This document shows positions 1 to 64,000 of a stretch of 64,000 bases of DNA, in pieces (within the stretch, counting starts at the first letter, position 1; each line of letters begins with the position of its first letter). The translations under genes and the position numbers were made by a program. Under the pieces are notes generated by a model. It worked only from the letters and a program-made list of their open reading frames with translations. It ran no database searches and had not been told where the DNA came from. The DNA lies in contig NZ_REFW01000001.1 of assembly GCF_003688855.1 (NCBI RefSeq), positions 992,001 to 1,056,000 on the forward strand. Reading direction: 5' to 3'. The DNA is from Tessaracoccus antarcticus. GTDB lineage: Bacteria; Actinomycetota; Actinomycetes; Propionibacteriales; Propionibacteriaceae.

Positions 1-282
1 TCGTGCGTTCGTGCGCGGGACGTGTTCGGCGTCAAGGAGATGGTGATCCTCACCCAGCTGTACCACCTGGAGCGCGCCGTAACGATCTGCGAGGATATCG
101 GCGTCGACGCTGTGGGTGTCGGCGACGTCACTGCACGCGACAAGTTCCCCGACCTGTACTACAAGGGCGAGAAGCGCGAGTGGGCAGCCAACCTCAAGAT
201 GGAATGGGACCTCCTGTCCCGCCGCAAGCCCCAGCAGGATCCGTTCGACGGCACCCTGCTCGAGGCCGCCGGCCAGGACTGA
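1..282 (+). CDS. SanA/YdcF-like DUF218 protein, 3' part only
   Basis: The reading frame is open from the first base, so the true start lies upstream of the window. The visible C-terminal piece of about 93 residues reads CVRARDVFGVKEMVILTQ, then YHLERA, which resembles the conserved end of SanA/YdcF (DUF218) membrane-associated proteins, linked in enterobacteria to envelope barrier function. The exact substrate of the family is not established. The residual sequence is soluble, as expected for the C-terminal half of a protein anchored by an N-terminal helix. Confidence 0.7.
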   Translation, partial: SCVRARDVFGVKEMVILTQLYHLERAVTICEDIGVDAVGVGDVTARDKFPDLYYKGEKREWAANLKMEWDLLSRRKPQQDPFDGTLLEAAGQD

Positions 283-336
283 GTGTCGGCGCCGTTCACC
301 GAATCCCACCGCGACTGGAAAGTGGTCCGGCCAACC

Positions 337-804
337 TCAACGCCCCTGTGGTGTCTGGTGACTCCGTGGAGCGTCGGTGAACGATGCCAGTATTTTCACG
401 AGTGACTGCATACCCACAGCGGAGGCGAGCGTGAATCCGAGCGCGCCCAAGAAGGCCGTTCCCAGCATGCTCCAGACCGATTCATCGGGTGTGTGCGCCG
501 CAGCGGACCACAGGCCCACCCCGACGATCGCTGCCGCGGCAACCAGCACCACCACCCATCGCCACGCGGCCCTGGGAACGGTAAGTGCTGTGGTCAACCG
601 CCAGGTGGACAGGCCGAGAATGACCAGCACCAGCACCATCATGATGCTGAATGCGATCCGCGCCACGATCACCACGCCCTCCTGGAGGGGCATCATCAGG
701 GCGGCCAGCACGATGCCAAACATCAGGCAGGTGACGTAGAGGAGAATCCACAACAACGGCACCTGCTTGGTCAGGGGGTCAACGCGTGTTTCGTCGTGGG
801 GCAT
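337..804 (-). CDS. Four-helix integral membrane protein, function unknown
   Basis: This 155-residue protein has four clear hydrophobic segments, at roughly residues 15-38, 45-65, 82-102 and 112-135, joined by short loops, with a short charged tail at each end. I recognise no family or catalytic motif. It is convergent with the SanA-like gene on its left and divergent from the ESX-like operon on its right, so it is probably its own transcription unit. It could be a small actinobacterial membrane protein of the DUF type. Function is left open. Confidence 0.6.
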   Translation of the reverse strand: MPHDETRVDPLTKQVPLLWILLYVTCLMFGIVLAALMMPLQEGVVIVARIAFSIMMVLVLVILGLSTWRLTTALTVPRAAWRWVVVLVAAAAIVGVGLWSAAAHTPDESVWSMLGTAFLGALGFTLASAVGMQSLVKILASFTDAPRSHQTPQGR

Positions 805-868
805 CCCACCAGTATGGCTGCTCGGTGGTCACAGACGCCTGAACCACGGGCCCGGTACGGTTTCCCGC

Positions 869-1432
869 ATGGAAGAAGCACACAACCCACAGGATGCGTT
901 CGCGTTCGAATTCGACGACACCGGTGCGGTTTCGGCGGTCCACCTCGCCGATGACTGGTCCACGTTCGTCCCTCTCGAGGAATTCGGATTCGCCCTGCTG
1001 ATGGCGTATGCCGAGCAGCATGCTGAGGCCGCGGCGGGTAACGTCGCCGGATTTGACACCATGCGCCCGGGAATTCGGTATCCCACGCAGTTGCGCGACG
1101 ACGTGATCGATCTGTCCCGGGATGTGTCGTCATTGCTGAAGGCACTCGGTTCGTGGTCCCCAACCCAGGGGGACCCCGTCGACGTGGGTGACCGGCACCG
1201 CCACATCACCATCCAGTCGCTGGGTGGGATGCCCAACGACATCAAGATCAATGAGTCGTGGCTGCGGACCGCCGATGCAGTCAGGATCGAGAGTGACATC
1301 GTGGAGGCCTTCCGTGCGATGTCAGACGAGGCACCCAAGGATGAAGTTCTGGGGCAGTTGGCGGGGCTGCGGGAGCGGCTCGCCGATGTCGTCCAGCGCC
1401 GCAACGACCACAGCAGAGGACAGGAATCATGA
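869..1432 (+). CDS. YbaB-like protein heading an ESX-like operon (tentative)
   Basis: I chose the ATG at 869 (MEEAHNPQDAF) over longer frames that run back over the divergent gene. The protein has 187 residues. An N-terminal segment (GAVSAVHLADDW, then a LEEFGFALLMAYAEQ helix) resembles YbaB/EbfC-like proteins found in actinobacterial ESX/type VII loci, followed by a DDVIDLSRDVSSLL stretch and a charged helical C-terminus. The similarity is by pattern only. Its stop overlaps the ATG of the next gene (ATGA), so the two are translationally coupled, supporting a shared role with the small helical proteins downstream. Confidence 0.45.
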   Translation: MEEAHNPQDAFAFEFDDTGAVSAVHLADDWSTFVPLEEFGFALLMAYAEQHAEAAAGNVAGFDTMRPGIRYPTQLRDDVIDLSRDVSSLLKALGSWSPTQGDPVDVGDRHRHITIQSLGGMPNDIKINESWLRTADAVRIESDIVEAFRAMSDEAPKDEVLGQLAGLRERLADVVQRRNDHSRGQES

Positions 1433-1770
1433 GCTTTGAAGAACTTGTCACCCGACTCGATTGGTTCGTCGAGGAGAAGGGAAATCTTGAGGACGCCGAA
1501 ACCGCTGTTCGTGGCGTCCAATCTGACGTCAATGCCATCTCGTTCAACCTTGCGGCCAACAGCAACCTGTCCGCGGTGAAGGCGGCCTACGACGACGCCA
1601 GAGCCGCCATTCTGGACGAAATGGACGTCTCGCTGGACGCGGGTGGCGACCTCCTGTACTCCCTGTCCGGGGCCATTGCTCAGACGGGCCGCAACTACCT
1701 CGAAATGGAATCCGCCAACACGGAGTACGCAACCACTATTTCCATCCTCATCGCGAATTCAGGACTGTGA
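1429..1770 (+). CDS. WXG100-like small helical protein
   Basis: This 113-residue protein is almost entirely alpha-helical and acidic, with no signal peptide or membrane segment. Its size, its helix-turn-helix layout and its place as the second gene of a coupled operon fit WXG100/ESAT-6-like type VII substrates. The canonical central WXG is not evident, though: the likely turn region contains LAANSNLSAV. It starts at the ATG that overlaps the upstream stop. Four bases separate it from the next gene. No type VII ATPase or membrane core is present in the window, so secretion is an inference. Confidence 0.5.
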   Translation: MSFEELVTRLDWFVEEKGNLEDAETAVRGVQSDVNAISFNLAANSNLSAVKAAYDDARAAILDEMDVSLDAGGDLLYSLSGAIAQTGRNYLEMESANTEYATTISILIANSGL

Positions 1771-1774
1771 GAAC

Positions 1775-2551
1775 ATGAGCAGCACCGCCGAAGAGATCCA
1801 GACGAAGATCGACGAGATCTACAGCAATCTCACCGAGGCCAACGGAAAGATCAATGACGCCCTCCAGGGGGCGGTGGACAAGATTTTCGGCCAATGGTGG
1901 ATCCCGGGATGGCTGAAGGATCGCGCGGAGGAGAAGGCGCAGGAGGCCTGGGCCAAGTACCAGACGATCCCTCCGAAGCTGGACCCGGCCACCGAATGGA
2001 TCCTCCGGGAAATCAATGACTACAACGCAGTCAAGGCCACCGGTCCGCAGTACTGCGGCGTGGACTTCTCCGTGGCGGCAGCCGCCGTGGGGCAGGGTGC
2101 GTTGGGTCCGCGCGGGGACGACTGGGACTCGGGCAACACCCAGAACTACCGCAACGCCGTGCAGTCCCTCCCCACGAAACTGCAGAACCTGCAGGACGCC
2201 GTCGAGGACATCTGCGAGATTCTCTCCGACCTCACGGGTGACTACGAGAGCTACTTCCTTGGGGTACTGGTGGCCGTCATCAGCCTCGCGCTGGCCATTG
2301 CAGGTCTCGTGGCGGCCATCGTCGGACTCGTCCTGGCCATTCCGTCGGGCGGAGGAGGCCTTGTGGTCTCCATCATCGGGCTCGTCGTCGCTGTGCTCGC
2401 CGCCGTCGTTGCCGTCATCGCTTTCGCCACCCTCACCGACATCGACGCCAGCCGGGCCACGGCTGCACAGCGGCTCGACGCTGCGGCCACCTCGGTGCGC
2501 AACTCCCCATGGCCCGTAAAGCCAGCCCTGGACAGCGGCGATTGGCGCTGA
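1775..2551 (+). CDS. ESX-associated-like protein with C-terminal membrane segments
   Basis: The chosen ATG at 1775 (MSSTAEEIQTKID) follows the previous stop by four bases. The 258-residue protein begins with a coiled-coil-like region and has a second helical hairpin around residues 105-155 (NYRNAVQSLPTKLQNLQDAV). Three closely spaced hydrophobic segments follow, about residues 160-225, with a glycine-rich turn (PSGGGG), and then a short polar tail. Soluble helical bundle plus membrane-insertion region is the architecture of some WXG100-superfamily effectors or their membrane partners. No toxin motif is recognised. It is the last gene of the three-gene operon. Confidence 0.5.
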   Translation: MSSTAEEIQTKIDEIYSNLTEANGKINDALQGAVDKIFGQWWIPGWLKDRAEEKAQEAWAKYQTIPPKLDPATEWILREINDYNAVKATGPQYCGVDFSVAAAAVGQGALGPRGDDWDSGNTQNYRNAVQSLPTKLQNLQDAVEDICEILSDLTGDYESYFLGVLVAVISLALAIAGLVAAIVGLVLAIPSGGGGLVVSIIGLVVAVLAAVVAVIAFATLTDIDASRATAAQRLDAAATSVRNSPWPVKPALDSGDWR

Positions 2552-2633
2552 CTCGACGACGGGATGCGGCTGAAAGCACGTAGCGGGCGTCGGTTGCCGT
2601 GTCCTGGCCCATGAGACGAAGGGCGTCGCCGCG

Positions 2634-2843
2634 TCAGTCGTTCTTCTTCGTGAGGGCCGACTCCTTGTGCGCCGCCCCTGCGCCGGATTTGTCGGACAGG
2701 ACGATCCACATGGGCTCGTCCTCGCTGGCCGTGAACTTCTGTTTGTCGAACTGGAAGTCCTTGGTGCGCTTCTCCTTCACCACCCCGTGGGTCCTGCCCT
2801 GGGACGTGTTCCAGGACACGTGGTCGCCGATCGTCAATGCCAT
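2634..2843 (-). CDS. DUF2945 (hypervirulence-associated TUDOR-like) small protein
   Basis: The ATG at 2843 is preceded by a strong AAGGAG site and begins MALTIGDHVSWNTSQGRTHG. The 69-residue product matches the DUF2945 family: a compact SH3/TUDOR-like beta barrel with GDxVxWN near the start, a central TxxGVVxEKRT strand pair and a lysine-rich end. Family members are widespread small cytosolic proteins of unknown biochemistry. The gene sits alone between convergent and co-directional neighbours, 81 bases upstream of the ugd stop. Confidence 0.8.
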   Translation of the reverse strand: MALTIGDHVSWNTSQGRTHGVVKEKRTKDFQFDKQKFTASEDEPMWIVLSDKSGAGAAHKESALTKKND

Positions 2844-2924
2844 GGTTGCTCTCCTTCGGGGTGGCAGCATCGGTGGACGCGATGATCAGTCGTCATCGGG
2901 TCAGGGTCGCCGTCGGACGTCGCA

Positions 2925-4268
2925 TCACCAGGTGGAGACGCCGCGACCCATGCCGTGGTAGTTCCAGCCGGCGTCGTGCCAGCGGTGCGGGTCCAGCACG
3001 TTGCGGCCATCGATGATCGTGGGCGTGGCCACCAGCGACAGCAGGGCCGCCGGGTCCAGCTCCACGTATTCCTTCCACGGCGTCAGAACCATCACCACGT
3101 CGGCGCCAGTGACGGCCTCGGTGACGGTGTCCGCCACGTCGAGGTCGGGGCGGCGGCGGCGCAGCTCGGCGCCCGCGGCTGGATCCACCACCACAACGTG
3201 CGCGCCGCGCCCCAGCAACTGGTCGGCGATGTCGAGGGCGGGGGAGTCCCGCAGGTCGTCGGTGTCCGGCTTGAAGGTGATGCCCAGCACCGCGATGTTC
3301 CTCCCCTCCAGGGATCCGCCAACGGCGCTCTCGGCGAGCTGGACCGCGTGGTGTCGGCGCCGCAGGTTGATGGCATCCACCTCGCGGAGGAACGTCAGCG
3401 CCTCATCCACACCCAACTCCTGGGCTCGCGCCATGAAGGCGCGGATGTCCTTGGGCAGGCAGCCGCCACCGAACCCGATGCCTGCCTGCAGGAACTTGGC
3501 GCCGATCCGGTCGTCATAGCCGATGGCCTCGGCGAGCCGGGTGACGTCGCCGCCGGTGGCGTCGCACAGCTCCGCCATGGAGTTGATGAAGGAGATCTTG
3601 GTGGCCAGGAACGAGTTGGCGGCCACCTTCACGAGTTCCGCGGTGGCGTAGTTCGCCACGACCACGGGGGTACCGGCGGCCACCTGGGGGGCGTAGCACT
3701 CGTCCAGGAGCTTCCGGGCAGCCGTGCCGGCGGGGATGTCGACGGGTAGCCCGTACACGATCCGGTCGGGGTGAAGGGTGTCGTCGACGGCGTAGCCCTC
3801 GCGCAGGAACTCGGGGTTCCACGCGAGGATCAGGTTGTTGCCGTCCGCGGCGATGCGCTCCGCCAAGGCCTGTGCAGTCCCGACGGGGACCGTCGACTTG
3901 CCCACCACCACGGCAGGGCGGTCCGCGGGGCGATCCTCGGCGTGGGCCAGGACCGTGTCCAGGGCGGCGGAGACGTAGCGCATGTCGGCCCCCAGCTGCC
4001 CCTCCAGTTGGGGTGTCCCAACGGCGATGAAGTGCAGGTCCGCATCGGCGATGAGCGTCGCGTCGGTGGTGAACCGGAGCCGCCCCGCCGCCACGTTGCG
4101 GGACAGCATCTCGGGCAGTCCGGGTTCGTGGAACGGGGCCACCCCCGCAGCCAGGGAGGCGACCCGCAGGTCATCAACGTCGAGGCCGACCACGTCGTGC
4201 CCGATGTCGGCCATGCAGACGGCATGGACGGCACCGAGGTAGCCGCAACCGATCACTGAAATGCGCAT
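2925..4268 (-). CDS. ugd: UDP-glucose 6-dehydrogenase
   Basis: The 447-residue protein oxidises UDP-glucose to UDP-glucuronate with two NAD+, supplying uronic acid for cell-surface polysaccharides. The N-terminus is a Rossmann dinucleotide-binding motif (MRISVIGCGYLGAVHA). NPEFLREG and the catalytic-cysteine motif GFGGGCLPKDIRAF are present, and the C-terminal domain carries LGITFKPDTDDLRDSP. Length and motif order are those of the family. It is not in an obvious polysaccharide operon: an aldo/keto reductase lies 48 bases upstream on the same strand. A GDP-mannose dehydrogenase is less likely given the motif set. Confidence 0.93.
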   Translation of the reverse strand: MRISVIGCGYLGAVHAVCMADIGHDVVGLDVDDLRVASLAAGVAPFHEPGLPEMLSRNVAAGRLRFTTDATLIADADLHFIAVGTPQLEGQLGADMRYVSAALDTVLAHAEDRPADRPAVVVGKSTVPVGTAQALAERIAADGNNLILAWNPEFLREGYAVDDTLHPDRIVYGLPVDIPAGTAARKLLDECYAPQVAAGTPVVVANYATAELVKVAANSFLATKISFINSMAELCDATGGDVTRLAEAIGYDDRIGAKFLQAGIGFGGGCLPKDIRAFMARAQELGVDEALTFLREVDAINLRRRHHAVQLAESAVGGSLEGRNIAVLGITFKPDTDDLRDSPALDIADQLLGRGAHVVVVDPAAGAELRRRRPDLDVADTVTEAVTGADVVMVLTPWKEYVELDPAALLSLVATPTIIDGRNVLDPHRWHDAGWNYHGMGRGVSTW

Positions 4269-4316
4269 GGCCCTCAGGTTAGCGGGAGCCCCTTGGCTCT
4301 GCCCGGGTAACGGAGG

Positions 4317-5144
4317 TCACGGCTCGACGGTGGCCGGGTCGGGGCCGATGCGGTTGCCTGCGCTGATTCCGTCGATGGCTTCCATCTGCTCGGAGTTCAG
4401 CGTCACGTTCAGCGCCTCGAAGTTGGCACGGATGCGCTCAGGGTTCGTGGACTTGGGGATGGTCACGAAACCGCGGCCGAGGTGCCAGCGAATGATCACC
4501 TGGGCGGGCGTGGCGCCGGTGGCCTCCGCGATGCGCAGGATCTCGGGGTGCTCCAGATCGGAGGCCTGACCCAGCGGGCTCCAGCTCTCGATGACGACGC
4601 CGAGGTCCGAGCAGTGATTCAGGAGGTCGTCGGGCTGGAAGGTGGGGTGCAGTTCGATCTGGTTGACCGACGGCGTGATGCCCGTCTCGTCGAGGATGGT
4701 GTCCAGGTGCTCCGGCAGGAAGTTGGACACCCCGATGCTGCGGGTGAGGCCCTCGGAGCGGAAGTCGATCATCTGCTCCCACGTCTCCACGTAGGTACCC
4801 GCCGCCGGGCAGGGCCAGTGGATCAGGTACAGGTCAACGTGGTCCAGGCCCAGCTTCTCGAGGCTGCGGGTGATGCCCTCACGGGCGTTGTCCCTGCCCT
4901 GTGCCTTGTTCCACAGCTTGGTGGTGACGAAGATCTCGTCGCGGGCGAGGCCGGACTCGGCGATGGCGCGTCCCACCCCCACCTCGTTGCGGTAGATGGC
5001 TGCGGTGTCCACGTGACGGTAGCCGGCCTCGAACGCGGCCAGGGTGGCGCGGTGCGCCTCGTCGTCGTCCATCTGGAACACGCCCAGACCGAGCTGCGGG
5101 ATCTGCGTGCCGTCGTTGAGCTTCTTCAGCGGTGCGCTGGTCAT
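4317..5144 (-). CDS. Aldo/keto reductase
   Basis: The start is set at the ATG at 5144 (MTSAPLKKLNDG), which has GGAGG seven bases upstream; a longer frame to 5177 lacks support. The 275-residue protein is an (alpha/beta)8 NADPH-dependent reductase. It shows LGLGVFQM, HVDTAAIYRNE with the Asp and Tyr of the tetrad, the catalytic Lys in TTKLWN, and LIHWP with the His. The C-terminal IPKSTNPERIRAN binds the NADPH phosphate. It looks like the 2,5-diketo-gluconate reductase subgroup, but the substrate cannot be read from sequence. It is divergent from argS across about 100 bases. Confidence 0.92.
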   Translation of the reverse strand: MTSAPLKKLNDGTQIPQLGLGVFQMDDDEAHRATLAAFEAGYRHVDTAAIYRNEVGVGRAIAESGLARDEIFVTTKLWNKAQGRDNAREGITRSLEKLGLDHVDLYLIHWPCPAAGTYVETWEQMIDFRSEGLTRSIGVSNFLPEHLDTILDETGITPSVNQIELHPTFQPDDLLNHCSDLGVVIESWSPLGQASDLEHPEILRIAEATGATPAQVIIRWHLGRGFVTIPKSTNPERIRANFEALNVTLNSEQMEAIDGISAGNRIGPDPATVEP

Positions 5145-5243
5145 GTCGCCTCCAAGGTGTTGGTTGTCGGTCCCCATTCAACACGCTCCGGACAAGTGCG
5201 TGCCCATGGTCCCCATTGGGCCGCGCCCAGCACGCATGGAAGA

Positions 5244-6887
5244 ATGACGATCATGCAATCCTTGCCAGCCCTGCTGGATGCCCGTGTCCGCGACGTTGTC
5301 GGAATAGACCCCGAGATGCGGCCGGCCACCAAGCCGCAGTTCGGGCACTTCCAGTCCAACGTGGCGTTGCGTCTCGCGAAGCAGGAAGGCCGTCCCCCCC
5401 GCGAGGTGGCGGCCGGGATCATCGAGCAGCTGGACGTGGCGGACCTGTGCGAGCCGCTGGAGATCGCCGGCCCCGGGTTCATCAATTTCCGGATGCGCGC
5501 CGACGTCCTGGCGGCCGCGGCCAGCGCCATCCTGGAGGACCCCCACGGCGGGCTGAACGTCACCTCGTACCCGCAGCGTGTGGTCATCGATTACTCGGCG
5601 CCCAACGTGGCCAAGCAGATGCATGTTGGCCACCTGCGCTCCACCATCATCGGGGACTGCTTCAACAGGGTGCTGCGCGCGCTGGGACACACGGTGATCG
5701 CCCAGAACCACATCGGCGACTGGGGACGCCAGTTCGGCATGCTCGTCGAGCAGATCCTCGTCGAGGACCTCGACCCCAGCACCCTCGACCTGGCCTCGGC
5801 GGAGGCGCTGTACCAGCGCGCCAACGCCCACCTGAAGGAGGACGAGGAGTTCGCCACCCGCTCCCGCGACCGTGTGGTCAAGCTGCAGGCCGGCGACGAG
5901 CTGACCCGTCGCATCTGGCAGCAGCTCATCGACGTGTCACTGGCGGGCTTCAACGCCACCTACGCCCGCATGAACGTGCTCCTCACCGACGACGACCTGG
6001 CGGGCGAGTCCACCTACAACGACGACCTGGCGGCCGTGTGCGAGGACCTCGAGTCCCGCGGCATCGCCGTCGTCGACGACGGCGCACTCGTGGCGTTCGT
6101 CCCCGGCTTCAACGCTCCCGCCATCATTCGCAACCAGCGGGGCGGTTACGGCTATGCCACCACCGACCTGGCGGCCATCCGTCACCGTGTCGGCGACCTG
6201 GCCGCGGACCGCATCATCTACGTTGTCGGCGCACCGCAGACGCTCCACTTCGCGCAGGTGTTCGCCGTGGCGCGGGCCGCCGGCTACCTGCCCGACGATG
6301 TCGCGGCGCAGCACGTCGGGTTCGGGCAGGTGCTCGGCGCCGACGGCAAGAAGTTCTCCACGCGGGAAGGCACCGCCGTGTCCCTCGACGTGCTGCTCGA
6401 CGAGGCCGAGGCGGAGGCCGCCCCCAACATCGCGCTGGCCGCCATCAAGTACGCGGACCTCTCCAGCAGCCTGCAGAAGGACTACACCTTCGACGCGTCC
6501 CGGATGGTGCAGACCACCGGTGACACCGGCCCGTACCTCCAGTACGCCCACGCCCGGATGTGCCAGATCCTGCGCAGGGCCGAGGCCGAACACATCGGGT
6601 TCGGTGCCGTCGCGGTCCTGGCGGACCCCGCCGAGCAACAGCTCGCACTACTGCTGAGCCGGTTCGGCGAGGTGGTCGACGACGTGGCCGACACCCTGGC
6701 CCCCCACAAGCTGTGCGGGTACCTCTACGACGTCGCGGGCGCGCTCGCCACGTTCTACGAGGCCTGCCCCGTGCTGAAGTCCGACGGCGAGGTCCGCTCC
6801 TCGCGCCTCGCGCTGTGCGCGGCCACGAAGTCCGTGATCAGCAGGGGCCTGCACCTGCTGGGGATCGACGCCCCCGACCGCATGTGA
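5244..6887 (+). CDS. argS: Arginyl-tRNA synthetase
   Basis: This class I synthetase attaches arginine to tRNA-Arg. The 547-residue protein has the N-terminal Arg-S additional domain (KPQFGHFQSNVAL), the HIGH-type motif as HVGHLRS near residue 125, a KMSK-like loop GKKFSTREGTAV near residue 370, and a C-terminal DALR anticodon-binding domain ending LHLLGIDAPDRM. Two starts are possible: ATG 5244 (MTIMQSL) or ATG 5253 (MQSLPAL). The second is better spaced from the GGAAG at 5238-5242. The frame continues far upstream over the aldo/keto reductase, but that part is a shadow. Confidence 0.95.
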   Translation: MTIMQSLPALLDARVRDVVGIDPEMRPATKPQFGHFQSNVALRLAKQEGRPPREVAAGIIEQLDVADLCEPLEIAGPGFINFRMRADVLAAAASAILEDPHGGLNVTSYPQRVVIDYSAPNVAKQMHVGHLRSTIIGDCFNRVLRALGHTVIAQNHIGDWGRQFGMLVEQILVEDLDPSTLDLASAEALYQRANAHLKEDEEFATRSRDRVVKLQAGDELTRRIWQQLIDVSLAGFNATYARMNVLLTDDDLAGESTYNDDLAAVCEDLESRGIAVVDDGALVAFVPGFNAPAIIRNQRGGYGYATTDLAAIRHRVGDLAADRIIYVVGAPQTLHFAQVFAVARAAGYLPDDVAAQHVGFGQVLGADGKKFSTREGTAVSLDVLLDEAEAEAAPNIALAAIKYADLSSSLQKDYTFDASRMVQTTGDTGPYLQYAHARMCQILRRAEAEHIGFGAVAVLADPAEQQLALLLSRFGEVVDDVADTLAPHKLCGYLYDVAGALATFYEACPVLKSDGEVRSSRLALCAATKSVISRGLHLLGIDAPDRM

Positions 6888-6952
6888 CGCTCGCTTGAGT
6901 GCGGCGCAACGGGGCGTTCGTTCTGTGTGGGCCGCTCGTGAGGTGCGGGAAG

Positions 6953-7000
6953 TCCTTCGATACGCCCGGCGACTTCGTCGCGGGGCTACTCAGGAAACGA
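6953..7000. repeat. Dispersed palindromic repeat, copy 1
   Basis: This non-coding stretch between the convergent argS and ppgK ends reads TCCTTCGATACGCCC, then a hairpin whose arms GCCCGGCGAC and GTCGCGGGGC pair at nine of ten positions, then GGCTACTCAGGAAACGA. A closely related element lies at 53265-53321 (shared TTCGATACGCC, GTCGCG and GGCTACTCA). Such TTCGATACGC...GGCTACTCA elements behave like REP-type repeats in some actinobacterial genomes. That is recollection, not a search. Confidence 0.6.
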
Positions 7001-7016
7001 CTGAGGCGGGCCTCAG
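7001..7016 (-). terminator. Stem-loop overlapping the ppgK stop codon
   Basis: CTGAGG/CCTCAG arms flank a four-base CGGG loop, and the TGA stop of ppgK (7013-7015) lies inside the stem. The downstream bases on the minus strand (TCGTTTCC) are only moderately T-rich, so this is a weak intrinsic terminator or an mRNA 3'-end stabiliser. Confidence 0.45.
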
Positions 7017-7819
7017 ACGGCGGGGTCGGTGGCTTCCGGGTTGACTGTGGTGTCCAGCATGTCCGGGTGCTCGATGGCGTCGCGGGCCGCGAGGGCCGCG
7101 CCGACGATGCCAGCCTTGTTGCGCATCACCGCGGGGACGATGGGGGTGCGTAGTTTCAGGAGATGCATGAACTGGTCCGCGTCCTTGGAGACGCCGCCAC
7201 CCACCACGAACAGGTCGGGGGAGAACAGCATCTCTACGTGGCTGTAGTAGCGCTGCAGACGCACGGCCCACTCAGCGTAGGACAGGCCTTCCTTGTCCTT
7301 GATCGACGACGCCGCCCGCGTTTCCGCATCGTGCCCGTCGAGCTCCAGATGGCCGAGTTCCGCGTTCGGGATGAGGACGCCGCGGTGGATGATGGCGGAA
7401 CCGATGCCGGTGCCGAGTGTGGTGAGGATGACGAGTCCGGGGTGACCTTTCGCGGCGCCGAAGTGGACCTCCGCAAGGCCGGCTGCGTCGGCGTCGTTGA
7501 CGAGGGTGAAGCTGCGGCCCAGCGCATCCTGCAGGAACTTCTCGGCGTGGATACCGGTCCACGACTTGTGCAGGTTCGCGATGAACGGCACCACACCATG
7601 CACCACGGGCGCCGGGATGGTGAGGCCGATGGGGGCGTCGCCAATGTCGTCGGAGAAGTGTTCGATGATCTGGGCCATGACGCGGGCCACGTTCTTCGGG
7701 GTGGACTTCTCCGGCGTGGGGATACGGAGGCGGTCGGCGGTGAACTCACCGGTTTCCAGGTCCACGGGCGCGCCCTTGATGCCGGATCCGCCCACGTCAA
7801 TGCCCAGAATGATGCTCAT
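7013..7819 (-). CDS. ppgK: Polyphosphate glucokinase
   Basis: This 268-residue ROK-family kinase phosphorylates glucose using polyphosphate (and usually ATP), a hallmark of actinobacteria and especially propionibacteria. The start at 7819 gives [20 protein letters not shown], with the phosphate-binding motif at residues 5-12. Further motifs are [12 protein letters not shown] (adenosine/phosphate), [12 protein letters not shown] (catalytic region) and [18 protein letters not shown]. The length is typical. It is transcribed alone, convergent with argS. Its 3' end forms a small hairpin next to a dispersed repeat. Confidence 0.93.
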
Positions 7820-7873
7820 GGACGCACAGCGTAGCGGCATGAGTGTGGGGTGTCGGGGTGGAGGGTCCGAAAG

Positions 7874-9409
7874 TCAGGGACGGCTGATGAACTCATCGGC
7901 TGCCGGGGCGGGCAGGGCTGCCAGGTAGCCGGGTTCGGCGGTGTCGTTGCGGGCGGCGCACGCGCGTTCACGCTGCGCATCGAAGAAGCCGCGGGCGTCG
8001 GAGGCGTCCAGGTGGTACAGGCTCAGCGAGACGGGCCCGTCGGTGGTGTGGAGGGCGACGGTGGCCAGGTTGAGCTTGCGCTGCCACGGTCCCTGGGAGA
8101 TTCCCAACGACTGCATGCGGCGGTGAGGCACCAGCGTGATGGTGTGGTCGAGCCAGCCGTGGTGGGCGACCACCGTCTGGTCGTCAGCACCCCACAGGTG
8201 GCGCTTGAACCCCAGCGGTGTCAGCCAGCGGGCGCGGGAGGGTTGACCGTGGAGTGGGATGGCGTCGAGGTTGATGCCGGGCCAGAAGGCGCCCAGCACG
8301 CGGGTGACGTCGTCGCGGGTGCCGTACGGCAGCACTGTACCGCTGGTCTGTGCGCCCCCTTCGCCGCCGTGGAGGCCCAGCACGGTCACGCGGACGCGGT
8401 ACAGGCCTGTGAGACGTTGCAGGTAGTCCTGATGGATGGAGACGGCCTGGATCCGGTCGGCACGCAGGCTCTGCGACTGGGTGGTGAACAGCCCCCGTGT
8501 CATGTGGAGGCCGTCGGGGACCTTGTCCAGGTGGAAGTTCCAGTTGCTGACGATCTGGGCCCAGAGGTAGCCGCCGACGCCGAAGACCACGGCACCCAGG
8601 CCGGCGATGGTGAAGCCTTCACCCAGCCAGAGCATGCCGACGAGGAACGCCAACGCGCCCAGCAGCCACGGCAGGAATGAGGAGATCAGTACACCCTTGA
8701 CCAGTGTGACGGGGGACACCCTGACGACGGTGTGCGGTGGAACGGCGGGAGGTGCGGTTACGACGGCGGTGCCGTCATCATCCGTGGTGGCTGCGGTGGT
8801 GAGTCCACGCATGCGGGCCAGAAGTTGGTCGCGCAGCACCTCGGCGCGCTGTTTCGCCAGGAACTCGAGCTTCTTGCCGCCCGCGCCTCCGACGTCGATG
8901 GTGACGCTGGAGAGCCCCAGCAGGCGCGCCGGCAGTGAGCGTTCAATGTCGACGGACTGGATCTTGGCGTAGGAGATCCGGCTGGAGTCGCGGGAGAGGA
9001 AGTCCCGCTCGATGCGGAACTCCTCGTCGTCGGCGATGAAGGTGGTGGTGCGCCATTCGATGATGCCCCACACCAGGTTGAAGAGCACCACGGCCAGCAC
9101 GAGCCCGAGGATGATCCACATGAACGGGCCCATCTCCTTGATGGACTCGAACCCACGCTCGGCGATGTCGCGGCCGAACACCAGGATGAGGCCGAACACG
9201 GCGATCCAGCTGCGGGCGATGCCTGTCAGTGGGTGGGGGTGTTCGATCTCCTTGCGGAGCAGGACCACGGGCTCGGGGACGGTTGCCACGGCCTGGGTGT
9301 AGGCCGTCGCTTCGGGTGTCGCACGCATGGGGGGTGTGCCTGTGGGGGGAGGTGGGGCTCCACGGCGCACCACGATCCTGCGGGGAGGATCGGTGGGGGT
9401 TTGGCTCAT
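7874..9409 (-). CDS. Bacterial PH-domain membrane protein, YdbT-like
   Basis: The 511-residue protein has a proline-rich cytosolic N-terminus (residues 1-50), a first pair of membrane helices near 65-115, and a bPH_2 domain (TTTFIADDEEFRIERDFLSR). A second helix pair lies near 240-285, followed by further PH-like repeats (GLHMTRGLFTTQSQSLRADR). This is the architecture of YdbT, which pairs with YdbS in many Gram-positives; the biochemical role is unknown, with membrane stress resistance suggested for some. Its ATG overlaps the ydbS-like stop as TGATG, so it is the last gene of a coupled three-gene operon. Confidence 0.85.
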   Translation of the reverse strand: MSQTPTDPPRRIVVRRGAPPPPTGTPPMRATPEATAYTQAVATVPEPVVLLRKEIEHPHPLTGIARSWIAVFGLILVFGRDIAERGFESIKEMGPFMWIILGLVLAVVLFNLVWGIIEWRTTTFIADDEEFRIERDFLSRDSSRISYAKIQSVDIERSLPARLLGLSSVTIDVGGAGGKKLEFLAKQRAEVLRDQLLARMRGLTTAATTDDDGTAVVTAPPAVPPHTVVRVSPVTLVKGVLISSFLPWLLGALAFLVGMLWLGEGFTIAGLGAVVFGVGGYLWAQIVSNWNFHLDKVPDGLHMTRGLFTTQSQSLRADRIQAVSIHQDYLQRLTGLYRVRVTVLGLHGGEGGAQTSGTVLPYGTRDDVTRVLGAFWPGINLDAIPLHGQPSRARWLTPLGFKRHLWGADDQTVVAHHGWLDHTITLVPHRRMQSLGISQGPWQRKLNLATVALHTTDGPVSLSLYHLDASDARGFFDAQRERACAARNDTAEPGYLAALPAPAADEFISRP

Positions 9410-9909
9410 CAGATACCGGCCTGCAGCAGTTCGCCGCGCTCGATGAGCCGGTCGCGCAGGTTGACGGCGTCGGTGCGCGCAAGCCCGGGGATCATGATGG
9501 TGCCCGACGTCGACGACGTCACCAGTTCCACGCTGGCCAGCCCGAACTGGCGCTCAATGGGACCCGAGGACACGTTCACGAGTTGCATCCGCCCGTACGG
9601 GACGCACGTCAGTTCCCGCCACAGCAGGCCGCGGGTCAGGTAGACGTCGTCGTCAGTCTCCGCGTAACCCCAGCGGCGAAACACGCGCGGCGCGCGCAGG
9701 AACCGCCACGCCCACAGCACCAGGAAGGCAACCAGCGGCGCCCACCACCACGACATGTCCAGCAGCACCAACGGCACCACGACTGCGGCGCCCAGGAATG
9801 GCCAGGTGATGGCAATCATGAGGTATTTCAGCTTCAGGTACGACGGCGACAGCCGGTGCCAGGTTGCTGCGGGCGGGCGGAACAGATCGTCCATGGTGTC
9901 CTTTTCCAT
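9409..9909 (-). CDS. Bacterial PH-domain membrane protein, YdbS-like
   Basis: This 166-residue protein has two adjacent membrane helices (about residues 25-65) followed by a bPH_2 domain containing DDDVYLTRGLLWRELTCVPY and GRMQLVNVSSGPIERQFGL. I place the start at the ATG at 9909 because it forms a TGATG overlap with the upstream stop, the same junction used between this gene and the next. An internal ATG at 9894 (MDDLFRPP) is an alternative. It is the middle gene of the DUF1707-YdbS-YdbT operon. Confidence 0.85.
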   Translation of the reverse strand: MEKDTMDDLFRPPAATWHRLSPSYLKLKYLMIAITWPFLGAAVVVPLVLLDMSWWWAPLVAFLVLWAWRFLRAPRVFRRWGYAETDDDVYLTRGLLWRELTCVPYGRMQLVNVSSGPIERQFGLASVELVTSSTSGTIMIPGLARTDAVNLRDRLIERGELLQAGI

Positions 9910-10553
9910 CAACGCACGAAGCGTTCGTATTTGCCTGGCCGGCCGCCGGGGCCGAGCACGGTGACCTGGCCCATGACCATGGTCCCGTGGAGTTCCACCG
10001 TGACGGAGGCGGGCCCCACTGGCACGTTCTTTGCCTTGTAGTCGCCCATGATGTTGCTGATCGAGTTCACGACGCGGATGCCTTCGGGCACCCGGATACG
10101 GACGTCGCCCATGAGGTTGCTGATGTTGATGTGGACGGTCTCGGCGGCGAAGGTGGCGTTCACGAGATCAAGTTTGAGAGTGCCCAGGATCACCATGAGG
10201 CTCGTCTCCTGGGGGATGTGCAGGGGAGCACCCGGGTTCAGCGTCGTCATCACGGTGGTGGAGTTGTGCAGCACAGTACCGGTGGCGGGTGTCCCGCTGA
10301 AACGGCGTTCTGGGACGTGTGCGCTCAGAGGTGCGGGTGTGGGCGCCTCCGACGGGGCGACCAGGTCCGTGGTGATGGCGTCGAGCTCCGCAAACGTGCG
10401 GGCCGCGTAGGTGTGGTTGAGGCGTTCGTCGTGTTCCTCGAACGTGATGCGGCCCTCACTGAAGGCACGGCCCAGGACGTCGGCGACGAGTTCGCGGTCG
10501 CCGTCGGAGCATCGGAGGTGACCGATGCCGCCGGGATGATCCTGAGCGCTCAC
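9909..10553 (-). CDS. DUF1707 (SHOCT-like) and LiaF-like C-terminal domain protein
   Basis: The protein carries an N-terminal DUF1707 domain (LRCSDGDRELVADVLGRAF, then GRITFEEHDERL), typical of actinobacterial membrane-stress proteins. A proline/alanine linker follows, then a beta-rich C-terminal domain like the cell-wall-active antibiotic response domain (SLMVILGTLKLDL, HINISNLMGDVRIRVPEG). No membrane helix is obvious, so it is probably a peripheral partner of the two PH-domain proteins. The start is uncertain: GTG 10553 (VSAQDHPGG) or GTG 10580; I prefer 10553. First gene of the coupled operon. Confidence 0.8.
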   Translation of the reverse strand: MSAQDHPGGIGHLRCSDGDRELVADVLGRAFSEGRITFEEHDERLNHTYAARTFAELDAITTDLVAPSEAPTPAPLSAHVPERRFSGTPATGTVLHNSTTVMTTLNPGAPLHIPQETSLMVILGTLKLDLVNATFAAETVHINISNLMGDVRIRVPEGIRVVNSISNIMGDYKAKNVPVGPASVTVELHGTMVMGQVTVLGPGGRPGKYERFVR

Positions 10554-10652
10554 CCTGCCAGTGTAAGGGGGGAGCGCCACACGGCCTCACCCCGGAGCCG
10601 GTGTGCGCGAGGGCGGGGGTGTCGGCTAAGCTGGCGTCGGCCTCAGGGCCAC

Positions 10653-10723
10653 GCGGGCGTAGCTCAATGGTAGAGCGTCAGCTTCCCAAGCTGAACACGC
10701 GGGTTCGATTCCCGTCGCCCGCT
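10653..10723 (+). tRNA. tRNA-Gly (anticodon CCC)
   Basis: A complete 71-nt cloverleaf is visible. The seven-pair acceptor is GCGGGCG/CGCCCGC, the D arm GCTC/GAGC, and the anticodon stem TCAGC/GCTGA encloses the seven-base loop TTCCCAA. The T arm CGGGT/CCCGT surrounds TTCGATT. The anticodon in the loop is CCC, the discriminator is T, and CCA is not encoded. Confidence 0.93.
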
Positions 10724-10782
10724 CGACGGTGGGGCCCCGGTCAGACCGTTGTGGTCGGCTCCGCACCGAAACGTGGGGCCAT

Positions 10783-10857
10783 GCGGGTGTAGCTCAGTGG
10801 TAGAGCGTCAGCCTTTCCGGGCTGAAGATGTTGGTTCGATTCCTTCCGCCCGCTCCA
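10783..10857 (+). tRNA. Degenerate tRNA-Gly-like gene with abnormal anticodon and T arms
   Basis: This element has the tRNA-Gly acceptor stem (GCGGGTG/CGCCCGC with one G-T pair), a normal D arm and an encoded CCA (10855-10857). Two parts are abnormal. The anticodon stem TCAGC/GCTGA encloses eight bases (CTTTCCGG), or six if CAGCC/GGCTG is used, instead of seven. The T stem GTTGG/CCTTC has two T-T mismatches. It is either a decayed tandem copy of the glycine tRNA 60 bases upstream or an unusual functional species. A TCC-like anticodon can be read but is not in a standard frame of the loop. The HAD gene ends antisense within it. Confidence 0.55.
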
Positions 10858-11572
10858 ATCGCCGCGAGACATCACCGGGCGGCGTCATCCCCCATCCGTG
10901 GATCACGATCGTGGCAACCTCATCCGGTGTGTCCGCGACCGCGAGGGCCCCGGCGGCCAGGAGTTCGTCCCGGTCCGCGACCCCGGTCGTCACGCCCAGC
11001 GGACGCATCCCGGCGGCGATGGCCATGGTCATGTCGCTGGTGGCATCGCCCACGTACCAGGTGTCCCCGGCCTCGACGCCCAACTCCTCCAGCGCCAGCA
11101 GCCCTGAATCGGGTGCGGGTTTTCCGTGCAGTACCCGCTCGGTACCCACGAGCACATCGACGAGGTGGCGAAGGCCGATGATCTCCAGCAGATGCTCGGC
11201 ACCCGGCGTGGTCTTGGCCGTGACGACGCCGATGGAGTGTCCGGCGGCGCGTAGCCGCACCAGCATCTCCGGCACGCCGGGCAGGAGCAGGGCCGCGCCG
11301 ACGGCCTCGATGGCGGGCACGTAGGCGGTGCGGTAGGCGGCAACCATGGCGGTGACGCTGTCGTGGCCGATGTCCTGGCCCGTCAGGTCGGCCAGCGCGA
11401 CGTCGAGAGGCCGCCCGATGGTGGCGCGGATCGCGTGGCGTTCCGCCTCGTGCCCGGCGCCGGTGATGGCCAGGTGCATGGTGTCCTCGATGACCGAGAC
11501 GCTGTCTGCCAGCGTCCCATCGAGGTCGAAGACGGTGGCGCGGCGGGGGAGGGAGATGTGGGGGGTCACCAC
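10808..11572 (-). CDS. HAD-superfamily phosphatase (phosphoglycolate phosphatase-like)
   Basis: The 254-residue protein begins with the HAD motif I (VFDLDGTLADS, nucleophile Asp near residue 15). It has an alpha-helical cap, motif II in GVVTAKT, a Lys at HGKPAPDSG, and motif IV as YVGDATSDM. This is the Gph/PGP subgroup that dephosphorylates small phosphosugars or phosphoglycolate; the substrate is unassigned. The last 17 or so residues (RLERAEGIEPTSSARKG) are antisense to the tRNA-like element at 10783-10857. The natural protein may therefore once have ended earlier. The start is GTG at 11572, followed by a second GTG codon. Confidence 0.88.
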   Translation of the reverse strand: MVTPHISLPRRATVFDLDGTLADSVSVIEDTMHLAITGAGHEAERHAIRATIGRPLDVALADLTGQDIGHDSVTAMVAAYRTAYVPAIEAVGAALLLPGVPEMLVRLRAAGHSIGVVTAKTTPGAEHLLEIIGLRHLVDVLVGTERVLHGKPAPDSGLLALEELGVEAGDTWYVGDATSDMTMAIAAGMRPLGVTTGVADRDELLAAGALAVADTPDEVATIVIHGWGMTPPGDVSRRLERAEGIEPTSSARKG

Positions 11573-11671
11573 ACCAGCGTAGGCCCCGGAGAAGGGGTGT
11601 CGTCAGCGCAGGGGTCTGCGGCGCAGGCACGGCGTGAACGGGGAGGCCCGGGCATGGCCTAGGGTTTGTCC

Positions 11672-12253
11672 GTGTCCAGCGAACCGGCTGCAACAACGCC
11701 ACGGCAACGGGGGCGCGCCACCATGCCCTGGGTCGTGACCATCACGCTGCTGGTGTGCGCGCTGGCCGCCATCGCTCTCACCGGTGGTTTCGGCAGGAAC
11801 GCCGCAGCCTTCGTCGGCAGCGAGTACGACACGGATGCCACGATCTCGACGCGCCTGTGGGACGTCTCGGTGGAGGGTGCGGAGATGTCGCACGAGGACG
11901 GCACCGTGCGGGTCCACATCGTCGCCACGAACAAGCAGCTTGACAGTGCACGGGACCTCACCACCAACATGCTGGTGGTGATTCTTCCGGATGACACCGC
12001 GATGTGGCGGAGTTCCTGCTTCCCCGTGGACCGGTCCTCCTTCGGGCCTGAGGTTCCCACACGGGCGGTGTGCGAGTTCGACTACGAGCGCAACGACGTG
12101 CCCGCCCCCGCCGTGGCGGAGACCATGGACGTCCGGGTGGTGGTCTGCGACCAGACGATGACGGACGCGCTCATCCACGTCCCCACGCCGGAAGCCGGCG
12201 AGCCCGTCGGGTGGGTCGGGGTGACGGCCACGGCCGTGGTGGACCAACCATGA
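11672..12253 (+). CDS. Membrane-anchored extracytoplasmic protein 1 of a three-gene set
   Basis: A GTG at 11672 (VSSEPAATTPRQRGRA) is the likely start; TTG at 11666 is also in frame. The 193-residue protein has a basic cytosolic N-terminus, one membrane helix (about residues 18-40) and an external domain. That domain is beta-rich, with two cysteines (SSCFPVDRSS and TRAVCEFDYE) that could form a disulfide. No enzymatic motif is seen. Its stop overlaps the next ATG (ATGA). The three consecutive proteins share length, topology and external-domain style, suggesting ancient duplication. Confidence 0.65.
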   Translation: MSSEPAATTPRQRGRATMPWVVTITLLVCALAAIALTGGFGRNAAAFVGSEYDTDATISTRLWDVSVEGAEMSHEDGTVRVHIVATNKQLDSARDLTTNMLVVILPDDTAMWRSSCFPVDRSSFGPEVPTRAVCEFDYERNDVPAPAVAETMDVRVVVCDQTMTDALIHVPTPEAGEPVGWVGVTATAVVDQP

Positions 12254-12804
12254 ACCGGCGTGTGGCTGGTGTCGTCGCCGTGGTGGTGAGCCTTGTCGTG
12301 GTGGGGGTTGTGCGCTCCGCGATCCCGCCCTACCTGCCCACCCAGTCCCACGTCTCCCCCGATGAGCAGTCCGTCGTGGATCTGGAGGTGGGCGCCATCC
12401 AGTTGCTGGAGGTCCGTGCGGCCACCCGACTGCAGGGCGACGGGTCCTTCCCCGATGGCCTCGGCACCGACGCCACCTTCGTGACGGCGCGGGTGCGCAT
12501 CACGCCCCACGGGGGGACGCTGCGGGTGGTGAGCGACATCCAGAGCGCTGACGGCCGGAGCTACGAAGCCCTTGACGTGGCAGGCCTTCCGTCCCCCGCC
12601 GTCGTGTACGTGGGGCAGCGCGTCACACAGACGCTCATCTTCGAGGTGCCCGCGGACAGGCTTGCGGGCGCACACCTCGTGATCCGCGGCGCCGGTGACG
12701 ACGGCGTGCAGGCCATCCAGCCGGTGGCCTGGTTTCCCGTCGAGGTGGACGTGGAGTCGGGAAGCCTGACCATCGACGAGACGATCGTGGAGCCCGCAGC
12801 GTGA
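12250..12804 (+). CDS. Membrane-anchored extracytoplasmic protein 2, DUF4352-like
   Basis: The ATG at 12250 overlaps the previous stop. The 184-residue protein has an N-terminal signal anchor (VAGVVAVVVSLVVVGVV) and an external beta-sandwich. Strand patterns such as ATFVTARVRITPHGG and QRVTQTLIFEVPADRLAGA resemble DUF4352/TRF2-like immunoglobulin-fold domains, in which a loop is closed by the phrase (L/I)xFEVP. Such domains occur on bacterial lipoproteins and anchors of unknown role. Its end overlaps the next GTG start by four bases. Confidence 0.65.
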   Translation: MNRRVAGVVAVVVSLVVVGVVRSAIPPYLPTQSHVSPDEQSVVDLEVGAIQLLEVRAATRLQGDGSFPDGLGTDATFVTARVRITPHGGTLRVVSDIQSADGRSYEALDVAGLPSPAVVYVGQRVTQTLIFEVPADRLAGAHLVIRGAGDDGVQAIQPVAWFPVEVDVESGSLTIDETIVEPAA

Positions 12805-13367
12805 TGTCGCGCGGCAGGTGGGGTCCCTGGCTGGGGTTCGCATGCGTCGTGGTGGCGTGCCTGGTGTTCTCGGTGGGTGCCGGTGCGTGGATCGTCCGCA
12901 CCACGGAACCCACGCAGCTGGGAAGTGGCGTGGTGGGAAGCTGGGCCGAGCTCTCTGACCAGGGCTTCCGCGTCCGGCTCGACGACGTGGAGATGGCGAC
13001 GGCCTTTCCCAGTTCGTATGACCCGACGGATGACGTGATGGCCCCCGAGGGGTTCCAGTTCCTGCGGGTGCGCCTGACCGTGGAGTCGCTTGTCCCTGCG
13101 GAGGGGGTCCTCGGCTGCCTGGTCCAACTCCGCAACCGTGACGGTGAGCAGATCGGCAACAAGGACTACGGCATCGACGGGCCGGCTGCGTCGGACTGCA
13201 ATGCGCTTGCGGCCACCAACAAGGCAGGGGGGCCCATTGGGGAGGGCGACCGGTTCGAGTCCCAGTCAGTGTTCATCGTGGTGCCTGAGGACCTCGACTC
13301 GTTCACGCTCGACATCGTGCCCCTCTTCGTCGAGGATGACGTCCTCTGGAGCTTCGAACTCGGCTGA
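12801..13367 (+). CDS. Membrane-anchored extracytoplasmic protein 3, DUF4352-like
   Basis: This gene starts at GTG 12801, overlapping the previous stop. The 188-residue protein has one N-terminal membrane helix (LGFACVVVACLVFSVGAGAW) and a DUF4352-like external domain: FQFLRVRLTVESL, two cysteines near the middle, and the closing phrase QSVFIVVPEDLDSFTLDI. It completes the three-gene coupled set. Its last 102 bases overlap antisense with the convergent membrane protein gene ending at 13266. Both C-termini look protein-like, so I keep both. Confidence 0.65.
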   Translation: MMSRGRWGPWLGFACVVVACLVFSVGAGAWIVRTTEPTQLGSGVVGSWAELSDQGFRVRLDDVEMATAFPSSYDPTDDVMAPEGFQFLRVRLTVESLVPAEGVLGCLVQLRNRDGEQIGNKDYGIDGPAASDCNALAATNKAGGPIGEGDRFESQSVFIVVPEDLDSFTLDIVPLFVEDDVLWSFELG

Positions 13368-14636
13368 GCTGGCCCCGATGGTGTCGGCCAGGCCGCGGTC
13401 GAACGTCGCCGCGTACAGACACAGCGCCAGGGACGTGAAGACCGTCTCGACGACGAAATCGATGGCGTTGAACGCCAGGAACATGTCCGACTGGGTCCCG
13501 GCGGCGAACGTGACGGACAGCAGTGCCGCCGACGCGGAGCGTCCTGCCGCCAACAGCGCGGCGAGCATGAGGAAGGCGCCGAGGAGGAACGGCCCGGAGC
13601 GCCAGATGAGGCGGAAGGCGTGGCCCAGCGGCAGGTACTTCATCCGCACATCCTCGGTGAGGAACTGCACGGCCCGGCTGAACGAGGTGGGCTGCGGTGC
13701 CGCCCCGGGCAGGGGACGCCTCCTGCGCGACCTCAGCCGCTCAGGAACCAGGTCACGAACACGGAACTCGCGCCACCCGAAGACGATGGCCACCAGCGCC
13801 AGCCATACGAGCGGCAGCGCGATGCCCAGCCACACTCCCGGCACGAACACCTCCACCAACCAGTGGCTGAACCGGGCCACGGCTTCGGGGAGCGTGAGGT
13901 TGAAGGGCAGGGACATCTCGGGCAGCCATTCGAGGAACCGGTGCCGGGCGTGCTGGCCCTGGCGCCAGATGTTGACGCCCAGCAGCCAGATCCTCACCTC
14001 GCGGAGCGCGATGAGGACGATGAAGAAGGTGGCGAACACCCACAGGCCCTCCAGGAACAGCAGCGGCACCCGCCACCAGGCGGATGTTCGATCCCGGACC
14101 AACCGGCCCCAGAGCGTGCGCAGGAGCAGTGCGGCCACACCGACGGCGAGATAGGTGGGCAGCCACTCCGCCGATACGCCGATCGACCATTCATCGTTCC
14201 CGAACCGGCGAAACACTGTGTTCCACAGGAATCCCTCCCTGATCATCTCGTCGACGACGCCCCACACGGCGTAGACGCCGAGGACGGGTCCCACCGTCAG
14301 CAGGGCCACCTCCAGCGGACGCTCCGTTCGCGTCACCGTCGTCGGGAGGGAGGGGTTCGGGGCCTCGGAGCCCGCACGCAACCCCCGTGTGGTCGGCAAC
14401 CCGGGTTCCAGGCTGAGGATGGCGAGAATGACGGAGACCACCCTGGCCGTCACGCCGAGGACGAAGACGATGATGGCAAGCGGTCCCCACGCGGCCCCCA
14501 TCATCGCGGAGGCCATGTTGGAGGCGGTCTGCAGCAGCCATCCGAGCGCCAGCCATGTTCCCACCTGCGGAAGGAAACGCGCCCACAGCCGCCACATCTC
14601 ATGGACGAGGACGTCAAACTCCCGGATCAGCAGCAC
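13266..14636 (-). CDS. Polytopic membrane protein, function unknown
   Basis: The 456-residue protein has around eight to ten hydrophobic segments. Examples are VGTWLALGWLLQTASN, PLAIIVFVLGVTARVVSVIL, LLFLEGLWVFATFFIVLIAL and PLVWLALVAIVFGW. They are separated by tryptophan/arginine-rich loops, and an acidic cytosolic tail follows. No transporter signature is recognised. Position suggests a link with the three anchored proteins, with which it converges and overlaps by 102 bases. It could be their membrane partner, but that is inference. Confidence 0.65.
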   Translation of the reverse strand: MLLIREFDVLVHEMWRLWARFLPQVGTWLALGWLLQTASNMASAMMGAAWGPLAIIVFVLGVTARVVSVILAILSLEPGLPTTRGLRAGSEAPNPSLPTTVTRTERPLEVALLTVGPVLGVYAVWGVVDEMIREGFLWNTVFRRFGNDEWSIGVSAEWLPTYLAVGVAALLLRTLWGRLVRDRTSAWWRVPLLFLEGLWVFATFFIVLIALREVRIWLLGVNIWRQGQHARHRFLEWLPEMSLPFNLTLPEAVARFSHWLVEVFVPGVWLGIALPLVWLALVAIVFGWREFRVRDLVPERLRSRRRRPLPGAAPQPTSFSRAVQFLTEDVRMKYLPLGHAFRLIWRSGPFLLGAFLMLAALLAAGRSASAALLSVTFAAGTQSDMFLAFNAIDFVVETVFTSLALCLYAATFDRGLADTIGASSAEFEAPEDVILDEEGHDVERERVEVLRHHDEH

Positions 14637-14763
14637 GCGCGCATCGTAACGCGGCCGGGGATCCCGGGTGCGCCTCAGCGAGGTCCGTGCGGCGCACCAC
14701 GACCATCTGGAGGGCGAAAATGACAGTCACAACGGGCTCACCGTCACCCGAGGGGCAACGACA

Positions 14764-14807
14764 ACGGGGCGGGTACCCGGGGCGTGTGCACCGGATACCC
14801 GCCCCGT
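14764..14807 (-). terminator. Intrinsic terminator-like hairpin after the DEAD-box helicase gene
   Basis: The arms 14764-14780 and 14791-14807 pair over 17 positions with one mismatch, around a ten-base loop. The hairpin starts seven bases after the helicase stop at 14815, reading on the minus strand, and is followed by TTGTCGTTG. No long T-run is present, as is common in high-GC genomes. Confidence 0.65.
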
Positions 14808-14814
14808 CAGGGAG

Positions 14815-16296
14815 TCAGCGGGAGCGTCGGAAGTTGCGGGAGAAATCCGCGGCCGACGTGGACCCGGCGCTCGAGGCGCCGACGTTCGAGCGACCCGACC
14901 CGCCCGTGCGGCCGGAACCGCCGGAACCGCTGGGGCGCCCCCCGCCAGCAGTCGAGGAGGAGGAACCATTGCGTGCACCGGAGCCACCGCGCGAGCGGTT
15001 GCGGCCACCGGAGTTGCCACCGCCCCCGGAGGAGGTGCGGCGGGGACCCTGCTCCTGCTTCGGCTGCACACCGGACTTCTCCGCGGCCTCGGCCGGGGTG
15101 AGGAAGATGCGCTCGCCGGGAGCAAGCGAAGCCAGGATGTCGGCACCGGTGGTGGCTGCCGTGGAGGTGGCGTTGATCTTGGCCTGGCGCAGCAGCGTAC
15201 GAACCTCGTTGCGCTGCGTCGGCAGTTCCAGCGTGACGACGGTGCCGGCGTTGCCCGCACGGGCGGTGCGGCCGGAGCGGTGCAGGTACGCCTTGTGCTC
15301 GGTGGGCGGGTCGGCGTGCACCACGAGGGAGACGTCGTCGACGTGGATGCCGCGGGCGGCGATGTCGGTGGCCACGAGAGTGGAGACCTTGCCGGAGTGG
15401 AAGGCGTCCATGTTGCGGGTGCGGGCGTTCTGGCTCAGGTTGCCGTGCAGGTCCACCGTCGGGATGCCGAGTCCGATGAGCTGCTTCGCCAGCTTCTTCG
15501 CGCCGTGCTTGGTGCGGGTGAAGATGATGGTGTGGCCCGGCGCGGCGGCCAGGTCGGCCAGCACAGCGGTGCGGGACTCGGTGTCGACGCGGAGCACGTG
15601 GTGGTCCATCTCGCCGACCGGGGACAGCTCGGAGTCGGCCTCGTGAACCACGGGGGAGTGCAGGAACTGCTTGACGAGCGTGTTCACGCCCGCATCCAGC
15701 GTGGCGGAGAACAGCATGCGCTGCCCATCGGGTGCGGTGGCCTGCAGGATGCGGCGCACATTGGGCAGGAACCCCATATCGGCCATGTGGTCGGCCTCGT
15801 CGATGACGGTGATCCGCACCTGGGAGAGGTCCACGAGGTTCTGGCCCATGAGGTCCAGCAGCCGGCCGGGGCAGGCGATGACCACGTCGACGCCGGTGGC
15901 GATCGCACGGGCCTGGGGGTTCTGGTTGACGCCACCGAAGACGACGGTGCTGGTGAGGCCGGCGACCTTCTCCAGCGGTACCAGCGACTCGTGGAGCTGG
16001 AGTGCCAGCTCACGGGTGGGGGCCAGGACCAGAGCGCGGGGCTTCCTGGGCTGGCGGCGGCCGGAGGCGCGGAGCTGCTGCACGAGCGGCAGCAGGAACG
16101 CGAACGACTTGCCGGAGCCGGTGCGGCCACGGCCGAGGACGTCGCGTCCGGCCAGGGAGTCGGGGAGTGTCGCCGCCTGGATGGGCGTCGGGATGGTGAT
16201 GCCGCGTGCGTTGAGGGCAGCGACAAGGTCAGCGGACACGCCGAGGCGTGCGAAATCTGAAGACAAGAAAGATAACCAATCGGGAGTGAGTCTCAC
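14815..16296 (-). CDS. DEAD-box ATP-dependent RNA helicase, RhlE-like, with Gly/Ser/Arg tail
   Basis: The protein unwinds RNA duplexes in ribosome assembly or mRNA turnover. Motifs are in order: Q-motif region GITIPTPIQAATLPDSL, Walker A as GRGRTGSGKS, PTRELALQ, DEAD in VIDEADHMADMGF, SAT in LFSATL, ATDIAARGI and HRSGRTARAG. About 100 C-terminal residues are low-complexity, Gly/Ser/Arg-rich (GNSGGRNRSRGGSG), probably an RNA-binding tail. I place the start at GTG 16296 (VRLTPDWLSF), giving 493 residues; TTG nearer the SSDFARLGV phrase is an alternative. The frame upstream is a shadow. Confidence 0.92.
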   Translation of the reverse strand: MRLTPDWLSFLSSDFARLGVSADLVAALNARGITIPTPIQAATLPDSLAGRDVLGRGRTGSGKSFAFLLPLVQQLRASGRRQPRKPRALVLAPTRELALQLHESLVPLEKVAGLTSTVVFGGVNQNPQARAIATGVDVVIACPGRLLDLMGQNLVDLSQVRITVIDEADHMADMGFLPNVRRILQATAPDGQRMLFSATLDAGVNTLVKQFLHSPVVHEADSELSPVGEMDHHVLRVDTESRTAVLADLAAAPGHTIIFTRTKHGAKKLAKQLIGLGIPTVDLHGNLSQNARTRNMDAFHSGKVSTLVATDIAARGIHVDDVSLVVHADPPTEHKAYLHRSGRTARAGNAGTVVTLELPTQRNEVRTLLRQAKINATSTAATTGADILASLAPGERIFLTPAEAAEKSGVQPKQEQGPRRTSSGGGGNSGGRNRSRGGSGARNGSSSSTAGGGRPSGSGGSGRTGGSGRSNVGASSAGSTSAADFSRNFRRSR

Positions 16297-16543
16297 CGGT
16301 GCAAAAGCTCTGTTGAAGCATCTACGGCGTCCAAGCAACAAGTGCTGCGCCAAGCGGCCCGAGGTAAGACTGGGCGGACCGACGAAGAGAACTCTACCAC
16401 CGCGTGTGGCTTCGGCAGGAATCGTCGCCGCCGTGGGCCCGCATCCCGGGGGTGGGTTCGACCGTTGGTGGGGCAGATGATCCCCCGTGTGGCCAATACT
16501 GGTGGTGCACGGCGACCTCCCGCCGTCCCGGAGGGAGGACACC

Positions 16544-16963
16544 ATGTTCCGCGGTATGGCCACCATCAGTTTCTACGCCGACGACGTGCCCGCCGCCCGC
16601 GACTGGTACGCCCAGCTGCTGGGGAAGCAGGCGTACTACGCGTACCCGCCCGAGTCCGCCACCCCCGCCTACGTGGAGTTCCGCGTGGGCGACGACGAGG
16701 ACGAGCTTGGCATCATCGATCGACGCTACGCCCCTGGCGGCGCCTCCAACCCACCCGGCGGCGCCGTCGTGTTCTGGCACGTCGACAACCTCGATGCTGT
16801 TCTCGGCACGCTCCTGGACATGGGTGCCACGCAGTACGAGGCCCGGACGGAGCGTGAGGCCGGTTTTGTCACAGCATCGGTGACCGACCCGTTCGGCAAC
16901 GTGCTGGGCATCATGTACAACCCGCACCACGCGGAGGTCATCGCGGCCAGGCAGCGCGCCTGA
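16544..16963 (+). CDS. VOC-family (glyoxalase/bleomycin resistance-like) protein
   Basis: The ATG at 16544 follows a GGAGGGAGGAC ribosome site. The 139-residue protein shows the paired beta-alpha-beta-beta-beta modules of the vicinal oxygen chelate fold: FYADDVPAARDWYAQLLG in the first half, and FWHVDNLDAVLGTLLDMGA with VTDPFGNVLGIMYNP in the second. A metal-dependent enzyme or a drug-binding protein is possible; the substrate cannot be called. It is monocistronic, divergent from the helicase and convergent with the deacetylase. Confidence 0.88.
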   Translation: MFRGMATISFYADDVPAARDWYAQLLGKQAYYAYPPESATPAYVEFRVGDDEDELGIIDRRYAPGGASNPPGGAVVFWHVDNLDAVLGTLLDMGATQYEARTEREAGFVTASVTDPFGNVLGIMYNPHHAEVIAARQRA

Positions 16964-16981
16964 CCGCGACGAGCGTTCCAA

Positions 16982-18166
16982 TCAGCAGTTCATCGCTGCG
17001 GGCTTCACGGGGGTGGTGGCGCCCTGGTTGCGGCACACGGAGATCCCCTTGGCGGCCAGCCCGGATTTCATGGCGCGCAGTGCAGACCCGCTGAACCCGT
17101 TCCACTGCATGTGCATCAGCACGGAGTTGCCGGCCTTGGCGTTGGCCACGACGTAGTTCACGACCTCCGACTGTGACTTGCCCTTCCAGTCGTTGGTGTC
17201 GACGTTCCAGATCCAGATTTTCATGCCGACGGCGTCGTAGGCCTTCTTGACGGTGGAGTTCCACGCACCGTAGGGAGGACGGCCGTAGGTGGTGACAACG
17301 CCCGGCGCACCCAACTGCTTCACCACGCCCGCGTAGCTGAGGGTGGTGAGGTCCGGGTGGCTGATGCTGTGGTTGAAGACGTAGTGGCCGTGCTCCCGGG
17401 CGAAGGACGTGTCGATCTTGCCGGCGCGGATGCAGTCACCCGTCGGTAGGACGGCCAGGGCGATGCCCGCCTCCTCCGCGGCCAACACGGTGGTCTTGAA
17501 GGCGCTCAGGGACTTGGGGCAGTCGTCGAAGGTCAGCGTGACCCTGTTCGTGCTGTTGGGCCCCTTGCTGATGTTGTAGTTGGCAGGTGCCGGGGGCTGC
17601 GACGGCGAGGGCGGCCCTGGAGGTGTGGTGTTCTTCGGCCGCCACTTCACGAGCTCCGCAAGGTCGGTGCGCAGGGCCCCGAACTGCACGATGTTGTTGA
17701 AGACCAGGGTGCGTTCGCTCTGGTAGCGGTATCCCGAGCCGGACTTGTGGGCCGCGACGACGTCGGTCCACAGGTAGGCCCTGCAGCCGTTGCCCGTGCG
17801 GGGCGTGTAGCACTCGGTCTCCCACGTGCGTCCGCTGAGCCGGTGTTCGCCCGGCGAGGCCAACGGATTTCCCACCCACAGGCTGGGCGGGGAGCTGAGG
17901 TACGTGAGGTTGTTGAACGTCCACCACGTGCGGTTGTAGTAGCTTCCGCCCGAGCGGATGACCGTCGTGGCCCAGATCTCCGTGCGGCACCGCACGGTCT
18001 GGGAGTACGGCTCGCACCACGTCCGCCACTGTCGGCCGTTGACGGTGTGCTCGCCGGGTGTGGTGTAGACGTCGACCTCGGCGGAGGCGACAGGTGCGCT
18101 CAGGCCGCTCGTCACGAGCGCGATGGCAAGAAAGAGTGTGGACAGGACGACGCGGATTCTTCGCAT
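16982..18166 (-). CDS. Secreted polysaccharide deacetylase (NodB domain)
   Basis: The start at 18166 gives MRRIRVVLSTLFLAIALVTS with a Sec signal peptide probably cleaved after PVASA. Residues 30-195 are two copies of a Trp/Cys-rich motif (GEHTVNGRQWRTWCEPY and GEHRLSGRTWETECYTP). A proline-rich linker leads to the NodB deacetylase domain: TFDDCP with the catalytic and metal Asp pair, HSISHPDL with the metal histidines, RPPYGAWN, and a final MHMQW. It likely removes acetyl groups from peptidoglycan or another glycan outside the cell. The repeated N-terminal module may bind the wall. Confidence 0.88.
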   Translation of the reverse strand: MRRIRVVLSTLFLAIALVTSGLSAPVASAEVDVYTTPGEHTVNGRQWRTWCEPYSQTVRCRTEIWATTVIRSGGSYYNRTWWTFNNLTYLSSPPSLWVGNPLASPGEHRLSGRTWETECYTPRTGNGCRAYLWTDVVAAHKSGSGYRYQSERTLVFNNIVQFGALRTDLAELVKWRPKNTTPPGPPSPSQPPAPANYNISKGPNSTNRVTLTFDDCPKSLSAFKTTVLAAEEAGIALAVLPTGDCIRAGKIDTSFAREHGHYVFNHSISHPDLTTLSYAGVVKQLGAPGVVTTYGRPPYGAWNSTVKKAYDAVGMKIWIWNVDTNDWKGKSQSEVVNYVVANAKAGNSVLMHMQWNGFSGSALRAMKSGLAAKGISVCRNQGATTPVKPAAMNC

Positions 18167-18322
18167 GATGTGGCCCCCGGGTGGCTGCTGCTCGACCGTC
18201 GAGCGGAGCGCCATGGGCGAGACATTAGTCCGTGGCACCACCCCATGGGTGGGAAGTGGCCATCCGGACGACACGGGAGCTGCAGGGGGCGCCAACCCGT
18301 ACGCGATGGACGACGCGGATGA

Positions 18323-19048
18323 TCAGCGCACGTCAATCATGAAGGTCTCGAAGTCGCCGACGGCCTTGTCCGTGAGGTCGTCGGTGAAGAGGTCGTCCAG
18401 AACCTCAGGGGAGACGGTGAAGACCCGCACGCCGATGTCGGTGAGGGTCACCAGGTGCTTCGCCGACTTGATGGACGCGGCCATGATCATGGGACCGGTG
18501 CCGTCCTGGGGGATGGCGCGGATCATGTGCGTGATCTCCTCGGTGCCGTCCAGACCGGCGCGGAACATGCGGTTGAAGTACGGCGCGATGTACTTCACGC
18601 CCAGGGCCGATCCGATCAGCGCCTGCTTGGCGGAGTAGACGGCCGTGAGGAGCACCGGGACGTCCTGGTCCCGCAGCCTCGAGATGGTCTGGGCGCCCAC
18701 GCGGGTGCAGGGAACCTTGATGGTGGCCGACGGCGCGATCTCGCGGATCTCCATGGCCGATCGGTACTGATCCTCCACAGTGGGTCCCCACGCCTGGAAG
18801 CAGACCTCGCGGGCACCTGCGTCCCGCGCCCAGTTGTAGATGTCCTTGATGTCCGAGATGTGTCGCGACGCTTCACGCATCAGCTGTGGATTGGTGGTGA
18901 CGCCGGAGAACATGCCGATGTTCAACCATGGTTCGCAGGCGGCACGGTCCGCGGAATCGATGAAGAAGCGGATGTCGTCCGACGGTGTGGATGCGGGGAT
19001 CTGTGACGTTCGGCCGGGTCCGGTGCTGCGATTCAAGGTCATGGCCAT
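18323..19048 (-). CDS. Transaldolase / fructose-6-phosphate aldolase-like protein
   Basis: The 241-residue protein has the short FSA/TalC (alpha/beta)8 fold pattern: FFIDSADRAACEPW, GVTTNPQLMREA, the Schiff-base lysine in TIKVPCTRVGAQ, GVKYIAPYFNRM and AASIKSAKHL. It is shorter than classical transaldolase B (about 315 residues) and close to the FSA subgroup. Many such proteins have unassigned substrates. It starts at ATG 19048 (MAMTLNRS) or 19042. Downstream partners are not sugar genes, so the pathway is open. Confidence 0.8.
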   Translation of the reverse strand: MAMTLNRSTGPGRTSQIPASTPSDDIRFFIDSADRAACEPWLNIGMFSGVTTNPQLMREASRHISDIKDIYNWARDAGAREVCFQAWGPTVEDQYRSAMEIREIAPSATIKVPCTRVGAQTISRLRDQDVPVLLTAVYSAKQALIGSALGVKYIAPYFNRMFRAGLDGTEEITHMIRAIPQDGTGPMIMAASIKSAKHLVTLTDIGVRVFTVSPEVLDDLFTDDLTDKAVGDFETFMIDVR

Positions 19049-19101
19049 TTCTAGCACGCCGTCGCCGCGCCGCTACGGCGGCCCGGCAGTCACCGTTCGT
19101 G

Positions 19102-19656
19102 TCAGCGGTGCTGCGCCACCCCGCGGGCGACCCGTCGGAACCGGGTCTCGTCCAGCACGGCACCGATGCGACGGACGCTGCCCGGGTCGATGCGGATGAT
19201 GCGGTTGAGCCGAACCTCGCTGGGGCGGCCCTCCCGGTCCCACGCTCCGGTGCCGATGTCCTCCCAGTACCGGCCCGCACGCGACTCCTGGGCGGCGTCG
19301 AGGTCGTGGTCCTGGGAGGTGACCTGCAGGACCAGCAACCACGGGCCGTCGCGCCCGATCACCAGGACGGGGCGGTCCTTGCCCTGCGTGTGGTCCTCCT
19401 CGTAGGGGACCCACGTCCACACGATCTCCCCGGGGTCGGCGAGGTCGTCGTCGAAGGGTGCGTAGGAGATGGTGGGGCTGCCGGTGAAGTCGCCGGGGTA
19501 GGCGCCGCCCCCGCCACCGCCACGACCGGTGCGCCGTTGCGGCTCCCGGAACGTGGCGGTTCTCGAGTGGGCGCGTGGGGGGCGTGCGTTGCTGGAGCGG
19601 ATGACCTGGCGCAGGAGTCGGAGCCCGGCGTCGATGATGCTGCTGGTGGATGCCAT
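19102..19656 (-). CDS. PemK/MazF-like protein without an adjacent antitoxin
   Basis: Residues 1-60 are basic and low-complexity with a glycine run. From about residue 75 the sequence matches the PemK/MazF fold: DPGEIVWTWVPYEEDHTQGK, then DRPVLVIGR, then WLLVLQVTSQDHD. Classical members are mRNA interferases. Here the N-terminal extension is unusual, and no small antitoxin gene lies upstream or downstream; the neighbour is a membrane protein 9 bases away. This solitary actinobacterial subgroup may not be a toxin. Confidence 0.75.
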   Translation of the reverse strand: MASTSSIIDAGLRLLRQVIRSSNARPPRAHSRTATFREPQRRTGRGGGGGGAYPGDFTGSPTISYAPFDDDLADPGEIVWTWVPYEEDHTQGKDRPVLVIGRDGPWLLVLQVTSQDHDLDAAQESRAGRYWEDIGTGAWDREGRPSEVRLNRIIRIDPGSVRRIGAVLDETRFRRVARGVAQHR

Positions 19657-19665
19657 GGTGTGTCC

Positions 19666-20274
19666 TCAGCGGAAGCGGGGCAGACGCCCGTAGAAGATGC
19701 GCTCGGGGCGGCGGTAGGGGGCGTGTCCTGCGCTGCGGAACGCGGCGAATTCGCGGAAGAACCGCGTCATGCGGGGGAGGAACAGGCACGCGGTTCCCAC
19801 CAGTGCCGGCACTGCGGCCAGGAGTCCCCACCAGCTGAGCACGGCGGTCAGGGCGCCGGTGAGGGCCACTGCCACCAGCGCCGCCCACCGTGACCAGCGC
19901 CAGCCGTTCCACGCCTGGAATCCGGCGACACCGCAGGCGGCGGCGACGATCGCGGCGATCACCGCGAGGGCGCCTTCCAGTGTCAGGGCCAGCCACTTCC
20001 CGGGGGGCGGTGCCGCCCACTCGATGAGCCTGGCGGAGGCGGGGTAGGTCTCGGGGTGCACGGCGGCCCACCAGTGCAGGCCGTAGGCGACGGCGACCCC
20101 GGCGGCCGCCACCTGGAACACCACGAGGGCCACCAGTGCGGCGGCGGGCCGTAGCGGCTCGCCGGTGCGTGGACTCGGGACGATGTCCGCCCTGAGCACC
20201 TGCAGGGGCGGCAGCGTCTCGATCTGCTTGGGCCGGGAAGCCGTGGTGTCGCGCGGGTCAGCGGGATTGGTCAT
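19666..20274 (-). CDS. Membrane protein of unknown function
   Basis: The ATG at 20274 is preceded by GGAGGTGAC, which fixes the start (MTNPADPRDTT). The 202-residue protein has a cytosolic N-terminus and three or four hydrophobic segments: LVALVVFQVAAAGVAVAYGL, GALAVIAAIVAAACGVAGF, and a WAALVAVALTG to LLAAVPALVGTA region. An arginine-rich C-terminus follows. No family is recognised. It is nine bases upstream of the PemK-like gene and probably cotranscribed with it. Confidence 0.65.
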   Translation of the reverse strand: MTNPADPRDTTASRPKQIETLPPLQVLRADIVPSPRTGEPLRPAAALVALVVFQVAAAGVAVAYGLHWWAAVHPETYPASARLIEWAAPPPGKWLALTLEGALAVIAAIVAAACGVAGFQAWNGWRWSRWAALVAVALTGALTAVLSWWGLLAAVPALVGTACLFLPRMTRFFREFAAFRSAGHAPYRRPERIFYGRLPRFR

Positions 20275-20379
20275 GTCACCTCCGGCCGCCCAGCGTAGCC
20301 GTGCGGGGTGGCGTCGGTCCCCTTTCCACGGTGGGCGTGCCTCCCGCAGCCAACGCAACAGCGTGGTCTCCACCATGGA

Positions 20380-20431
20380 TCGAAGGCAAATGATGGTGTA
20401 TCGTCAGAGTATCGAAAGCAGTTCGTAAGCA
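20380..20431 (+). promoter_or_regulatory. Three direct repeats, putative DeoR-family operator
   Basis: TCGAAGGCA (20380-20388), TCGAAAGCA (20412-20420) and TCGTAAGCA (20423-20431) lie just upstream of the DeoR-type gene. Spacings of 32 and 11 bases put them on one face of the helix. DeoR-family regulators often bind direct repeats in their own promoters, so autoregulation of the whole operon is a reasonable inference. Confidence 0.5.
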
Positions 20432-20445
20432 AAGGTGCCGAATAC

Positions 20446-21198
20446 GTGACGATCGATCGTGGTGAGCGGGAAGAAGCAATTCTCTCCCGTCTCGCAGAGG
20501 AGGGCGGCCTGACGGTCACGTCGCTGGCCACCGATCTGGGCGTTTCCGAGGTCACCATCCGCACAGACCTGAGATCACTCGAGGACCAGGGAATGCTCGT
20601 TCGCACCCGGGGTGGTGCGCGTCCCAGCACCCTCAAGCACATCCTGCAGCGCCAGAAGATCAACGTCGAGGCCAAGGAGCGCATCGCCGCCGCGGCAGCC
20701 GGTCTCGTGACGGATGACGACACGGTCATGATCGAGGCAGGCACCACCACCGCCCTCATCGTGCGGTTTCTGGCAGGGCGTCGGGGCGTGCAGATCGTGA
20801 CCAACTCGACGCTGGTCTTCAGCAATGCCCGTCTCAATCCCGCGCTCAACATCATCCTCACCGGGGGCGTGTTCCGACGGGACTCCGAATCGCTCGTGGG
20901 GCCCATCGCGGAACGCTCGATCGGGGACTTCAACACCCGCATCGCCTTCCTCGGGACCGACGGGTTCTCCCCCGAGAGGGGACTCACCACACGGTTCGTC
21001 GAGGGTGGCCAGGTGGCCACCATGATGCGCGACCGCGCCGAGGAGACCTGGCTCGTCGCTGACTCCAGCAAGTTCGGCCAGGCCGGATTCGTCACCTTCC
21101 TGCCACTCGCCGGTATCACGGGGATCATCACCGATTCCCTGATCTCCGACGAAGCGGCCCAATCGTTGAACGAACACACGCAACTGCGCGTCGTCTAG
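20446..21198 (+). CDS. DeoR-family transcriptional regulator
   Basis: The GTG at 20446 (VTIDRGEREEAIL) sits about ten bases after AAAGG; longer frames are not supported. The 250-residue protein has an N-terminal winged helix (LTVTSLATDLGVSEVTIRTD, then LRSLEDQGML) with the DeoR signature. A C-terminal DeoRC sensor domain (DTVMIEAGTTTALIVRFL, ILTGGVF, FLGTDGFSPERGL, DSSKFG) binds phosphorylated sugars in known members. It is the first gene of a rightward operon whose next gene begins 10 bases later, so it probably controls the dehydrogenase complex and the oxidoreductases. Confidence 0.93.
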   Translation: MTIDRGEREEAILSRLAEEGGLTVTSLATDLGVSEVTIRTDLRSLEDQGMLVRTRGGARPSTLKHILQRQKINVEAKERIAAAAAGLVTDDDTVMIEAGTTTALIVRFLAGRRGVQIVTNSTLVFSNARLNPALNIILTGGVFRRDSESLVGPIAERSIGDFNTRIAFLGTDGFSPERGLTTRFVEGGQVATMMRDRAEETWLVADSSKFGQAGFVTFLPLAGITGIITDSLISDEAAQSLNEHTQLRVV

Positions 21199-21207
21199 GA
21201 GGAATCA

Positions 21208-22638
21208 ATGGCAACAGTGGTCGTCATGCCGCAGCTCGGCAACAGCGTCGAGTCCTGTCTCATCGTGTCATGGGCCGTGAGTGAGGGCGACGTCGTCGCC
21301 GAGAACTCCGTGCTCTGCGAGGTGGAGACGGACAAGGCATCCATGGAGGTGCCGTCCCCCGCGGCCGGCACCGTCCTGAAGGTTCTGTGGGCGGAGGGTG
21401 ACGACGTCCCCGTCAAGGACCCGCTCCTCGTGCTCGGCGAACCCGGCGAGGACCCGGGTCCAGCGCTGCAGGTGGCCGGTGCCGCGGGCCACGGTCCCAC
21501 CACCGAGGTGGACACCCCGGCGCGGCCCTCGGGTGAGGCCTCCTACGAGGAGACCGACCACGCAGGAGACTCGCAGGATGCACCCGTCGAGACGCTGGAG
21601 GTTGCCGACCCGGCCGGTGACCAGTCGGCCGTGGGCGGTCCCGCCGACACGACGGTCCCCGGCTACGGCTCAAGCCCCCGAGCGCGCACCCTTGCCGCGT
21701 CCACGTCCGTGGACGTGCGCGACATCGGGAGCGGCACCGGACCCCGCGGTCGTGTGATTGAGCGTGACGTCCAGGCGGTGCTCGCGGCAGGGCCCACCAC
21801 CCGTGCGGCGGCCAGGGCTGGCGGCTCGGGACGCAGCGACGTGGTGGGGACCGGCATCGGCGGTCGTGCAACAGCGGCCGACGTGCGGACCACCCGCACC
21901 GCGGTGAGCGCACCCCCCGTCAGTGACGACGGCGACATGGGTCCCAGCACCACCACGCCGCTAAGGGGCATCCGCAAGGTGATCGCCAGTCGCATGATGA
22001 ACTCGCTGGCCTCCAGTGCCCAGCTCACCTACACCACCACCGCCGGCGCGCAGGGCCTGCTCGACCTCCGCAAACGGTTGAAGACCTCCGATCCGTCCTT
22101 CGGGCTGAATGCTGTGACCATCGGTGACCTCGTCGGCTTCGCGGCCGCCCGCACTGCCGCCCGTCACACCTCGCACAACGCCCACCTGGTCGACGGCGTC
22201 CTCACGGAGTTCGAACGGGTCCACATGGGATTCGCCTGCGACACCCCCCGCGGACTGCTCGTGCCGACGGTCCGCAACGCCTCACTCATGGGGCTCGCCG
22301 AGTTCTCACAAGCCAGCAAGCAACTCGCCGCTGACGCCATCGGCGGCACCATCGCCCCCGACCTGCTGCAGGGCGCCACCTTCACGGTGTCCAACCTGGG
22401 CGGCCTCGGCATCGAGAGCTTCACCCCGCTGCTCAACGTCCCCCAGACCGCCATCCTGGGCGTCGACGCCATCTTCCCCCGCGCCGTCATCCACGCCGAC
22501 GGCACCGCCGGGGCCGAGCAGCGCATCGGGCTGTCGCTCACCGCGGACCACCGGGTCATCGACGGCGCCGACGCAGCACGCTTCCTGTCCGACCTCGTGG
22601 CCTTCCTCGAGGCCATCGACATCGCAGTGCTGGCCTGA
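21208..22638 (+). CDS. Dihydrolipoyl acyltransferase (E2) of a 2-oxoacid/acyloin dehydrogenase complex
   Basis: The start has AGGAGGAATCA upstream. The 476-residue protein has an N-terminal lipoyl domain with the lipoylated lysine in ETDKAS (Lys43). A long Pro/Ala/acidic linker follows, then a peripheral subunit-binding-like region (SSPRARTLAAST to RGRVIERDV, about residues 152-192). The catalytic domain from about residue 250 ends in the active-site motif ADHRVIDGADAARFL. It transfers an acyl group from E1 to CoA. The linker is unusually long and contains a second SGRSDVVGTGIGGRATAADV segment that looks like a decayed binding domain. Confidence 0.92.
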   Translation: MATVVVMPQLGNSVESCLIVSWAVSEGDVVAENSVLCEVETDKASMEVPSPAAGTVLKVLWAEGDDVPVKDPLLVLGEPGEDPGPALQVAGAAGHGPTTEVDTPARPSGEASYEETDHAGDSQDAPVETLEVADPAGDQSAVGGPADTTVPGYGSSPRARTLAASTSVDVRDIGSGTGPRGRVIERDVQAVLAAGPTTRAAARAGGSGRSDVVGTGIGGRATAADVRTTRTAVSAPPVSDDGDMGPSTTTPLRGIRKVIASRMMNSLASSAQLTYTTTAGAQGLLDLRKRLKTSDPSFGLNAVTIGDLVGFAAARTAARHTSHNAHLVDGVLTEFERVHMGFACDTPRGLLVPTVRNASLMGLAEFSQASKQLAADAIGGTIAPDLLQGATFTVSNLGGLGIESFTPLLNVPQTAILGVDAIFPRAVIHADGTAGAEQRIGLSLTADHRVIDGADAARFLSDLVAFLEAIDIAVLA

Positions 22639-22651
22639 GGGGGGTGCGCAC

Positions 22652-24019
22652 ATGAGTGAGTTCGACGTCATCATCCTGGGCGGCGGCCCCGGCGGCTACA
22701 TCGCCGCCGAACGCCTCGGTCATGCCGGGCAGAAGGTCCTCCTCGTGGAGGCCGTGGCACTGGGCGGCACCTGCCTCAACGTGGGCTGCATCCCCACCAA
22801 GACACTGTTGAACGCGGCCAAGACGTTCCACCACGCCCAACACGGCGCCCAGTACGGCGTCGACGGGGGAAGCGTCAGCTTCGACTGGGAGCGCATGCAG
22901 ACATGGAAGGCCGAGGTGGTCGGCAAGCTCGTGGCCGGCGTCGGCGTCACCCAGAAGCGGGCCGGCGTCACCGTCATCAACGGGCACGGCACGCTGATGG
23001 GGCCCGGCCGGGTCAGCGTCAACGGTGAGACCCACACCTCCCGGCACGTGATCCTGGCGACGGGGTCCGAGCCGGTCATGCCACCCATCCCCGGCACCGG
23101 GGGCAACCCCCACCTGGTCGATTCGACGGGGCTGCTGGCACTGGAGGCCGTCCCGGAGCGGCTCACCGTCATCGGTGGGGGCGTCATCGGGGTGGAGTTC
23201 GCCAGCCTGTTCTCGATGCTGGGGACACACGTCACCGTCATCGAGATGCTGCCGGAGATCGTCCCGTTCATGGACGCCGGCATCGCGCCCATGCTCCGTG
23301 AGGCACTCACCGGCATCGACTTCCGCCTGGGGTGCCGGGTCACCGGCCTCGACGGTGGCACCGTCGCCTTCACCACGGCCGAGGGCGCCGCAGAGACCAT
23401 CGATGGCGACGTCGTACTCATGGCCGTGGGTCGTCGCCCCGTGGTGCGGGGCTGGGGTGCAGAGGACACCGGACTGGAATTCTCCGACCGCGGCATCGTC
23501 GTGGACGACCGGCTGCGCACCAACCTGCCGAATGTCTGGGCCATTGGTGACGTCACCGGCCGCAGCCTGCTGGCCCACACTGCCTACCGGATGGGAGAAG
23601 TGGCAGCGGCCAACATCCTCCACCCCGAGGCCCACCGCCGCGGCGAGACCATGCGGTGGAACACCGTGCCGTGGGCGGTGTACTCCAACCCGGAGGCAGC
23701 CGGTGTCGGCATGACCGAGCAACAGGCCACGCAAGCAGGACACACGACACTCAGCGCCACCGTCCCCGGCTACATGTCCGGCCGCTTCGTGGCGGAGAAC
23801 GGATTCCGTGCACCCGGCGGCGCGAAGGTCATCGTCGACGCCGACACCCTCCAGGTGCTGGGCATCCACGTGCTCGGCTCCTACGCCGCCGAAATGATCT
23901 GGGGTGCCTGCGCGGTGCTCGAGACCGAACTTGATCTGCACGACCTGCGCCAGGTCGTCATCCCCCACCCCACCGTCAGCGAACTCATCCGAGAGGCGGC
24001 CTGGGCCATCAAGGCCTGA
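22652..24019 (+). CDS. lpdA: Dihydrolipoyl dehydrogenase (E3) of the same complex
   Basis: This 455-residue FAD flavoprotein reoxidises E2 dihydrolipoamide with NAD+. It has the FAD motif [15 protein letters not shown], the redox disulfide in [15 protein letters not shown] (Cys41 and Cys46), the NAD motif [15 protein letters not shown], a second FAD motif ([19 protein letters not shown]) and the active-site histidine in IPHPTVSE. It lies 13 bases after E2. A dedicated E3 within the operon argues that the complex is a self-contained unit rather than sharing the housekeeping subunit. Confidence 0.94.
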
Positions 24020-24051
24020 GGACGCCCGCGAACTGGAGAAGAAAGAACACC

Positions 24052-26511
24052 ATGCCCCGTTCACTCATCGTCGACCCCATCACCGTCCGGGCGAAGGCCA
24101 CCATCAAGACGCCGGACATTCCCGTCAACGCGTACGAACCCGACTTCGCAGCCGAGCTGGAACGCCACGGCAAGGACGGCCTCGTCGACATCCTGCACGA
24201 CATGATCGCCGTCCGGCAGTTCGAGACCATGCTGAACTCCATCAAGACCACCGGTGCGTGGAACGGGGTGGAGTACGACCACCGTGGCCCTGCGCACCTG
24301 TCCATCGGTCAGGAGTCCGCCGTCGTCGGGCAGGCGTCGCAGCTGGAGCCCACCGACTTCATCTTCGGGTCCCACCGCAGTCACGGCGAGATCCTCGCCA
24401 AGTGCTTCTCCGCGGCACGCAAGCTCGCCCCCTCCGGTCTCGAATCCATCATGAAGGGCTTCCTCGACGGCGAGACCCTGTCCTTCGCGGAGCAGATCAG
24501 CAACGACGGACTGGCCGACGTGGCGGAGAACTTCATCCTGTACGGCACCGTCGCCGAGACGTTCGCCCGCAAGGCCGGTTTCAACCGGGGCCTCGGCGGC
24601 TCCATGCACGCCTTCTTCTCACCGTTCGGGTCCATGCCCAACAACGCCATCGTGGGCGGCTCGGCGGACATCGCCACCGGTTCGGCGCTGTTCAAGCTGG
24701 TCAACCGGCAGGAGGGCATCGTCATCGCCAACATCGGTGACGCCTCCATGGGCTGTGGCCCGGTCTGGGAGGCCATGATGTTTGCGGCCATGGACCAGTA
24801 CCGCACGCTGTGGAACGACGGTGTGCAGGGCAACCCGCCCATCTGGTTCAACTTCTTCAACAACTTCTACGGCATGGGTGGCCAGACCTCCGGCGAGACC
24901 ATGGGCTACGACATCCTCGCCCGCGTCGGGGCCGGGGTGAACCCGGAGGCCATGCATGCCGAGCGCGTCGATGGTCTCAACCCGCTGGCCGTCGCCGACT
25001 CCGTGTGGCGCAAGCGCAAGCTGCTCGAGGCCGGCCGTGGGCCGGTGCTCACGGACACCATCACCTACCGCTTCTCGGGTCATTCACCCTCGGACGCCTC
25101 CAGCTACCGCAGCAAGGACGAGGTGGAGATGTGGGAGCAGCACGACGGGCTCAAGAACTACGCCGCCTACCTCGTGGAGAACAAGGTGGTGGGCCAGAGC
25201 GAGGTGGATGACATCCGGGCGCGCTTCGACGAGCGGCTCACCAAGATCATCGCCCTGTGCACCAAGGACGAGGAGACCTCGCCGCGCGTCCACATGGACT
25301 TCATCGAATCCGTCATGTACTCGAACGGCAACAAGGAGAAAATGGCCGACGGTGAGCCCGAACTGCTGGAGCCGCTGGAGGACAACGCCCGCGTCAAGTC
25401 GCTGAAGAACAAGATCCGCACCGCGCTGGACGCCGACGGCAAACCCGTCAGCAAGGCCCGTGCGTTCTCCTACCGTGACGCGCTCTTCGAGGCCATCGCC
25501 CACCGGTTCGCCACCGACCCCACCGTGTGCGCCTGGGGCGAGGAGAACCGCGACTGGGGCGGCGCGTTCGCCGTCTACCGCGGCCTCACCGAGCTCCTGC
25601 CGCACCACCGCCTGTTCAACTCGCCCATCTCCGAGGCCGCCATCGTCGGCGCCGGCGTCGGCTACGCCCTCTCGGGTGGCCGGGCCATCGTCGAGCTCAT
25701 GTACTGCGACTTCCTGGGACGTGCAGGCGACGAGATCTTCAACCAGGCAGCCAAGTGGCAGTCCATGTCTGCGGGGCTGCTCGAGATGCCCCTGGTGGTC
25801 CGGGTGTCGGTGGGCAGCAAGTACGGTGCCCAGCACTCCCAGGACTGGGCCGCCCTGTGCGCGCACATGCCCGGGTTGAAGGTGTACTACCCGGCCACAC
25901 CCTACGACGCGAAGGGCATGATGAACCTCGCCCTGCGCGGCACCGACCCCGTGATCTTCTTCGAGTCGCAGCTGCTCTACGACCGTGCCGAGGAGTTCGA
26001 GGCCGACGGCGTCCCACAGGGGTACTACGAGGTGCCCGAGGGCCAGCCCGTGGTGCGCCGGGAGGGGACCGACCTGACCATCGGCGTCCTGGGCGCCACC
26101 CTCTACCGGGTGATGGAGGCCGCCGAGACCCTCGAGAAGGAGCACGGCATCTCCACCGAGGTCATCGATCTGCGGTTCGTGGCGCCACTTGATCTGGGTC
26201 CCATCGTCCTGTCGGTGAAGAAGACCGGGCGGTTGCTGCTGACCTCCGATGCCGTCGACCGCGGCTCGTTCCTGCACAACGTCGCCTCAGGGGTCTCCAC
26301 GCTCGCGTTCGACCACCTCGACGCGCCCGTCACGGTGGTGGGTTCGCGCAACACCATCACGCCGGCCGCCGAGTTGGAGAAGGAGTTCTTCCCGCAGCCG
26401 AACTGGCTCATCGACGCCATCCACGAGCGGATCCTCCCGCTGAAGAACTACACCCCCACCACGAACCAGACCGAGTCCGAACTGGCACGTCGTTCCCGGG
26501 AAGGGGTGTGA
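24052..26511 (+). CDS. Fused E1 alpha-beta subunit, thiamine-dependent dehydrogenase
   Basis: This 819-residue protein joins both E1 subunits in one chain. The N-terminal alpha part (to about residue 440) has [23 protein letters not shown], the thiamine diphosphate motif [16 protein letters not shown], and [13 protein letters not shown]. The beta part (from about 465) has [50 protein letters not shown] and [11 protein letters not shown]. Together they decarboxylate a 2-oxoacid or acyloin and acylate E2. Its DeoR/E2/E3 neighbours and the sugar-oxidising genes downstream suggest a substrate made in this operon rather than pyruvate of central metabolism. Confidence 0.9.
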
Positions 26512-27839
26512 GCGTGACGATCGAGGTGGTCAACGACCCGGGCGCGACGCCGGATGACCGGGTCGGTGCGCTGCGTCGCTGGGTGGATGCCGGCAACGAC
26601 TTCCCGCCCCTGACGCTGGAGTCGAACAACCACATCCACACCATCTACAGCTTCAGCCCCTACACACCCGCCATGGCGTGCCTGCGGGGCCGGGAGGCGG
26701 GGCTGCAGGTGGTGGGGTCCGTGGACCACGACTCCGTGGCCGCAGCCGCGGAGATGCGTGACGCCGGCTCCATCCTCGGAATGGGCGTGGTGACGGGCTT
26801 CGAGTGCCGGGTGATGCTCCACTCCGCAGAGGAAGTGGAGCAGGGGCGCGCCCCCTTCGCGGACCGCAAGGTGAACAACCCGGACTCCGAGGGTGTCGCC
26901 TACATGACGGTCCAGGCCATCCCGGCCCGTTCACGCCAGGCGGCAGAGGACTTCCTGCGTCCCATCCGTGCGGCACGGCTGGAGCGCACCCGCCGCATGA
27001 CCGAGGGTGCCAACAAGATCCTCGCGGCACTCGGGGCGCCGACCATGGACTTCGAGTCCGACGTCGTCGGCATCTCCCAGTTCGCCTCCGGCGGCACGAT
27101 TACCGAGCGGCACCTGCTCTACGCCATGTCGGAGGCGCTCATCGCCTGCTTCGGGCGCGGCGACGCCCTCGTGGAGGGGCTCCAGAAGATGGGCGTCGGG
27201 ATCCCCGGACCGCTGCGGGCCGTGCTCGCGGACCCGGGGAACCTGTTCCTGCCGCACGACCTCCTGGGCCTGCTCAAGGCGGAATACCTCGAGCGCTTCT
27301 ACATCCAGCCCGAGCGGATGGTCCACGGTGGGGAACTGCCGGATGCACGCACGGTGGTGGAGTTCGCGCTCCGCATCGGCGCCATCCCCTGCTACGCCTA
27401 CCTGGGCGACGTGTCGGCCTCGCCGACCGGTGACAAGCGAGCCGAAGCGTTCGAGGACTCCTACCTCGACGAACTCGTCGCGTACCTGCGCAACCTGGGG
27501 TTCCCGGCCATCACGTTCATGCCGCCCCGCAACACGGCGGCGCAGCTGGGGCGCATCTCCGCGCTGGCCGATGCCCACGACATGATCCAGGTCTCCGGTG
27601 TCGACATCAACCAGCCCCGGCAGGTGTTCTCCTGTCCCGAGCTGGCCGAACCCCGCTTCGCCCACCTGGGCGACTCCACGTGGGCGCTGGTGGCGCACGA
27701 GGTGCTCTCGGATGCCGACCCGCGACGCGGGTTGCTGCACCCCGAGAACCCCATGGCGGACCTCCCGTTGTCCGAGCGAATCTCGGCCTACGGAGAACTG
27801 GGCCGCCAGCTCGTTTCCGACAAGGGAGCCACCCCATGA
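26508..27839 (+). CDS. PHP-domain metal-dependent protein of the island
   Basis: The start GTG overlaps the E1 stop (GTGA). Near the N-terminus, [20 protein letters not shown] followed by [15 protein letters not shown] is a PHP-family metal centre (HxH, then DHD). The rest of the 443 residues has helical regions ([15 protein letters not shown]), a [15 protein letters not shown] segment, and [16 protein letters not shown] near the end. PHP proteins are phosphoesterases or related hydrolases, so a role on a phosphorylated intermediate is plausible but unproven. The ATGA junction with the SDR gene shows coupling. Confidence 0.75.
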
Positions 27840-28948
27840 GAACCGACGACCTGCTGGTGCTGCTGCGCGGTGTCCTGCTGGATGCCCATGCCACCCCGGT
27901 GGTGCTCACCCCCGCCACGTCGGAGCCGAGCATCACCATCGACGTGGACGCCTCTGACGCGGCGGAGGCCGCGCAGCTCCTGCGCGATGCCCTCCCCGCG
28001 GGGCTGACGCTGCCCGCCGTTGTCTGCCTGACCAGTGGCGAGGATCGGGTCACAGTGACGGCACGGCACCTTCCCGGTGCGGTGCCCGTGCCCGATCCTC
28101 GGGATGGAGCGGCCGGGAGTGCCGCATCCAGGGCTGGCGTCGTCGCGGGGCGGGTTGCGCTCGTCACCGGTGGCGCCCAGGGCTTCGGCGAGGGAATCGT
28201 CAGGGCGCTGCACGCCTCCGGCGCCTGGGTGTTCATCGCCGACCTCAACCTCGACGGCGCCACAGCGCTCGCGAAGGAGTTGGGGGAGCGGGCCACCGCC
28301 GTGGGCTGCAACGTGGCCGACGAGGACTCCGTCGCGCACCTGGCGGCCACCATCGTGGCCACCTGCGGCGGGATTGACCTCGTGGTCTCCAACGCCGGCA
28401 TCGCCCGCGCCGGCTCCGTCCTCGAGCAGGACCTCGCGGCCTTCGCGCTGAGCACTGACGTCAACTACACGGCGTTCTTCCTCGTGACGAAACACCTCGG
28501 GCGGGTGCTGCGCCTGCAGAATGTCGCGGCGCCGGACTGGGCCACCGACATCATCCAGATCAACTCCAAGTCCGGACTCGTCGGCTCCAACCGCAACGGT
28601 GCGTACGCAGGCAGCAAGTTCGGTGGCATCGGGCTGGTCCAGAGCTTCGCCCTGGAACTGGTGGAGAGCCGCATCAAGGTCAACGCCATCTGCCCCGGTA
28701 ACTTCTTCGACGGACCGCTCTGGTCCGACCCTGTCAACGGGCTGTTCGTCCAGTACCTGCGCTCGGGCAAGGTCCCCGGCGCCACAGAAGTAGAAGAGGT
28801 CAGGGCGTTCTACGAGTCCAAGGTCCCCATGGGGCGGGGGGCGCTGGGCGCCGACGTCATGCGAGCCCTCTACTACATCGTCGAGCAGGCCTACGAGACA
28901 GGCCAGGCCGTCCCCGTCACGGGCGGCCAAGTCATGTTGAGCAGCTGA
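27836..28948 (+). CDS. SDR-family NAD(P)-dependent oxidoreductase with N-terminal extension
   Basis: The first 95 or so of 370 residues form a small extra domain (TDDLLVLLRGVLLDAHATP, ITIDVDASDAAEAAQLLRDA) not found in ordinary SDRs. A classical SDR follows: VALVTGGAQGFGEGIV for the cofactor, NAGIARAG, the catalytic Ser in INSKSGLVGS, and YAGSKFGG with Tyr and Lys. The SDR part resembles sorbitol-6-phosphate dehydrogenases and the dehydrogenase half of rhamnulose-phosphate aldolase/dehydrogenase fusions. Here the aldolase half is absent. It probably oxidises or reduces a sugar or sugar phosphate. Confidence 0.85.
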   Translation: MRTDDLLVLLRGVLLDAHATPVVLTPATSEPSITIDVDASDAAEAAQLLRDALPAGLTLPAVVCLTSGEDRVTVTARHLPGAVPVPDPRDGAAGSAASRAGVVAGRVALVTGGAQGFGEGIVRALHASGAWVFIADLNLDGATALAKELGERATAVGCNVADEDSVAHLAATIVATCGGIDLVVSNAGIARAGSVLEQDLAAFALSTDVNYTAFFLVTKHLGRVLRLQNVAAPDWATDIIQINSKSGLVGSNRNGAYAGSKFGGIGLVQSFALELVESRIKVNAICPGNFFDGPLWSDPVNGLFVQYLRSGKVPGATEVEEVRAFYESKVPMGRGALGADVMRALYYIVEQAYETGQAVPVTGGQVMLSS

Positions 28949-28974
28949 AACCCACACCATCGAGAGGGACAACC

Positions 28975-30585
28975 GTGAGCCACGGATCACAGACCCAGCA
29001 CGCCATCCAGTTCACCGGGGTGGGGGAGATCGTCCACAACGACGCCAAGCCCATTGACCCGGTGGGCCCGCACCAGATGATGCTGCAGGTGGAGGCCTGC
29101 GGGATCTGCTTCAGCGACACCAAGCTGCTGAAGGCCTTCGACTCCCACCCCCGCAAGGCGGCGGTGGTCAGCGGCATCGACCCCGACGCCCTGGCGCAGA
29201 TCCCCGGATACAAGCCGGGTGCCGCCCCCACGGTGCCGGGACACGAACCCGTGGGTCGCATCGTCGAGGTGGGGGACCAGGTGACGCACTTCCGGGTGGG
29301 TGACCGGGTGCTGGTCCAGGCGGACTGGAAGCACCTGCGCACCGCAACGTCCAACGGCGCATTCGGGTACAACTTCGAGGGTGCCCTGCAGGAGTTCGTC
29401 GTCATCGACGAGCGGTGCGTGGTCTCGCCCTCGGGTGAGGAGTTCCTCATCCACGTCACCGACGGGCCGTCGGCGGCAGCGGTCGCCCTCATCGAGCCCT
29501 GGGCCACGGTCGAGGGGTCCTACGCATGGCGCGAACGCAACCACGTCCTGGCCGGTGGCCGCATGCTGGTGGTCTCCGACGGCGAGGTCCACGGACTCGA
29601 CGACCTGACCCGCGGCAACGAACCGGCGGAGATGGTCCGACTGTCGTCTCGTGAGGTTGCCGACGCGGATGGGGAGCCCTTCGACGACATCATCTACTTC
29701 GGACACGACGCGGCCGTCGTCGAGGTGCTGGCGCCGCGACTCGGCACCCGGGCCGTGCTGTGCGTCGTGCTGGGCGGCGGGCGACTGGAACGCAAGGTTG
29801 CCCTGGACATCGGGCGGGTGCACTACGACTTCATCCGGTTCTGTGGCACCACGGGCAATGACCCGGCCGCGGGCTACGCCTGGATCCCGGAGACGGGCGA
29901 GCTGCGCGAGGGGGACCGGGTGGCCATCATCGGTGCCGCCGGCCCCATGGGCCAGATGCACACCATGCGTGCCGTCACCTCGGAGATCCCCGGCATCACC
30001 GTGGCCGGCACGGACCTCAGTGATGACCGCTTGGCGCACCTGCAGGCCGTCGTCGGGCCGGTCGCCGAAGCCAGGGGCGTGCCGCTGGAGATCATCAACT
30101 CCGGATCAACGCAGCTGCAGCCCGGATACACCCACCTCAGCTGCATGGTCCCCGTGGCGGCGCTGGTGAGTCAGGCCGTCGACCTCGCCGGGGAGGGCGC
30201 CATCGTCAACGCCTTCGCAGGGATCCCGGCGGGCACTCTGGGGGAGTTTGACCTCCAGGGGATCCTCGAGCGGCGCATCTTCATGCTGGGCACCTCGGGA
30301 TCCGACGTCTCCGACATGCGCACCGTGCTCGACAAGATCGAGCGGGGGATCATCGACACCCACATCTCGCTCGACGCGGTGTGTGGCATGGCCGGTTTCC
30401 AGGACGCCATCGATGCGGTGATCAACCGCACCTCCGGCGGCAAGATCATGGTCTACCCGAGCCTGCCCGACCTGCCGCTGACCCGTCTCGTGGACATGCC
30501 CGATTCCCTGCCGCACGTCGCGGCGCTCCTGGAGCGCGGGGTGTGGACCAAGGCCGCAGAGGAAGCACTCCTCGCTCCACGGTGA
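28975..30585 (+). CDS. Zinc-type alcohol dehydrogenase, long form
   Basis: The 536-residue medium-chain dehydrogenase is much longer than the usual 340-360. It has a GroES-like catalytic domain (CGICFSDTKLLKAF, GHEPVGRIVEVGDQV, FRVGDRVLVQ). A middle stretch of about 100 residues (YAWRERNHVLAGGRMLVVSD to CVVLGGGRLERK) looks like an inserted nucleotide-binding-type module. The Rossmann part is VAIIGAAGPMGQMHTMRA. Similar long enzymes act on polyols or ketose phosphates (L-sorbose-1-phosphate reductase group). It starts at GTG 28975 after GAGAGGGAC and closes the DeoR operon. Confidence 0.85.
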   Translation: MSHGSQTQHAIQFTGVGEIVHNDAKPIDPVGPHQMMLQVEACGICFSDTKLLKAFDSHPRKAAVVSGIDPDALAQIPGYKPGAAPTVPGHEPVGRIVEVGDQVTHFRVGDRVLVQADWKHLRTATSNGAFGYNFEGALQEFVVIDERCVVSPSGEEFLIHVTDGPSAAAVALIEPWATVEGSYAWRERNHVLAGGRMLVVSDGEVHGLDDLTRGNEPAEMVRLSSREVADADGEPFDDIIYFGHDAAVVEVLAPRLGTRAVLCVVLGGGRLERKVALDIGRVHYDFIRFCGTTGNDPAAGYAWIPETGELREGDRVAIIGAAGPMGQMHTMRAVTSEIPGITVAGTDLSDDRLAHLQAVVGPVAEARGVPLEIINSGSTQLQPGYTHLSCMVPVAALVSQAVDLAGEGAIVNAFAGIPAGTLGEFDLQGILERRIFMLGTSGSDVSDMRTVLDKIERGIIDTHISLDAVCGMAGFQDAIDAVINRTSGGKIMVYPSLPDLPLTRLVDMPDSLPHVAALLERGVWTKAAEEALLAPR

Positions 30586-30614
30586 CGGTGGTGCTGCCCG
30601 ACAACTCAGGGGAC

Positions 30615-30652
30615 CCGACCGACCTGCTGCCGGGGCGCAGCAGGCCGGTCGG
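30615..30652 (+). terminator. Hairpin after the zinc dehydrogenase gene
   Basis: The arms 30615-30629 and 30638-30652 pair (CCGACC, then CTGCTG, against CAGCAG, then CCGGTCGG) with a small internal mismatch and an eight-base loop. It begins 29 bases after the stop and separates the dehydrogenase operon from the transport operon. No T-run follows, so termination may be partial. Confidence 0.5.
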
Positions 30653-30773
30653 ATCCTTGCCGCCCGCAAGCCGTCACCCACGCCCTCGAGTGCCACAGGG
30701 CCCTCTCGCCCGCGGGTGAACACCCCGCGAAAGTGACATTTTGGTAACGAAGAGTCGCAAGTGCACCCAGCAG

Positions 30774-30787
30774 TGCTAGCGTTAACA
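30774..30787 (+). promoter_or_regulatory. LacI-type operator before the sugar transport operon
   Basis: TGCTAGCGTTAACA is an imperfect 14-base palindrome centred on CG, the form bound by LacI/GalR regulators of actinobacterial sugar operons. It lies 54 bases upstream of the ABC ATPase start. The LacI gene at 38034 in the same operon is the natural candidate to bind it. A promoter is expected at about 30730-30790 but I see no strong -35/-10 pair. Confidence 0.55.
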
Positions 30788-30840
30788 TTCTGAGGCCTCG
30801 GCGCATGGACGCTCCGACCTCGCTGTACGAAGGAGTACGT

Positions 30841-32358
30841 ATGGCCAAGCTGTTGGAACTGAAGAACATCAGTAAAACTTTTCCCGGGGTCAAGGCGCTG
30901 CAGAACGTGGACCTGGACCTGGAGGCGGGCGAGGTGCTGGGCCTGTGCGGCGAGAACGGTGCCGGCAAGTCCACCCTCATGAAGATCCTGACCGGCATCT
31001 ACACGGCCGACCCGGGTGGCGAGATCTGGCTCGAAGGCAAGCGGGTGGAGGTCTCCGGGGTGAACCACGCCCGCGATCTGGGCCTGTCGATCATCCACCA
31101 GGAACTCAACATGGTGCCGGACCTCACGGTGGCGCAGAACCTGTTCCTGGGGCGCCCCGGAAGCCACTCGTCGGGCTGGGTCAACGACCGCAAACTCAAC
31201 AAGGACGCATCAGAGCTCTTCGAGCGCCTCGGCATGAACGTCGACCCGAAAGCGCTCATCTCGACCCTGTCCGTGGCACGCCAGCAAATGGTGGAGATCG
31301 CCCGGGCGCTGTCGTACAACTCCCGGATCCTCGTGATGGACGAGCCCACCGCGGCCCTGACCATCGCTGAGACCGAGGCGCTGTACACGATGATCCGTGA
31401 CTTCGTGAAGCCCGAAACCGGCCTGATCTACATCTCGCACCGGATGCCGGAGATCGAGGAGATCACCGACAGGGTCTCCGTCCTCCGCGACGGCCAGTTC
31501 ATCGGGACGGTGGTGACCAAGGACGTGGCGATGCGCGAGATCATCTCCATGATGGTGGGCCGCGAGGTCTCCGCAGAGGCGCGACCCCGCACCAAGCCGC
31601 TGTCGGATGAGGTGGTGCTGCGGGTCAGCAACCTCAGCACCAAGAAGCTGCTCCGCAACATCAACTTCGAGCTCAGGCGCGGCGAGATCCTGGGATTCGC
31701 AGGCCTCATGGGCGCCGGGCGCACCGAGGTGGCACGCTGCATCTTCGGCGCCGACCCGCGGGTCACCGGTGACATCGAGATGCACGGCAAGAAGGTGTCC
31801 AACAAGACGGCGGCCGACGCGGTCCGCAACGGCATGGGGTACCTGTCGGAGGACCGCAAACAGTTCGGGCTCCTGCTGGAGCAGGACGTCAAGGCCAACT
31901 GTGTGATGGCGGCAATGAAGGACTTCAACATCGGAGGGTTCATCCTCGACGGGAAGATCCGCACCGTGGGCCAGGAGTACTCCGACAAGCTCAGGGTGAA
32001 GACCCCGTCGGTCAACCAGTTGCTGGGGAAGCTCTCAGGTGGCAACCAGCAGAAGGTCGTCATCGCCAAGTGGCTCGTGCGCAACTGCGACATCCTCATT
32101 TTCGACGAACCGACGCGAGGCATCGACGTGGGCGCCAAGGAGGAAATCTACGGGCTGCTCGAGCAGCTGTGCGGGCAGGGCAAGGGGATCATCATGATCT
32201 CCTCCGAACTGCCCGAGGTGCTGAGGATGTCGAACCGGATCGCCGTCATGGCGCACGGCCACATCACGGGGGTCCTCGAGAACGAGGACGCCAACCAGGA
32301 AAAAATCATGGAGCTTGCCACGGTCGGCAAAGCACAACTGAGCGGAGACGCAGCATGA
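30841..32358 (+). CDS. Sugar ABC transporter ATP-binding protein, RbsA/MglA type
   Basis: The ATG at 30841 follows AAGGAG. The 505-residue protein is a tandem ATPase. The first domain has GENGAGKSTLMKIL (Walker A), LSVARQQMVEIARAL (signature region) and ILVMDEPTAAL (Walker B). The second has the altered P-loop GLMGAGRTE, then LSGGNQQKVVIAKWL and ILIFDEPTRGIDVGAKEEIY. This layout is specific to the CUT2 family that imports monosaccharides such as ribose, xylose or fucose. The gene starts the second half of the island, and its end overlaps the permease start. Confidence 0.94.
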   Translation: MAKLLELKNISKTFPGVKALQNVDLDLEAGEVLGLCGENGAGKSTLMKILTGIYTADPGGEIWLEGKRVEVSGVNHARDLGLSIIHQELNMVPDLTVAQNLFLGRPGSHSSGWVNDRKLNKDASELFERLGMNVDPKALISTLSVARQQMVEIARALSYNSRILVMDEPTAALTIAETEALYTMIRDFVKPETGLIYISHRMPEIEEITDRVSVLRDGQFIGTVVTKDVAMREIISMMVGREVSAEARPRTKPLSDEVVLRVSNLSTKKLLRNINFELRRGEILGFAGLMGAGRTEVARCIFGADPRVTGDIEMHGKKVSNKTAADAVRNGMGYLSEDRKQFGLLLEQDVKANCVMAAMKDFNIGGFILDGKIRTVGQEYSDKLRVKTPSVNQLLGKLSGGNQQKVVIAKWLVRNCDILIFDEPTRGIDVGAKEEIYGLLEQLCGQGKGIIMISSELPEVLRMSNRIAVMAHGHITGVLENEDANQEKIMELATVGKAQLSGDAA

Positions 32359-33428
32359 GCAACACCCTCAAGCCCGACCACGACACTTCTGTGGTCCCCC
32401 ACGACGTCGAGATGGGCTCGGAGGCGCAGGAGGGGCGTGCGGGTTCCGTGGCGAGCAGTCCCTCCGGTCTTTCGCGCTTCGTCAGGTCGTCACTGCAACA
32501 GGTGTTCGTGTTCGCGGCGCTGATCGCCGTCTACGTCTTCTTCCTGGTGGTGGCCCCCAACTTCGGCTCACCCAACGTGCTCACCGACATCCTCCTGCAG
32601 TCCTCCACCATCGGTGTGCTGGCGCTCGGCGCGACTTTCGTGATCGCCACCGGCGGCATCGACCTCTCCGTCGGTACCGGCATGACGCTGTGCGCTGTCA
32701 TGGCGGGCATTTTCCTCGGCGCCGACTACATGAACCTGCCCATGGGGCTCGGACTGCTGCTGACCCTGCTGGTGGGAGCCTTCATCGGACTCATCAACGG
32801 CTTCAACATCGCCATTCTGGGATTGCCGCCCTTCATCGCCACCCTGGCCATGATGATGATCGCCCGCGGTCTGGCCCTGATCATTTCCAAGGCGCAGTCG
32901 ATCAAGATCGCCAACCCCGACTACATCGCGCTGTCGAACGGACGCATACTTCCGTTCGTCTCCAACGCGGCGCTCATCTTTGTTCTCCTGACCATCGTGG
33001 CCGCTGTCATGTTGTCCAAGACGATCCTCGGCCGGTACTCACTCGCGATCGGCTCCAACGAGGAGGCCACCCGGCTCTCCGGCATCAACGTGAAGTTCTG
33101 GCTCATCCTCGTGTACGTGACGGCCGGCATCTTCATGGCGATGGGTGCAGTCCTGTACTCCGCGCGCTTCGGCTTCGTCCAGCCCGCTGAGGGGCTCGGG
33201 TTCGAGTTGCAGGTCATCGCAGCGGTGGTCATCGGCGGTACCTCGCTGGCCGGCGGCCGCGCCAACATCATCGGCACCCTGGTGGGTGCCCTCCTGATGA
33301 ACACACTCAACACCGGTCTGCAGATGATGGGCCTCGCCCAGCAGTGGCAGCTCGTCGTGGTGGGTGTGGTCGTCCTCATCGCGGTCTTCGCCGACAACGT
33401 CCGACGGAGCCGCGCCGCGGCGGTGTGA
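32355..33428 (+). CDS. Sugar ABC transporter permease, RbsC type
   Basis: The ATG overlaps the ATPase stop (ATGA). The 357-residue protein has a polar N-terminal extension of about 45 residues, then eight to ten membrane segments. It carries the CUT2 permease signature region GATFVIATGGIDLSVGTGM, NGFNIAILGLPPFIATLAMM, and a GSNEEATRLSGINV loop. AAVVIGGTSLAGGRANIIGT follows. A single permease gene is usual for this transporter class, acting as a homodimer. Confidence 0.93.
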   Translation: MSNTLKPDHDTSVVPHDVEMGSEAQEGRAGSVASSPSGLSRFVRSSLQQVFVFAALIAVYVFFLVVAPNFGSPNVLTDILLQSSTIGVLALGATFVIATGGIDLSVGTGMTLCAVMAGIFLGADYMNLPMGLGLLLTLLVGAFIGLINGFNIAILGLPPFIATLAMMMIARGLALIISKAQSIKIANPDYIALSNGRILPFVSNAALIFVLLTIVAAVMLSKTILGRYSLAIGSNEEATRLSGINVKFWLILVYVTAGIFMAMGAVLYSARFGFVQPAEGLGFELQVIAAVVIGGTSLAGGRANIIGTLVGALLMNTLNTGLQMMGLAQQWQLVVVGVVVLIAVFADNVRRSRAAAV

Positions 33429-33543
33429 CACCTGCCGCACACATCCACAACTGAATCGCTCATCGGGGGGGAAGTGCCATCGCTTTCCCGTCAACACGCA
33501 CCAAGGGGAAGCGATGTCGCTTCACCCCAACGAAAGGAAAGAG

Positions 33544-34617
33544 ATGCGTCTCTTGCGTTCCGCCATCGCAGTCTCATCACTGCTGGCGCTCGGCCTCACA
33601 GCCTGTTCCACATCCACACCCACCACAACCCCCATGGACAGCGCGTCCCCCATGGACAGCGCGTCCCCCATGGACAGCGCGTCCCCCATGGACAGCGCAT
33701 CCCCCATGGAAAGCACCTCCGGCGAGCCGATGGGTGAGGTCACCAAGGGTGACGGCACCAAGACCATCTACCTGGTGTCCAAGGGCTTCCAGCACCGCTT
33801 CTGGCAGGCGGTGAAGGAGGGGGCACAGCAGGCAGGCACCGAGTTCAACTACAAGGTCGAGTTCGTGGGCCCGGACAACGAGCAGCAGGTCACGCAGCAG
33901 CTCGACATGCTGAAGACGGCACTGAACAGCAAGCCTGCCGCCATCGGCTTCGCGGCGCTGGACTCCGGCGCGGCCAGCCCCGTGCTGGACCAGATCAAGG
34001 CCGCCAACATCCCCATCATCGCCTTCGACTCCGGTGTGGATTCGGACATTCCGCTGACCACAGTCCAGACGGACAACAGGGCTGCGGCCGCTGAGGCTGC
34101 CAAGCACATGGCGGAACTCGTCGGCGACAAGGGAACCGTCGGGCTCGTCTGCCACGACCAGACCTCCCAGACCGGCATCCAGCGCTGTGAGGGATTCCAG
34201 GAGTGGATGAAGGAGAACGCACCCGATGTCAAGGTGCTTGACCCCCAGTACGCAGGTGAAGTGGGCCTTGCCGCCAACACCGCCAAGGCCATGATCCAGG
34301 CCAACCCGGACATGGTGGGCATCTACGGCACCAACGAGGCAGCCGCCATCGGCGCACTCCAGGGTGTCACGGAGTCGGGCAAGAAACTGACCCTCGTCGG
34401 CTTCGACTCGGGCAAGGCCCAGCTCGACGCCATTGGCTCCGGCGTTGAGGCCGGCGCCATCACCCAGTCCCCCGTCAAGATGGGCTACGAAACCGTCAAG
34501 GCCGCCATCATGGCCGTCGATGGTCAGGAACTGCCGAAGATCATTGACTCCGGCTTCGCCTGGTACGACAAGACCAACATGGAAGACCCGGACATCAAGT
34601 CCAACCTCTACGAGTGA
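33544..34617 (+). CDS. Sugar ABC transporter substrate-binding lipoprotein, RbsB type
   Basis: The ATG at 33544 follows AAAGGAAAGAG. The 357-residue protein has a lipoprotein signal with lipobox LGLTAC (Cys21). A 30-residue linker made of PMDSAS repeats follows, then a periplasmic-binding type I domain: KTIYLVSKGFQHRFWQAVKE, GFAALDSGAASPVLDQIKAA, IIAFDSGVDSDIPLTTV, GIYGTNEAAAIGAL. The ligand is presumably the sugar acted on by the isomerase. Hairpins after the stop probably keep its mRNA more abundant than the enzymes downstream. Confidence 0.93.
   Translation: MRLLRSAIAVSSLLALGLTACSTSTPTTTPMDSASPMDSASPMDSASPMDSASPMESTSGEPMGEVTKGDGTKTIYLVSKGFQHRFWQAVKEGAQQAGTEFNYKVEFVGPDNEQQVTQQLDMLKTALNSKPAAIGFAALDSGAASPVLDQIKAANIPIIAFDSGVDSDIPLTTVQTDNRAAAAEAAKHMAELVGDKGTVGLVCHDQTSQTGIQRCEGFQEWMKENAPDVKVLDPQYAGEVGLAANTAKAMIQANPDMVGIYGTNEAAAIGALQGVTESGKKLTLVGFDSGKAQLDAIGSGVEAGAITQSPVKMGYETVKAAIMAVDGQELPKIIDSGFAWYDKTNMEDPDIKSNLYE
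33631..33720 (+). repeat. 18-bp tandem repeat encoding the PMDSAS linker
   Basis: Five units of 18 bases (CCCATGGACAGCGCGTCC) run in frame just after the lipobox. Units one to three are identical, unit four has one change and unit five is diverged. They encode PMDSAS four times, then PMESTS. In-frame repeats of this kind can change copy number by slippage without breaking the gene. Confidence 0.9.
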
Positions 34618-34621
34618 GTCC

Positions 34622-34679
34622 CGGCCCCTCGGGGCCGACCCACGGGGTCAGTGGCGCCGCCGGGATTCCCGTCGGCGCC
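34622..34679 (+). other. Two intercistronic hairpins between binding protein and isomerase genes
   Basis: CGGCCCC/GGGGCCG (34622-34637) is followed by GGCGCCG/CGGCGCC (34653-34679), whose interior can also pair (CGGG with CCCG). They sit in the 158-base gap after the binding-protein gene and lack T-runs. They likely act as partial terminators or RNase barriers that raise binding-protein mRNA relative to the enzymes. Confidence 0.5.
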
Positions 34680-34775
34680 CCTGGCCACCACCCTCTGCGG
34701 CGCACGACAGTGGCCGCAGAGCCCCGCAGTACCCCAGTACCCACAATCCACAATTCCAAGGTGTGATCAGCAACC

Positions 34776-36539
34776 ATGACGAACTATCCCAGGATCGGTA
34801 TCCGGCCCATCATTGATGGCCGTCGACGCGGTGTCCGCGAAAGCCTCGAGGACCAGACCATGGACATGGCCAGGCGCGTCGCGGCACTGTATGAGTCCGA
34901 ACTGCGCTACCCCGACGGCACGCCGGTGCAGTGCGTGATTGCCGACACCACCATCGGCGGCGTCGCGGAGGCGCAGGCAACGGCCACCAAGTTCCGTCGT
35001 GAGAACGTGGGACTGACGCTGAGCGTCACACCCTGCTGGTGCTACGGCACCGAGACCATCGACATGGACCGCACCATGCCGCATGCCATCTGGGGGTTCA
35101 ACGGGTCCGAGCGTCCCGGCGCCGTCTACCTGGCGGCCGCCCTGGCCGGGCACGCCCAACTCGGCATCCCCGCCTTCGGTATTTACGGCGAGGACGTGCA
35201 GGACGCCGACGATGACAGCATCCCCGACGCCGTGCGCCAGCGACTGCTGGACTACGCCACGTGCGGGCTCGCCGTCGCCCAGATGAAGGGCACGGCCTAC
35301 CTGGCCATCGGTTCGGTCTGCATGGGCATCGCGGGCTCCGTGGTCAGCGACAGCTTCTGGGGCAAATACCTGGGTATGCGCAACGAGTACGTGGACATGT
35401 CCGAGGTCAGCCGCCGCGTCGACAACGAGATCTACGACAAGGACGAGTACGCCAAGGCCTACGCCTGGATCCGTGACAACTTCACCCAGGGCGAGGACTT
35501 CAACCCCGAGCAGAACCAGTTCCCGGAGCGGCACGAGGAGTGGTGGCAGTACGTCACCAAGATGACGCTCATCGGCCGTGACCTCATGGTGGGCAACCCG
35601 AAGCTTGCCGAGGCAGGTTGGGGCGAGGAGGCGATGGGCCACGGCGCCCTCGCCGCCGGTTTCCAGGGCCAGCGGCAATGGACCGACGGCAAGCCCAACG
35701 GCGACGTCATGGAGACGGTCCTGAACACCCAGTTCGACTGGAACGGCACGAGGGCCCCCTACATCCTGGCCACGGAGAACGACGCCCTCAACGGGGCTTC
35801 GATGCTGTTCAACCATCTCCTGACCAACAGGGCTCAGATCTTCTCCGACGTCCGCACGTACTGGAGCCCCGACGCCGTCAAGCGCGTCACGGGGCACACG
35901 CTGGAGGGCAAGGCGGCCAATGGTTTCCTTGACCTCCGCAACTCCGGCTCCACCACGTTGGACGGCACCTTCGCCGCCCAGGAAGACGGCAAGCCCACCA
36001 TCAAGCAGTGGTGGGACCTCACAGCAGTGGACTGCCAGGCGCAACTGGATGCCACCACGTTCCACCCGGCCAACGTCGAGTACTTCCCCGGCGGAGGCTT
36101 CTCCACCCACTTCCGCTCCGCGGGTGAGGTGCCCGTCACCATGACGCGCATCAACCTCGTCGACGGTCTGGGCCCGGTCATCCAGATCGCCGAGGGCTGG
36201 ACCGTGGAACTGCCCGACGAGGTGGCCACCACCATCGAGGACCGCACGGACCGTGCATGGCCCACCACGTGGTTCGTCCCGAACCTGACGGGCGAGGGCG
36301 TGTTCCGCAACGTGTACGAGGTCATGAACGCCTGGGGTGCCAACCACGGCGCCATCAGCTACGGCCACATCGGTGCGCGCCTCATCACGCTGGCATCCAT
36401 GCTCCGCATTCCGGTGAACATGCACAACGTGCCGTCCGAGCAGGTCTTCAGGCCCAAGAACTGGTTGGGCTTCGGCACGGCCGACGCCGAGGGTGCCGAC
36501 TACAGGGCCTGTGCCCAGTTCGGTCCGTTGTACGGCTGA
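34776..36539 (+). CDS. fucI: L-fucose isomerase
   Basis: The 587-residue protein converts L-fucose (or D-arabinose) to the corresponding ketose. It aligns in length and motifs with FucI (about 590 residues): [20 protein letters not shown] at the N-terminus, [32 protein letters not shown], and [13 protein letters not shown]. The metal/active-site region has [14 protein letters not shown], and [14 protein letters not shown] follows near the C-terminus. It needs Mn2+ in known cases. ABC importer, kinase and FucU neighbours support a 6-deoxyhexose or related aldose as the substrate. No signal peptide is present, so it is cytosolic. Confidence 0.92.
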
Positions 36540-36548
36540 CAGAATGTG

Positions 36549-36579
36549 CCCCGGGTGGCGGCGACGTCGCTTCCCGGGG
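36549..36579 (+). other. Intercistronic hairpin after fucI
   Basis: CCCCGGG (36549-36555) pairs with CCCGGGG (36573-36579) and the interior GCGAC/GTCGC can extend it. It lies ten bases after the fucI stop, with no T-run, so it is probably an mRNA-stabilising or attenuating structure rather than the end of the operon. Confidence 0.45.
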
Positions 36580-36630
36580 TGCTTCCGCACTGCAAGCACC
36601 GAGACACCCCTACGCGAGGATGGAGGAGAC

Positions 36631-38037
36631 GTGGGAAGCCATGTCACCGCACTGGCCGTGGACCTGGGGTCCTCGTCGGGCCGGATCACAGCTGGAACTC
36701 TCCAGGGCGGCAAGGTGTCGCAGGTGGAGGTGCACCGCTTCACGCACGGCGCCGCCATGGCGGACGGGCACCTGGCCTGGGACCTCGATCTCATCTGGCG
36801 TGAAGTGGTCGCCGGCCTGACCGAGGCCGTGGCGCAGTTTCCTCACGCCAGCAGCGTCTCGGTGGACACCTGGGGTGTCGACTGGGTGCCGTTGGATGCG
36901 GAAGGCCAACGCCTGGGCGCGGGACGCGCCTACCGGGACGAGCGCACAGAGCGCACGCTGGCGGCCTTCCGTCGACGTCTGCCCGATGAACGTGCATGGG
37001 AACTCACGGGCATAGCGCCCGCCACCATCAACTCCGCCAACCAGATGTTTGCCTTCCTCACCGAGGAACCCGGGCTGGCTGAGCGAACCGACCAGATCCT
37101 TTTCCTCCCCGACCACTTCACACACCTGCTGTCGGGGGAGCGGCGATGGTCCCGCTCCATTGCCTCCACTGCCGGGCTCTGCAACCCGGGTGCCACGGAC
37201 TGGGCTGAGGACGTGTTCGACGCGCTGGAGGTCCCTCGAAGGTGGGTGGGTGAGCTCACCCACGAACACGACGAGGTGGGTCCCTGCATCGTCGCGGGGC
37301 TCGAGCAGCTGCGCGTGGTGCGTGCGGGGGCACACGACACGGCCTGCGCCGTCCATGCGCTGCCGCGCGACGAGGCCACGGATTCCTACTTCCTGTCCTG
37401 TGGGTCGTGGTCGGTGCTGGGGGTTGCGCGCGACGAGCCGCTGCTGACTCCGCAGGCGCACGCGCTGGGACTGACCAACGAGGCCCGCGGCGACCGGGGC
37501 GTGCGGCCACTGTTCAACATCACGGGCCTGTGGATCCTGCAGGAATGCCAGCGGCAGTGGGGTGCCGAGGGCAGGGACGCCGACATCGTGAGCCTTGTGA
37601 AGGCGGCGACCAGGGCCGAATCGCTGGGGCTGCTCATCGACCCCGACGAGCCACAGTTTGCGGCACCCGGTGACATGGTGGCACGCGTCACCGTGGCCCT
37701 GTCCCAGCAGGGTGCACCGTTCGACGTGTCGCAGGGGCAGGTGGTGCGCGCCATCCTTGAGTCGCTGGCCCACCGGTACGCCCGTGGCGTCGCGGACCTG
37801 GCCGACCTCACCGGGACCAGGGCCACGCAGCTCAACATGACAGCGGGCGGTTCGAGGAACCCGCTGTTGTGCCAGCTCACCGCCGACGCGCTGCAGGTGC
37901 CCGTCATCGCGGGTCCCGCGGAGGCCTCCACACTGGGCTCGCTGCTGGCGCAGTTCGAGATCACCGGCCATCTCGACCCCCAGGACCGCAACCACGTCAT
38001 CGCCCGTTCGGCCCAGACCATCAGGTACGCGCCATGA
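36631..38037 (+). CDS. FGGY-family ketose kinase, rhamnulokinase-like
   Basis: The GTG at 36631 has GGAGGAG upstream (VGSHVTALAVDLGSSSGRIT). The 468-residue kinase has the phosphate-1 motif AVDLGSSSGR. SVDTWGVDWVPLD, a DHFTHLLSG segment, AGAHDTACAVHALP, the FLSCGSWSVLGV motif and the C-terminal NMTAGGSRNPLLCQLTADAL match RhaB better than FucK. In several bacteria RhaB-like kinases phosphorylate L-fuculose, so with fucI beside it the expected product is L-fuculose-1-phosphate. A rhamnulose substrate is possible. Its stop overlaps the LacI start. Confidence 0.88.
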   Translation: MGSHVTALAVDLGSSSGRITAGTLQGGKVSQVEVHRFTHGAAMADGHLAWDLDLIWREVVAGLTEAVAQFPHASSVSVDTWGVDWVPLDAEGQRLGAGRAYRDERTERTLAAFRRRLPDERAWELTGIAPATINSANQMFAFLTEEPGLAERTDQILFLPDHFTHLLSGERRWSRSIASTAGLCNPGATDWAEDVFDALEVPRRWVGELTHEHDEVGPCIVAGLEQLRVVRAGAHDTACAVHALPRDEATDSYFLSCGSWSVLGVARDEPLLTPQAHALGLTNEARGDRGVRPLFNITGLWILQECQRQWGAEGRDADIVSLVKAATRAESLGLLIDPDEPQFAAPGDMVARVTVALSQQGAPFDVSQGQVVRAILESLAHRYARGVADLADLTGTRATQLNMTAGGSRNPLLCQLTADALQVPVIAGPAEASTLGSLLAQFEITGHLDPQDRNHVIARSAQTIRYAP

Positions 38038-39041
38038 CCACCACCAGCACTACCACCACGAACGAGCGACCCAGCCTCGCTGACGTCGCCAAACTGGCGG
38101 GGGTCTCCAGCCAGACCGTTTCCCGGGTGGTGCGCGGGGCCGACGTGGTCGCGAAGGACACACGGGAAAGGGTGCTGGCCATCGTGGCGGAGCTCGGATA
38201 CCAGCCCAACCTGGCTGCCCGTTCCCTCTCGCAGCGCCGCACCGGCGTGGTGCACGTCGTCAACGCCACACCGCTGTTCCACGGCCACGCCCGTACATTC
38301 CTCGAAGTGGTGGGAGCCCTCGGAGAGCTCGACCTCCACACGTCGATGTCGGTGCTGCCCTTCGGGGAGGACCTGACGCTCAACCGGCTCATCCCCATGG
38401 GTGTCGACGGCGTGGTCATCCTGGGCGGGCACAGCCGCTCCAGCCAGTGGGCCGAGGTGGCGGAAACCCGTGTGCCCGTCGTGTTCGTGGGCCAGCGCGT
38501 CGGCCTTCCGCCCACCGTGTCCAGCGTGGGGGTGGACCAGGCTCACGGCGCACTGCTCGCGACCCGACACCTCATCGAGCAGGGCCGGACGAAACTGATG
38601 CACATCTGCGGGCCGCGCGACTGGTTGGACGCCGAGGAGCGGCGCAACGGTTTCGTGGAGGCCTGCGACGAGGCGGGGATTGCGTTCGAGAAGATCTCCA
38701 GCCCCACCTGGGATGCGCAATCCGCCTACGACGCGACCAGCAGTCTGCCCCCCGGCATTGACGGCGTCTTCGCCAGCAACGACCACCTGGCCCTCGGTCT
38801 CCTGCGCCGCCTCCATGAAAATGGCGTCACCGTCCCCGAGGACATCTCCGTGATCGGCTTCGACGACGCGGATGGTTCGGACTGCTTCTGGCCACCCCTG
38901 TCCACCGTGCGCCAGCCGTTCCGGGCGGTGGGCCACGCCGCCGTGGCCCAGCTCACCCGCCTCATGGATGGCGGCTCCCCGGAGCACTCCCTCATTCAAC
39001 CCGAACTGATCGTTCGGGGAAGCTCGAAAGGACACACATGA
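38034..39041 (+). CDS. LacI-family transcriptional repressor of the sugar operon
   Basis: The ATG overlaps the kinase stop. The N-terminus is threonine-rich, then a LacI helix-turn-helix and hinge (LADVAKLAGVSSQTVSRVV and PNLAARSLSQRRTG). A periplasmic-binding-like sensor domain contains VDGVVILGGHSRSSQ, VGVDQAHGALLATRHLIEQG, GVFASNDHLALGLLRRL and DISVIGFDDADGSDCFWPP. At 335 residues it is full length. Its encoding within the operon suggests feedback control; the palindrome at 30774 is its likely target. It overlaps fucU by four bases. Confidence 0.93.
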   Translation: MTTTSTTTTNERPSLADVAKLAGVSSQTVSRVVRGADVVAKDTRERVLAIVAELGYQPNLAARSLSQRRTGVVHVVNATPLFHGHARTFLEVVGALGELDLHTSMSVLPFGEDLTLNRLIPMGVDGVVILGGHSRSSQWAEVAETRVPVVFVGQRVGLPPTVSSVGVDQAHGALLATRHLIEQGRTKLMHICGPRDWLDAEERRNGFVEACDEAGIAFEKISSPTWDAQSAYDATSSLPPGIDGVFASNDHLALGLLRRLHENGVTVPEDISVIGFDDADGSDCFWPPLSTVRQPFRAVGHAAVAQLTRLMDGGSPEHSLIQPELIVRGSSKGHT

Positions 39042-39475
39042 TCCACGGACCGATGATCCACCCGCCGCTGTTGCGCGCCCTCGCAGGGGCGGGCCACGGT
39101 GCGAAGATCCTGATCGCCGACTCCAACTACCCGCACGAGACGTGGGCCAACCCGCGCAGCACCGTCGTTTTCCTGAACCTGGCGCCCGGACTCGTCAATG
39201 CCATGGACGTACTGGAGGTGCTGAAGAAGACGATCCCTCTGGAAGCGGCTGCCGTGATGCTCCCGGCCGAGGAGGATGGCCACATCGACGTGCCCATCCA
39301 TGATGAGTTCCGCGCTGCGTTGCCCGACATTGAGGTGACGGGGATCCGACGCTGGGACTTCTATCCGGAGGCGGGGTCGAACGACGTCGCCGTCGTCATC
39401 GCCACCGGCGAGGCACGCATCTACGCCAACCTGCTGTTGACCATTGGTGTGCGTCACCCCGACGAACACCCCTGA
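39038..39475 (+). CDS. fucU: RbsD/FucU-family sugar mutarotase
   Basis: The 145-residue protein begins MIHGPMIHPPLLRALAGAGHGAKILIADSNYP, the conserved RbsD/FucU N-terminus with its active-site histidine. It interconverts anomers of fucose or ribose so that the isomerase receives the right form. FPGVNAMDVLEVLKKTIPLE-like and RWDFYPEAGSNDVAVVIATG regions also fit the family. It ends the rightward island. The convergent MFS gene stops 21 bases further on. Confidence 0.92.
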   Translation: MIHGPMIHPPLLRALAGAGHGAKILIADSNYPHETWANPRSTVVFLNLAPGLVNAMDVLEVLKKTIPLEAAAVMLPAEEDGHIDVPIHDEFRAALPDIEVTGIRRWDFYPEAGSNDVAVVIATGEARIYANLLLTIGVRHPDEHP

Positions 39476-39496
39476 TCTGCCCGCGGCTGGGCCGGT

Positions 39497-41107
39497 TCAG
39501 CGATGGCTGGTGTCGTCGGCGCCCTCACCGCAGTCGATGAGTTGGGGTGGCGCGGCGACGGCGCAGTGGCTGGCGATCACCTGCGGGTGCGGGTGCGGTG
39601 ACGTGTGGATCCGGGCGACGTCCCTGAGGGCTTCCCCCGGCTCCCCGGGCGTGTGTCCGGCCTCGTCGAGTGCGTGGTTGGAGATGCTGATGGCAGCGAT
39701 GGCGGCCCCCACCAGCAGGACGGCAACGGCCCCCCACATGGCACGGTCGAACCCCGCGTTGAACGCCTCGGGGCGGGTGTAGTCGTCGCCACCGAGACCC
39801 GCGAAGGCGGGCAGCACGGCGATGGCCAGGAGCCCCGCGGCGCGGGCCACGGCGTTGTTGACGCCGGAGGCGAGGCCGGCGCGATCCACGGGCGCCGACG
39901 ACAGGGCCGTGGCGGTCAGCGGTGCCACCATGATGGCCAGGCCCAGGCCGAACACGGCCACGCCCGGGAGGACGTCGGCCACGTACGAGGCGTCCGGGCC
40001 GATGCGCAACATCAGCACCAGCCCCAGCGCGCACACCGCCGGCCCGACGCTCATCTGCAGGCGCGGGCCGATCCGGTACGCCAGCGCGCCGGAGGCCGAC
40101 GACAGCGCCAACATGATGAAGGTGATGGGGAGGATGGACACCCCGGCGGCCAGGGGGCTGAAGCCGCTGACCACCTGCAGTTGGATGATGAGCAGGAAGA
40201 ACACCGCGCCGAAGCCGCCGTAGACGGTGAACGTCACCAGGTTGGCGGCGGTGAACTGGCGGGAGCGGAAGATGTCGAGGGGCACCATGGGGCTCGTGCT
40301 GCGCCACTCCACCACGCCGAAGGCGACACCCGCGGCCACCCCCAGCACCAACGCGCCCAGCACGGGCAGTGCCGTGATGCCCTGGGACGGCTGCTCCAGC
40401 AGTCCGTAGGTGATCCCGCCCAGCGCCACGACGCCGAGGGCGGCACCCGCGATGTCCAGACGGGGCGCTGCCGCCGGGTCCCGCGACTCGGGGACGTAGC
40501 GCAGCGCCAGGAACACCACGAGGGCCGCCACGGGGGCGTTGATGAGGAACACCCATCGCCAGGATGCGTGTTCGACGAGCCAGCCGCCGAGGAAGGGGCC
40601 GATGGCGGTGGCGACCCCGCTGAGGCCGGACCACGCCCCGATGGCCTTGGCACGGTCACCGGGGGCGAAGGTCGCCTGGAGGATGGCCAGGCTGCCGGGG
40701 GTCAGGAGTGCCCCGCCGATGCCCTGCAGGGTGCGGGCGGCGATGAGGGTCCCGATGCCGGGTGCCAGCCCGCACAGCATGGACGCGGCCGCGAACCACA
40801 CGACCCCCACGATGAACATTCTGCGGCGCCCGAACCTGTCGGCCAGGGAGCCGCCCAGGAGGATGAAGGCCGCAAGTGTCAGCGTGTAGGCGGTAACGGT
40901 CCACTGGAGGCCCGTGAACCCGGCCCCCAACGACCCGCCAATGGCGGGAAGTGCCACGTTGACCACGGTGGCGTCGATGCCCGCAAGCCCGGAGCCGAGG
41001 ATGGACACCAGAAGGATCCATCGGCCTGCTGCTGAGCCCATCGCGACGGTTCCCAGGGCGGGCAGCGGAGTCCCTCCACGGCGTGACGGAGTTCCCACAG
41101 GAACCAT
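39497..41107 (-). CDS. DHA2-type MFS drug efflux transporter (EmrB/QacA-like)
   Basis: The 536-residue protein has about 14 membrane helices. MFS motif A is LGGSLADRFGRRRMFIVG, motif B-like RTLQGIGGALLTPGSL follows, and motif C is GPFLGGWLVEHASWRWVFLIN, typical of proton-driven multidrug efflux. The cytosolic C-terminus is histidine- and cysteine-containing (SPHPHPQVIASHCAVA). The first Met at 41107 sits right on a GGAGGAG site, so GTG 41098 or ATG 41041 (MGSAAGRW) may be the real start. Substrate unknown. Confidence 0.9.
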   Translation of the reverse strand: MVPVGTPSRRGGTPLPALGTVAMGSAAGRWILLVSILGSGLAGIDATVVNVALPAIGGSLGAGFTGLQWTVTAYTLTLAAFILLGGSLADRFGRRRMFIVGVVWFAAASMLCGLAPGIGTLIAARTLQGIGGALLTPGSLAILQATFAPGDRAKAIGAWSGLSGVATAIGPFLGGWLVEHASWRWVFLINAPVAALVVFLALRYVPESRDPAAAPRLDIAGAALGVVALGGITYGLLEQPSQGITALPVLGALVLGVAAGVAFGVVEWRSTSPMVPLDIFRSRQFTAANLVTFTVYGGFGAVFFLLIIQLQVVSGFSPLAAGVSILPITFIMLALSSASGALAYRIGPRLQMSVGPAVCALGLVLMLRIGPDASYVADVLPGVAVFGLGLAIMVAPLTATALSSAPVDRAGLASGVNNAVARAAGLLAIAVLPAFAGLGGDDYTRPEAFNAGFDRAMWGAVAVLLVGAAIAAISISNHALDEAGHTPGEPGEALRDVARIHTSPHPHPQVIASHCAVAAPPQLIDCGEGADDTSHR

Positions 41108-41232
41108 CTCCTCCCGGGAGCGGGCCGCGGTTGCGCGGACACTATTGACAGATGATAGGCCCGGGCCGGGAGTGTTCCGCAGCCTGCCCGCAGCGGGGCT
41201 CCGCGGTCAGGAGTGCCGCGGAGGCGCTGCGG

Positions 41233-42438
41233 CTACGCGCCCGGGGACAGGTGCGTCGCTGCCAGATCCGCGAGCAGCAGCGCGCCGTCGGCCACCACCG
41301 CGTCGTCGAAGCGGGCGTAGGCGGAGTGGTTGAACGGCGCGGTGGCGGGGTCGAGGTCGGCGGGGCAGGCGGACAGGCCGATGAAGCAGCCCGGCACCTC
41401 TTCGAGGATGCGGGAGAAGTCCTCGGCGCCGGCCAGGGGGGCTTTCCACCGCAGGTGGCGGTCCTCGCCGAACAGTCGTGTGGCGGTCTCGGCCACGAGG
41501 TCCGCGTGGTCTGCGTCGTTCACGGTGACGGGGTACTGCTCGAGGAGGTCGTAGTGTGCCGTGACGCCGTGCGCCGCGGCGATGCCGTCGACCATCTTCG
41601 GCAACTCGGCCAGCAGTGTGGTGTGGGCGGCGTCGGAGAACGTGCGCAGGGTGGCGTCGAAGCTGCCCTCTTCGGGGATGACGTTGGCGATGGTGCCCGC
41701 CGACAGGCGGCCCACCGTGACCACGACGGGGTCGAAGACGTCGAAGCCACGTGTCACGAGCGAGTGGGTGGCCGTGACCATTTCTGCGAGTGCGGGGACG
41801 GGGTCCTTCGCCAGGTGCGGTGCCGAGCCGTGCCCGCCGCGCCCCACCACCCTGACGCGTGCCACGTCGGAGGATGCCATGACCGGCCCCGGCTTCGTGG
41901 AGAACGTGCCGAGCGGGTCCAGCGAGGACCAGACGTGGATGGCGTAGGCGGCCGTGGGGCGGGGGCCGGCGATGTCGAGGAGGCCCTCCTCGAGCATGTA
42001 GCGGCAGCCGTCGACGCCCTCCTCTCCGGGCTGGAACATGAAGATGACGTCGCCGGCGAGGTCGTCCTTCATCTCGCACAGCGCACGTGCCGCCCCCACG
42101 AGCAGGCTCATGTGGAGGTCGTGGCCGCAGGCGTGCATGTTGCCGTTCGTGGAGGCGTAGTCCAGGCCGGTCAGCTCCTCCACGGGGAGGGCGTCCATGT
42201 CGCCGCGCAGCAGGACGACGTCGCGCTTGCCCTCGCTCTGCCTGCCGCCGCGGAGGATGCCGACGACGCTGCTGACACTCTTGCCGAGCGTGATCTCCAG
42301 GGGGAGGCCGTCGAGGGCCTGGAGGATGCGTGCCTGGGTCTGGGGCAGGTCGAGGCCCACCTCGGGGATCTGGTGCAGGTCGCGGCGCAGGGCCACGAGT
42401 TCGCCGTTGATGCTCTGGAGAAAGTCCTGTGTAGTCAC
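41233..42438 (-). CDS. M20-family amidohydrolase (N-acyl amino acid hydrolase)
   Basis: The GTG at 42438 (VTTQDFLQSINGEL) gives 401 residues; the longer frame is non-coding. The motifs are those of the M20D amidohydrolase/IAA-amino-acid hydrolase group: RRDLHQIPEVGLDL, LRGDMDALPVEE, MHACGHDLHMSLLVGAA, MFQPGEEGVDGCRYM, a dimerisation domain containing GRGGHGSAPHLAKDP, and LAGAEDFSRIL. It is a cytosolic di-metal hydrolase of N-acyl or aminoacylated compounds. No close partner gene indicates the substrate. Confidence 0.92.
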   Translation of the reverse strand: MTTQDFLQSINGELVALRRDLHQIPEVGLDLPQTQARILQALDGLPLEITLGKSVSSVVGILRGGRQSEGKRDVVLLRGDMDALPVEELTGLDYASTNGNMHACGHDLHMSLLVGAARALCEMKDDLAGDVIFMFQPGEEGVDGCRYMLEEGLLDIAGPRPTAAYAIHVWSSLDPLGTFSTKPGPVMASSDVARVRVVGRGGHGSAPHLAKDPVPALAEMVTATHSLVTRGFDVFDPVVVTVGRLSAGTIANVIPEEGSFDATLRTFSDAAHTTLLAELPKMVDGIAAAHGVTAHYDLLEQYPVTVNDADHADLVAETATRLFGEDRHLRWKAPLAGAEDFSRILEEVPGCFIGLSACPADLDPATAPFNHSAYARFDDAVVADGALLLADLAATHLSPGA

Positions 42439-42626
42439 GGCCCCAGTCTGGCATGCCGGCCCGACCGGCACCCCGAGCCGGCCGTTCCTCCCGTTCGCTG
42501 AGTGCCGCGCATGGGGGAGGGCTGGGGTAGCCGTTTGTGTTCCCTGAGTGCCGTCCATGGAGGACTAATGGCGCTGTATCGAGGGGTCCCCGACGTGTCG
42601 GGAGTCCTTCGTCTTGTTGCACGCGA

Positions 42627-42661
42627 AAGGCGCCGCATCCTCTTGCAGGATGCGGCGCCTT
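42627..42661 (-). terminator. Intrinsic terminator after the CoA-transferase gene
   Basis: A perfect 15-bp stem (arms 42627-42641 and 42647-42661) closes a five-base loop. It lies 16 bases after the stop at 42678 on the minus strand and is followed by TTTCG. It is symmetrical enough to act on the plus strand as well. Confidence 0.8.
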
Positions 42662-42677
42662 CGACTGGTTCAGATCG

Positions 42678-44192
42678 TCAGCTGACCATCGTGCCCGTCT
42701 TGAGGAAGCGGATGTGCCAGCTCAGGGCCGACTCGAGGTCGTGCGGGGTGTGGAGGCCGTTGGCCACCTTCTCCGCGAGCTTCACGTACTCGCGCAGCGG
42801 CTCCTTGAAGCTCGGGTGCGCGCAGTTCTCGATGATGAGCTTCGCGCGCTGGCGGGGAGCCAGGCCACGGAGGTCGGCGAGGCCCTGCTCCGTGATGATC
42901 ACCGACACGTCGTGCTCGGTGTGGTCGACGTGGTTGACCATGGGCACGATGCAGGAGATCGCACCGCCCTTGGCCGTCGACGGCGTCACGAAGCTGGAGA
43001 AGTAGCCGTTGCGGGTGAAGTCTCCGGAGCCGCCGATACCGTTCTGCATCCGCGAGCCCATCACGTGGGTGGAGTTCACGTTGCCGTAGATGTCGGCCTC
43101 GATCATGCCGTTGCACGCGATGACACCCATGCGACGGATGGCCTCCGGGTGGTTGGACACGTCCTGGGGGCGCAGGATAATCTTGTCGCGGTAGTCCTTG
43201 GCGTTGTTGTTCAGACGCTCGGCAGCCGTGGGGCTCAGCGAGAAGGCAGTGGCGGACGCCACCCTCATCTTGCCGGAGTCCAGCAGATCCACCATGCCGT
43301 CCTGGATGACCTCGGTGTAGGAGGTCATGTTCTCGAACGGGCCCTCGAGTAGGCCGGCGAGCACTGCGTTGGCGATGTTGCCCACGCCCGACTGCATCGG
43401 CAGCAGGTTCTTCGGCATGCGGCCCTGCTTCACCTCGTTGGACAGGAAGTCCAGCAGGTGGCCGGCGATGGCCTTCGAGTCGTGATCGAGCGGCTTGAAC
43501 GGGGTGTTGCGGTCGGGGCTGTCCGTCACGATGATCGCAATGATCTTCTCGGGATCCACCTTCAGGGTCAGCTGACCGATGCGGTCCGAGGGCGTGAGGA
43601 TGGGCAGCGGCACCCGGTTCGGCGGCAGGGCACCGATGGGGTAGTAGATGTCGTGCATCCCGCGGAGTTCCTCGGACTGCCACTCGTTGACCTCGAGGAT
43701 CACCTTGTCGGCGTAGTCGAGGTAGGTCCGGTTCATGCCCACGGACGAGCTCGGGATGAGTTCGCCGTCCTCCGTGATGGCCGTGACCTCGATGACAGCG
43801 AGGTCCATCTTTCCGAGGAAGCCCTGTGACACCTGGGGGCCCATGTGGGAGAGGTGGATGTCGGAGTAGTAGCTGATGCCCTTGTTGATGGCGGAACGCA
43901 TCTCCGGGTCCGACTGGTAGGGCGCACGGAAGTTGATACCCCCCGTGCGGGCCAGCGCACCGTCGAGTTCGGGTGCAGTGGACGCCCCCGTCAGGACGTT
44001 GACCTTGAACTCTTCACCCTGGTGATGCGCGGCGTCGATCCGGCCTGCCAGCGCCTCGGGGAAGTCCTTGGGATATCCCGCTCCGGTGAAACCCGAAAAC
44101 CCGATGTTCCAGCCATTCCTGACGAGAGCAGCCGCGTCCGGTGCCGACATGACCTTGGAACGCAGTGCTTCGTTGTGAATGCGACCCGACAT
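42678..44192 (-). CDS. Acetyl-CoA hydrolase/transferase family, succinyl-CoA:acetate (propionate) CoA-transferase
   Basis: The ATG at 44192 has AAGGAGG upstream. The 504-residue protein begins MSGRIHNEALRSKVMSAPDAA, then WNIGFSGFTGAGYPKDFPEAL. Glycine-rich QSGVGNIANAVLAGL, the SYTEVIQDGMVDLL segment and GGSGDFTRNGYFSS are hallmarks of class I succinyl-CoA:acetate CoA-transferases. The catalytic glutamate is expected in SYTEV. In propionibacteria this enzyme links succinyl-CoA to propionate or acetate formation. It is monocistronic with a strong terminator, and the strong ribosome site suggests high expression. Confidence 0.9.
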   Translation of the reverse strand: MSGRIHNEALRSKVMSAPDAAALVRNGWNIGFSGFTGAGYPKDFPEALAGRIDAAHHQGEEFKVNVLTGASTAPELDGALARTGGINFRAPYQSDPEMRSAINKGISYYSDIHLSHMGPQVSQGFLGKMDLAVIEVTAITEDGELIPSSSVGMNRTYLDYADKVILEVNEWQSEELRGMHDIYYPIGALPPNRVPLPILTPSDRIGQLTLKVDPEKIIAIIVTDSPDRNTPFKPLDHDSKAIAGHLLDFLSNEVKQGRMPKNLLPMQSGVGNIANAVLAGLLEGPFENMTSYTEVIQDGMVDLLDSGKMRVASATAFSLSPTAAERLNNNAKDYRDKIILRPQDVSNHPEAIRRMGVIACNGMIEADIYGNVNSTHVMGSRMQNGIGGSGDFTRNGYFSSFVTPSTAKGGAISCIVPMVNHVDHTEHDVSVIITEQGLADLRGLAPRQRAKLIIENCAHPSFKEPLREYVKLAEKVANGLHTPHDLESALSWHIRFLKTGTMVS

Positions 44193-44274
44193 CTTTCCTC
44201 CTTGGAAGATTGCAATACGGGGGCAAGGCTATCGGGTGGCACCGTTCCAGGGGCAGGGAGGCCCCCACAAACAC

Positions 44275-45141
44275 TCAGCGAAGCAGCGCGAAAGCGGCGA
44301 CGGCGTCGAGCCGCGGGAAGGTGATGGCCACATCGGCCTGGCGGGCGGTGAGGGGTTTGGCGCAGTACGCCACCCCGAGACCGGCGGCACTCAGCATGGC
44401 GAGGTCGTTGGCGCCGTCCCCGACCGCGACAGTCAGGTCCGGATCCACACCATGGGCGGCGGCGAAGCGGACGAGGTCGCGTGCCTTCTGGTCGCGGTCC
44501 ACGATGGGTCCCACCACCGTGCCGGTCAGGTATTCCACGCCATCGACGACGTGGGTGCCGAGTTCGTTGGCGTTGGAGAAGTCGAGGCCATGACGCTGCG
44601 CCATGGGGCCGACGAGCTGGGTGAAGCCGCCTGAGGTCACACCCACCCTGACTCCCGCGGCCTGCGCGGCGGCGACCAGCGCCTCGGCGCCGGGGGCCAG
44701 GGTCATCCGGGGACCCACCTCGTCGAGGACGCTCGTGGGCAGGCCCGCCAGGGTGGCCACCCGTTCCCTCAACGACGCGGTGAAGTCCATCTCCCCGCGC
44801 ATGGCCCGCTCTGTGATCTCGGCCACCCGCTCGCCGGCCCCGGCGTATTCGGCAAGGAGGTCGACGGCTTCGGTGGTGGTGAATGTGGAGTCGACGTCGA
44901 GGAGGATGAGCCCGGCCGGTGAGGTCGCGAGGGGACCGGTGATGACGGCCACGGCCACGTCCTGCCCGGCGGTGTCGCGGAGTTGCTGCCGCAGGGTGTC
45001 GGGGTCGTCGTGTTCGCGCAGGACGCTGATGACGTGCCCGTAGTCGGTGCCGAGCATCCGGGGTTCACCGGGCTGGGAGGCGAGCGCCACCAGGTCGTCG
45101 GAGATGGGCGCGGGGGACACGAGGACGACGCGGATCTGCAT
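44275..45141 (-). CDS. serB: Phosphoserine phosphatase
   Basis: The 288-residue protein catalyses the last step of serine synthesis. A short ACT-like N-terminal region (MQIRVVLVSPAPI) precedes the HAD phosphatase. Motif I is LLDVDSTFTTTEAVD, where the usual DMDST is DVDST, and the second catalytic Asp position is still within DVD. RAMRGEMDFTASLRERVATL, GVTSGGFTQLVGPMA and VAVGDGANDLAML are also typical. It lies downstream of the long inverted repeat after the HtrA gene. Confidence 0.9.
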   Translation of the reverse strand: MQIRVVLVSPAPISDDLVALASQPGEPRMLGTDYGHVISVLREHDDPDTLRQQLRDTAGQDVAVAVITGPLATSPAGLILLDVDSTFTTTEAVDLLAEYAGAGERVAEITERAMRGEMDFTASLRERVATLAGLPTSVLDEVGPRMTLAPGAEALVAAAQAAGVRVGVTSGGFTQLVGPMAQRHGLDFSNANELGTHVVDGVEYLTGTVVGPIVDRDQKARDLVRFAAAHGVDPDLTVAVGDGANDLAMLSAAGLGVAYCAKPLTARQADVAITFPRLDAVAAFALLR

Positions 45142-45172
45142 GGCCCGAAGGCTACCGGGCCTTCAACGACGA

Positions 45173-45222
45173 AGGTTCGTGAACATTCCCGTCGGACGGC
45201 CGACGGAAATGTTCACGAACCT
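45173..45222 (-). terminator. 23-bp inverted repeat between the HtrA-like gene and serB
   Basis: The arms 45173-45195 and 45200-45222 are complementary over 23 positions. The single exception (C opposite A on the plus strand) becomes a G-U pair in minus-strand RNA, around a four-base loop. It starts 18 bases after the HtrA stop, so it can end that transcript. There is no T-run, and serB begins 31 bases further on. Confidence 0.65.
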
Positions 45223-45240
45223 GTGGGTGTGGGTGGGGGA

Positions 45241-46584
45241 TCAGCTGTCGGCGCTGCCGAGGGTGACCGCCACCGACTTCTCGGCGCCCCCACGCTGGAC
45301 GCTGAGTTCGAGTTGCTGTCCCACCTCCGCGCTGCGGATGAGGGCCACGAGGGACTCGGAGGAGTTCACGTCGACACCGCCCACGGCTGTGATGACGTCT
45401 CCCACCTCGATGCCGGCGTCGGCCGCGGCCGAACCCTTCACCACTTCGGCCACCTGGGCGCCGAGCTGGGCACTGTCGGTGACGTCGCGGGCGCTGACTC
45501 CCAGCTGGGCGTGCTTGGCGGTACCTGTCGCGATGAGTTGGTCGGCGATGTAGCGGACCTGGTCGGACCCGATGGCGAACCCGATCCCGATGCTGCCGGA
45601 CTGTCCGCCGGAGCCGCTGGAGAGGGAGGCGATGGAGCTGGTGATCCCCACCAGTTCACCCGAGGCGTTCAGCAGCGCACCACCCGAGTTGCCCGGGTTG
45701 ATGGCGGCGCTGGTCTGGATTGCCGCGGTGACGACGACGCCGTTGCTGGAGTCCCCGACTGTGGTGGAGGCCGCCTTGGTGGTGACGGGTCGGTTGAGGG
45801 CGGAGACGATGCCCGTTGTCACGGTGTCGGACAGTCCCAGGGGGTTGCCGATCGCCATGACGGGTTCACCCACCACCAGCTTCGAGGAGTCGGCGAAGCT
45901 CACGGTCTTCAGCCCCGACGGGGGGCTGTCGATCTTGATGACGGCCAGGTCGGTGGAGGGGTCGGTACCGACCACCTTTGCCTTGAACATCTGGTTGTTG
46001 ATGAGGACGGCGATCTGCGCACCGGCCCCCGCACCTTCGATGACGTGGTTGTTGGTGACGATGTGGCCCTGCTCGTCGAGGATGACGCCGGAACCCTGGT
46101 CGCCGCCCTGGCCGTTGCTCACCTGGATGGCGACGACGGCGTCGGACACGGAACTGGCCACCGCGGCCCAGTTCGGGTTGCTGGGATCTGCCTGCACCAC
46201 CTGGGAGGACGACGACGCTGCGGCCGTGCCGCTGTCTGTGCCTCCACCCCAACGGTCGACGGTGAGTGCGGCACCTCCCCCGATGCCGGCGGACAGCACG
46301 GCCACTGCCAACAGTCCGGCGATCCCGGCGCGCCGCTTCGCGGGGCGGGGTGCGAACACCTGCGGAGCACCGTAGGAGGCGTTGGGTGCCGTGGGGCCGT
46401 AGGCGGCCGGCATGGCAGGGCCGGTCGTGGCCCCGGGGCCGCCACCCGACCAGGAACCGGACTGCTGCGGCTGCATTCCCGGCTGCAGATTCTGCGACTG
46501 CTGGGGCTGCATGCCCGGCTGCATGTTCTGCGGCTGCTGCGGGTGGGTGAAGCTGGGACGGGGGTTGGTCGGTTCGTTGCTCAT
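45241..46584 (-). CDS. HtrA/DegP-like membrane-anchored serine protease with PDZ domain
   Basis: The ATG is preceded by GGAGGATCTG. The 447-residue protein has a Pro/Gln-rich cytosolic N-terminus with a repeated QPGMQPQQS, one membrane helix (IAGLLAVAVLSAGIGGGAAL), and an extracytoplasmic trypsin-like protease. The catalytic triad lies in TNNHVIEG (His), STDLAVIKID (Asp) and INPGNSGGALL (Ser). A PDZ domain follows (LGVSARDV, GSAAADAGIEVGDVITAVGG). It degrades or refolds damaged exported proteins, as PepD/HtrA do in mycobacteria. Confidence 0.93.
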   Translation of the reverse strand: MSNEPTNPRPSFTHPQQPQNMQPGMQPQQSQNLQPGMQPQQSGSWSGGGPGATTGPAMPAAYGPTAPNASYGAPQVFAPRPAKRRAGIAGLLAVAVLSAGIGGGAALTVDRWGGGTDSGTAAASSSSQVVQADPSNPNWAAVASSVSDAVVAIQVSNGQGGDQGSGVILDEQGHIVTNNHVIEGAGAGAQIAVLINNQMFKAKVVGTDPSTDLAVIKIDSPPSGLKTVSFADSSKLVVGEPVMAIGNPLGLSDTVTTGIVSALNRPVTTKAASTTVGDSSNGVVVTAAIQTSAAINPGNSGGALLNASGELVGITSSIASLSSGSGGQSGSIGIGFAIGSDQVRYIADQLIATGTAKHAQLGVSARDVTDSAQLGAQVAEVVKGSAAADAGIEVGDVITAVGGVDVNSSESLVALIRSAEVGQQLELSVQRGGAEKSVAVTLGSADS

Positions 46585-46814
46585 CAGATCCTCCAGGGCT
46601 GCGTGGCTGATAGGACCAATGAACCCCCGTAAGCTGTGTGTCTCCTGTGTGCGGGCTGATCACTTCCTGTGGGTCGACCACGCGGCGCCGATGAGCATCC
46701 GGAGTCGCTGCGACAGCTGCGCGCCTGCCTGGTGCCCGTTCCCCTGAAGCGACCGCGAGTGCGAGCGTCGTGCCCCGGAGGGTCACCACAGCTGAAGGGC
46801 CCCTGCGCTACGGC

Positions 46815-47780
46815 TCAGATGGTGGTGAGCGTGACGGTGTACTGCCTGTCCTGGACGACGACGTTGGTGCGGCCAAGGCGCACGTTCAGTTCCTTGCGGT
46901 AGGGCAGGTGCGAGTTGTAGACGCACCACAGCTGGCCGCCGGGGGTCAGGACGCGGGCGGCGTCGTCGAACATGGCGAGGGTGTCCGAGGAGTCCTTCGT
47001 GGTTCCCTGGTGGAACGGAGGGTTGGTGACGATGGCGTTGATGCTGCCGTCGGCGTACCCGTCCAGGCCGACCCCCCAGCTTGCCTCGACGCTCAGGTCG
47101 TTGGCGGCGGCCGTCTCCAGCGTCGACGCCACGGCGGACCAGGACACGTCGCGGGCCAGCATCCGGTGGCCACGACGGTTGAGGAAGGCGCTGATCACGC
47201 CGTTGCCGGAGCCGAAGTCCAGGACCGTGTCGCCCTCCACCTTCAGCTTGCTCAACAGCAGCCGGGTGCCGGGGTCCACCTTGGTGCCGCTGAAGGTGGC
47301 GCCGTGGGCAGTCACGACGAGGTTCAGGTCATCGTGGTGGCGCGCCTTGGGCCAGTCGGAGGGGAGGTTGTTGGGGCCGAAGGCCCGCAGGACCCGCGAC
47401 TTCCTGCGCCCGAGGCTCGCGGAGACCGCCACGAAGTGCTTGCCCAGCACCTCGTTCATGGACAGGTTCATGTGTTTGACCCGGCCACCCGCCAGGAAGG
47501 TGACGTCGTCGGCGCCCTGGACGCTGGCGGCCTGCTCGTCGAGTGCGCCCAGCGACTTGGGCAGGTGCGCCCAGGCCAGGTCGACGCCGGACAGGTCGGA
47601 GGGGTGCTCCACCAGAAGGGCAGGGTCGACGAGTTGCGCGTCCCGCCAGTCGTCGCACCAGACGCGGACGTCGTCGCTGCGCTCCAGGGCGTGCTCCACG
47701 AGGCCGGGGGCGTCGATGACTGCGACGGCACCCGCTACATCAGGGGTTTCGGCAAGGATCATCTCGTCAATCGGGTCCAT
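46815..47780 (-). CDS. RsmC/RlmG-like rRNA guanine-N2 methyltransferase
   Basis: The start at 47780 (MDPIDEMILAE) gives 321 residues. The frame upstream is an antisense shadow across the cob genes. The N-terminal half is a divergent, catalytically inactive methyltransferase-like domain. The second half has SAM motif I as DTVLDFGSGNGVISAFL, and the NPPFHQGTTKD motif that flips guanine, then LTPGGQLWCVYNSHLPY. The duplicated MTS fold is that of RsmC (16S G1207) and RlmG (23S G1835); I cannot decide between them. Confidence 0.88.
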   Translation of the reverse strand: MDPIDEMILAETPDVAGAVAVIDAPGLVEHALERSDDVRVWCDDWRDAQLVDPALLVEHPSDLSGVDLAWAHLPKSLGALDEQAASVQGADDVTFLAGGRVKHMNLSMNEVLGKHFVAVSASLGRRKSRVLRAFGPNNLPSDWPKARHHDDLNLVVTAHGATFSGTKVDPGTRLLLSKLKVEGDTVLDFGSGNGVISAFLNRRGHRMLARDVSWSAVASTLETAAANDLSVEASWGVGLDGYADGSINAIVTNPPFHQGTTKDSSDTLAMFDDAARVLTPGGQLWCVYNSHLPYRKELNVRLGRTNVVVQDRQYTVTLTTI

Positions 47781-47861
47781 GGGACCGATCGTCCCACACC
47801 CGGGCGCCCGGACGTGATCCCGGCGACGGAGCCCGAGAGCCCCGGGCCTAGACTCCCAGCT

Positions 47862-49475
47862 GTGATCCTCCATCTTGTACGACACGGCCAGACCATGTGG
47901 AACGTGGAGGGGCGGCTGCAGGGACAGACGATGGACGTGCCTCTCACCGAGACAGGGTTCATCGAGGCGGCCCACGCGGCCGCCGAACTGGTGGACAGGC
48001 CCCTGACGGCGCTCTGGTCCAGCGACCAGCTGCGGGCGTTGCAGACCGCCGGCGTCGTCGTGGCCCGTCACGACCTGACGGTCCGCGCCACCCCGCTGCT
48101 GCGGGAGCAGAGTCTGGGCGACCTCGAGGGCAGGCTTGCCTCCGAGATGACGGAGCAGCCGGTCCCCGACGGGATGGACATCAGCGAGGTCCGCTGGGGT
48201 GGTGGCGAGTCGATCGCCGACGTCCATGAGCGGATGCGTGCCCTGGTGGCGGCGCTGCGTGAGGAGTTCGGCGACGACGACGAGGTGGCGCTCGTCTCCC
48301 ACGGCGACGCCCTGCGCGTCCTGCTGGCGGTGCTGGAGGGAAAAGGCCACCGTGACGTCGACTGGTCGGGCTTCGGCACCGGCTCCGTGCACACCGTGTC
48401 CCTGGGTGCTGACACCGATGACGTCCTGGCGCGCACCATCGCGGCCGTGCAGCCCGCGTCCGCCGTCGCCCTGGCGGAGGCGGAGCAGCGCCAGGCGCAG
48501 CTCACCAAGCCGCCGGGCAGCCTCGGCGCCCTGGAGGTACTGGCCAACCGGCTCTCCGCCATGGCGGGCCGGTGCCCGGCACCGATCCCCGAGCCGGCCG
48601 TGATCGGCCTGTTCGCGGGCGACCACGGTGTCTGCGCGCAGGGCGTCAGCCCGTGGCCGCAGGAGGTGACGGCCTCCATGGTGATGAACATCGCCGGAGG
48701 AGGCGCCGCCATCAACGCGCTGGCCCGGCAGGTGGGGGCGTCCCTGCTGGTGACCGACGTCGGCGTCGCCACCGACCACCCCGCCCATCCGGCCATCCGG
48801 AACCGTGTGGTGGCCCGTGGCACCCACGACTTCACCGTCGAGCCCGCCATGACGCGCGACGAGGCCCGCGCCGCACTGGCTGTGGGCATCGAGGCCGCCG
48901 AGGAGGCCATCGCCGGCGGCGCCCGGTGCCTCCTGACGGGTGAGATGGGCATCGGCAACACCACACCGGCCAGCGCCCTCATCGCCGTGTTCACCCGGAC
49001 GCGCCCGGCACTCGTGACGGGTCGCGGCGCCGGAGCCGACGACCAGATGTTGTCCGTCAAGACCCAGGTCATCGAACGGGGGCTGAAACTCCACCAGCCG
49101 CAGACGGACGATCCGCTCGGGACGCTGGCTGCCATCGGTGGGCTGGAGCACGCAGCCCTGGCCGGTTTCATCCTGGCGGGTGCCGCACACCGGGTGCCGG
49201 TGGTCCTCGACGGTGTCATCGCCTGCTCCGCCGCGTGCGTGGCAGCCGCGTTCGCCCCCGCCGTCCGCGACTACCTTGTCTCCGGCCACGCCGGCGCCGA
49301 ACCCGGGATCCGGACCGCTCTGGCCCACCTGGGCCTGCAGCCCCTCGTCGACCTCGGCATGCGCCTGGGTGAGGGGTCGGGGGCGGCCGTGGCGTTGCCG
49401 ATGGTGCAGGCCGCTGCGCGCATCATGGCCGAGATGGCCACGTTCGCCGAGGCCGGCATCGAGGCCGGGAGCTGA
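47862..49475 (+). CDS. cobCT: Fused alpha-ribazole phosphatase (CobC) and DMB phosphoribosyltransferase (CobT)
   Basis: One 537-residue chain carries two steps of the cobalamin nucleotide loop pathway. Residues 1-195 are a histidine phosphatase (LHLVRHGQTMWNVEGRLQG, SLGDLEG, ALVSHGDALRVLL). Residues 205-537 are CobT, which joins 5,6-dimethylbenzimidazole to nicotinate mononucleotide: LTKPPGSLGALEVLANRL, FAGDHGVCAQGVSPWP, GEMGIGNTTPASAL and LGMRLGEGSGAAVALP. The phosphatase comes before the transferase in sequence although it acts after it. It starts at GTG 47862, divergent from the methyltransferase, and cobU follows two bases after the stop. Confidence 0.9.
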   Translation: MILHLVRHGQTMWNVEGRLQGQTMDVPLTETGFIEAAHAAAELVDRPLTALWSSDQLRALQTAGVVVARHDLTVRATPLLREQSLGDLEGRLASEMTEQPVPDGMDISEVRWGGGESIADVHERMRALVAALREEFGDDDEVALVSHGDALRVLLAVLEGKGHRDVDWSGFGTGSVHTVSLGADTDDVLARTIAAVQPASAVALAEAEQRQAQLTKPPGSLGALEVLANRLSAMAGRCPAPIPEPAVIGLFAGDHGVCAQGVSPWPQEVTASMVMNIAGGGAAINALARQVGASLLVTDVGVATDHPAHPAIRNRVVARGTHDFTVEPAMTRDEARAALAVGIEAAEEAIAGGARCLLTGEMGIGNTTPASALIAVFTRTRPALVTGRGAGADDQMLSVKTQVIERGLKLHQPQTDDPLGTLAAIGGLEHAALAGFILAGAAHRVPVVLDGVIACSAACVAAAFAPAVRDYLVSGHAGAEPGIRTALAHLGLQPLVDLGMRLGEGSGAAVALPMVQAAARIMAEMATFAEAGIEAGS

Positions 49476-49477
49476 CC

Positions 49478-50113
49478 GTGGCGGAGTTTCGCGTCGACGT
49501 GCCCGAGGATGACGAACTGGCCACCGCCCTGCTGACGGCACTGTCCAGACGTGTACGGGTGGAGCCGATGGAACGAGGGCACGGCACCGCACTGGTGCTG
49601 GGTGGCGCGCGCTCCGGCAAGTCCTCCTGGGCCGAAGCACAGCTCCGCGACAGGACCGTGGTGGACTACGTCGCCACGTCGCTGGTAGACGACGACGATC
49701 CCGAGTGGCAGGACCGCGTGGCCCTGCACCGCAGCCGCCGACCCGGCAGCTGGCGCACGCTGGAGACCCTCGATGTGGCCGCCGTGGTGCGCGACCCCGA
49801 TGAGGCGCCGGTGCTGGTGGACTGCCTTGCCCTGTGGCTGTCCCGCACCCTGGACGACGTCGACGCATGGCAGGCCGACGAGGCGGTGTGGCGCCCCGCG
49901 CTGGAGCAACGGGTCGATGACCTCGTCGACGCCCTCGGCACCACGTCTCGCGAGGTGATCCTCGTCAGCAATGAGGTGGGCTCCGGGGTGGTGCCCGCCA
50001 CGGCCTCGGGTCGGATGTACCGCGACGAACTCGGCCGTCTCAACGCCCGCGTGGCCGCGGCCTGCGACGAGTTGTGGCTGTGCGTAGGCGGCTTCGGACG
50101 CAGGTGGCGGTGA
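49478..50113 (+). CDS. cobU: Adenosylcobinamide kinase / phosphate guanylyltransferase
   Basis: The 211-residue protein activates adenosylcobinamide to the GDP form. It carries the P-loop GGARSGKSSWAEAQL, VDYVATSLVDDDDPEWQDRV with the kinase region, VLVDCLALWLSRTL and VSNEVGSGVVPATASGRMYRDELG. The first 30 residues (AEFRVDVPEDDELATALLTA) precede the usual CobU start (MERGHGTALVLGG, ATG 49568). They could be a genuine extension or an over-long call; the GTG at 49478 lies two bases after the cobCT stop, which favours the long form. Confidence 0.9.
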   Translation: MAEFRVDVPEDDELATALLTALSRRVRVEPMERGHGTALVLGGARSGKSSWAEAQLRDRTVVDYVATSLVDDDDPEWQDRVALHRSRRPGSWRTLETLDVAAVVRDPDEAPVLVDCLALWLSRTLDDVDAWQADEAVWRPALEQRVDDLVDALGTTSREVILVSNEVGSGVVPATASGRMYRDELGRLNARVAAACDELWLCVGGFGRRWR

Positions 50114-50919
50114 CCGTGGCGCGGATCCCGCACCCGCTGGCTGTGTCGCTGGGGCTGTTCACCACCATCCCCATGCCGTCGGTGGCCACCATCGACCGCC
50201 GGCTCGCGGGCCGCGCCATGGCATGGTTCCCCGTGGTGGGCCTGGTGCTGGGGCTGCTCGCGGGTGGAGTCGCGTGGGGCGTCGGTGCACTGGGAGGGCC
50301 GCTGCTGGGCGCTGTTCTTGGCCTCGCGACCCTCGCCGCGCTGACCGGAGCCCTCCACCTCGACGGCGTCGCGGACACCGCCGACGGGCTCGGGTCCCGC
50401 GCACCGGCGGCGCGGGCGCTGGAGATCATGCGACGCTCCGACATCGGCCCCATGGGGGTCGTCACGCTGCTCTTCGTGCTGCTGGCCGACGTCGCGGCCA
50501 TCTCCCGCATCATGACCACGGCATCCCTGGTGGCTGGCCCGGTGGCGTTGGCGCTGGCCGTCGTCGCGGGACGCGTGGCCGTCCTCAGTTCCACCACCAG
50601 CGCCAACGGGGGCGCCCGGACCGAGGGGTTCGGGGCGTTGTTCCACGGCGTCACCTCCACGGCCATGGCCGTGGGGGGATGCGTCGCCGCCCTGGCGGTC
50701 GCCGTGGCCGCGGGGTGGGGTGTCGCCGGGGCGGGTGGGGCGACGGTGTTCTTCGTCGCCGGGGCGTTGGCGCTCGTCGTGGGTTGGGTGTGGCGCAGGT
50801 ATCTGGCGCGTCGGCTCGGTGGCCTGACGGGCGACACGTTCGGCTCCATCATCGAGGTGACCCAGGTGGTCTTCCTCGTCACGGCCGCAGTCGGCTTCGG
50901 CGTCGTTTCCATTTTCTGA
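50110..50919 (+). CDS. cobS: Adenosylcobinamide-GDP ribazoletransferase (cobalamin synthase)
   Basis: The GTG at 50110 overlaps the cobU stop (GTGA). The 269-residue integral membrane enzyme joins adenosylcobinamide-GDP to alpha-ribazole. It has LHLDGVADTADGLGSRAPA, the metal-binding region DxxD-like, RRSDIGPMGVVTLLFVLL, GRVAVLSSTTSANGG, and six or seven hydrophobic helices. With cobCT and cobU it completes nucleotide loop assembly, acting at the membrane. Confidence 0.9.
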   Translation: MTVARIPHPLAVSLGLFTTIPMPSVATIDRRLAGRAMAWFPVVGLVLGLLAGGVAWGVGALGGPLLGAVLGLATLAALTGALHLDGVADTADGLGSRAPAARALEIMRRSDIGPMGVVTLLFVLLADVAAISRIMTTASLVAGPVALALAVVAGRVAVLSSTTSANGGARTEGFGALFHGVTSTAMAVGGCVAALAVAVAAGWGVAGAGGATVFFVAGALALVVGWVWRRYLARRLGGLTGDTFGSIIEVTQVVFLVTAAVGFGVVSIF

Positions 50920-50977
50920 TCAGGGTCGCCCGACCCGACCCGAACCGACCCGTCCCGACCCGGCGGGGCGATGGGGC

Positions 50978-51604
50978 TCAGCCGTCGAGCACGGTCCTCC
51001 AGGTGCCATGGGTGAGGTCCAGCCTGCCCACGGGTTCGAGGCGGCCCGCGATGTCGTGGGTCTCGTAGCGCAGCAACGAGAGTTCACCCACGCTCCAGGA
51101 CCTTGTGGGCAGTGGTGCGTCCAGGCGGTCCAGCACGTCGTCCCGCCGCCACTCTCCGGCCCAGTGACCGAGCGTGACGTGCGGCAGGTAGGTCATGCCG
51201 TGTTCGGTGGCGCCGTGGTCCAGCAACTGATGGGCACGGGGGAGCCACGGCGATTCGACGGCGAGGTACGGCACCATCGGGAAGCTGCCCCACCCGGTCG
51301 CGCTCACTTCCAGGGGCCCCTCCAGTAGTGGACGCAGGCTGCTCAGGTCGTTGGCCAACCGCTCGCCGCCGTATCCGGCCAGCCCGTCGTCCCCCGCCAA
51401 CCCGCCGAAGGCGACCGTGACGTGGGGCTGCCTCTCGTAGCGGGGCAGCAGCAGGCCATCCAGGCGCGCCCGGGCCGACGTGACAACGTCCCCCACGTCC
51501 GGCTGCCGGAGTTCCAGCGCCCACACCAGCGCGTGGGTGCGTCCGCCGTGCCACTCCGGGAAGTCCCGGTCCTGGCAGGAGATGGTGTGGGTGAAGGGGG
51601 TCAT
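50978..51604 (-). CDS. 2'-5' RNA ligase family (LigT-like) protein
   Basis: The 208-residue protein has the two HxT motifs of the 2H phosphoesterase superfamily: QPHVTVAFGGLAG near residue 60 and YLPHVTLGHWAGEW near residue 143. LigT-type proteins join or cleave 2'-5' phosphodiester bonds in RNA, but the natural substrate in bacteria is usually unknown. Its start ATG overlaps the stop of the lipase-like gene (ATGA-type), so these minus-strand genes are coupled. Confidence 0.88.
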   Translation of the reverse strand: MTPFTHTISCQDRDFPEWHGGRTHALVWALELRQPDVGDVVTSARARLDGLLLPRYERQPHVTVAFGGLAGDDGLAGYGGERLANDLSSLRPLLEGPLEVSATGWGSFPMVPYLAVESPWLPRAHQLLDHGATEHGMTYLPHVTLGHWAGEWRRDDVLDRLDAPLPTRSWSVGELSLLRYETHDIAGRLEPVGRLDLTHGTWRTVLDG

Positions 51605-52353
51605 GAGGGTGCGTGCCCGCTCCCCGACGCGAGCTCCGCCACATCGTGCACGTGGGTGTGCACCTGCCCCCAGACGGCCGGGTCATCAACGGGCCGGAAG
51701 TGGCCGCGGCCCTCCAACAGGACGTTCGTGGCCCCCTCGAGGCGGGAGCCGCCGGGAATCATCTGGTCCCACGCCGGTGCCAGGGACACGATCCGGCTGT
51801 TGACGTCGCGTTCCTCCGAGAGCCGTCCGAGCTCCAGGTTGGTGGGGGTGAACAGGCCGAGAGGGGAGCGCTGCAGGAAGGGCAGGCGCTGCAACGGCCC
51901 GCCGAGCGTGGAGCCGGCGAAGGGGGTGGCCACTGCCACGAGGCCGACGGCCCCGTCGCCCAGCCGCGGGTCAAGGAGCAGCGACTTGCCGATGAGACCC
52001 CCCTTGGAATGCGCCACGAGTACAGCGCCGTGGATGTCCTTGTCGGAGAAGAACTGCAGGCACCGCTCCACAGAGTCCTCCAGGGAGGAGATGTTCCAGC
52101 CCAGGGTGGCGACGACGTGGACGGGGTGCCCCTGCGACGCCAGGAACCTGCCCATGGGTGCCATGTAGATCCATCGTTCCAGGATTCCGGGGAGCAGCAC
52201 CACGGGGATGGGTGCGCAGTCAGCAGTGCCGATGGGGAATCCGCCGTGGCGTCGGAACCAGGCCCAACCGGCCCTGGTCTGCGCCAGCCCGGCGTGGCCG
52301 ACGTCCAGGACGGCGTCGGTGACCTGACCCGCGAGTTCCCTCAGTCGCCGCAC
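51601..52353 (-). CDS. Esterase/lipase-like alpha/beta hydrolase
   Basis: The GTG at 52353 (VRRLRELAGQVTDAVLDV) is inferred from overlap with the upstream gene, giving 250 residues. It has an oxyanion loop IPVVLLPGILERWIYMAPMG and the nucleophile elbow VLVAHSKGGLIGKSLLL (Ser in HSKGG). VAVATPFAGSTLGGPLQRLP is the lipase-like lid region, and a histidine lies in EGRGHFRPVDDPAVW. No signal peptide is seen, so it is cytosolic or membrane-peripheral. The substrate is unknown. Confidence 0.82.
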   Translation of the reverse strand: MRRLRELAGQVTDAVLDVGHAGLAQTRAGWAWFRRHGGFPIGTADCAPIPVVLLPGILERWIYMAPMGRFLASQGHPVHVVATLGWNISSLEDSVERCLQFFSDKDIHGAVLVAHSKGGLIGKSLLLDPRLGDGAVGLVAVATPFAGSTLGGPLQRLPFLQRSPLGLFTPTNLELGRLSEERDVNSRIVSLAPAWDQMIPGGSRLEGATNVLLEGRGHFRPVDDPAVWGQVHTHVHDVAELASGSGHAPS

Positions 52354-53192
52354 GGCGGCAGTCCGGGAGGCTTGGCTCCGGGGGAGCGTCGAACCTGTTC
52401 CCCTTCGCCGGTCTTCGTGGGACGTTGTACGCCGGACTTCGCGAGGTCCAGGGCCACTTCTGCCACCTGGGAAGCGCTGGTGTGGATCATCTGGTGGGCG
52501 GCACCCTCGACGATGACGACGTTGCCGTTGGTGCAACGCTCAGCGAGGCGACGGCACCAGTCTGGGGGAGCGATGTGGTCGCCAACCCCACCCACCACCG
52601 TGATGGGCACGGCGATATCGGGGACGCGATCCTCGATGCGGTAGGTGAGCATGGGGCCGAAGTCGCGCAACAGCCACCGCGGGCCTGAATGGAGGAAACC
52701 GCGAATCGAGTCCCAGGCCGATGCAGGCGGCTCCTTGACTGCGGACTCGACGAAGCGCCACATCAGCAGACCGGCGCGGCGTTCGCGATCGTTGACCACG
52801 GGTGCGGCCAGCACCGCGGCTCGGGACAGGCCCGGTGCCCGAAGGAGGGCCTCGACGGCCACTTGCGTCCCCATGGAATGGCCCACGAGAACAGGTTCCA
52901 CGACGTCGAGTGTGCGGATGACCTCGTTCACCACGTGGGCGAACCCCGGGAGCCGGAGAGCGTGATCCGGGTCGTGGGTCTTACCGAACCCCGGCAGGTC
53001 GAGCACGAGGACGCGGCCGTACTTGCTGAGTTCCCTGGCGAGCGGACCGAAGTAGCGCGACGAGACCCCGAACCCATGGATGAGGACGAACGCGGGCCCG
53101 GTGACCAGGTCGGACTCGAACACCCGCACGTCCATGCCGCGAACGGTGAGGGCGGTCTCCGTGAACTCCGACAATTCCTCCGCAGCGTGCAT
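52341..53192 (-). CDS. Alpha/beta hydrolase fold protein
   Basis: The 283-residue protein has VLIHGFGVSSRYFGPLARE, DLPGFGKTHDPD, the nucleophile Ser in VLVGHSMGTQVAVEAL, the acid-region VVGGVGDHIAPP and the histidine at EGAAHQMIHTSASQV. It is in the hydrolase/haloperoxidase-like group. I prefer ATG 53192 (MHAAEELSE) to GTG 53222. Its last 13 bases overlap the next gene. It heads a three-gene minus-strand set with the lipase and LigT-like genes. Confidence 0.88.
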   Translation of the reverse strand: MHAAEELSEFTETALTVRGMDVRVFESDLVTGPAFVLIHGFGVSSRYFGPLARELSKYGRVLVLDLPGFGKTHDPDHALRLPGFAHVVNEVIRTLDVVEPVLVGHSMGTQVAVEALLRAPGLSRAAVLAAPVVNDRERRAGLLMWRFVESAVKEPPASAWDSIRGFLHSGPRWLLRDFGPMLTYRIEDRVPDIAVPITVVGGVGDHIAPPDWCRRLAERCTNGNVVIVEGAAHQMIHTSASQVAEVALDLAKSGVQRPTKTGEGEQVRRSPGAKPPGLPPCGD

Positions 53193-53264
53193 GTCACGAT
53201 CGTTGCACACCCGGAAAACCACGAGTGAGCGATGATCCTCGCTGGCTCAGGTCGGTGCGGGTGG

Positions 53265-53321
53265 TCCTTCGATACGTGAGCTTCTTTCGATACGCCGACT
53301 CCTTGGTCGCGCGGCTACTCA
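53265..53321. repeat. Dispersed palindromic repeat, copy 2
   Basis: The stretch reads TCCTTCGATACG, then a second TTCGATACGCC (53286-53296), a CGACT...GTCGCG hairpin and GCGGCTACTCA. It matches the element at 6953-7000 in order and sequence of its blocks. It begins with a partly duplicated TTCGATACG. It is intergenic, between the hydrolase start and the DoxX end. Confidence 0.6.
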
Positions 53322-53348
53322 CGGCGGCGCCCTTCGTCGTGGGGGTCC

Positions 53349-53762
53349 TCAACGACGCAGCCTCAGACCACCTCTGGCGCCGCCGTCGTCCTGTGCGACG
53401 CTCCAGGCCTGCTTCAGGAGCCACACCTGCAGCGGCAGGCGCGCCCAGGCAATGGCCTGCATGGGCCACGGCTTGTTGCGCCAGTTCGCCACCATCTGCA
53501 TGTTCCCCGGCCACACCGCCGCGTACAGCCCGGCGGCCATGAGGCCGCCGAGCCTGCGGGTGCCCGGGTTGAACATGAGTGCCGACGTCGCCAGTTCCGC
53601 AACACCGGAGGCGTGGGTCCAGGTGCGGGGCTTGCCCGGGAGCCAGCCGGGGATGAGGCCGTCGAACACTTCGGGTTTCGCGAAGTGCATCACACCGGCG
53701 GCGGCGTTCACCGCCGCCAGAGTCAGTGCCGTCTTGTCGCTCGTCGGCTGTTCGTCAGTCAT
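53349..53762 (-). CDS. DoxX-family membrane protein
   Basis: The 137-residue protein has three or four membrane helices. The DoxX-like pattern is FAKPEVFDGLIPGWLPGKP, then WTHASGVAELATSALMF, GLMAAGLYAAVWPGNM and WARLPLQVWLLKQAW. Family members include quinone-linked and redox-associated proteins, but many are uncharacterised. A stress-type SDR lies 43 bases upstream on the same strand and may be cotranscribed. Confidence 0.85.
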   Translation of the reverse strand: MTDEQPTSDKTALTLAAVNAAAGVMHFAKPEVFDGLIPGWLPGKPRTWTHASGVAELATSALMFNPGTRRLGGLMAAGLYAAVWPGNMQMVANWRNKPWPMQAIAWARLPLQVWLLKQAWSVAQDDGGARGGLRLRR

Positions 53763-53805
53763 CGTGCTGGCTCCTTCTTGCGGCGACGCGTCGCCGCACG
53801 GGCTG

Positions 53806-54723
53806 TCACGGGGTGGGTGTGCCGCCGTTGACGTTCAGTGTCTCGCCCACCACGTAGCTCGACTCGGGAGAGGCGAGAAAAACATACGCAGGAGCCAGTT
53901 CGGTGGGTTGTCCGGCGCGGCCCAGCGGGGTGTCCTTGCCGAACTTCGGCAGTTTCTCCTTCGGCTGGCCGTCGCTGACCTGCAGCGGCGTCCAGAACGG
54001 TCCCGGGGCGACCGCGTTCACGCGGATGCCCTTCGGTGCCAGTTGCTGCGCCAGGCCCTTGGTGAAGTTGTTGATGGCTGCCTTCGTGGACGCGTAGTCG
54101 AGCAGGGTGGGCGACGGGTTGTACGCCTGGATCGACGTGGTGTTGATGATCGACGACCCTGCGGGCATGTGCTTCAGTGCGGCCTTGGTGATGCGGAACA
54201 TGGCGATGATGTTGACCGTGAACGTGTCGGTGAACTGCTCGTCGGTGATGTCCTCGATGCTGTCCTGCGAGATCTGTTTGCCTGCATTGTTGACGAGGAT
54301 GTCGAGGCCGCCGAGCCCCTCTGCTGCCTTGTCCGCGAGGTTTTCGCAGACCGTCCTGTCGGTGAGGTCGCCGGGCAGCAGCACAGCCGTCCGGCCGGCT
54401 TTCTCGATGACACCCTTGACCCATTGGGCGTCCTCCTCCTCGGCGGGGAGGTAGTTGAGGGCCACGTCGGCGCCCTCCTTCGCGAAGGCGATGGCCACGG
54501 CTGCCCCGATGCCGGAGTCCGCACCTGTGATGAGCGCACGCCGTCCCTCGAGGCGGCCAGTGCCGCGGTATGAGAACTCGCCGCGATCCGTCTTCGGTTC
54601 GAGGTCTGCGTCCAGACCCGGCTCCGGCTGGTCCTGCTTGGGGGGCTCGATGGAGGGGTAGCGGGTGACCGGGTTCTGGAACACCAACTGATCGGTCTCG
54701 GTGTGGGCGTCGTCGTGGGCCAT
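53806..54723 (-). CDS. SDR oxidoreductase of the stress-protein 39/YghA type
   Basis: The 305-residue protein has a polar N-terminal arm of about 55 residues (YPSIEPPKQDQPEPGLDADL, typical of the GsiB/YghA stress group). The SDR core follows: RALITGADSGIGAAVAIAFA, LVNNAGKQISQDS, the catalytic Ser in NTTSIQAY, and YASTKAAINNF. The C-terminus is GETLNVNGGTPTP. Members of this group are often induced by osmotic or oxidative stress. Substrate unknown. Confidence 0.9.
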   Translation of the reverse strand: MAHDDAHTETDQLVFQNPVTRYPSIEPPKQDQPEPGLDADLEPKTDRGEFSYRGTGRLEGRRALITGADSGIGAAVAIAFAKEGADVALNYLPAEEEDAQWVKGVIEKAGRTAVLLPGDLTDRTVCENLADKAAEGLGGLDILVNNAGKQISQDSIEDITDEQFTDTFTVNIIAMFRITKAALKHMPAGSSIINTTSIQAYNPSPTLLDYASTKAAINNFTKGLAQQLAPKGIRVNAVAPGPFWTPLQVSDGQPKEKLPKFGKDTPLGRAGQPTELAPAYVFLASPESSYVVGETLNVNGGTPTP

Positions 54724-54990
54724 GGGGCGTGTCTCCTCTGCGATGCAGTGTTTGGCATTCCAGACTATGACCGCGTCCAGGGCACAAACCCGTGACAGTT
54801 TGCCACCCCACCCGTTTGGATGGGGTGTCCCACGGGGTCGGCGAATACCGGCTGGGCAGCACCGAGGGGTGGCCGGGACGGCAGGGCGCCGTCGGGCGTC
54901 GCTTTGTCACGATTCCGACGAGATGAACTCTTTCGTTCGTAGAATCAAAAGTGGTTGGCGCCCGGCCATCCTCTGGAAGGAGCAAAGATC
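54724..54990. other. Intergenic region without recognised gene
   Basis: This 267-base gap separates the divergent SDR and small-protein genes. It must hold both promoters, but I see no clear -35/-10 pair. The last 20 bases hold the GGAAGGAGCAAAG ribosome site of the small gene. Confidence 0.4.
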
Positions 54991-55221
54991 GTGATCAAGA
55001 CACTGTCCGGCATGGGTATCCGTAGCGAGCACGCCTACATTGGCGGCTTCGCCTCCATCGGGCTCAGCGTCCTGTCCTACTTCATCTCCCGCAAGGCGTC
55101 CAAGAACCACCCGGAGAGCAAGGCCCAGTCCGACCGCTGGGGGCTGTACGTGGGCGAGTGGGCTCCGACGTTCTTCGCGCTCGGCGTCGCGCTCAAGCTG
55201 GAGGAGCACGACCCGAGCTGA
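54991..55221 (+). CDS. Small membrane protein of unknown function
   Basis: The GTG at 54991 follows GGAAGGAG. The 76-residue product has one or two hydrophobic stretches (YIGGFASIGLSVLSYFIS and WAPTFFALGVALKLEE). A charged loop SRKASKNHPESKAQSDRWG lies between them. Small proteins with this WAPTFF...EE ending occur in actinobacteria without known function. A hairpin follows its stop. Confidence 0.7.
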   Translation: MIKTLSGMGIRSEHAYIGGFASIGLSVLSYFISRKASKNHPESKAQSDRWGLYVGEWAPTFFALGVALKLEEHDPS

Positions 55222-55261
55222 CCCAGTGAATCCAGAGGGGTGATCCACAGCCCTTCCAACG

Positions 55262-55287
55262 TGGGCGGGTGCTGGTGCGCCCGCCCA
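55262..55287 (+). terminator. Hairpin after the small membrane protein gene
   Basis: TGGGCGGG (55262-55269) pairs with CCCGCCCA (55280-55287) around a ten-base loop, followed by TTGTTGTG. It lies 41 bases after the stop and may end that short transcript before the sortase gene. Confidence 0.5.
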
Positions 55288-55485
55288 TTGTTGTGTCCGG
55301 GCGCGGACGCCCGCCAGGGCACCGGTGTGGTCCGACGCTGCGGCGTGCCCATCGCCGCTGGGGTGTTGCCCCCGGAGGAGGCGCGCACCGCGCCGACATA
55401 TTTGGCATGGCGACGCTTGCACCGCAAGATGGCTCACGACAGCCACTCACCACCACCCGCCCACTTCCTTTGTAGGAGTCACGTC

Positions 55486-56367
55486 ATGCGCCTGGCACCG
55501 GTCACGCGGGATCGTGTGCTGATGCAGGCCGTCATCATCCTCGGTGTCGTGCTTCTGCTGTATCCGACGGCTGCCGACTGGTTTTCCTCCAGGCAGCACA
55601 ACTCCGAGACGTCCGGTTACGTGCAGGCCGTCGAAAAGGTGGCACCCGAGGTGCGGCGGGACCTTCTGGACATCGCCAATGACTACAACTCCCGCATGCC
55701 GCAGGGTCCTCTGCGGGACCCCTACGCCGGTGAAATCAGCGCGGAGGAGGAGGGCGCAGCGTACGCCGCCTATGAGCGCATGCTGGAGGCCAGCGCCAAT
55801 GGTGTGATTGGAAGTCTGGTCTACGAGGGCGTCGGTGTTGACCTCCCGATCTACCACGGGACGGGCGAGGATGTGCTGGCCAAGGGCGTGGGGCACCTGT
55901 ACGGCTCGTCCCTCCCGGTCGGAGGGCCGGGCACCCACTCGGTGCTCACGTCGCACTCCGGCCTCGTGCACGCCACGCTGTTCTCCAACATGCCCAAGAA
56001 GACGGCACTGGGGGACGTGTTCTCCGTGGATGTCCTGGGGGAGCCGCACTACTACCGGGTGGACCAGATCCTGACGGTCCTGCCCAACCAGACCGAGTCG
56101 CTCAAGATTGTGGCCAACGAGGACTACATCACCCTCATCACGTGCACCCCCATCGGCATCAATACCCACAGACTGTTGGTGAGGGGGACCCGGATCCCGC
56201 CTCCTCTGGTCGAGACTGAGCCCGGATTCTGGGTTCCGGGCGACGGCGTCGTCGCCGGGTTCCCCTGGTGGGCCGTGGGCCTGGGTGCGGGGGTCTTCTT
56301 CAGCTTCGCCGTGTTCGCCACCAGGTCGACGCCGCGGCGGCTGCTGGATGCCCCGACAGGGAACTGA
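55486..56367 (+). CDS. Class C-type sortase
   Basis: The ATG at 55486 follows TAGGAGTCA. The 293-residue transpeptidase has an N-terminal membrane helix, a coiled region (SGYVQAVEKVAPEVRRDLLD), and the sortase beta barrel. The catalytic His is in LTSHSGLVHATLFSN, the Cys is in YITLITCTPIGINTHRLLVRG and the Arg is in that same phrase. A C-terminal membrane helix is typical of class C, which links pilin subunits. A DPYAGE segment near residue 80 may be the lid that covers the active site in this class. No pilin gene is obvious in the window. Confidence 0.9.
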   Translation: MRLAPVTRDRVLMQAVIILGVVLLLYPTAADWFSSRQHNSETSGYVQAVEKVAPEVRRDLLDIANDYNSRMPQGPLRDPYAGEISAEEEGAAYAAYERMLEASANGVIGSLVYEGVGVDLPIYHGTGEDVLAKGVGHLYGSSLPVGGPGTHSVLTSHSGLVHATLFSNMPKKTALGDVFSVDVLGEPHYYRVDQILTVLPNQTESLKIVANEDYITLITCTPIGINTHRLLVRGTRIPPPLVETEPGFWVPGDGVVAGFPWWAVGLGAGVFFSFAVFATRSTPRRLLDAPTGN

Positions 56368-56559
56368 GAGGCGTCCATCCGACGCAAACCCCTTGGCTGA
56401 GCCCTTGCTGCTCCTGCGCAGTCGAGGAGTTTCTGCACGCCGGGACCATCGCATCGCAGGGTGAGGACATGCTCTGGCGCCTCGTCAATAACGACAATGA
56501 CTAATTGTTGTGACTCCTAGCGGCTTCGCGGAGGATCGAAGATGACCTCGGGGACAAAT
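56368..56559. other. Intergenic region after the sortase gene
   Basis: No gene is supported here. GC content drops near 56480-56520, with the sequence GTCAATAACGACAATGAC and a TAATTGTTGTGAC stretch. The promoter of the small ORF begins at 56560. Confidence 0.4.
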
Positions 56560-56588
56560 GTGACAACTTTGGGAGTCGCCGCTATGGT
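56560..56588 (+). promoter_or_regulatory. Sigma-70-type promoter before the 59-codon ORF
   Basis: GTGACA (56560-56565) and TATGGT (56583-56588) are separated by exactly 17 bases, five and four of six matches to the consensus. The expected start is near 56595, 20 bases before the ORF. The shared motif CAACTTTGGGAGTCGC begins in the -35 box and fills most of the spacer. Confidence 0.55.
56564..56579 (+). promoter_or_regulatory. Shared element CAACTTTGGGAGTCGC, copy 1
   Basis: This 16-base element differs at one position from the copy at 58146-58161 (CAACTTTGGGAGTTGC). In copy 2 the outer CAACT/AGTTG is a perfect inverted repeat around TTGGG; here four of five pair. Its place in the promoter suggests a regulator-binding site common to two units. 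Confidence 0.5.
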
Positions 56589-56616
56589 TTTCCTTGATTG
56601 CTGACACTTCAGGGGG

Positions 56617-56796
56617 ATGGTGTCGGACGCTTTGTGGGGATCACTTCGCCGAGGATGGCGCGGCCCTTCGAGGCGTGGCAACGGTGGCATGCAGCCCAAC
56701 ACGGGTGCCATCCAGATCCTCATCCCCAGCATTGTGTTGGCAACCCCAGGTTCCCTGCTCCTGGCCGCTGGTCAGCGTGGGCGTCGGACGATGTAG
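56617..56796 (+). CDS. 59-codon ORF ending in an LPXTG-like sorting signal
   Basis: The ORF starts MVSDALWGSLRRGWRG and ends MQPNTGAIQ, a hydrophobic stretch (LIPSIVLATPGSLLLAAG) and QRGRRTM. A PxTG motif, a membrane helix and a basic tail in this order are the layout of a sortase signal; CAG for Leu is one base from CTG, which would give LPNTG. It lies 249 bases after a class C sortase. It has a promoter upstream and a strong terminator 34 bases after the stop. The AGGGGG ribosome site touches the ATG, so translation start is weak. It may instead be a remnant of a larger surface protein. Confidence 0.4.
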   Translation: MVSDALWGSLRRGWRGPSRRGNGGMQPNTGAIQILIPSIVLATPGSLLLAAGQRGRRTM

Positions 56797-56829
56797 GTTT
56801 CCCCCCCGCTACCACTCGTCGGACGGATC

Positions 56830-56860
56830 GGGCCGCCCCCCACCGGGGGGCGGCCCTTTT
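56830..56860 (+). terminator. Strong intrinsic terminator
   Basis: GGGCCGCCCCCC (56830-56841) and GGGGGGCGGCCC (56845-56856) form a perfect 12-bp stem with a three-base loop followed by TTTT. It closes the short transcript that includes the 59-codon ORF. Confidence 0.9.
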
Positions 56861-57030
56861 GTCTGCCCACGCTCCGCAGATCGAGTGGTTCGCCGCGGGG
56901 TCAGGGATGACACGAGGAGAGGCCACGCGCCGCTGACCCCAGTCGTGTGCCGGGGGGCGTACGGAGGACGACGACGTGGCGCGGTCTGAGATGATGGACG
57001 AAGGTGTGATGACGATCATCGGAGTGGGCA

Positions 57031-57717
57031 ATGGAGCAATCTGACGAGTACCGCGAGCCGCCGCCCGCGTGTGAGCAGCCCGACGGCGTCGCCCCGTTCG
57101 GGGACGAGCGGACGATGCCGCTGGAGGGACTTGGGCCGGATGTCACCATCCCGGCAGGAGGTTCCCCGTTCAGTGCCTCCGCGGTACCGGAGGACACATT
57201 GCCCATCGTTGACCTCTATCCGACGGCGCAGAACTGGTCCGATTCGGCCCCGTACCCGACAGACCAGGCCCCCTGGAACCCTGGGCCTTCGCCCGTTCTG
57301 CAGCAGAGAACGATGGCCCCCGATCCGTACCACGGGGCCGCGCGGCAGCCGGAGCAGCAACCACCTCCCTACCCGTTGCCGTACACGCAACAGTCATCGC
57401 CCCTGATGCCGGTGGGCCCGTACGGGGCACAGGGCCCCTACATGATGGTCCGCGCGGAGCACCCTCAGGCCACGACCGTGCTGGTGCTGGGGGCTGTCAG
57501 CATCGCTGTTCCGGTGCTGTCCTTCGTTGCCTGGTACATGGGCGCCAAAGCCAAGCGGGAGATCGAGAGCGGTGCGCCGTTCGCCTACGCGGGAAACCTG
57601 AAGACGGGTCACATCATCGGCAAGGTGATGGGCATCCTCACCATCGTGGGTGGATCGCTCTACGTCCTGCTCATGATCGTCTACGTCGTCGTGATGATCG
57701 GCCTCTTGAGCTTGTGA
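57031..57717 (+). CDS. DUF4190 membrane protein with proline-rich N-terminus
   Basis: The 228-residue protein has an acidic, proline- and glutamine-rich cytosolic region (residues 1-145, QPEQQPPPYPLPYTQQ). A C-terminal DUF4190 domain follows: TTVLVLGAVSIAVPVLSFVAWYMG, AKREIESGAP with the family GxxK/R loop, and GKVMGILTIVGGSLYVLLMI. DUF4190 proteins are common actinobacterial two-helix membrane proteins with no known activity. It is followed by a bidirectional terminator shared with tRNA-Ser. Confidence 0.85.
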   Translation: MEQSDEYREPPPACEQPDGVAPFGDERTMPLEGLGPDVTIPAGGSPFSASAVPEDTLPIVDLYPTAQNWSDSAPYPTDQAPWNPGPSPVLQQRTMAPDPYHGAARQPEQQPPPYPLPYTQQSSPLMPVGPYGAQGPYMMVRAEHPQATTVLVLGAVSIAVPVLSFVAWYMGAKAKREIESGAPFAYAGNLKTGHIIGKVMGILTIVGGSLYVLLMIVYVVVMIGLLSL

Positions 57718-57745
57718 GCACCGTACTCGGGCCCAGACATGCAGA

Positions 57746-57772
57746 AAGCCCCCGATGCGATGTCGGGGGCTT
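57746..57772. terminator. Bidirectional terminator
   Basis: AAGCCCCCGA (57746-57755) pairs with TCGGGGGCTT (57763-57772) around seven bases. It is placed 28 bases after the DUF4190 stop on the plus strand and 12 bases after tRNA-Ser on the minus strand. On the minus strand it is followed by TCTGC. Confidence 0.8.
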
Positions 57773-57783
57773 CCTGGTCCTGC

Positions 57784-57871
57784 TGGCGGAGGATACGAGA
57801 TTCGAACTCGTGAGGGCTTGCACCCAACCCGCTTTCCAAGCGAGCGCCATAGGCCACTAGGCGAATCCTCC
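57784..57871 (-). tRNA. tRNA-Ser (anticodon GGA)
   Basis: On the minus strand the acceptor GGAGGAT pairs with ATCCTCC. A long variable arm (GGTTGGGTGCAAGCCC region) is present, as in class II tRNAs. The T arm is CGAGTTCGAATCTCG, and the anticodon loop CTTGGAAAG contains GGA. A discriminator G and an encoded CCA (57784-57786) are present. Confidence 0.93.
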
Positions 57872-58145
57872 GTCGCACATGCTACCCAAGATGGAGCCGG
57901 GGGACCAAACGGGCGCAGCCGGCCAGGGCGGAAGTGTCCAGGAGGATGCACTGCCCGGTCATTCCAGGCGGACGTGGGGACGTCGACGTCGCGCCGACGT
58001 GCGGATCGGTGGCCACAGCGCCCCAAAAGGCGATGAGGCAACGCCATTGTCCATCACCTGCGGATATTAACCGGAACCAGGAAGTATCTGCAGAAAATAT
58101 ATGCGACACAACACTGCGTCAATGTCAAGCCAATTCACAAGAAAT
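57872..58145. other. Non-coding leader region, AT-rich in its right half
   Basis: No gene is supported between tRNA-Ser and the SipW cassette. The right half (about 58065-58200) is clearly AT-richer than the rest of the window, with GGATATTAACC and AAATATATGCG. It looks like an upstream promoter region. The ORF visible here has no ribosome site and no recognisable product. Confidence 0.4.
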
Positions 58146-58186
58146 CAACTTTGGGAGTTGCATCAATCAACCTTTGGTGTTTAAAT
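58146..58186 (+). promoter_or_regulatory. Shared element copy 2 and candidate promoter of the SipW cassette
   Basis: CAACTTTGGGAGTTGC (58146-58161) is the second copy of the shared element and is a perfect inverted repeat CAACT-TTGGG-AGTTG. TTGCAT (58158-58163) and TTAAAT (58181-58186), 17 bases apart, could form a weak promoter with its -35 overlapping the element. The start codon of the cassette is 117 bases further on, giving a long leader. Confidence 0.45.
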
Positions 58187-58266
58187 GATCCCAGCGCGAC
58201 AACCTGTGGGACCCGATCAGCAGATCTGGAACCCCGGGACATTCCACTCGGAGCCGCGCTGTACGC

Positions 58267-58281
58267 AATGCCTCAGGCATT
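58267..58281 (+). promoter_or_regulatory. 15-base palindrome AATGCCTCAGGCATT in the leader
   Basis: AATGCC/GGCATT flank TCA, a six-bp hairpin or operator just 22 bases upstream of the first start codon, before the GGGGGGAAAA ribosome site. It could be an RNA hairpin controlling translation or a regulator site. Confidence 0.45.
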
Positions 58282-58302
58282 CATTTCCCGGGGGGGAAAA
58301 CA

Positions 58303-58752
58303 ATGAAGGAAGCGAAGTTCTCTGTGTCCAAACGTAAGGTTGTCGCGATTGTCGGCGCAGCCGCAGCATTTGCCGCAGTGACCGTGTCGGCTGCCACACT
58401 GGGTGGCCTTCAGACGGACTCCGTGGGCGCCAACAGCAACAAGGTGTCCGCGCCGGTCAGCAAGGGCGTCGCCCTGAACTGGAGCACGGAATTCAGTGCC
58501 AAGGACCAGGCGTATGTCGTCTCGTCAATTGCACTGGCGCCCATCTCCACGGAGGAGAAGATCCCGGAGAAGGCGACCGTTCGCGTCACCCTCACGGATG
58601 CTTCCGGCGACGTGCTCGGTGAGTACAACAGTACCGACGGCGCCACGTCGTTCGAGAAGCCGGGCAAGGTCGTCACAGCCCATGACGTCGCGAACGCGTC
58701 GGTGGTCATCAACGGCGGAAACGTCACCACCATCGCCGACGAGACTGATTGA
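58303..58752 (+). CDS. Secreted protein with alternate (SipW-type) signal peptide
   Basis: The ATG is preceded by a G-rich ribosome site. The 149-residue protein has a basic start, a hydrophobic core and then SAATLGGLQTDSVGANSNKV. This stretch is shared with the 552-residue protein encoded two genes downstream (TLGGLQTD). The mature part is beta-rich, without cysteine. SipW-type signal peptides are typically followed by such short secreted proteins, including matrix components such as TasA, but this protein is not TasA by sequence. Its stop abuts the signal peptidase gene. Confidence 0.7.
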   Translation: MKEAKFSVSKRKVVAIVGAAAAFAAVTVSAATLGGLQTDSVGANSNKVSAPVSKGVALNWSTEFSAKDQAYVVSSIALAPISTEEKIPEKATVRVTLTDASGDVLGEYNSTDGATSFEKPGKVVTAHDVANASVVINGGNVTTIADETD

Positions 58753-58763
58753 TCGTCGATCCC

Positions 58764-59384
58764 ATGACCCAGGAGATCCTTCGCCCAGTGGCGGACAACG
58801 CGTCGGGGGGCGCCGAGTCTGACACTGTCGCGAGTTCTCCTCGTCATGCGGAGCAGCAACAGCCGAGGACCCGTGGGGGGGTCCGTAAGGTCCTCGGCTG
58901 GATGCTGCTCGTGATGCTTGTCGTGGCCATCTGGCCTGCGACGTGGGGGGGACTCACAGGCATCACGGTCGTCAACGGCCACTCCATGGAGCCGGCGTAC
59001 GAGAACAATGACATGGTCCTCACCCTGCGGCATTCGTCGTACGCGGTGGGGGATGTCGTCTCGTACAAGGTTCCGGAGGGGCAGGATGGCGCCGGGGGGC
59101 GTGTCATCCACCGCATCATCGCTGTCGACGACAGCGGCGTGCAGCCCGTGTTCACCACACAGGGGGACAACAATCCCTCGGTGGACCCGTGGCGGTTCAG
59201 TACAACCGACATCGTGGGCGAGGCCACGTTGCGCGTACCCCGGATTGGGGGCGCGTTCAACGGGTCGAGTGGACTGATGTTGGGGGCAGTGGTGGGCTTC
59301 GCCGTCCTGGTCGTGTTGTGGCCATCGAGGCCGAAGCCGCAGAATGGGGCGCCCACCACCAAGCCCACTCATGAGACGGACTAG
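58764..59384 (+). CDS. sipW: SipW/ER-type signal peptidase I
   Basis: The 206-residue membrane protease has an N-terminal helix (KVLGWMLLVMLVVAIWP) and the catalytic serine in VVNGHSMEPAYENNDM (Ser74). The second catalytic position is histidine in GGRVIHRIIAVDD (His116), not the lysine of LepB. The acid is in TTQGDNNPSVD (Asp141). A C-terminal helix follows. His in place of Lys marks the SipW/archaeal/ER class, which processes the neighbouring exported proteins. The start is ATG 58764; TTG 58749 overlaps the previous stop and is possible. Confidence 0.88.
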   Translation: MTQEILRPVADNASGGAESDTVASSPRHAEQQQPRTRGGVRKVLGWMLLVMLVVAIWPATWGGLTGITVVNGHSMEPAYENNDMVLTLRHSSYAVGDVVSYKVPEGQDGAGGRVIHRIIAVDDSGVQPVFTTQGDNNPSVDPWRFSTTDIVGEATLRVPRIGGAFNGSSGLMLGAVVGFAVLVVLWPSRPKPQNGAPTTKPTHETD

Positions 59385-59390
59385 ACAGGC

Positions 59391-61049
59391 ATGATCATGC
59401 TGCGCCGCCGAGCCATGCGACCACGTGTCGTCGTGGCCCTGGCGGCTGCTGGCGTCTTGGCGGCCTCAGTCGTTTTCAGTTCCGCGGGCACACTCGGCGG
59501 GCTGCAGACCGATGGGCTGGGTGCCGCCAGTGGCGTCACCCAGCACGTCTCAGCGGTGCAGCTCGAGTGGAACCGCGACGCCCAGGACATGGCCACCCGT
59601 CCCAGTTCGCTCCGGCTGACCGTCGACAGCGACCAGTCGTTCGAGCAGGGCGACACAGTCGCCGTCACCGCCACCGGCCCGGGTTCCGACACCTGTTCCG
59701 CCAAGGCCACGGTGCCAACACCTTCCACCGTCGTGGATCTCACTTTCCCTGCCTGCGGGGTCATGCTGTGGGAACTCCGTGGCGTGGCCGTCAACATCTC
59801 CGGATCCGGCGATGCCACAGCACTGCGAACCAACGTCGGGGCGTTGCAGGGGACGCTCGCGAGCTTCGACGGCGCCGTCGTCCAGCCCGATGCTCCCGCG
59901 ACACCCGGCTACACCACCGTCCGCACGTCCGGCGTCGACAGACTCACCACACTGCGACTCGGAGTGGGTGACATCACGGCGGATCAGTTGGTGGGTCGCC
60001 GCCTCGTTGCCATTCTTGCCACACCGGCCAACGAGGACACACCGTACGTGGGTGTCGTCGGCACCCCCTTCAACAACCAGGGGATCTGGGCCGAGAAGGA
60101 CGCCCGCACCGCGGTGTCCACCGTGGTGGTCGACCTGACGCGGGTGGCTGGCGGACGGGCACCCAAGGTGGCCGACGTGGCCCGCTACCAACTCATGCTC
60201 CTGCAGCCCCAGCGGCTGGGCGCCGACCAGTCGGCCGCCACCACCTACGCCATCATCCCCGGCGGCGGACTCGTGGAGGCAACGGCCCCTGAGCCGAGCC
60301 CTACGCCCACGCCCACGCCCACCCCGGGGCCGAGTCCGACCCCGCAGCCCGTGGCCGTGTCCTCGGCCGTGGAACCCGTTGGCCTCGACCCGCGACTGAA
60401 GGTCACTGGTCGCTCCTCCCAGAAGCAGGATGAGACCACCCTGCGGTTCTGTCACGAGTTCGACATCTCCAACACCTCGAAGGAGGCCGTCGCCTGGCGC
60501 CTGACGTTCGACACCACCAAGCCGCCCATGTGGGGTCTGGACCCCACGGTCGTGGACGGCAACGGCATCGGCACACTGCAGAGCATGTGGGGATTCGAGA
60601 AGATCGACTACCAGCGATCCACCGGCCTGTGGAGCGTGGGTGGCGTGAACTACAACAAGGTCCTCGCGGCCGGCCAGTCGGTGACGGTGGGCTACTGCGC
60701 CCAGCCGAAGATCCCGGCTGTGGACAGCACCCGCTTCGACAAGCCCCAGGTCTCCCTCGAGCCCGGCAGCACCCAGTACCACGTGCAACTGCGCATGAAG
60801 GTGACATCGTCGTTCACGTACCTCGTGCCGTGGGAGGCGGAGATCGATCTCGCCAACTACGTCTGCCCCGCGAGCCTCCCGGCGAACCTGAGCGGGCAGA
60901 ACGCGGTGCTGACCAGGATCGATGGCACCCGGTACCGCGTGCGGGGCACCGACAACACCTTCAGGTTCGTGTCCAAGGACAAGAAGCAGGACTACGTCTT
61001 CCTCGGCTTCAACCCCGTCAGCGACCCCTTCGCTCCCGGCTGCTCGTAG
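59391..61049 (+). CDS. Large secreted SipW-type substrate with Thr/Pro linker and C-terminal binding-like domain
   Basis: The 552-residue protein starts with a hydrophobic signal followed by SAGTLGGLQTDGLGAASGVT, the motif shared with the small protein at 58303. An unassigned region (to about residue 300) has cysteines at SDTCSAKATV and FPACGVMLW. A PSPTPTPTPTPGPSPTPQP linker follows. The C-terminal domain has paired cysteines (RFCHEFDISNTS, VGYCAQP, ANYVCPASLP) and the pattern ISNTSKEAVAWRLTFDT then KVLAAGQSVTVG. That pattern resembles CBM2-like modules. It is likely a surface or matrix protein, not an enzyme I can name. Confidence 0.65.
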   Translation: MIMLRRRAMRPRVVVALAAAGVLAASVVFSSAGTLGGLQTDGLGAASGVTQHVSAVQLEWNRDAQDMATRPSSLRLTVDSDQSFEQGDTVAVTATGPGSDTCSAKATVPTPSTVVDLTFPACGVMLWELRGVAVNISGSGDATALRTNVGALQGTLASFDGAVVQPDAPATPGYTTVRTSGVDRLTTLRLGVGDITADQLVGRRLVAILATPANEDTPYVGVVGTPFNNQGIWAEKDARTAVSTVVVDLTRVAGGRAPKVADVARYQLMLLQPQRLGADQSAATTYAIIPGGGLVEATAPEPSPTPTPTPTPGPSPTPQPVAVSSAVEPVGLDPRLKVTGRSSQKQDETTLRFCHEFDISNTSKEAVAWRLTFDTTKPPMWGLDPTVVDGNGIGTLQSMWGFEKIDYQRSTGLWSVGGVNYNKVLAAGQSVTVGYCAQPKIPAVDSTRFDKPQVSLEPGSTQYHVQLRMKVTSSFTYLVPWEAEIDLANYVCPASLPANLSGQNAVLTRIDGTRYRVRGTDNTFRFVSKDKKQDYVFLGFNPVSDPFAPGCS

Positions 61050-61104
61050 CGGGCGCCACCGCCGAACGCGGTCCCGCCGGAGCGACGGCGCTCACGTCCG
61101 TTTC

Positions 61105-63690
61105 CTACGACCTCTGGGGTGTTGTGCCCACCACGCGCGACTCCCCGGCCGTGAGGCGGACCGCCACGTGGACCGGCGCACCGGAGTCCATGGCGAGATG
61201 GTCGATGGAGACCTGACCGAATCGGCAGGACAGCTCGAGGGTGCCGTCTCCCACCCGGATAAGTCCCCAGCCTGAGTCGGTCAGCAGGGGCCACGCCGTG
61301 CCCCGCTCGGGCGAGCGGACCTGCAGTGTGGCCGAGGGTGCATCCCAGGAGAGGCCGCTCCAGGCCTGCAGCACGCTCCACCCGGACAGGGCCCGAACGT
61401 AGTGGTCGCCGCACTCGATCTGGTTGTAGGGGTTGCGACGTCGCCCGTCGTAGCGTCCCCAGAGGCCGCGCAGGATCTGTTCGGCCTCCTCAGGAAGTCC
61501 TTCGCGGATGCAGTGGGCGGCCACTTGCTGTTCGCTGCCCGTCCACACCTCATCGCAGTACCGCGTGGGGACCTCCGGCCTACCACCGAGCGGCCACGTG
61601 CACATCAGCAGTCCCGTGTCCTCAGCGTCGGCGAAGGTGCGGTAGGGATTGTCGAAGTCCCGGAACCCGACGCGAAGGTTGTACCGCACCACCGATGTCA
61701 ATGCAGTGCGCACATGCTCAGCCGGCAGCACGTACCCCAGTCCCAGGTGGTGCGCCCACCACTGCCCGATGAGCTGGTCCGACAGGCATCCGGATTCCCA
61801 TTGGTACTGGGGCGGGTCACCGTCCTCGAGGACCTGGGTGAAGTATTGGCCGTTGAACAGTGCGTCGTCGTAGCCGCGGCTCCCGAGGATGAATCGATCG
61901 CGGCACCATGCGACCTCGTCGTCACGGCCCAGGAGTGCCCCCATCTCCTCCATGGCCCGCAGGGCGGCCAACCACAGCGTCCCCATGAAGGGGTTGAGTC
62001 CGGCCAGGTCGATGTCGTGGGTGGAGGGCTGGATGCCGTGCAGCATGCCGCTGCCGTCGGGATCCCACCTTCCCGCGATGTAGTCCATCAGGAGGTGCAG
62101 ACGGGGCCAGTAGCGCTCCAGCCATGGCAGCCCGGCGCCCTTGCGGACTTCGCGAAACAACTTCAGCACCGTGCTGAGCATCCCGTCCAGCGCGGGTTCG
62201 CCGGGGCCGCCGATGTCCCGATCCCACAGCTGGGGCAGGTGGGTGGGGGAGAGCACCCGGTGGGGGATGAATCCCTGTGGCGCCTGCATGATGTCCAGCT
62301 CGCATTCGCGCATGTCCCGCTCGATCTCCGGGAAGAGATCCGCGACGCCCTGGGCGTAGGCGAACACGTGGGTGCAGTTGAGGGGGCAGGACCCACCGAC
62401 GTTCCCGGACCACATGGGGGTGGAGGCTCCCTGCACGCCCTCGAAGCCGAAGAAGTGGCCGTCAGCGGTGCGGAAAAAACTGGGACTGCGGATGATCGAG
62501 GCCTGCGCGGCCATGTGTTCCAGCGCCTCGTCGTCCAGTGAACTCTCACCCAGTGCCGAGGTCCACTCCCGCGAGATCCGCTCCAGGTCCTCCCATTCGT
62601 GCTGGACGCGTGCCGCCACCGCGACGGCGTCGGCGTACTGCGTGGTGTAGTGGTTCCCCAGGAGGAACCGCGTGGCCCCCCATTCGGGGCGGATGCCACC
62701 GAACTGCGTGAAGTTGACGTGACGATTCGGGAAATGCCAGGCCAGGGCGAAGCGTACGGTGACCGTTTCACCCGCCTCCACGAAGAACTGGGCCGCCAGG
62801 CCGCCGTTCCAGGTGCTTCCCGTGGGGCTGGCCGCTGGTGTGGTGAACGTGCCCGACGGCTGCGGGTCGGCCATGTCCCTCGGCATGTGGTCCCAGTCGT
62901 TCGGCCCGAACGGCTGGCGGGACCGGAGGAAGCTGAGGAACTGCTCCGTGCTGGAGAATTGGGGGAGCGCCGTGGTCAGGGGCGCATCAGCCGTCAGCAC
63001 CATTTGCCCCGCACCCGGATGGTCGACAGGCAGGGTGTGGTTCTCCATGATGAGGGACGTCCAGCCCTCGGAGCGGTCCACCCGGTTGGTGTTGCCCCCG
63101 TAGCCCGGATGCCGAATGCCGTCCGGGGGAAGGATCCCGTCGCCCCCGACGGCGTTCTGCAGTGCACCTCCGAGCCACCCGTTCACCGGCACCACACCCG
63201 TGTTGGTGATGGTGAAGGTGAACATGGCCACCGGAATCGAGCTGCGGTCAAGATCCAGCGGGGCCATGGGCGTGAACGCCTCCAGGCTGATGCGTACCGG
63301 CAGGGATTCGTCCTCGTAGTCCACCGTGGCGAACGGGTAGGTGCCGGAGAACGTCGTGGCGGTGACCCCCTCCGCGTGGGACAGGAGGTCCCTCTGCCAG
63401 TGCGGGACGTGGTCGTCGTTGACCAGCGGTGTCTGCGTTCCGGATACAGGTCCCGGCGGTGCCTGGAGCACACGCACCTCGTTGAACGGGGGTTCCCACT
63501 GCGAGATGCGCACGGCGAAGAACGATCCGGGCAGTTCGCCCAGGTGGTTGCCGGTGTTGTGCAGTTGCCACTGGCGCAGGGACCCGTCGGCGCACAGCGA
63601 GACGTTGCCCGTGCCGATGCCGCCGAGCGGCATGGCGATGTGTCGTGCGTCCTCGTGAGGTGTCCGTCGGGTGCTGCGGGTGGGTGGCAT
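61105..63690 (-). CDS. GH116 family glycosidase (GBA2-like, beta-glucosidase/glucosylceramidase)
   Basis: The ATG at 63690 follows AGGAG and gives 861 residues; the longer frame is non-coding. The N-terminal beta-sandwich (RHIAMPLGGIGTGNVSLCAD, FFAVRISQWEPPFNEVRVLQ) precedes an (alpha/alpha)6 catalytic domain with SGNVGGSCPLNCTHVFAYAQ, LPQLWDRDIGGPGEPALDGM, GQYFTQVLEDGDPPQYQWES and CTWPLGGRPEVPTRYCDEVW. No signal peptide is seen, so it acts in the cytosol on an imported glucoside or xyloside. The promoter and operator upstream suggest sugar-responsive control by a LacI regulator. Confidence 0.88.
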   Translation of the reverse strand: MPPTRSTRRTPHEDARHIAMPLGGIGTGNVSLCADGSLRQWQLHNTGNHLGELPGSFFAVRISQWEPPFNEVRVLQAPPGPVSGTQTPLVNDDHVPHWQRDLLSHAEGVTATTFSGTYPFATVDYEDESLPVRISLEAFTPMAPLDLDRSSIPVAMFTFTITNTGVVPVNGWLGGALQNAVGGDGILPPDGIRHPGYGGNTNRVDRSEGWTSLIMENHTLPVDHPGAGQMVLTADAPLTTALPQFSSTEQFLSFLRSRQPFGPNDWDHMPRDMADPQPSGTFTTPAASPTGSTWNGGLAAQFFVEAGETVTVRFALAWHFPNRHVNFTQFGGIRPEWGATRFLLGNHYTTQYADAVAVAARVQHEWEDLERISREWTSALGESSLDDEALEHMAAQASIIRSPSFFRTADGHFFGFEGVQGASTPMWSGNVGGSCPLNCTHVFAYAQGVADLFPEIERDMRECELDIMQAPQGFIPHRVLSPTHLPQLWDRDIGGPGEPALDGMLSTVLKLFREVRKGAGLPWLERYWPRLHLLMDYIAGRWDPDGSGMLHGIQPSTHDIDLAGLNPFMGTLWLAALRAMEEMGALLGRDDEVAWCRDRFILGSRGYDDALFNGQYFTQVLEDGDPPQYQWESGCLSDQLIGQWWAHHLGLGYVLPAEHVRTALTSVVRYNLRVGFRDFDNPYRTFADAEDTGLLMCTWPLGGRPEVPTRYCDEVWTGSEQQVAAHCIREGLPEEAEQILRGLWGRYDGRRRNPYNQIECGDHYVRALSGWSVLQAWSGLSWDAPSATLQVRSPERGTAWPLLTDSGWGLIRVGDGTLELSCRFGQVSIDHLAMDSGAPVHVAVRLTAGESRVVGTTPQRS

Positions 63691-63763
63691 GGCGGAGCTC
63701 CTGTGTCGTCGGGGATGGGGGCAACGGTCTCGATCCAGCGCCCCGTCCTGGTTGACGAGTGCA

Positions 63764-63775
63764 GAAAACGATTTC
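63764..63775 (-). promoter_or_regulatory. LacI-type operator GAAAACGATTTC
   Basis: This 12-base palindrome of form GAAAnCGnTTTC lies five bases downstream of the GH116 promoter -10 box and would cover the transcription start. The copy at 63988 has the same relation to the divergent promoter. Confidence 0.6.
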
Positions 63776-63780
63776 ACACG

Positions 63781-63809
63781 ACGGTATGCGCGGCGAAGGG
63801 GTGTGTCAA
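63781..63809 (-). promoter_or_regulatory. GH116 gene promoter
   Basis: On the minus strand TTGACA (63809-63804) and TACCGT (63786-63781) are 17 bases apart. The gene begins about 90 bases downstream at 63690. The LacI-type operator follows directly. Confidence 0.65.
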
Positions 63810-63955
63810 GGGTCAGATGGGTGACGAAACGCCGCCCCAAGAGTGCGGTGGGGCTGGAGTCGCACGTCAGGATCCTTTGATATCTGACCGTTTGCGCTCG
63901 TTGTCGCCCGCGAGGGGGCAGGGCGACCTCGCTATCGCCACGGAAAAACCGACCG

Positions 63956-63984
63956 TTGACAGCCCAGCGGCGTTGACCTACATT
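63956..63984 (+). promoter_or_regulatory. Divergent rightward promoter at the window edge
   Basis: TTGACA (63956-63961) and TACATT (63979-63984) are 17 bases apart. It reads out of the window to a gene not seen here, presumably a sugar operon partner of the GH116 enzyme. Confidence 0.6.
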
Positions 63985-63987
63985 TGA

Positions 63988-63999
63988 GAAAACGATTAC
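63988..63999 (+). promoter_or_regulatory. LacI-type operator GAAAACGATTAC
   Basis: This site matches the operator at 63764 in 11 of 12 positions and lies three bases after the rightward -10 box. The two copies are 224 bases apart, allowing DNA looping by one LacI regulator. Confidence 0.55.
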
Positions 64000-64000
64000 T

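Follow-up and report, generated by a model that had tools for sequence, protein, structure and literature searches.

A recurrent three-gene cassette in Actinomycetota encodes a SipW/ER-type signal peptidase between two exported proteins that share a variant signal block

Three genes in the genome of Tessaracoccus antarcticus, encoding a small exported protein, a signal peptidase and a large exported protein, comprise an operon-like export cassette (Table 1). They were found in the 64,000-nucleotide stretch that was analyzed here (the window). The cassette is genuine and recurs in other genomes, and the association between its peptidase and its substrates reaches far beyond the window. Most likely it works like a SipW system. 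On profile and hhalign tests, the substrates lie outside the TasA/camelysin family and their signal is a variant one. Most knowledge of SipW-type systems comes from Bacillota, where they are tied to biofilm fibers. No actinobacterial cassette of this kind was found described in the literature, of which subscription journals were covered only in part.

Table 1. Features of the cassette (window positions).
Feature	Position	Strand	Basis or remark
Small exported protein gene	58303..58752	+	ORF; 149 aa; signal plus one predicted all-beta domain
Signal block SAATLGGLQTDSVGA in small protein	58387..58431	+	Kept in 7/7 relatives
SipW/ER-type signal peptidase I gene	58764..59384	+	206 aa; SMEP, IHRI, GDNN...DPW motifs
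Large exported protein gene	59391..61049	+	ORF; 552 aa
Signal block SAGTLGGLQTDGLGA in large protein	59481..59525	+	Alignment of substrate signal blocks
First domain of large protein, diverged copy of small-protein domain	59550..59828	+	hhalign
Pro/Thr-rich linker of large protein	60276..60356	+	Sequence; low model confidence
C-terminal beta-rich part of large protein, weak CBM_2 resemblance	60378..61043	+	Profile search; varies among relatives

The initial annotation had described the three genes as almost contiguous, and its coordinates and gaps were exact: 11 bases separate the small gene from the peptidase gene, and 6 bases separate the latter from the large gene. No promoter was recognized upstream of the cassette, so co-transcription of the three genes is read from their spacing. 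The middle gene had been assigned to the SipW/ER class of signal peptidase I, and this assignment stood. Its product exceeded the cut-off of TIGR02228, the model of ER/SipW-type signal peptidase I (64.7 bits, cut-off 51.85), and matched Pfam S26 above threshold. It scored 33.4 bits against the Bacillus SipW equivalog NF046067 (cut-off 190). By sequence, the nearest solved structures were SEC11C and SEC11A of the signal peptidase complex, and alignment with SEC11C supported a catalytic Ser-His pair, in which His replaces Lys, plus Asp. The catalytic residues S74, H116, D135, and D141 were invariant in six relatives. The protein has two membrane segments, one near each end, and the two products encoded on either side of it both look like cognate substrates.

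The blocks SAATLGGLQTDSVGA of the small protein and SAGTLGGLQTDGLGA of the large protein each follow a single hydrophobic core, and ATLGGLQTD-x2-GA is common to both, as had been noticed at the outset. Pairwise identity in the ten-column stretch SASAATLGGL averaged 0.82 among seven small proteins compared with 0.20–0.43 elsewhere, and column shuffling equaled this best region in 0.02% of trials. This indicated that the conservation of the block is more than chance. The block was also present in the third-gene proteins at the cassette loci of relatives. Fourteen substrates shared [AG]TLGG followed, five residues on, by LGA or a near variant, and one substrate signal block was divergent (ASLGT). 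The motif reads TLGG-L/I/A/V, without an aromatic residue.

In TasA, an aromatic residue at P2′ is a feature linked to poor cleavage by LepB. The cassette substrates carry no aromatic residue at P2′, and in principle their cleavage by an ordinary signal peptidase, at VSA|A or SAA|T, is possible; both points count against the reading of the cassette as a dedicated peptidase-substrate system. Here, another explanation was considered: both proteins follow the ordinary Sec route and a housekeeping LepB-type peptidase cuts them before TLGG, the SipW-like neighbor serves something else, and the block is the mature N-terminus, e.g., an assembly strand. Both VSA|A and SAA|T would pass as AxA-type sites, and the LGA part, which lies outside any signal, is conserved as well. 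However, the block occupies the place of the motif in canonical SipW substrates, and the peptidase clade described below tracks the substrates through many families of Actinomycetota, and we regard this explanation as unlikely. Under the preferred reading of a dedicated peptidase, alignment with the cleavage site TWA|AFND of Bacillus subtilis TasA (PMC10269814) would place the cut between the two glycines, TLG|GL, which fills the equal positions with smaller residues.

Each of the two substrates has one hydrophobic segment, at its N-terminus. The small protein has no LPxTG and no C-terminal membrane segment, and the large one has no LPxTG or other sorting signal and no C-terminal anchor. The AF2 model of the small protein was confident only at residues ~50–146 (pLDDT mostly >80), where the mature protein is predicted to form one all-beta, Ig-like domain. 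In the fold search this shallow model gave generic Ig/FnIII-like matches only (best Z 6.3), and the matches listed contained no TasA chain. The model of the large protein was poor (mean pLDDT 56), and its fold search gave no informative match. Apart from the common block, the two proteins had been said to differ. This statement is incomplete, since a profile of the mature small proteins and the first domain of the mature large proteins aligned co-linearly over 85 columns (hhalign E 1.3e-4, probability 54%). On this comparison, the two are distant homologues. A second beta-rich stretch, the Pro/Thr linker and the C-terminal part follow the first domain in the large protein.

No Pfam or NCBIfam model gave the mature part of either substrate a score above its cut-off, and a sequence search of solved structures yielded no relative of either one. 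The initial annotation had proposed a search with models of SipW-dependent signals; no NCBIfam model of SipW-dependent or alternate-signal substrates matched the seven small proteins or the large protein of the window at E up to 1. A further explanation is that the cassette is a true but highly diverged TasA/camelysin matrix-fiber system, in which the small protein corresponds to TasA and the large one to TapA. It would agree with the substrate-peptidase-substrate order, as in tapA-sipW-tasA (PMC10151520), with the N-terminal block common to both substrates and with the predicted all-beta small domain. However, PF12389 (TasA/camelysin) matched neither protein at E up to 1, hhalign of the small domain with canonical SipW substrates detected nothing (0.2%), the fold search gave no specific match, and a real camelysin is encoded elsewhere in the source genome. 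We therefore consider a diverged TasA system quite unlikely.

The C-terminal part of the large protein had been described as a CBM2-like module. This resemblance was weak, because CBM_2 matched the window protein with E 0.036 and 14.9 bits, below the gathering score of 24. Two of seven relatives of the large protein gave CBM_2 matches (best E 1.1e-4), and this part is absent from the large protein of Microbacterium paludicola. It is doubtful, in our judgment, that the substrates, once secreted, bind carbohydrates or act in adhesion without polymerizing, and that the peptidase only ensures their export. The CBM_2-like end of some large proteins and a GH116 glycosidase gene adjoining the cassette in the window would fit such a role; against it stand the score below threshold in the window protein, the absence of this end at the Microbacterium locus, and gene maps inspected by eye, in which no GH116 gene lay beside the cassette at the other loci read.

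The order small-peptidase-large was kept in seven loci of two families, Propionibacteriaceae and Microbacteriaceae (the window and six other genomes). Profile and protein searches found it in Tessaracoccus lapidicaptus (NZ_MBQD01000004.1), an uncultured Arachnia (CANMNB010000008.1), two further Propionibacteriaceae genera (G074 and G174), M. paludicola, and a Glaciihabitans MAG. The third gene of Glaciihabitans consists of two neighboring exported-protein ORFs, each with an ATLG/ASLG signal; the first of these resembles the initial domain of the large protein, and the second resembles the C-terminal part. The small family has a patchy distribution, with members in 5 of 198 genomes at the family level, 10 of 395 at the class level and 9 of 396 at the phylum level (each count includes the source genome, and the phylum match in G820 is weak and probably false). 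Small-protein relatives occur in about 2% of sampled Actinomycetota.

Some loci had been fetched with the peptidase, and co-occurrence was therefore counted on genomes found by the small protein alone. There were 20 such genomes (G007, G022, G074 and G174, plus nine genomes of the class and seven of the phylum), and 19 of them contained a peptidase matched by the cassette profile within a few kb. The exception was G811, in which the genes lie near a contig end. In addition, G571 and G897 have further small-family copies without an adjoining peptidase. Recurrence of the three genes in other actinobacterial genomes, which had been suggested as a check, was thus found. The initial annotation had also named two contrary outcomes, placement of either protein in an ordinary Sec/LepB family and a lack of co-occurrence; neither arose, since the SipW-type peptidase, the cognate-looking substrates and the co-occurrence were all supported. 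The initial interpretation was supported in part, with the matrix, fiber and glycan-binding roles that it had raised as hypotheses.

SipW-like peptidases are common in the family, in which 67 of 197 genomes passed the cut-off. Peptidases beside the small family scored 110–310 bits with the cassette profile and 31 others at most 79; this gap is partly built in for the six of the sixteen cassette peptidases from which the profile was made, and the other ten are independent. In a tree of 46 rows, all 16 cassette peptidases fell on one side of a branch with 99/97 support and 30 other SipW-like peptidases were apart, including the second peptidases of the source genome, G174, and Glaciihabitans. 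The branch was present in all 200 bootstrap trees, and shuffled labels gave 13.5 changes on average. The cassette peptidases are a clade provided that the root of the tree lies outside the group.

The substrates beside the other SipW-like peptidases mostly had the usual aromatic motif (TYALW, TLAYW). At control loci, 30 proteins in 24 of 40 loci, picked by the motif pattern, carried the canonical motif, e.g., GGSTYALWS and GGGTLAYWN. TLGG was found in no substrate of the control loci; in a pattern-free list of 83 hydrophobic segments from these loci, TLGG-like letters occurred once, within a peptidase. In the source genome, the second SipW-like peptidase (G000:C1:305120-306930; locus L029, 10060-12323) adjoins a camelysin (PF12389, 26.6 vs. 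a threshold of 22.5) and another secreted protein. Hence T. antarcticus has both the cassette and a canonical SipW system, and the specificity of peptidase for substrate is directly testable within one cell. Here, a separate clade of peptidases goes together with a substrate family that is likewise separate, has no name and bears a signal motif of its own. The motif and the family are absent from current libraries, and adding them would be a gain for annotators.

We consider it probable that the peptidase and the two substrates are dedicated to each other, use a variant signal and work like SipW-TapA/TasA. Both proteins would be exported through Sec, and their signals, in which TLG|GL replaces the T-x-A-x-Trp/Phe form normally seen at a SipW-type site, would be removed by the peptidase whose gene lies between theirs. 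The mature small protein, with its single predicted Ig-like domain, probably serves as the abundant subunit of an assembly, and the large protein probably joins it as a minor tip or anchor, as may be read from its first domain of the same kind, its second domain, its Pro/Thr linker and its possible carbohydrate-binding end. By analogy, the common block at the mature start and the common first domain suggest that both substrates enter one assembly, which is speculation. A bolder model, which we put forward tentatively, is an actinobacterial surface fiber: small Ig-like subunits released by the dedicated peptidase might polymerize through their conserved N-terminal segment (LQTD-x2-GA), inserted into the next subunit, and the large protein, with the same N-terminus and a domain copy, might act as tip or initiator with a glycan-binding end. 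The cassette suggests that Actinomycetota have a secreted assembly that has yet to be studied.

Like tapA-sipW-tasA in Bacillus subtilis (PMC10151520), the cassette has an ER-type peptidase gene between two substrate genes, a common block around the mature N-terminus of the substrates and an all-beta substrate, as predicted for the small protein. In TapA and TasA, the common N-terminal residues act in filament assembly (PMC10151520). The cassette differs in that its substrates are not camelysins by profile, its TLGG motif has no aromatic residue, and its peptidase is far under the SipW equivalog cut-off. The sipW-bsaA operon of Clostridium perfringens likewise pairs a dedicated SipW-like peptidase with an exported polymer protein, where the cassette has its substrates, and SipW is needed there for BsaA export and polymerization (PMC7395162); that operon adds a two-component system and further subunits. 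Canonical actinobacterial SipW-like loci of the same family (TYALW/TLAYW) also have a SipW-like peptidase beside at least one secreted protein with a motif after the hydrophobic core, but the branch of the cassette peptidase is separate, the signal motif differs, and the mature domains have no detectable homology.

A class C (pilin-type) sortase gene lies upstream of the cassette (window 55240-56367) with no obvious pilin partner beside it. A sortase gene is also found upstream of sipW-bsaA and is not required for polymerization (PMC7395162). A link between the cassette and the sortase was rejected, because neither substrate has an LPxTG-like signal and the locus gene maps of the relatives contained no sortase. 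A plasmid-borne origin was likewise rejected, as two family members had no PLSDB match. Directly upstream of the cassette, two relatives encode a LuxR-type regulator of ~800 aa (L027 11076-13481, L028 10280-12733). A common regulator was rejected, because only the DNA-binding domain of this gene was matched in the source genome, with no orthologue. Downstream, the GH116-family gene (window 61105-63840, minus strand) is convergent with the large gene. Tandem copies of the small protein apparently occur in other lineages of actinobacteria (L126 5444-6867, L127 7779-8639). A tRNA-Ser(GGA) gene adjoins the cassette in the window (57784-57871, minus strand) and in Arachnia (L027 13658-13745, plus strand), its 5′ side facing the cassette in both, and the cassette site may therefore be an old common position or an insertion hotspot.
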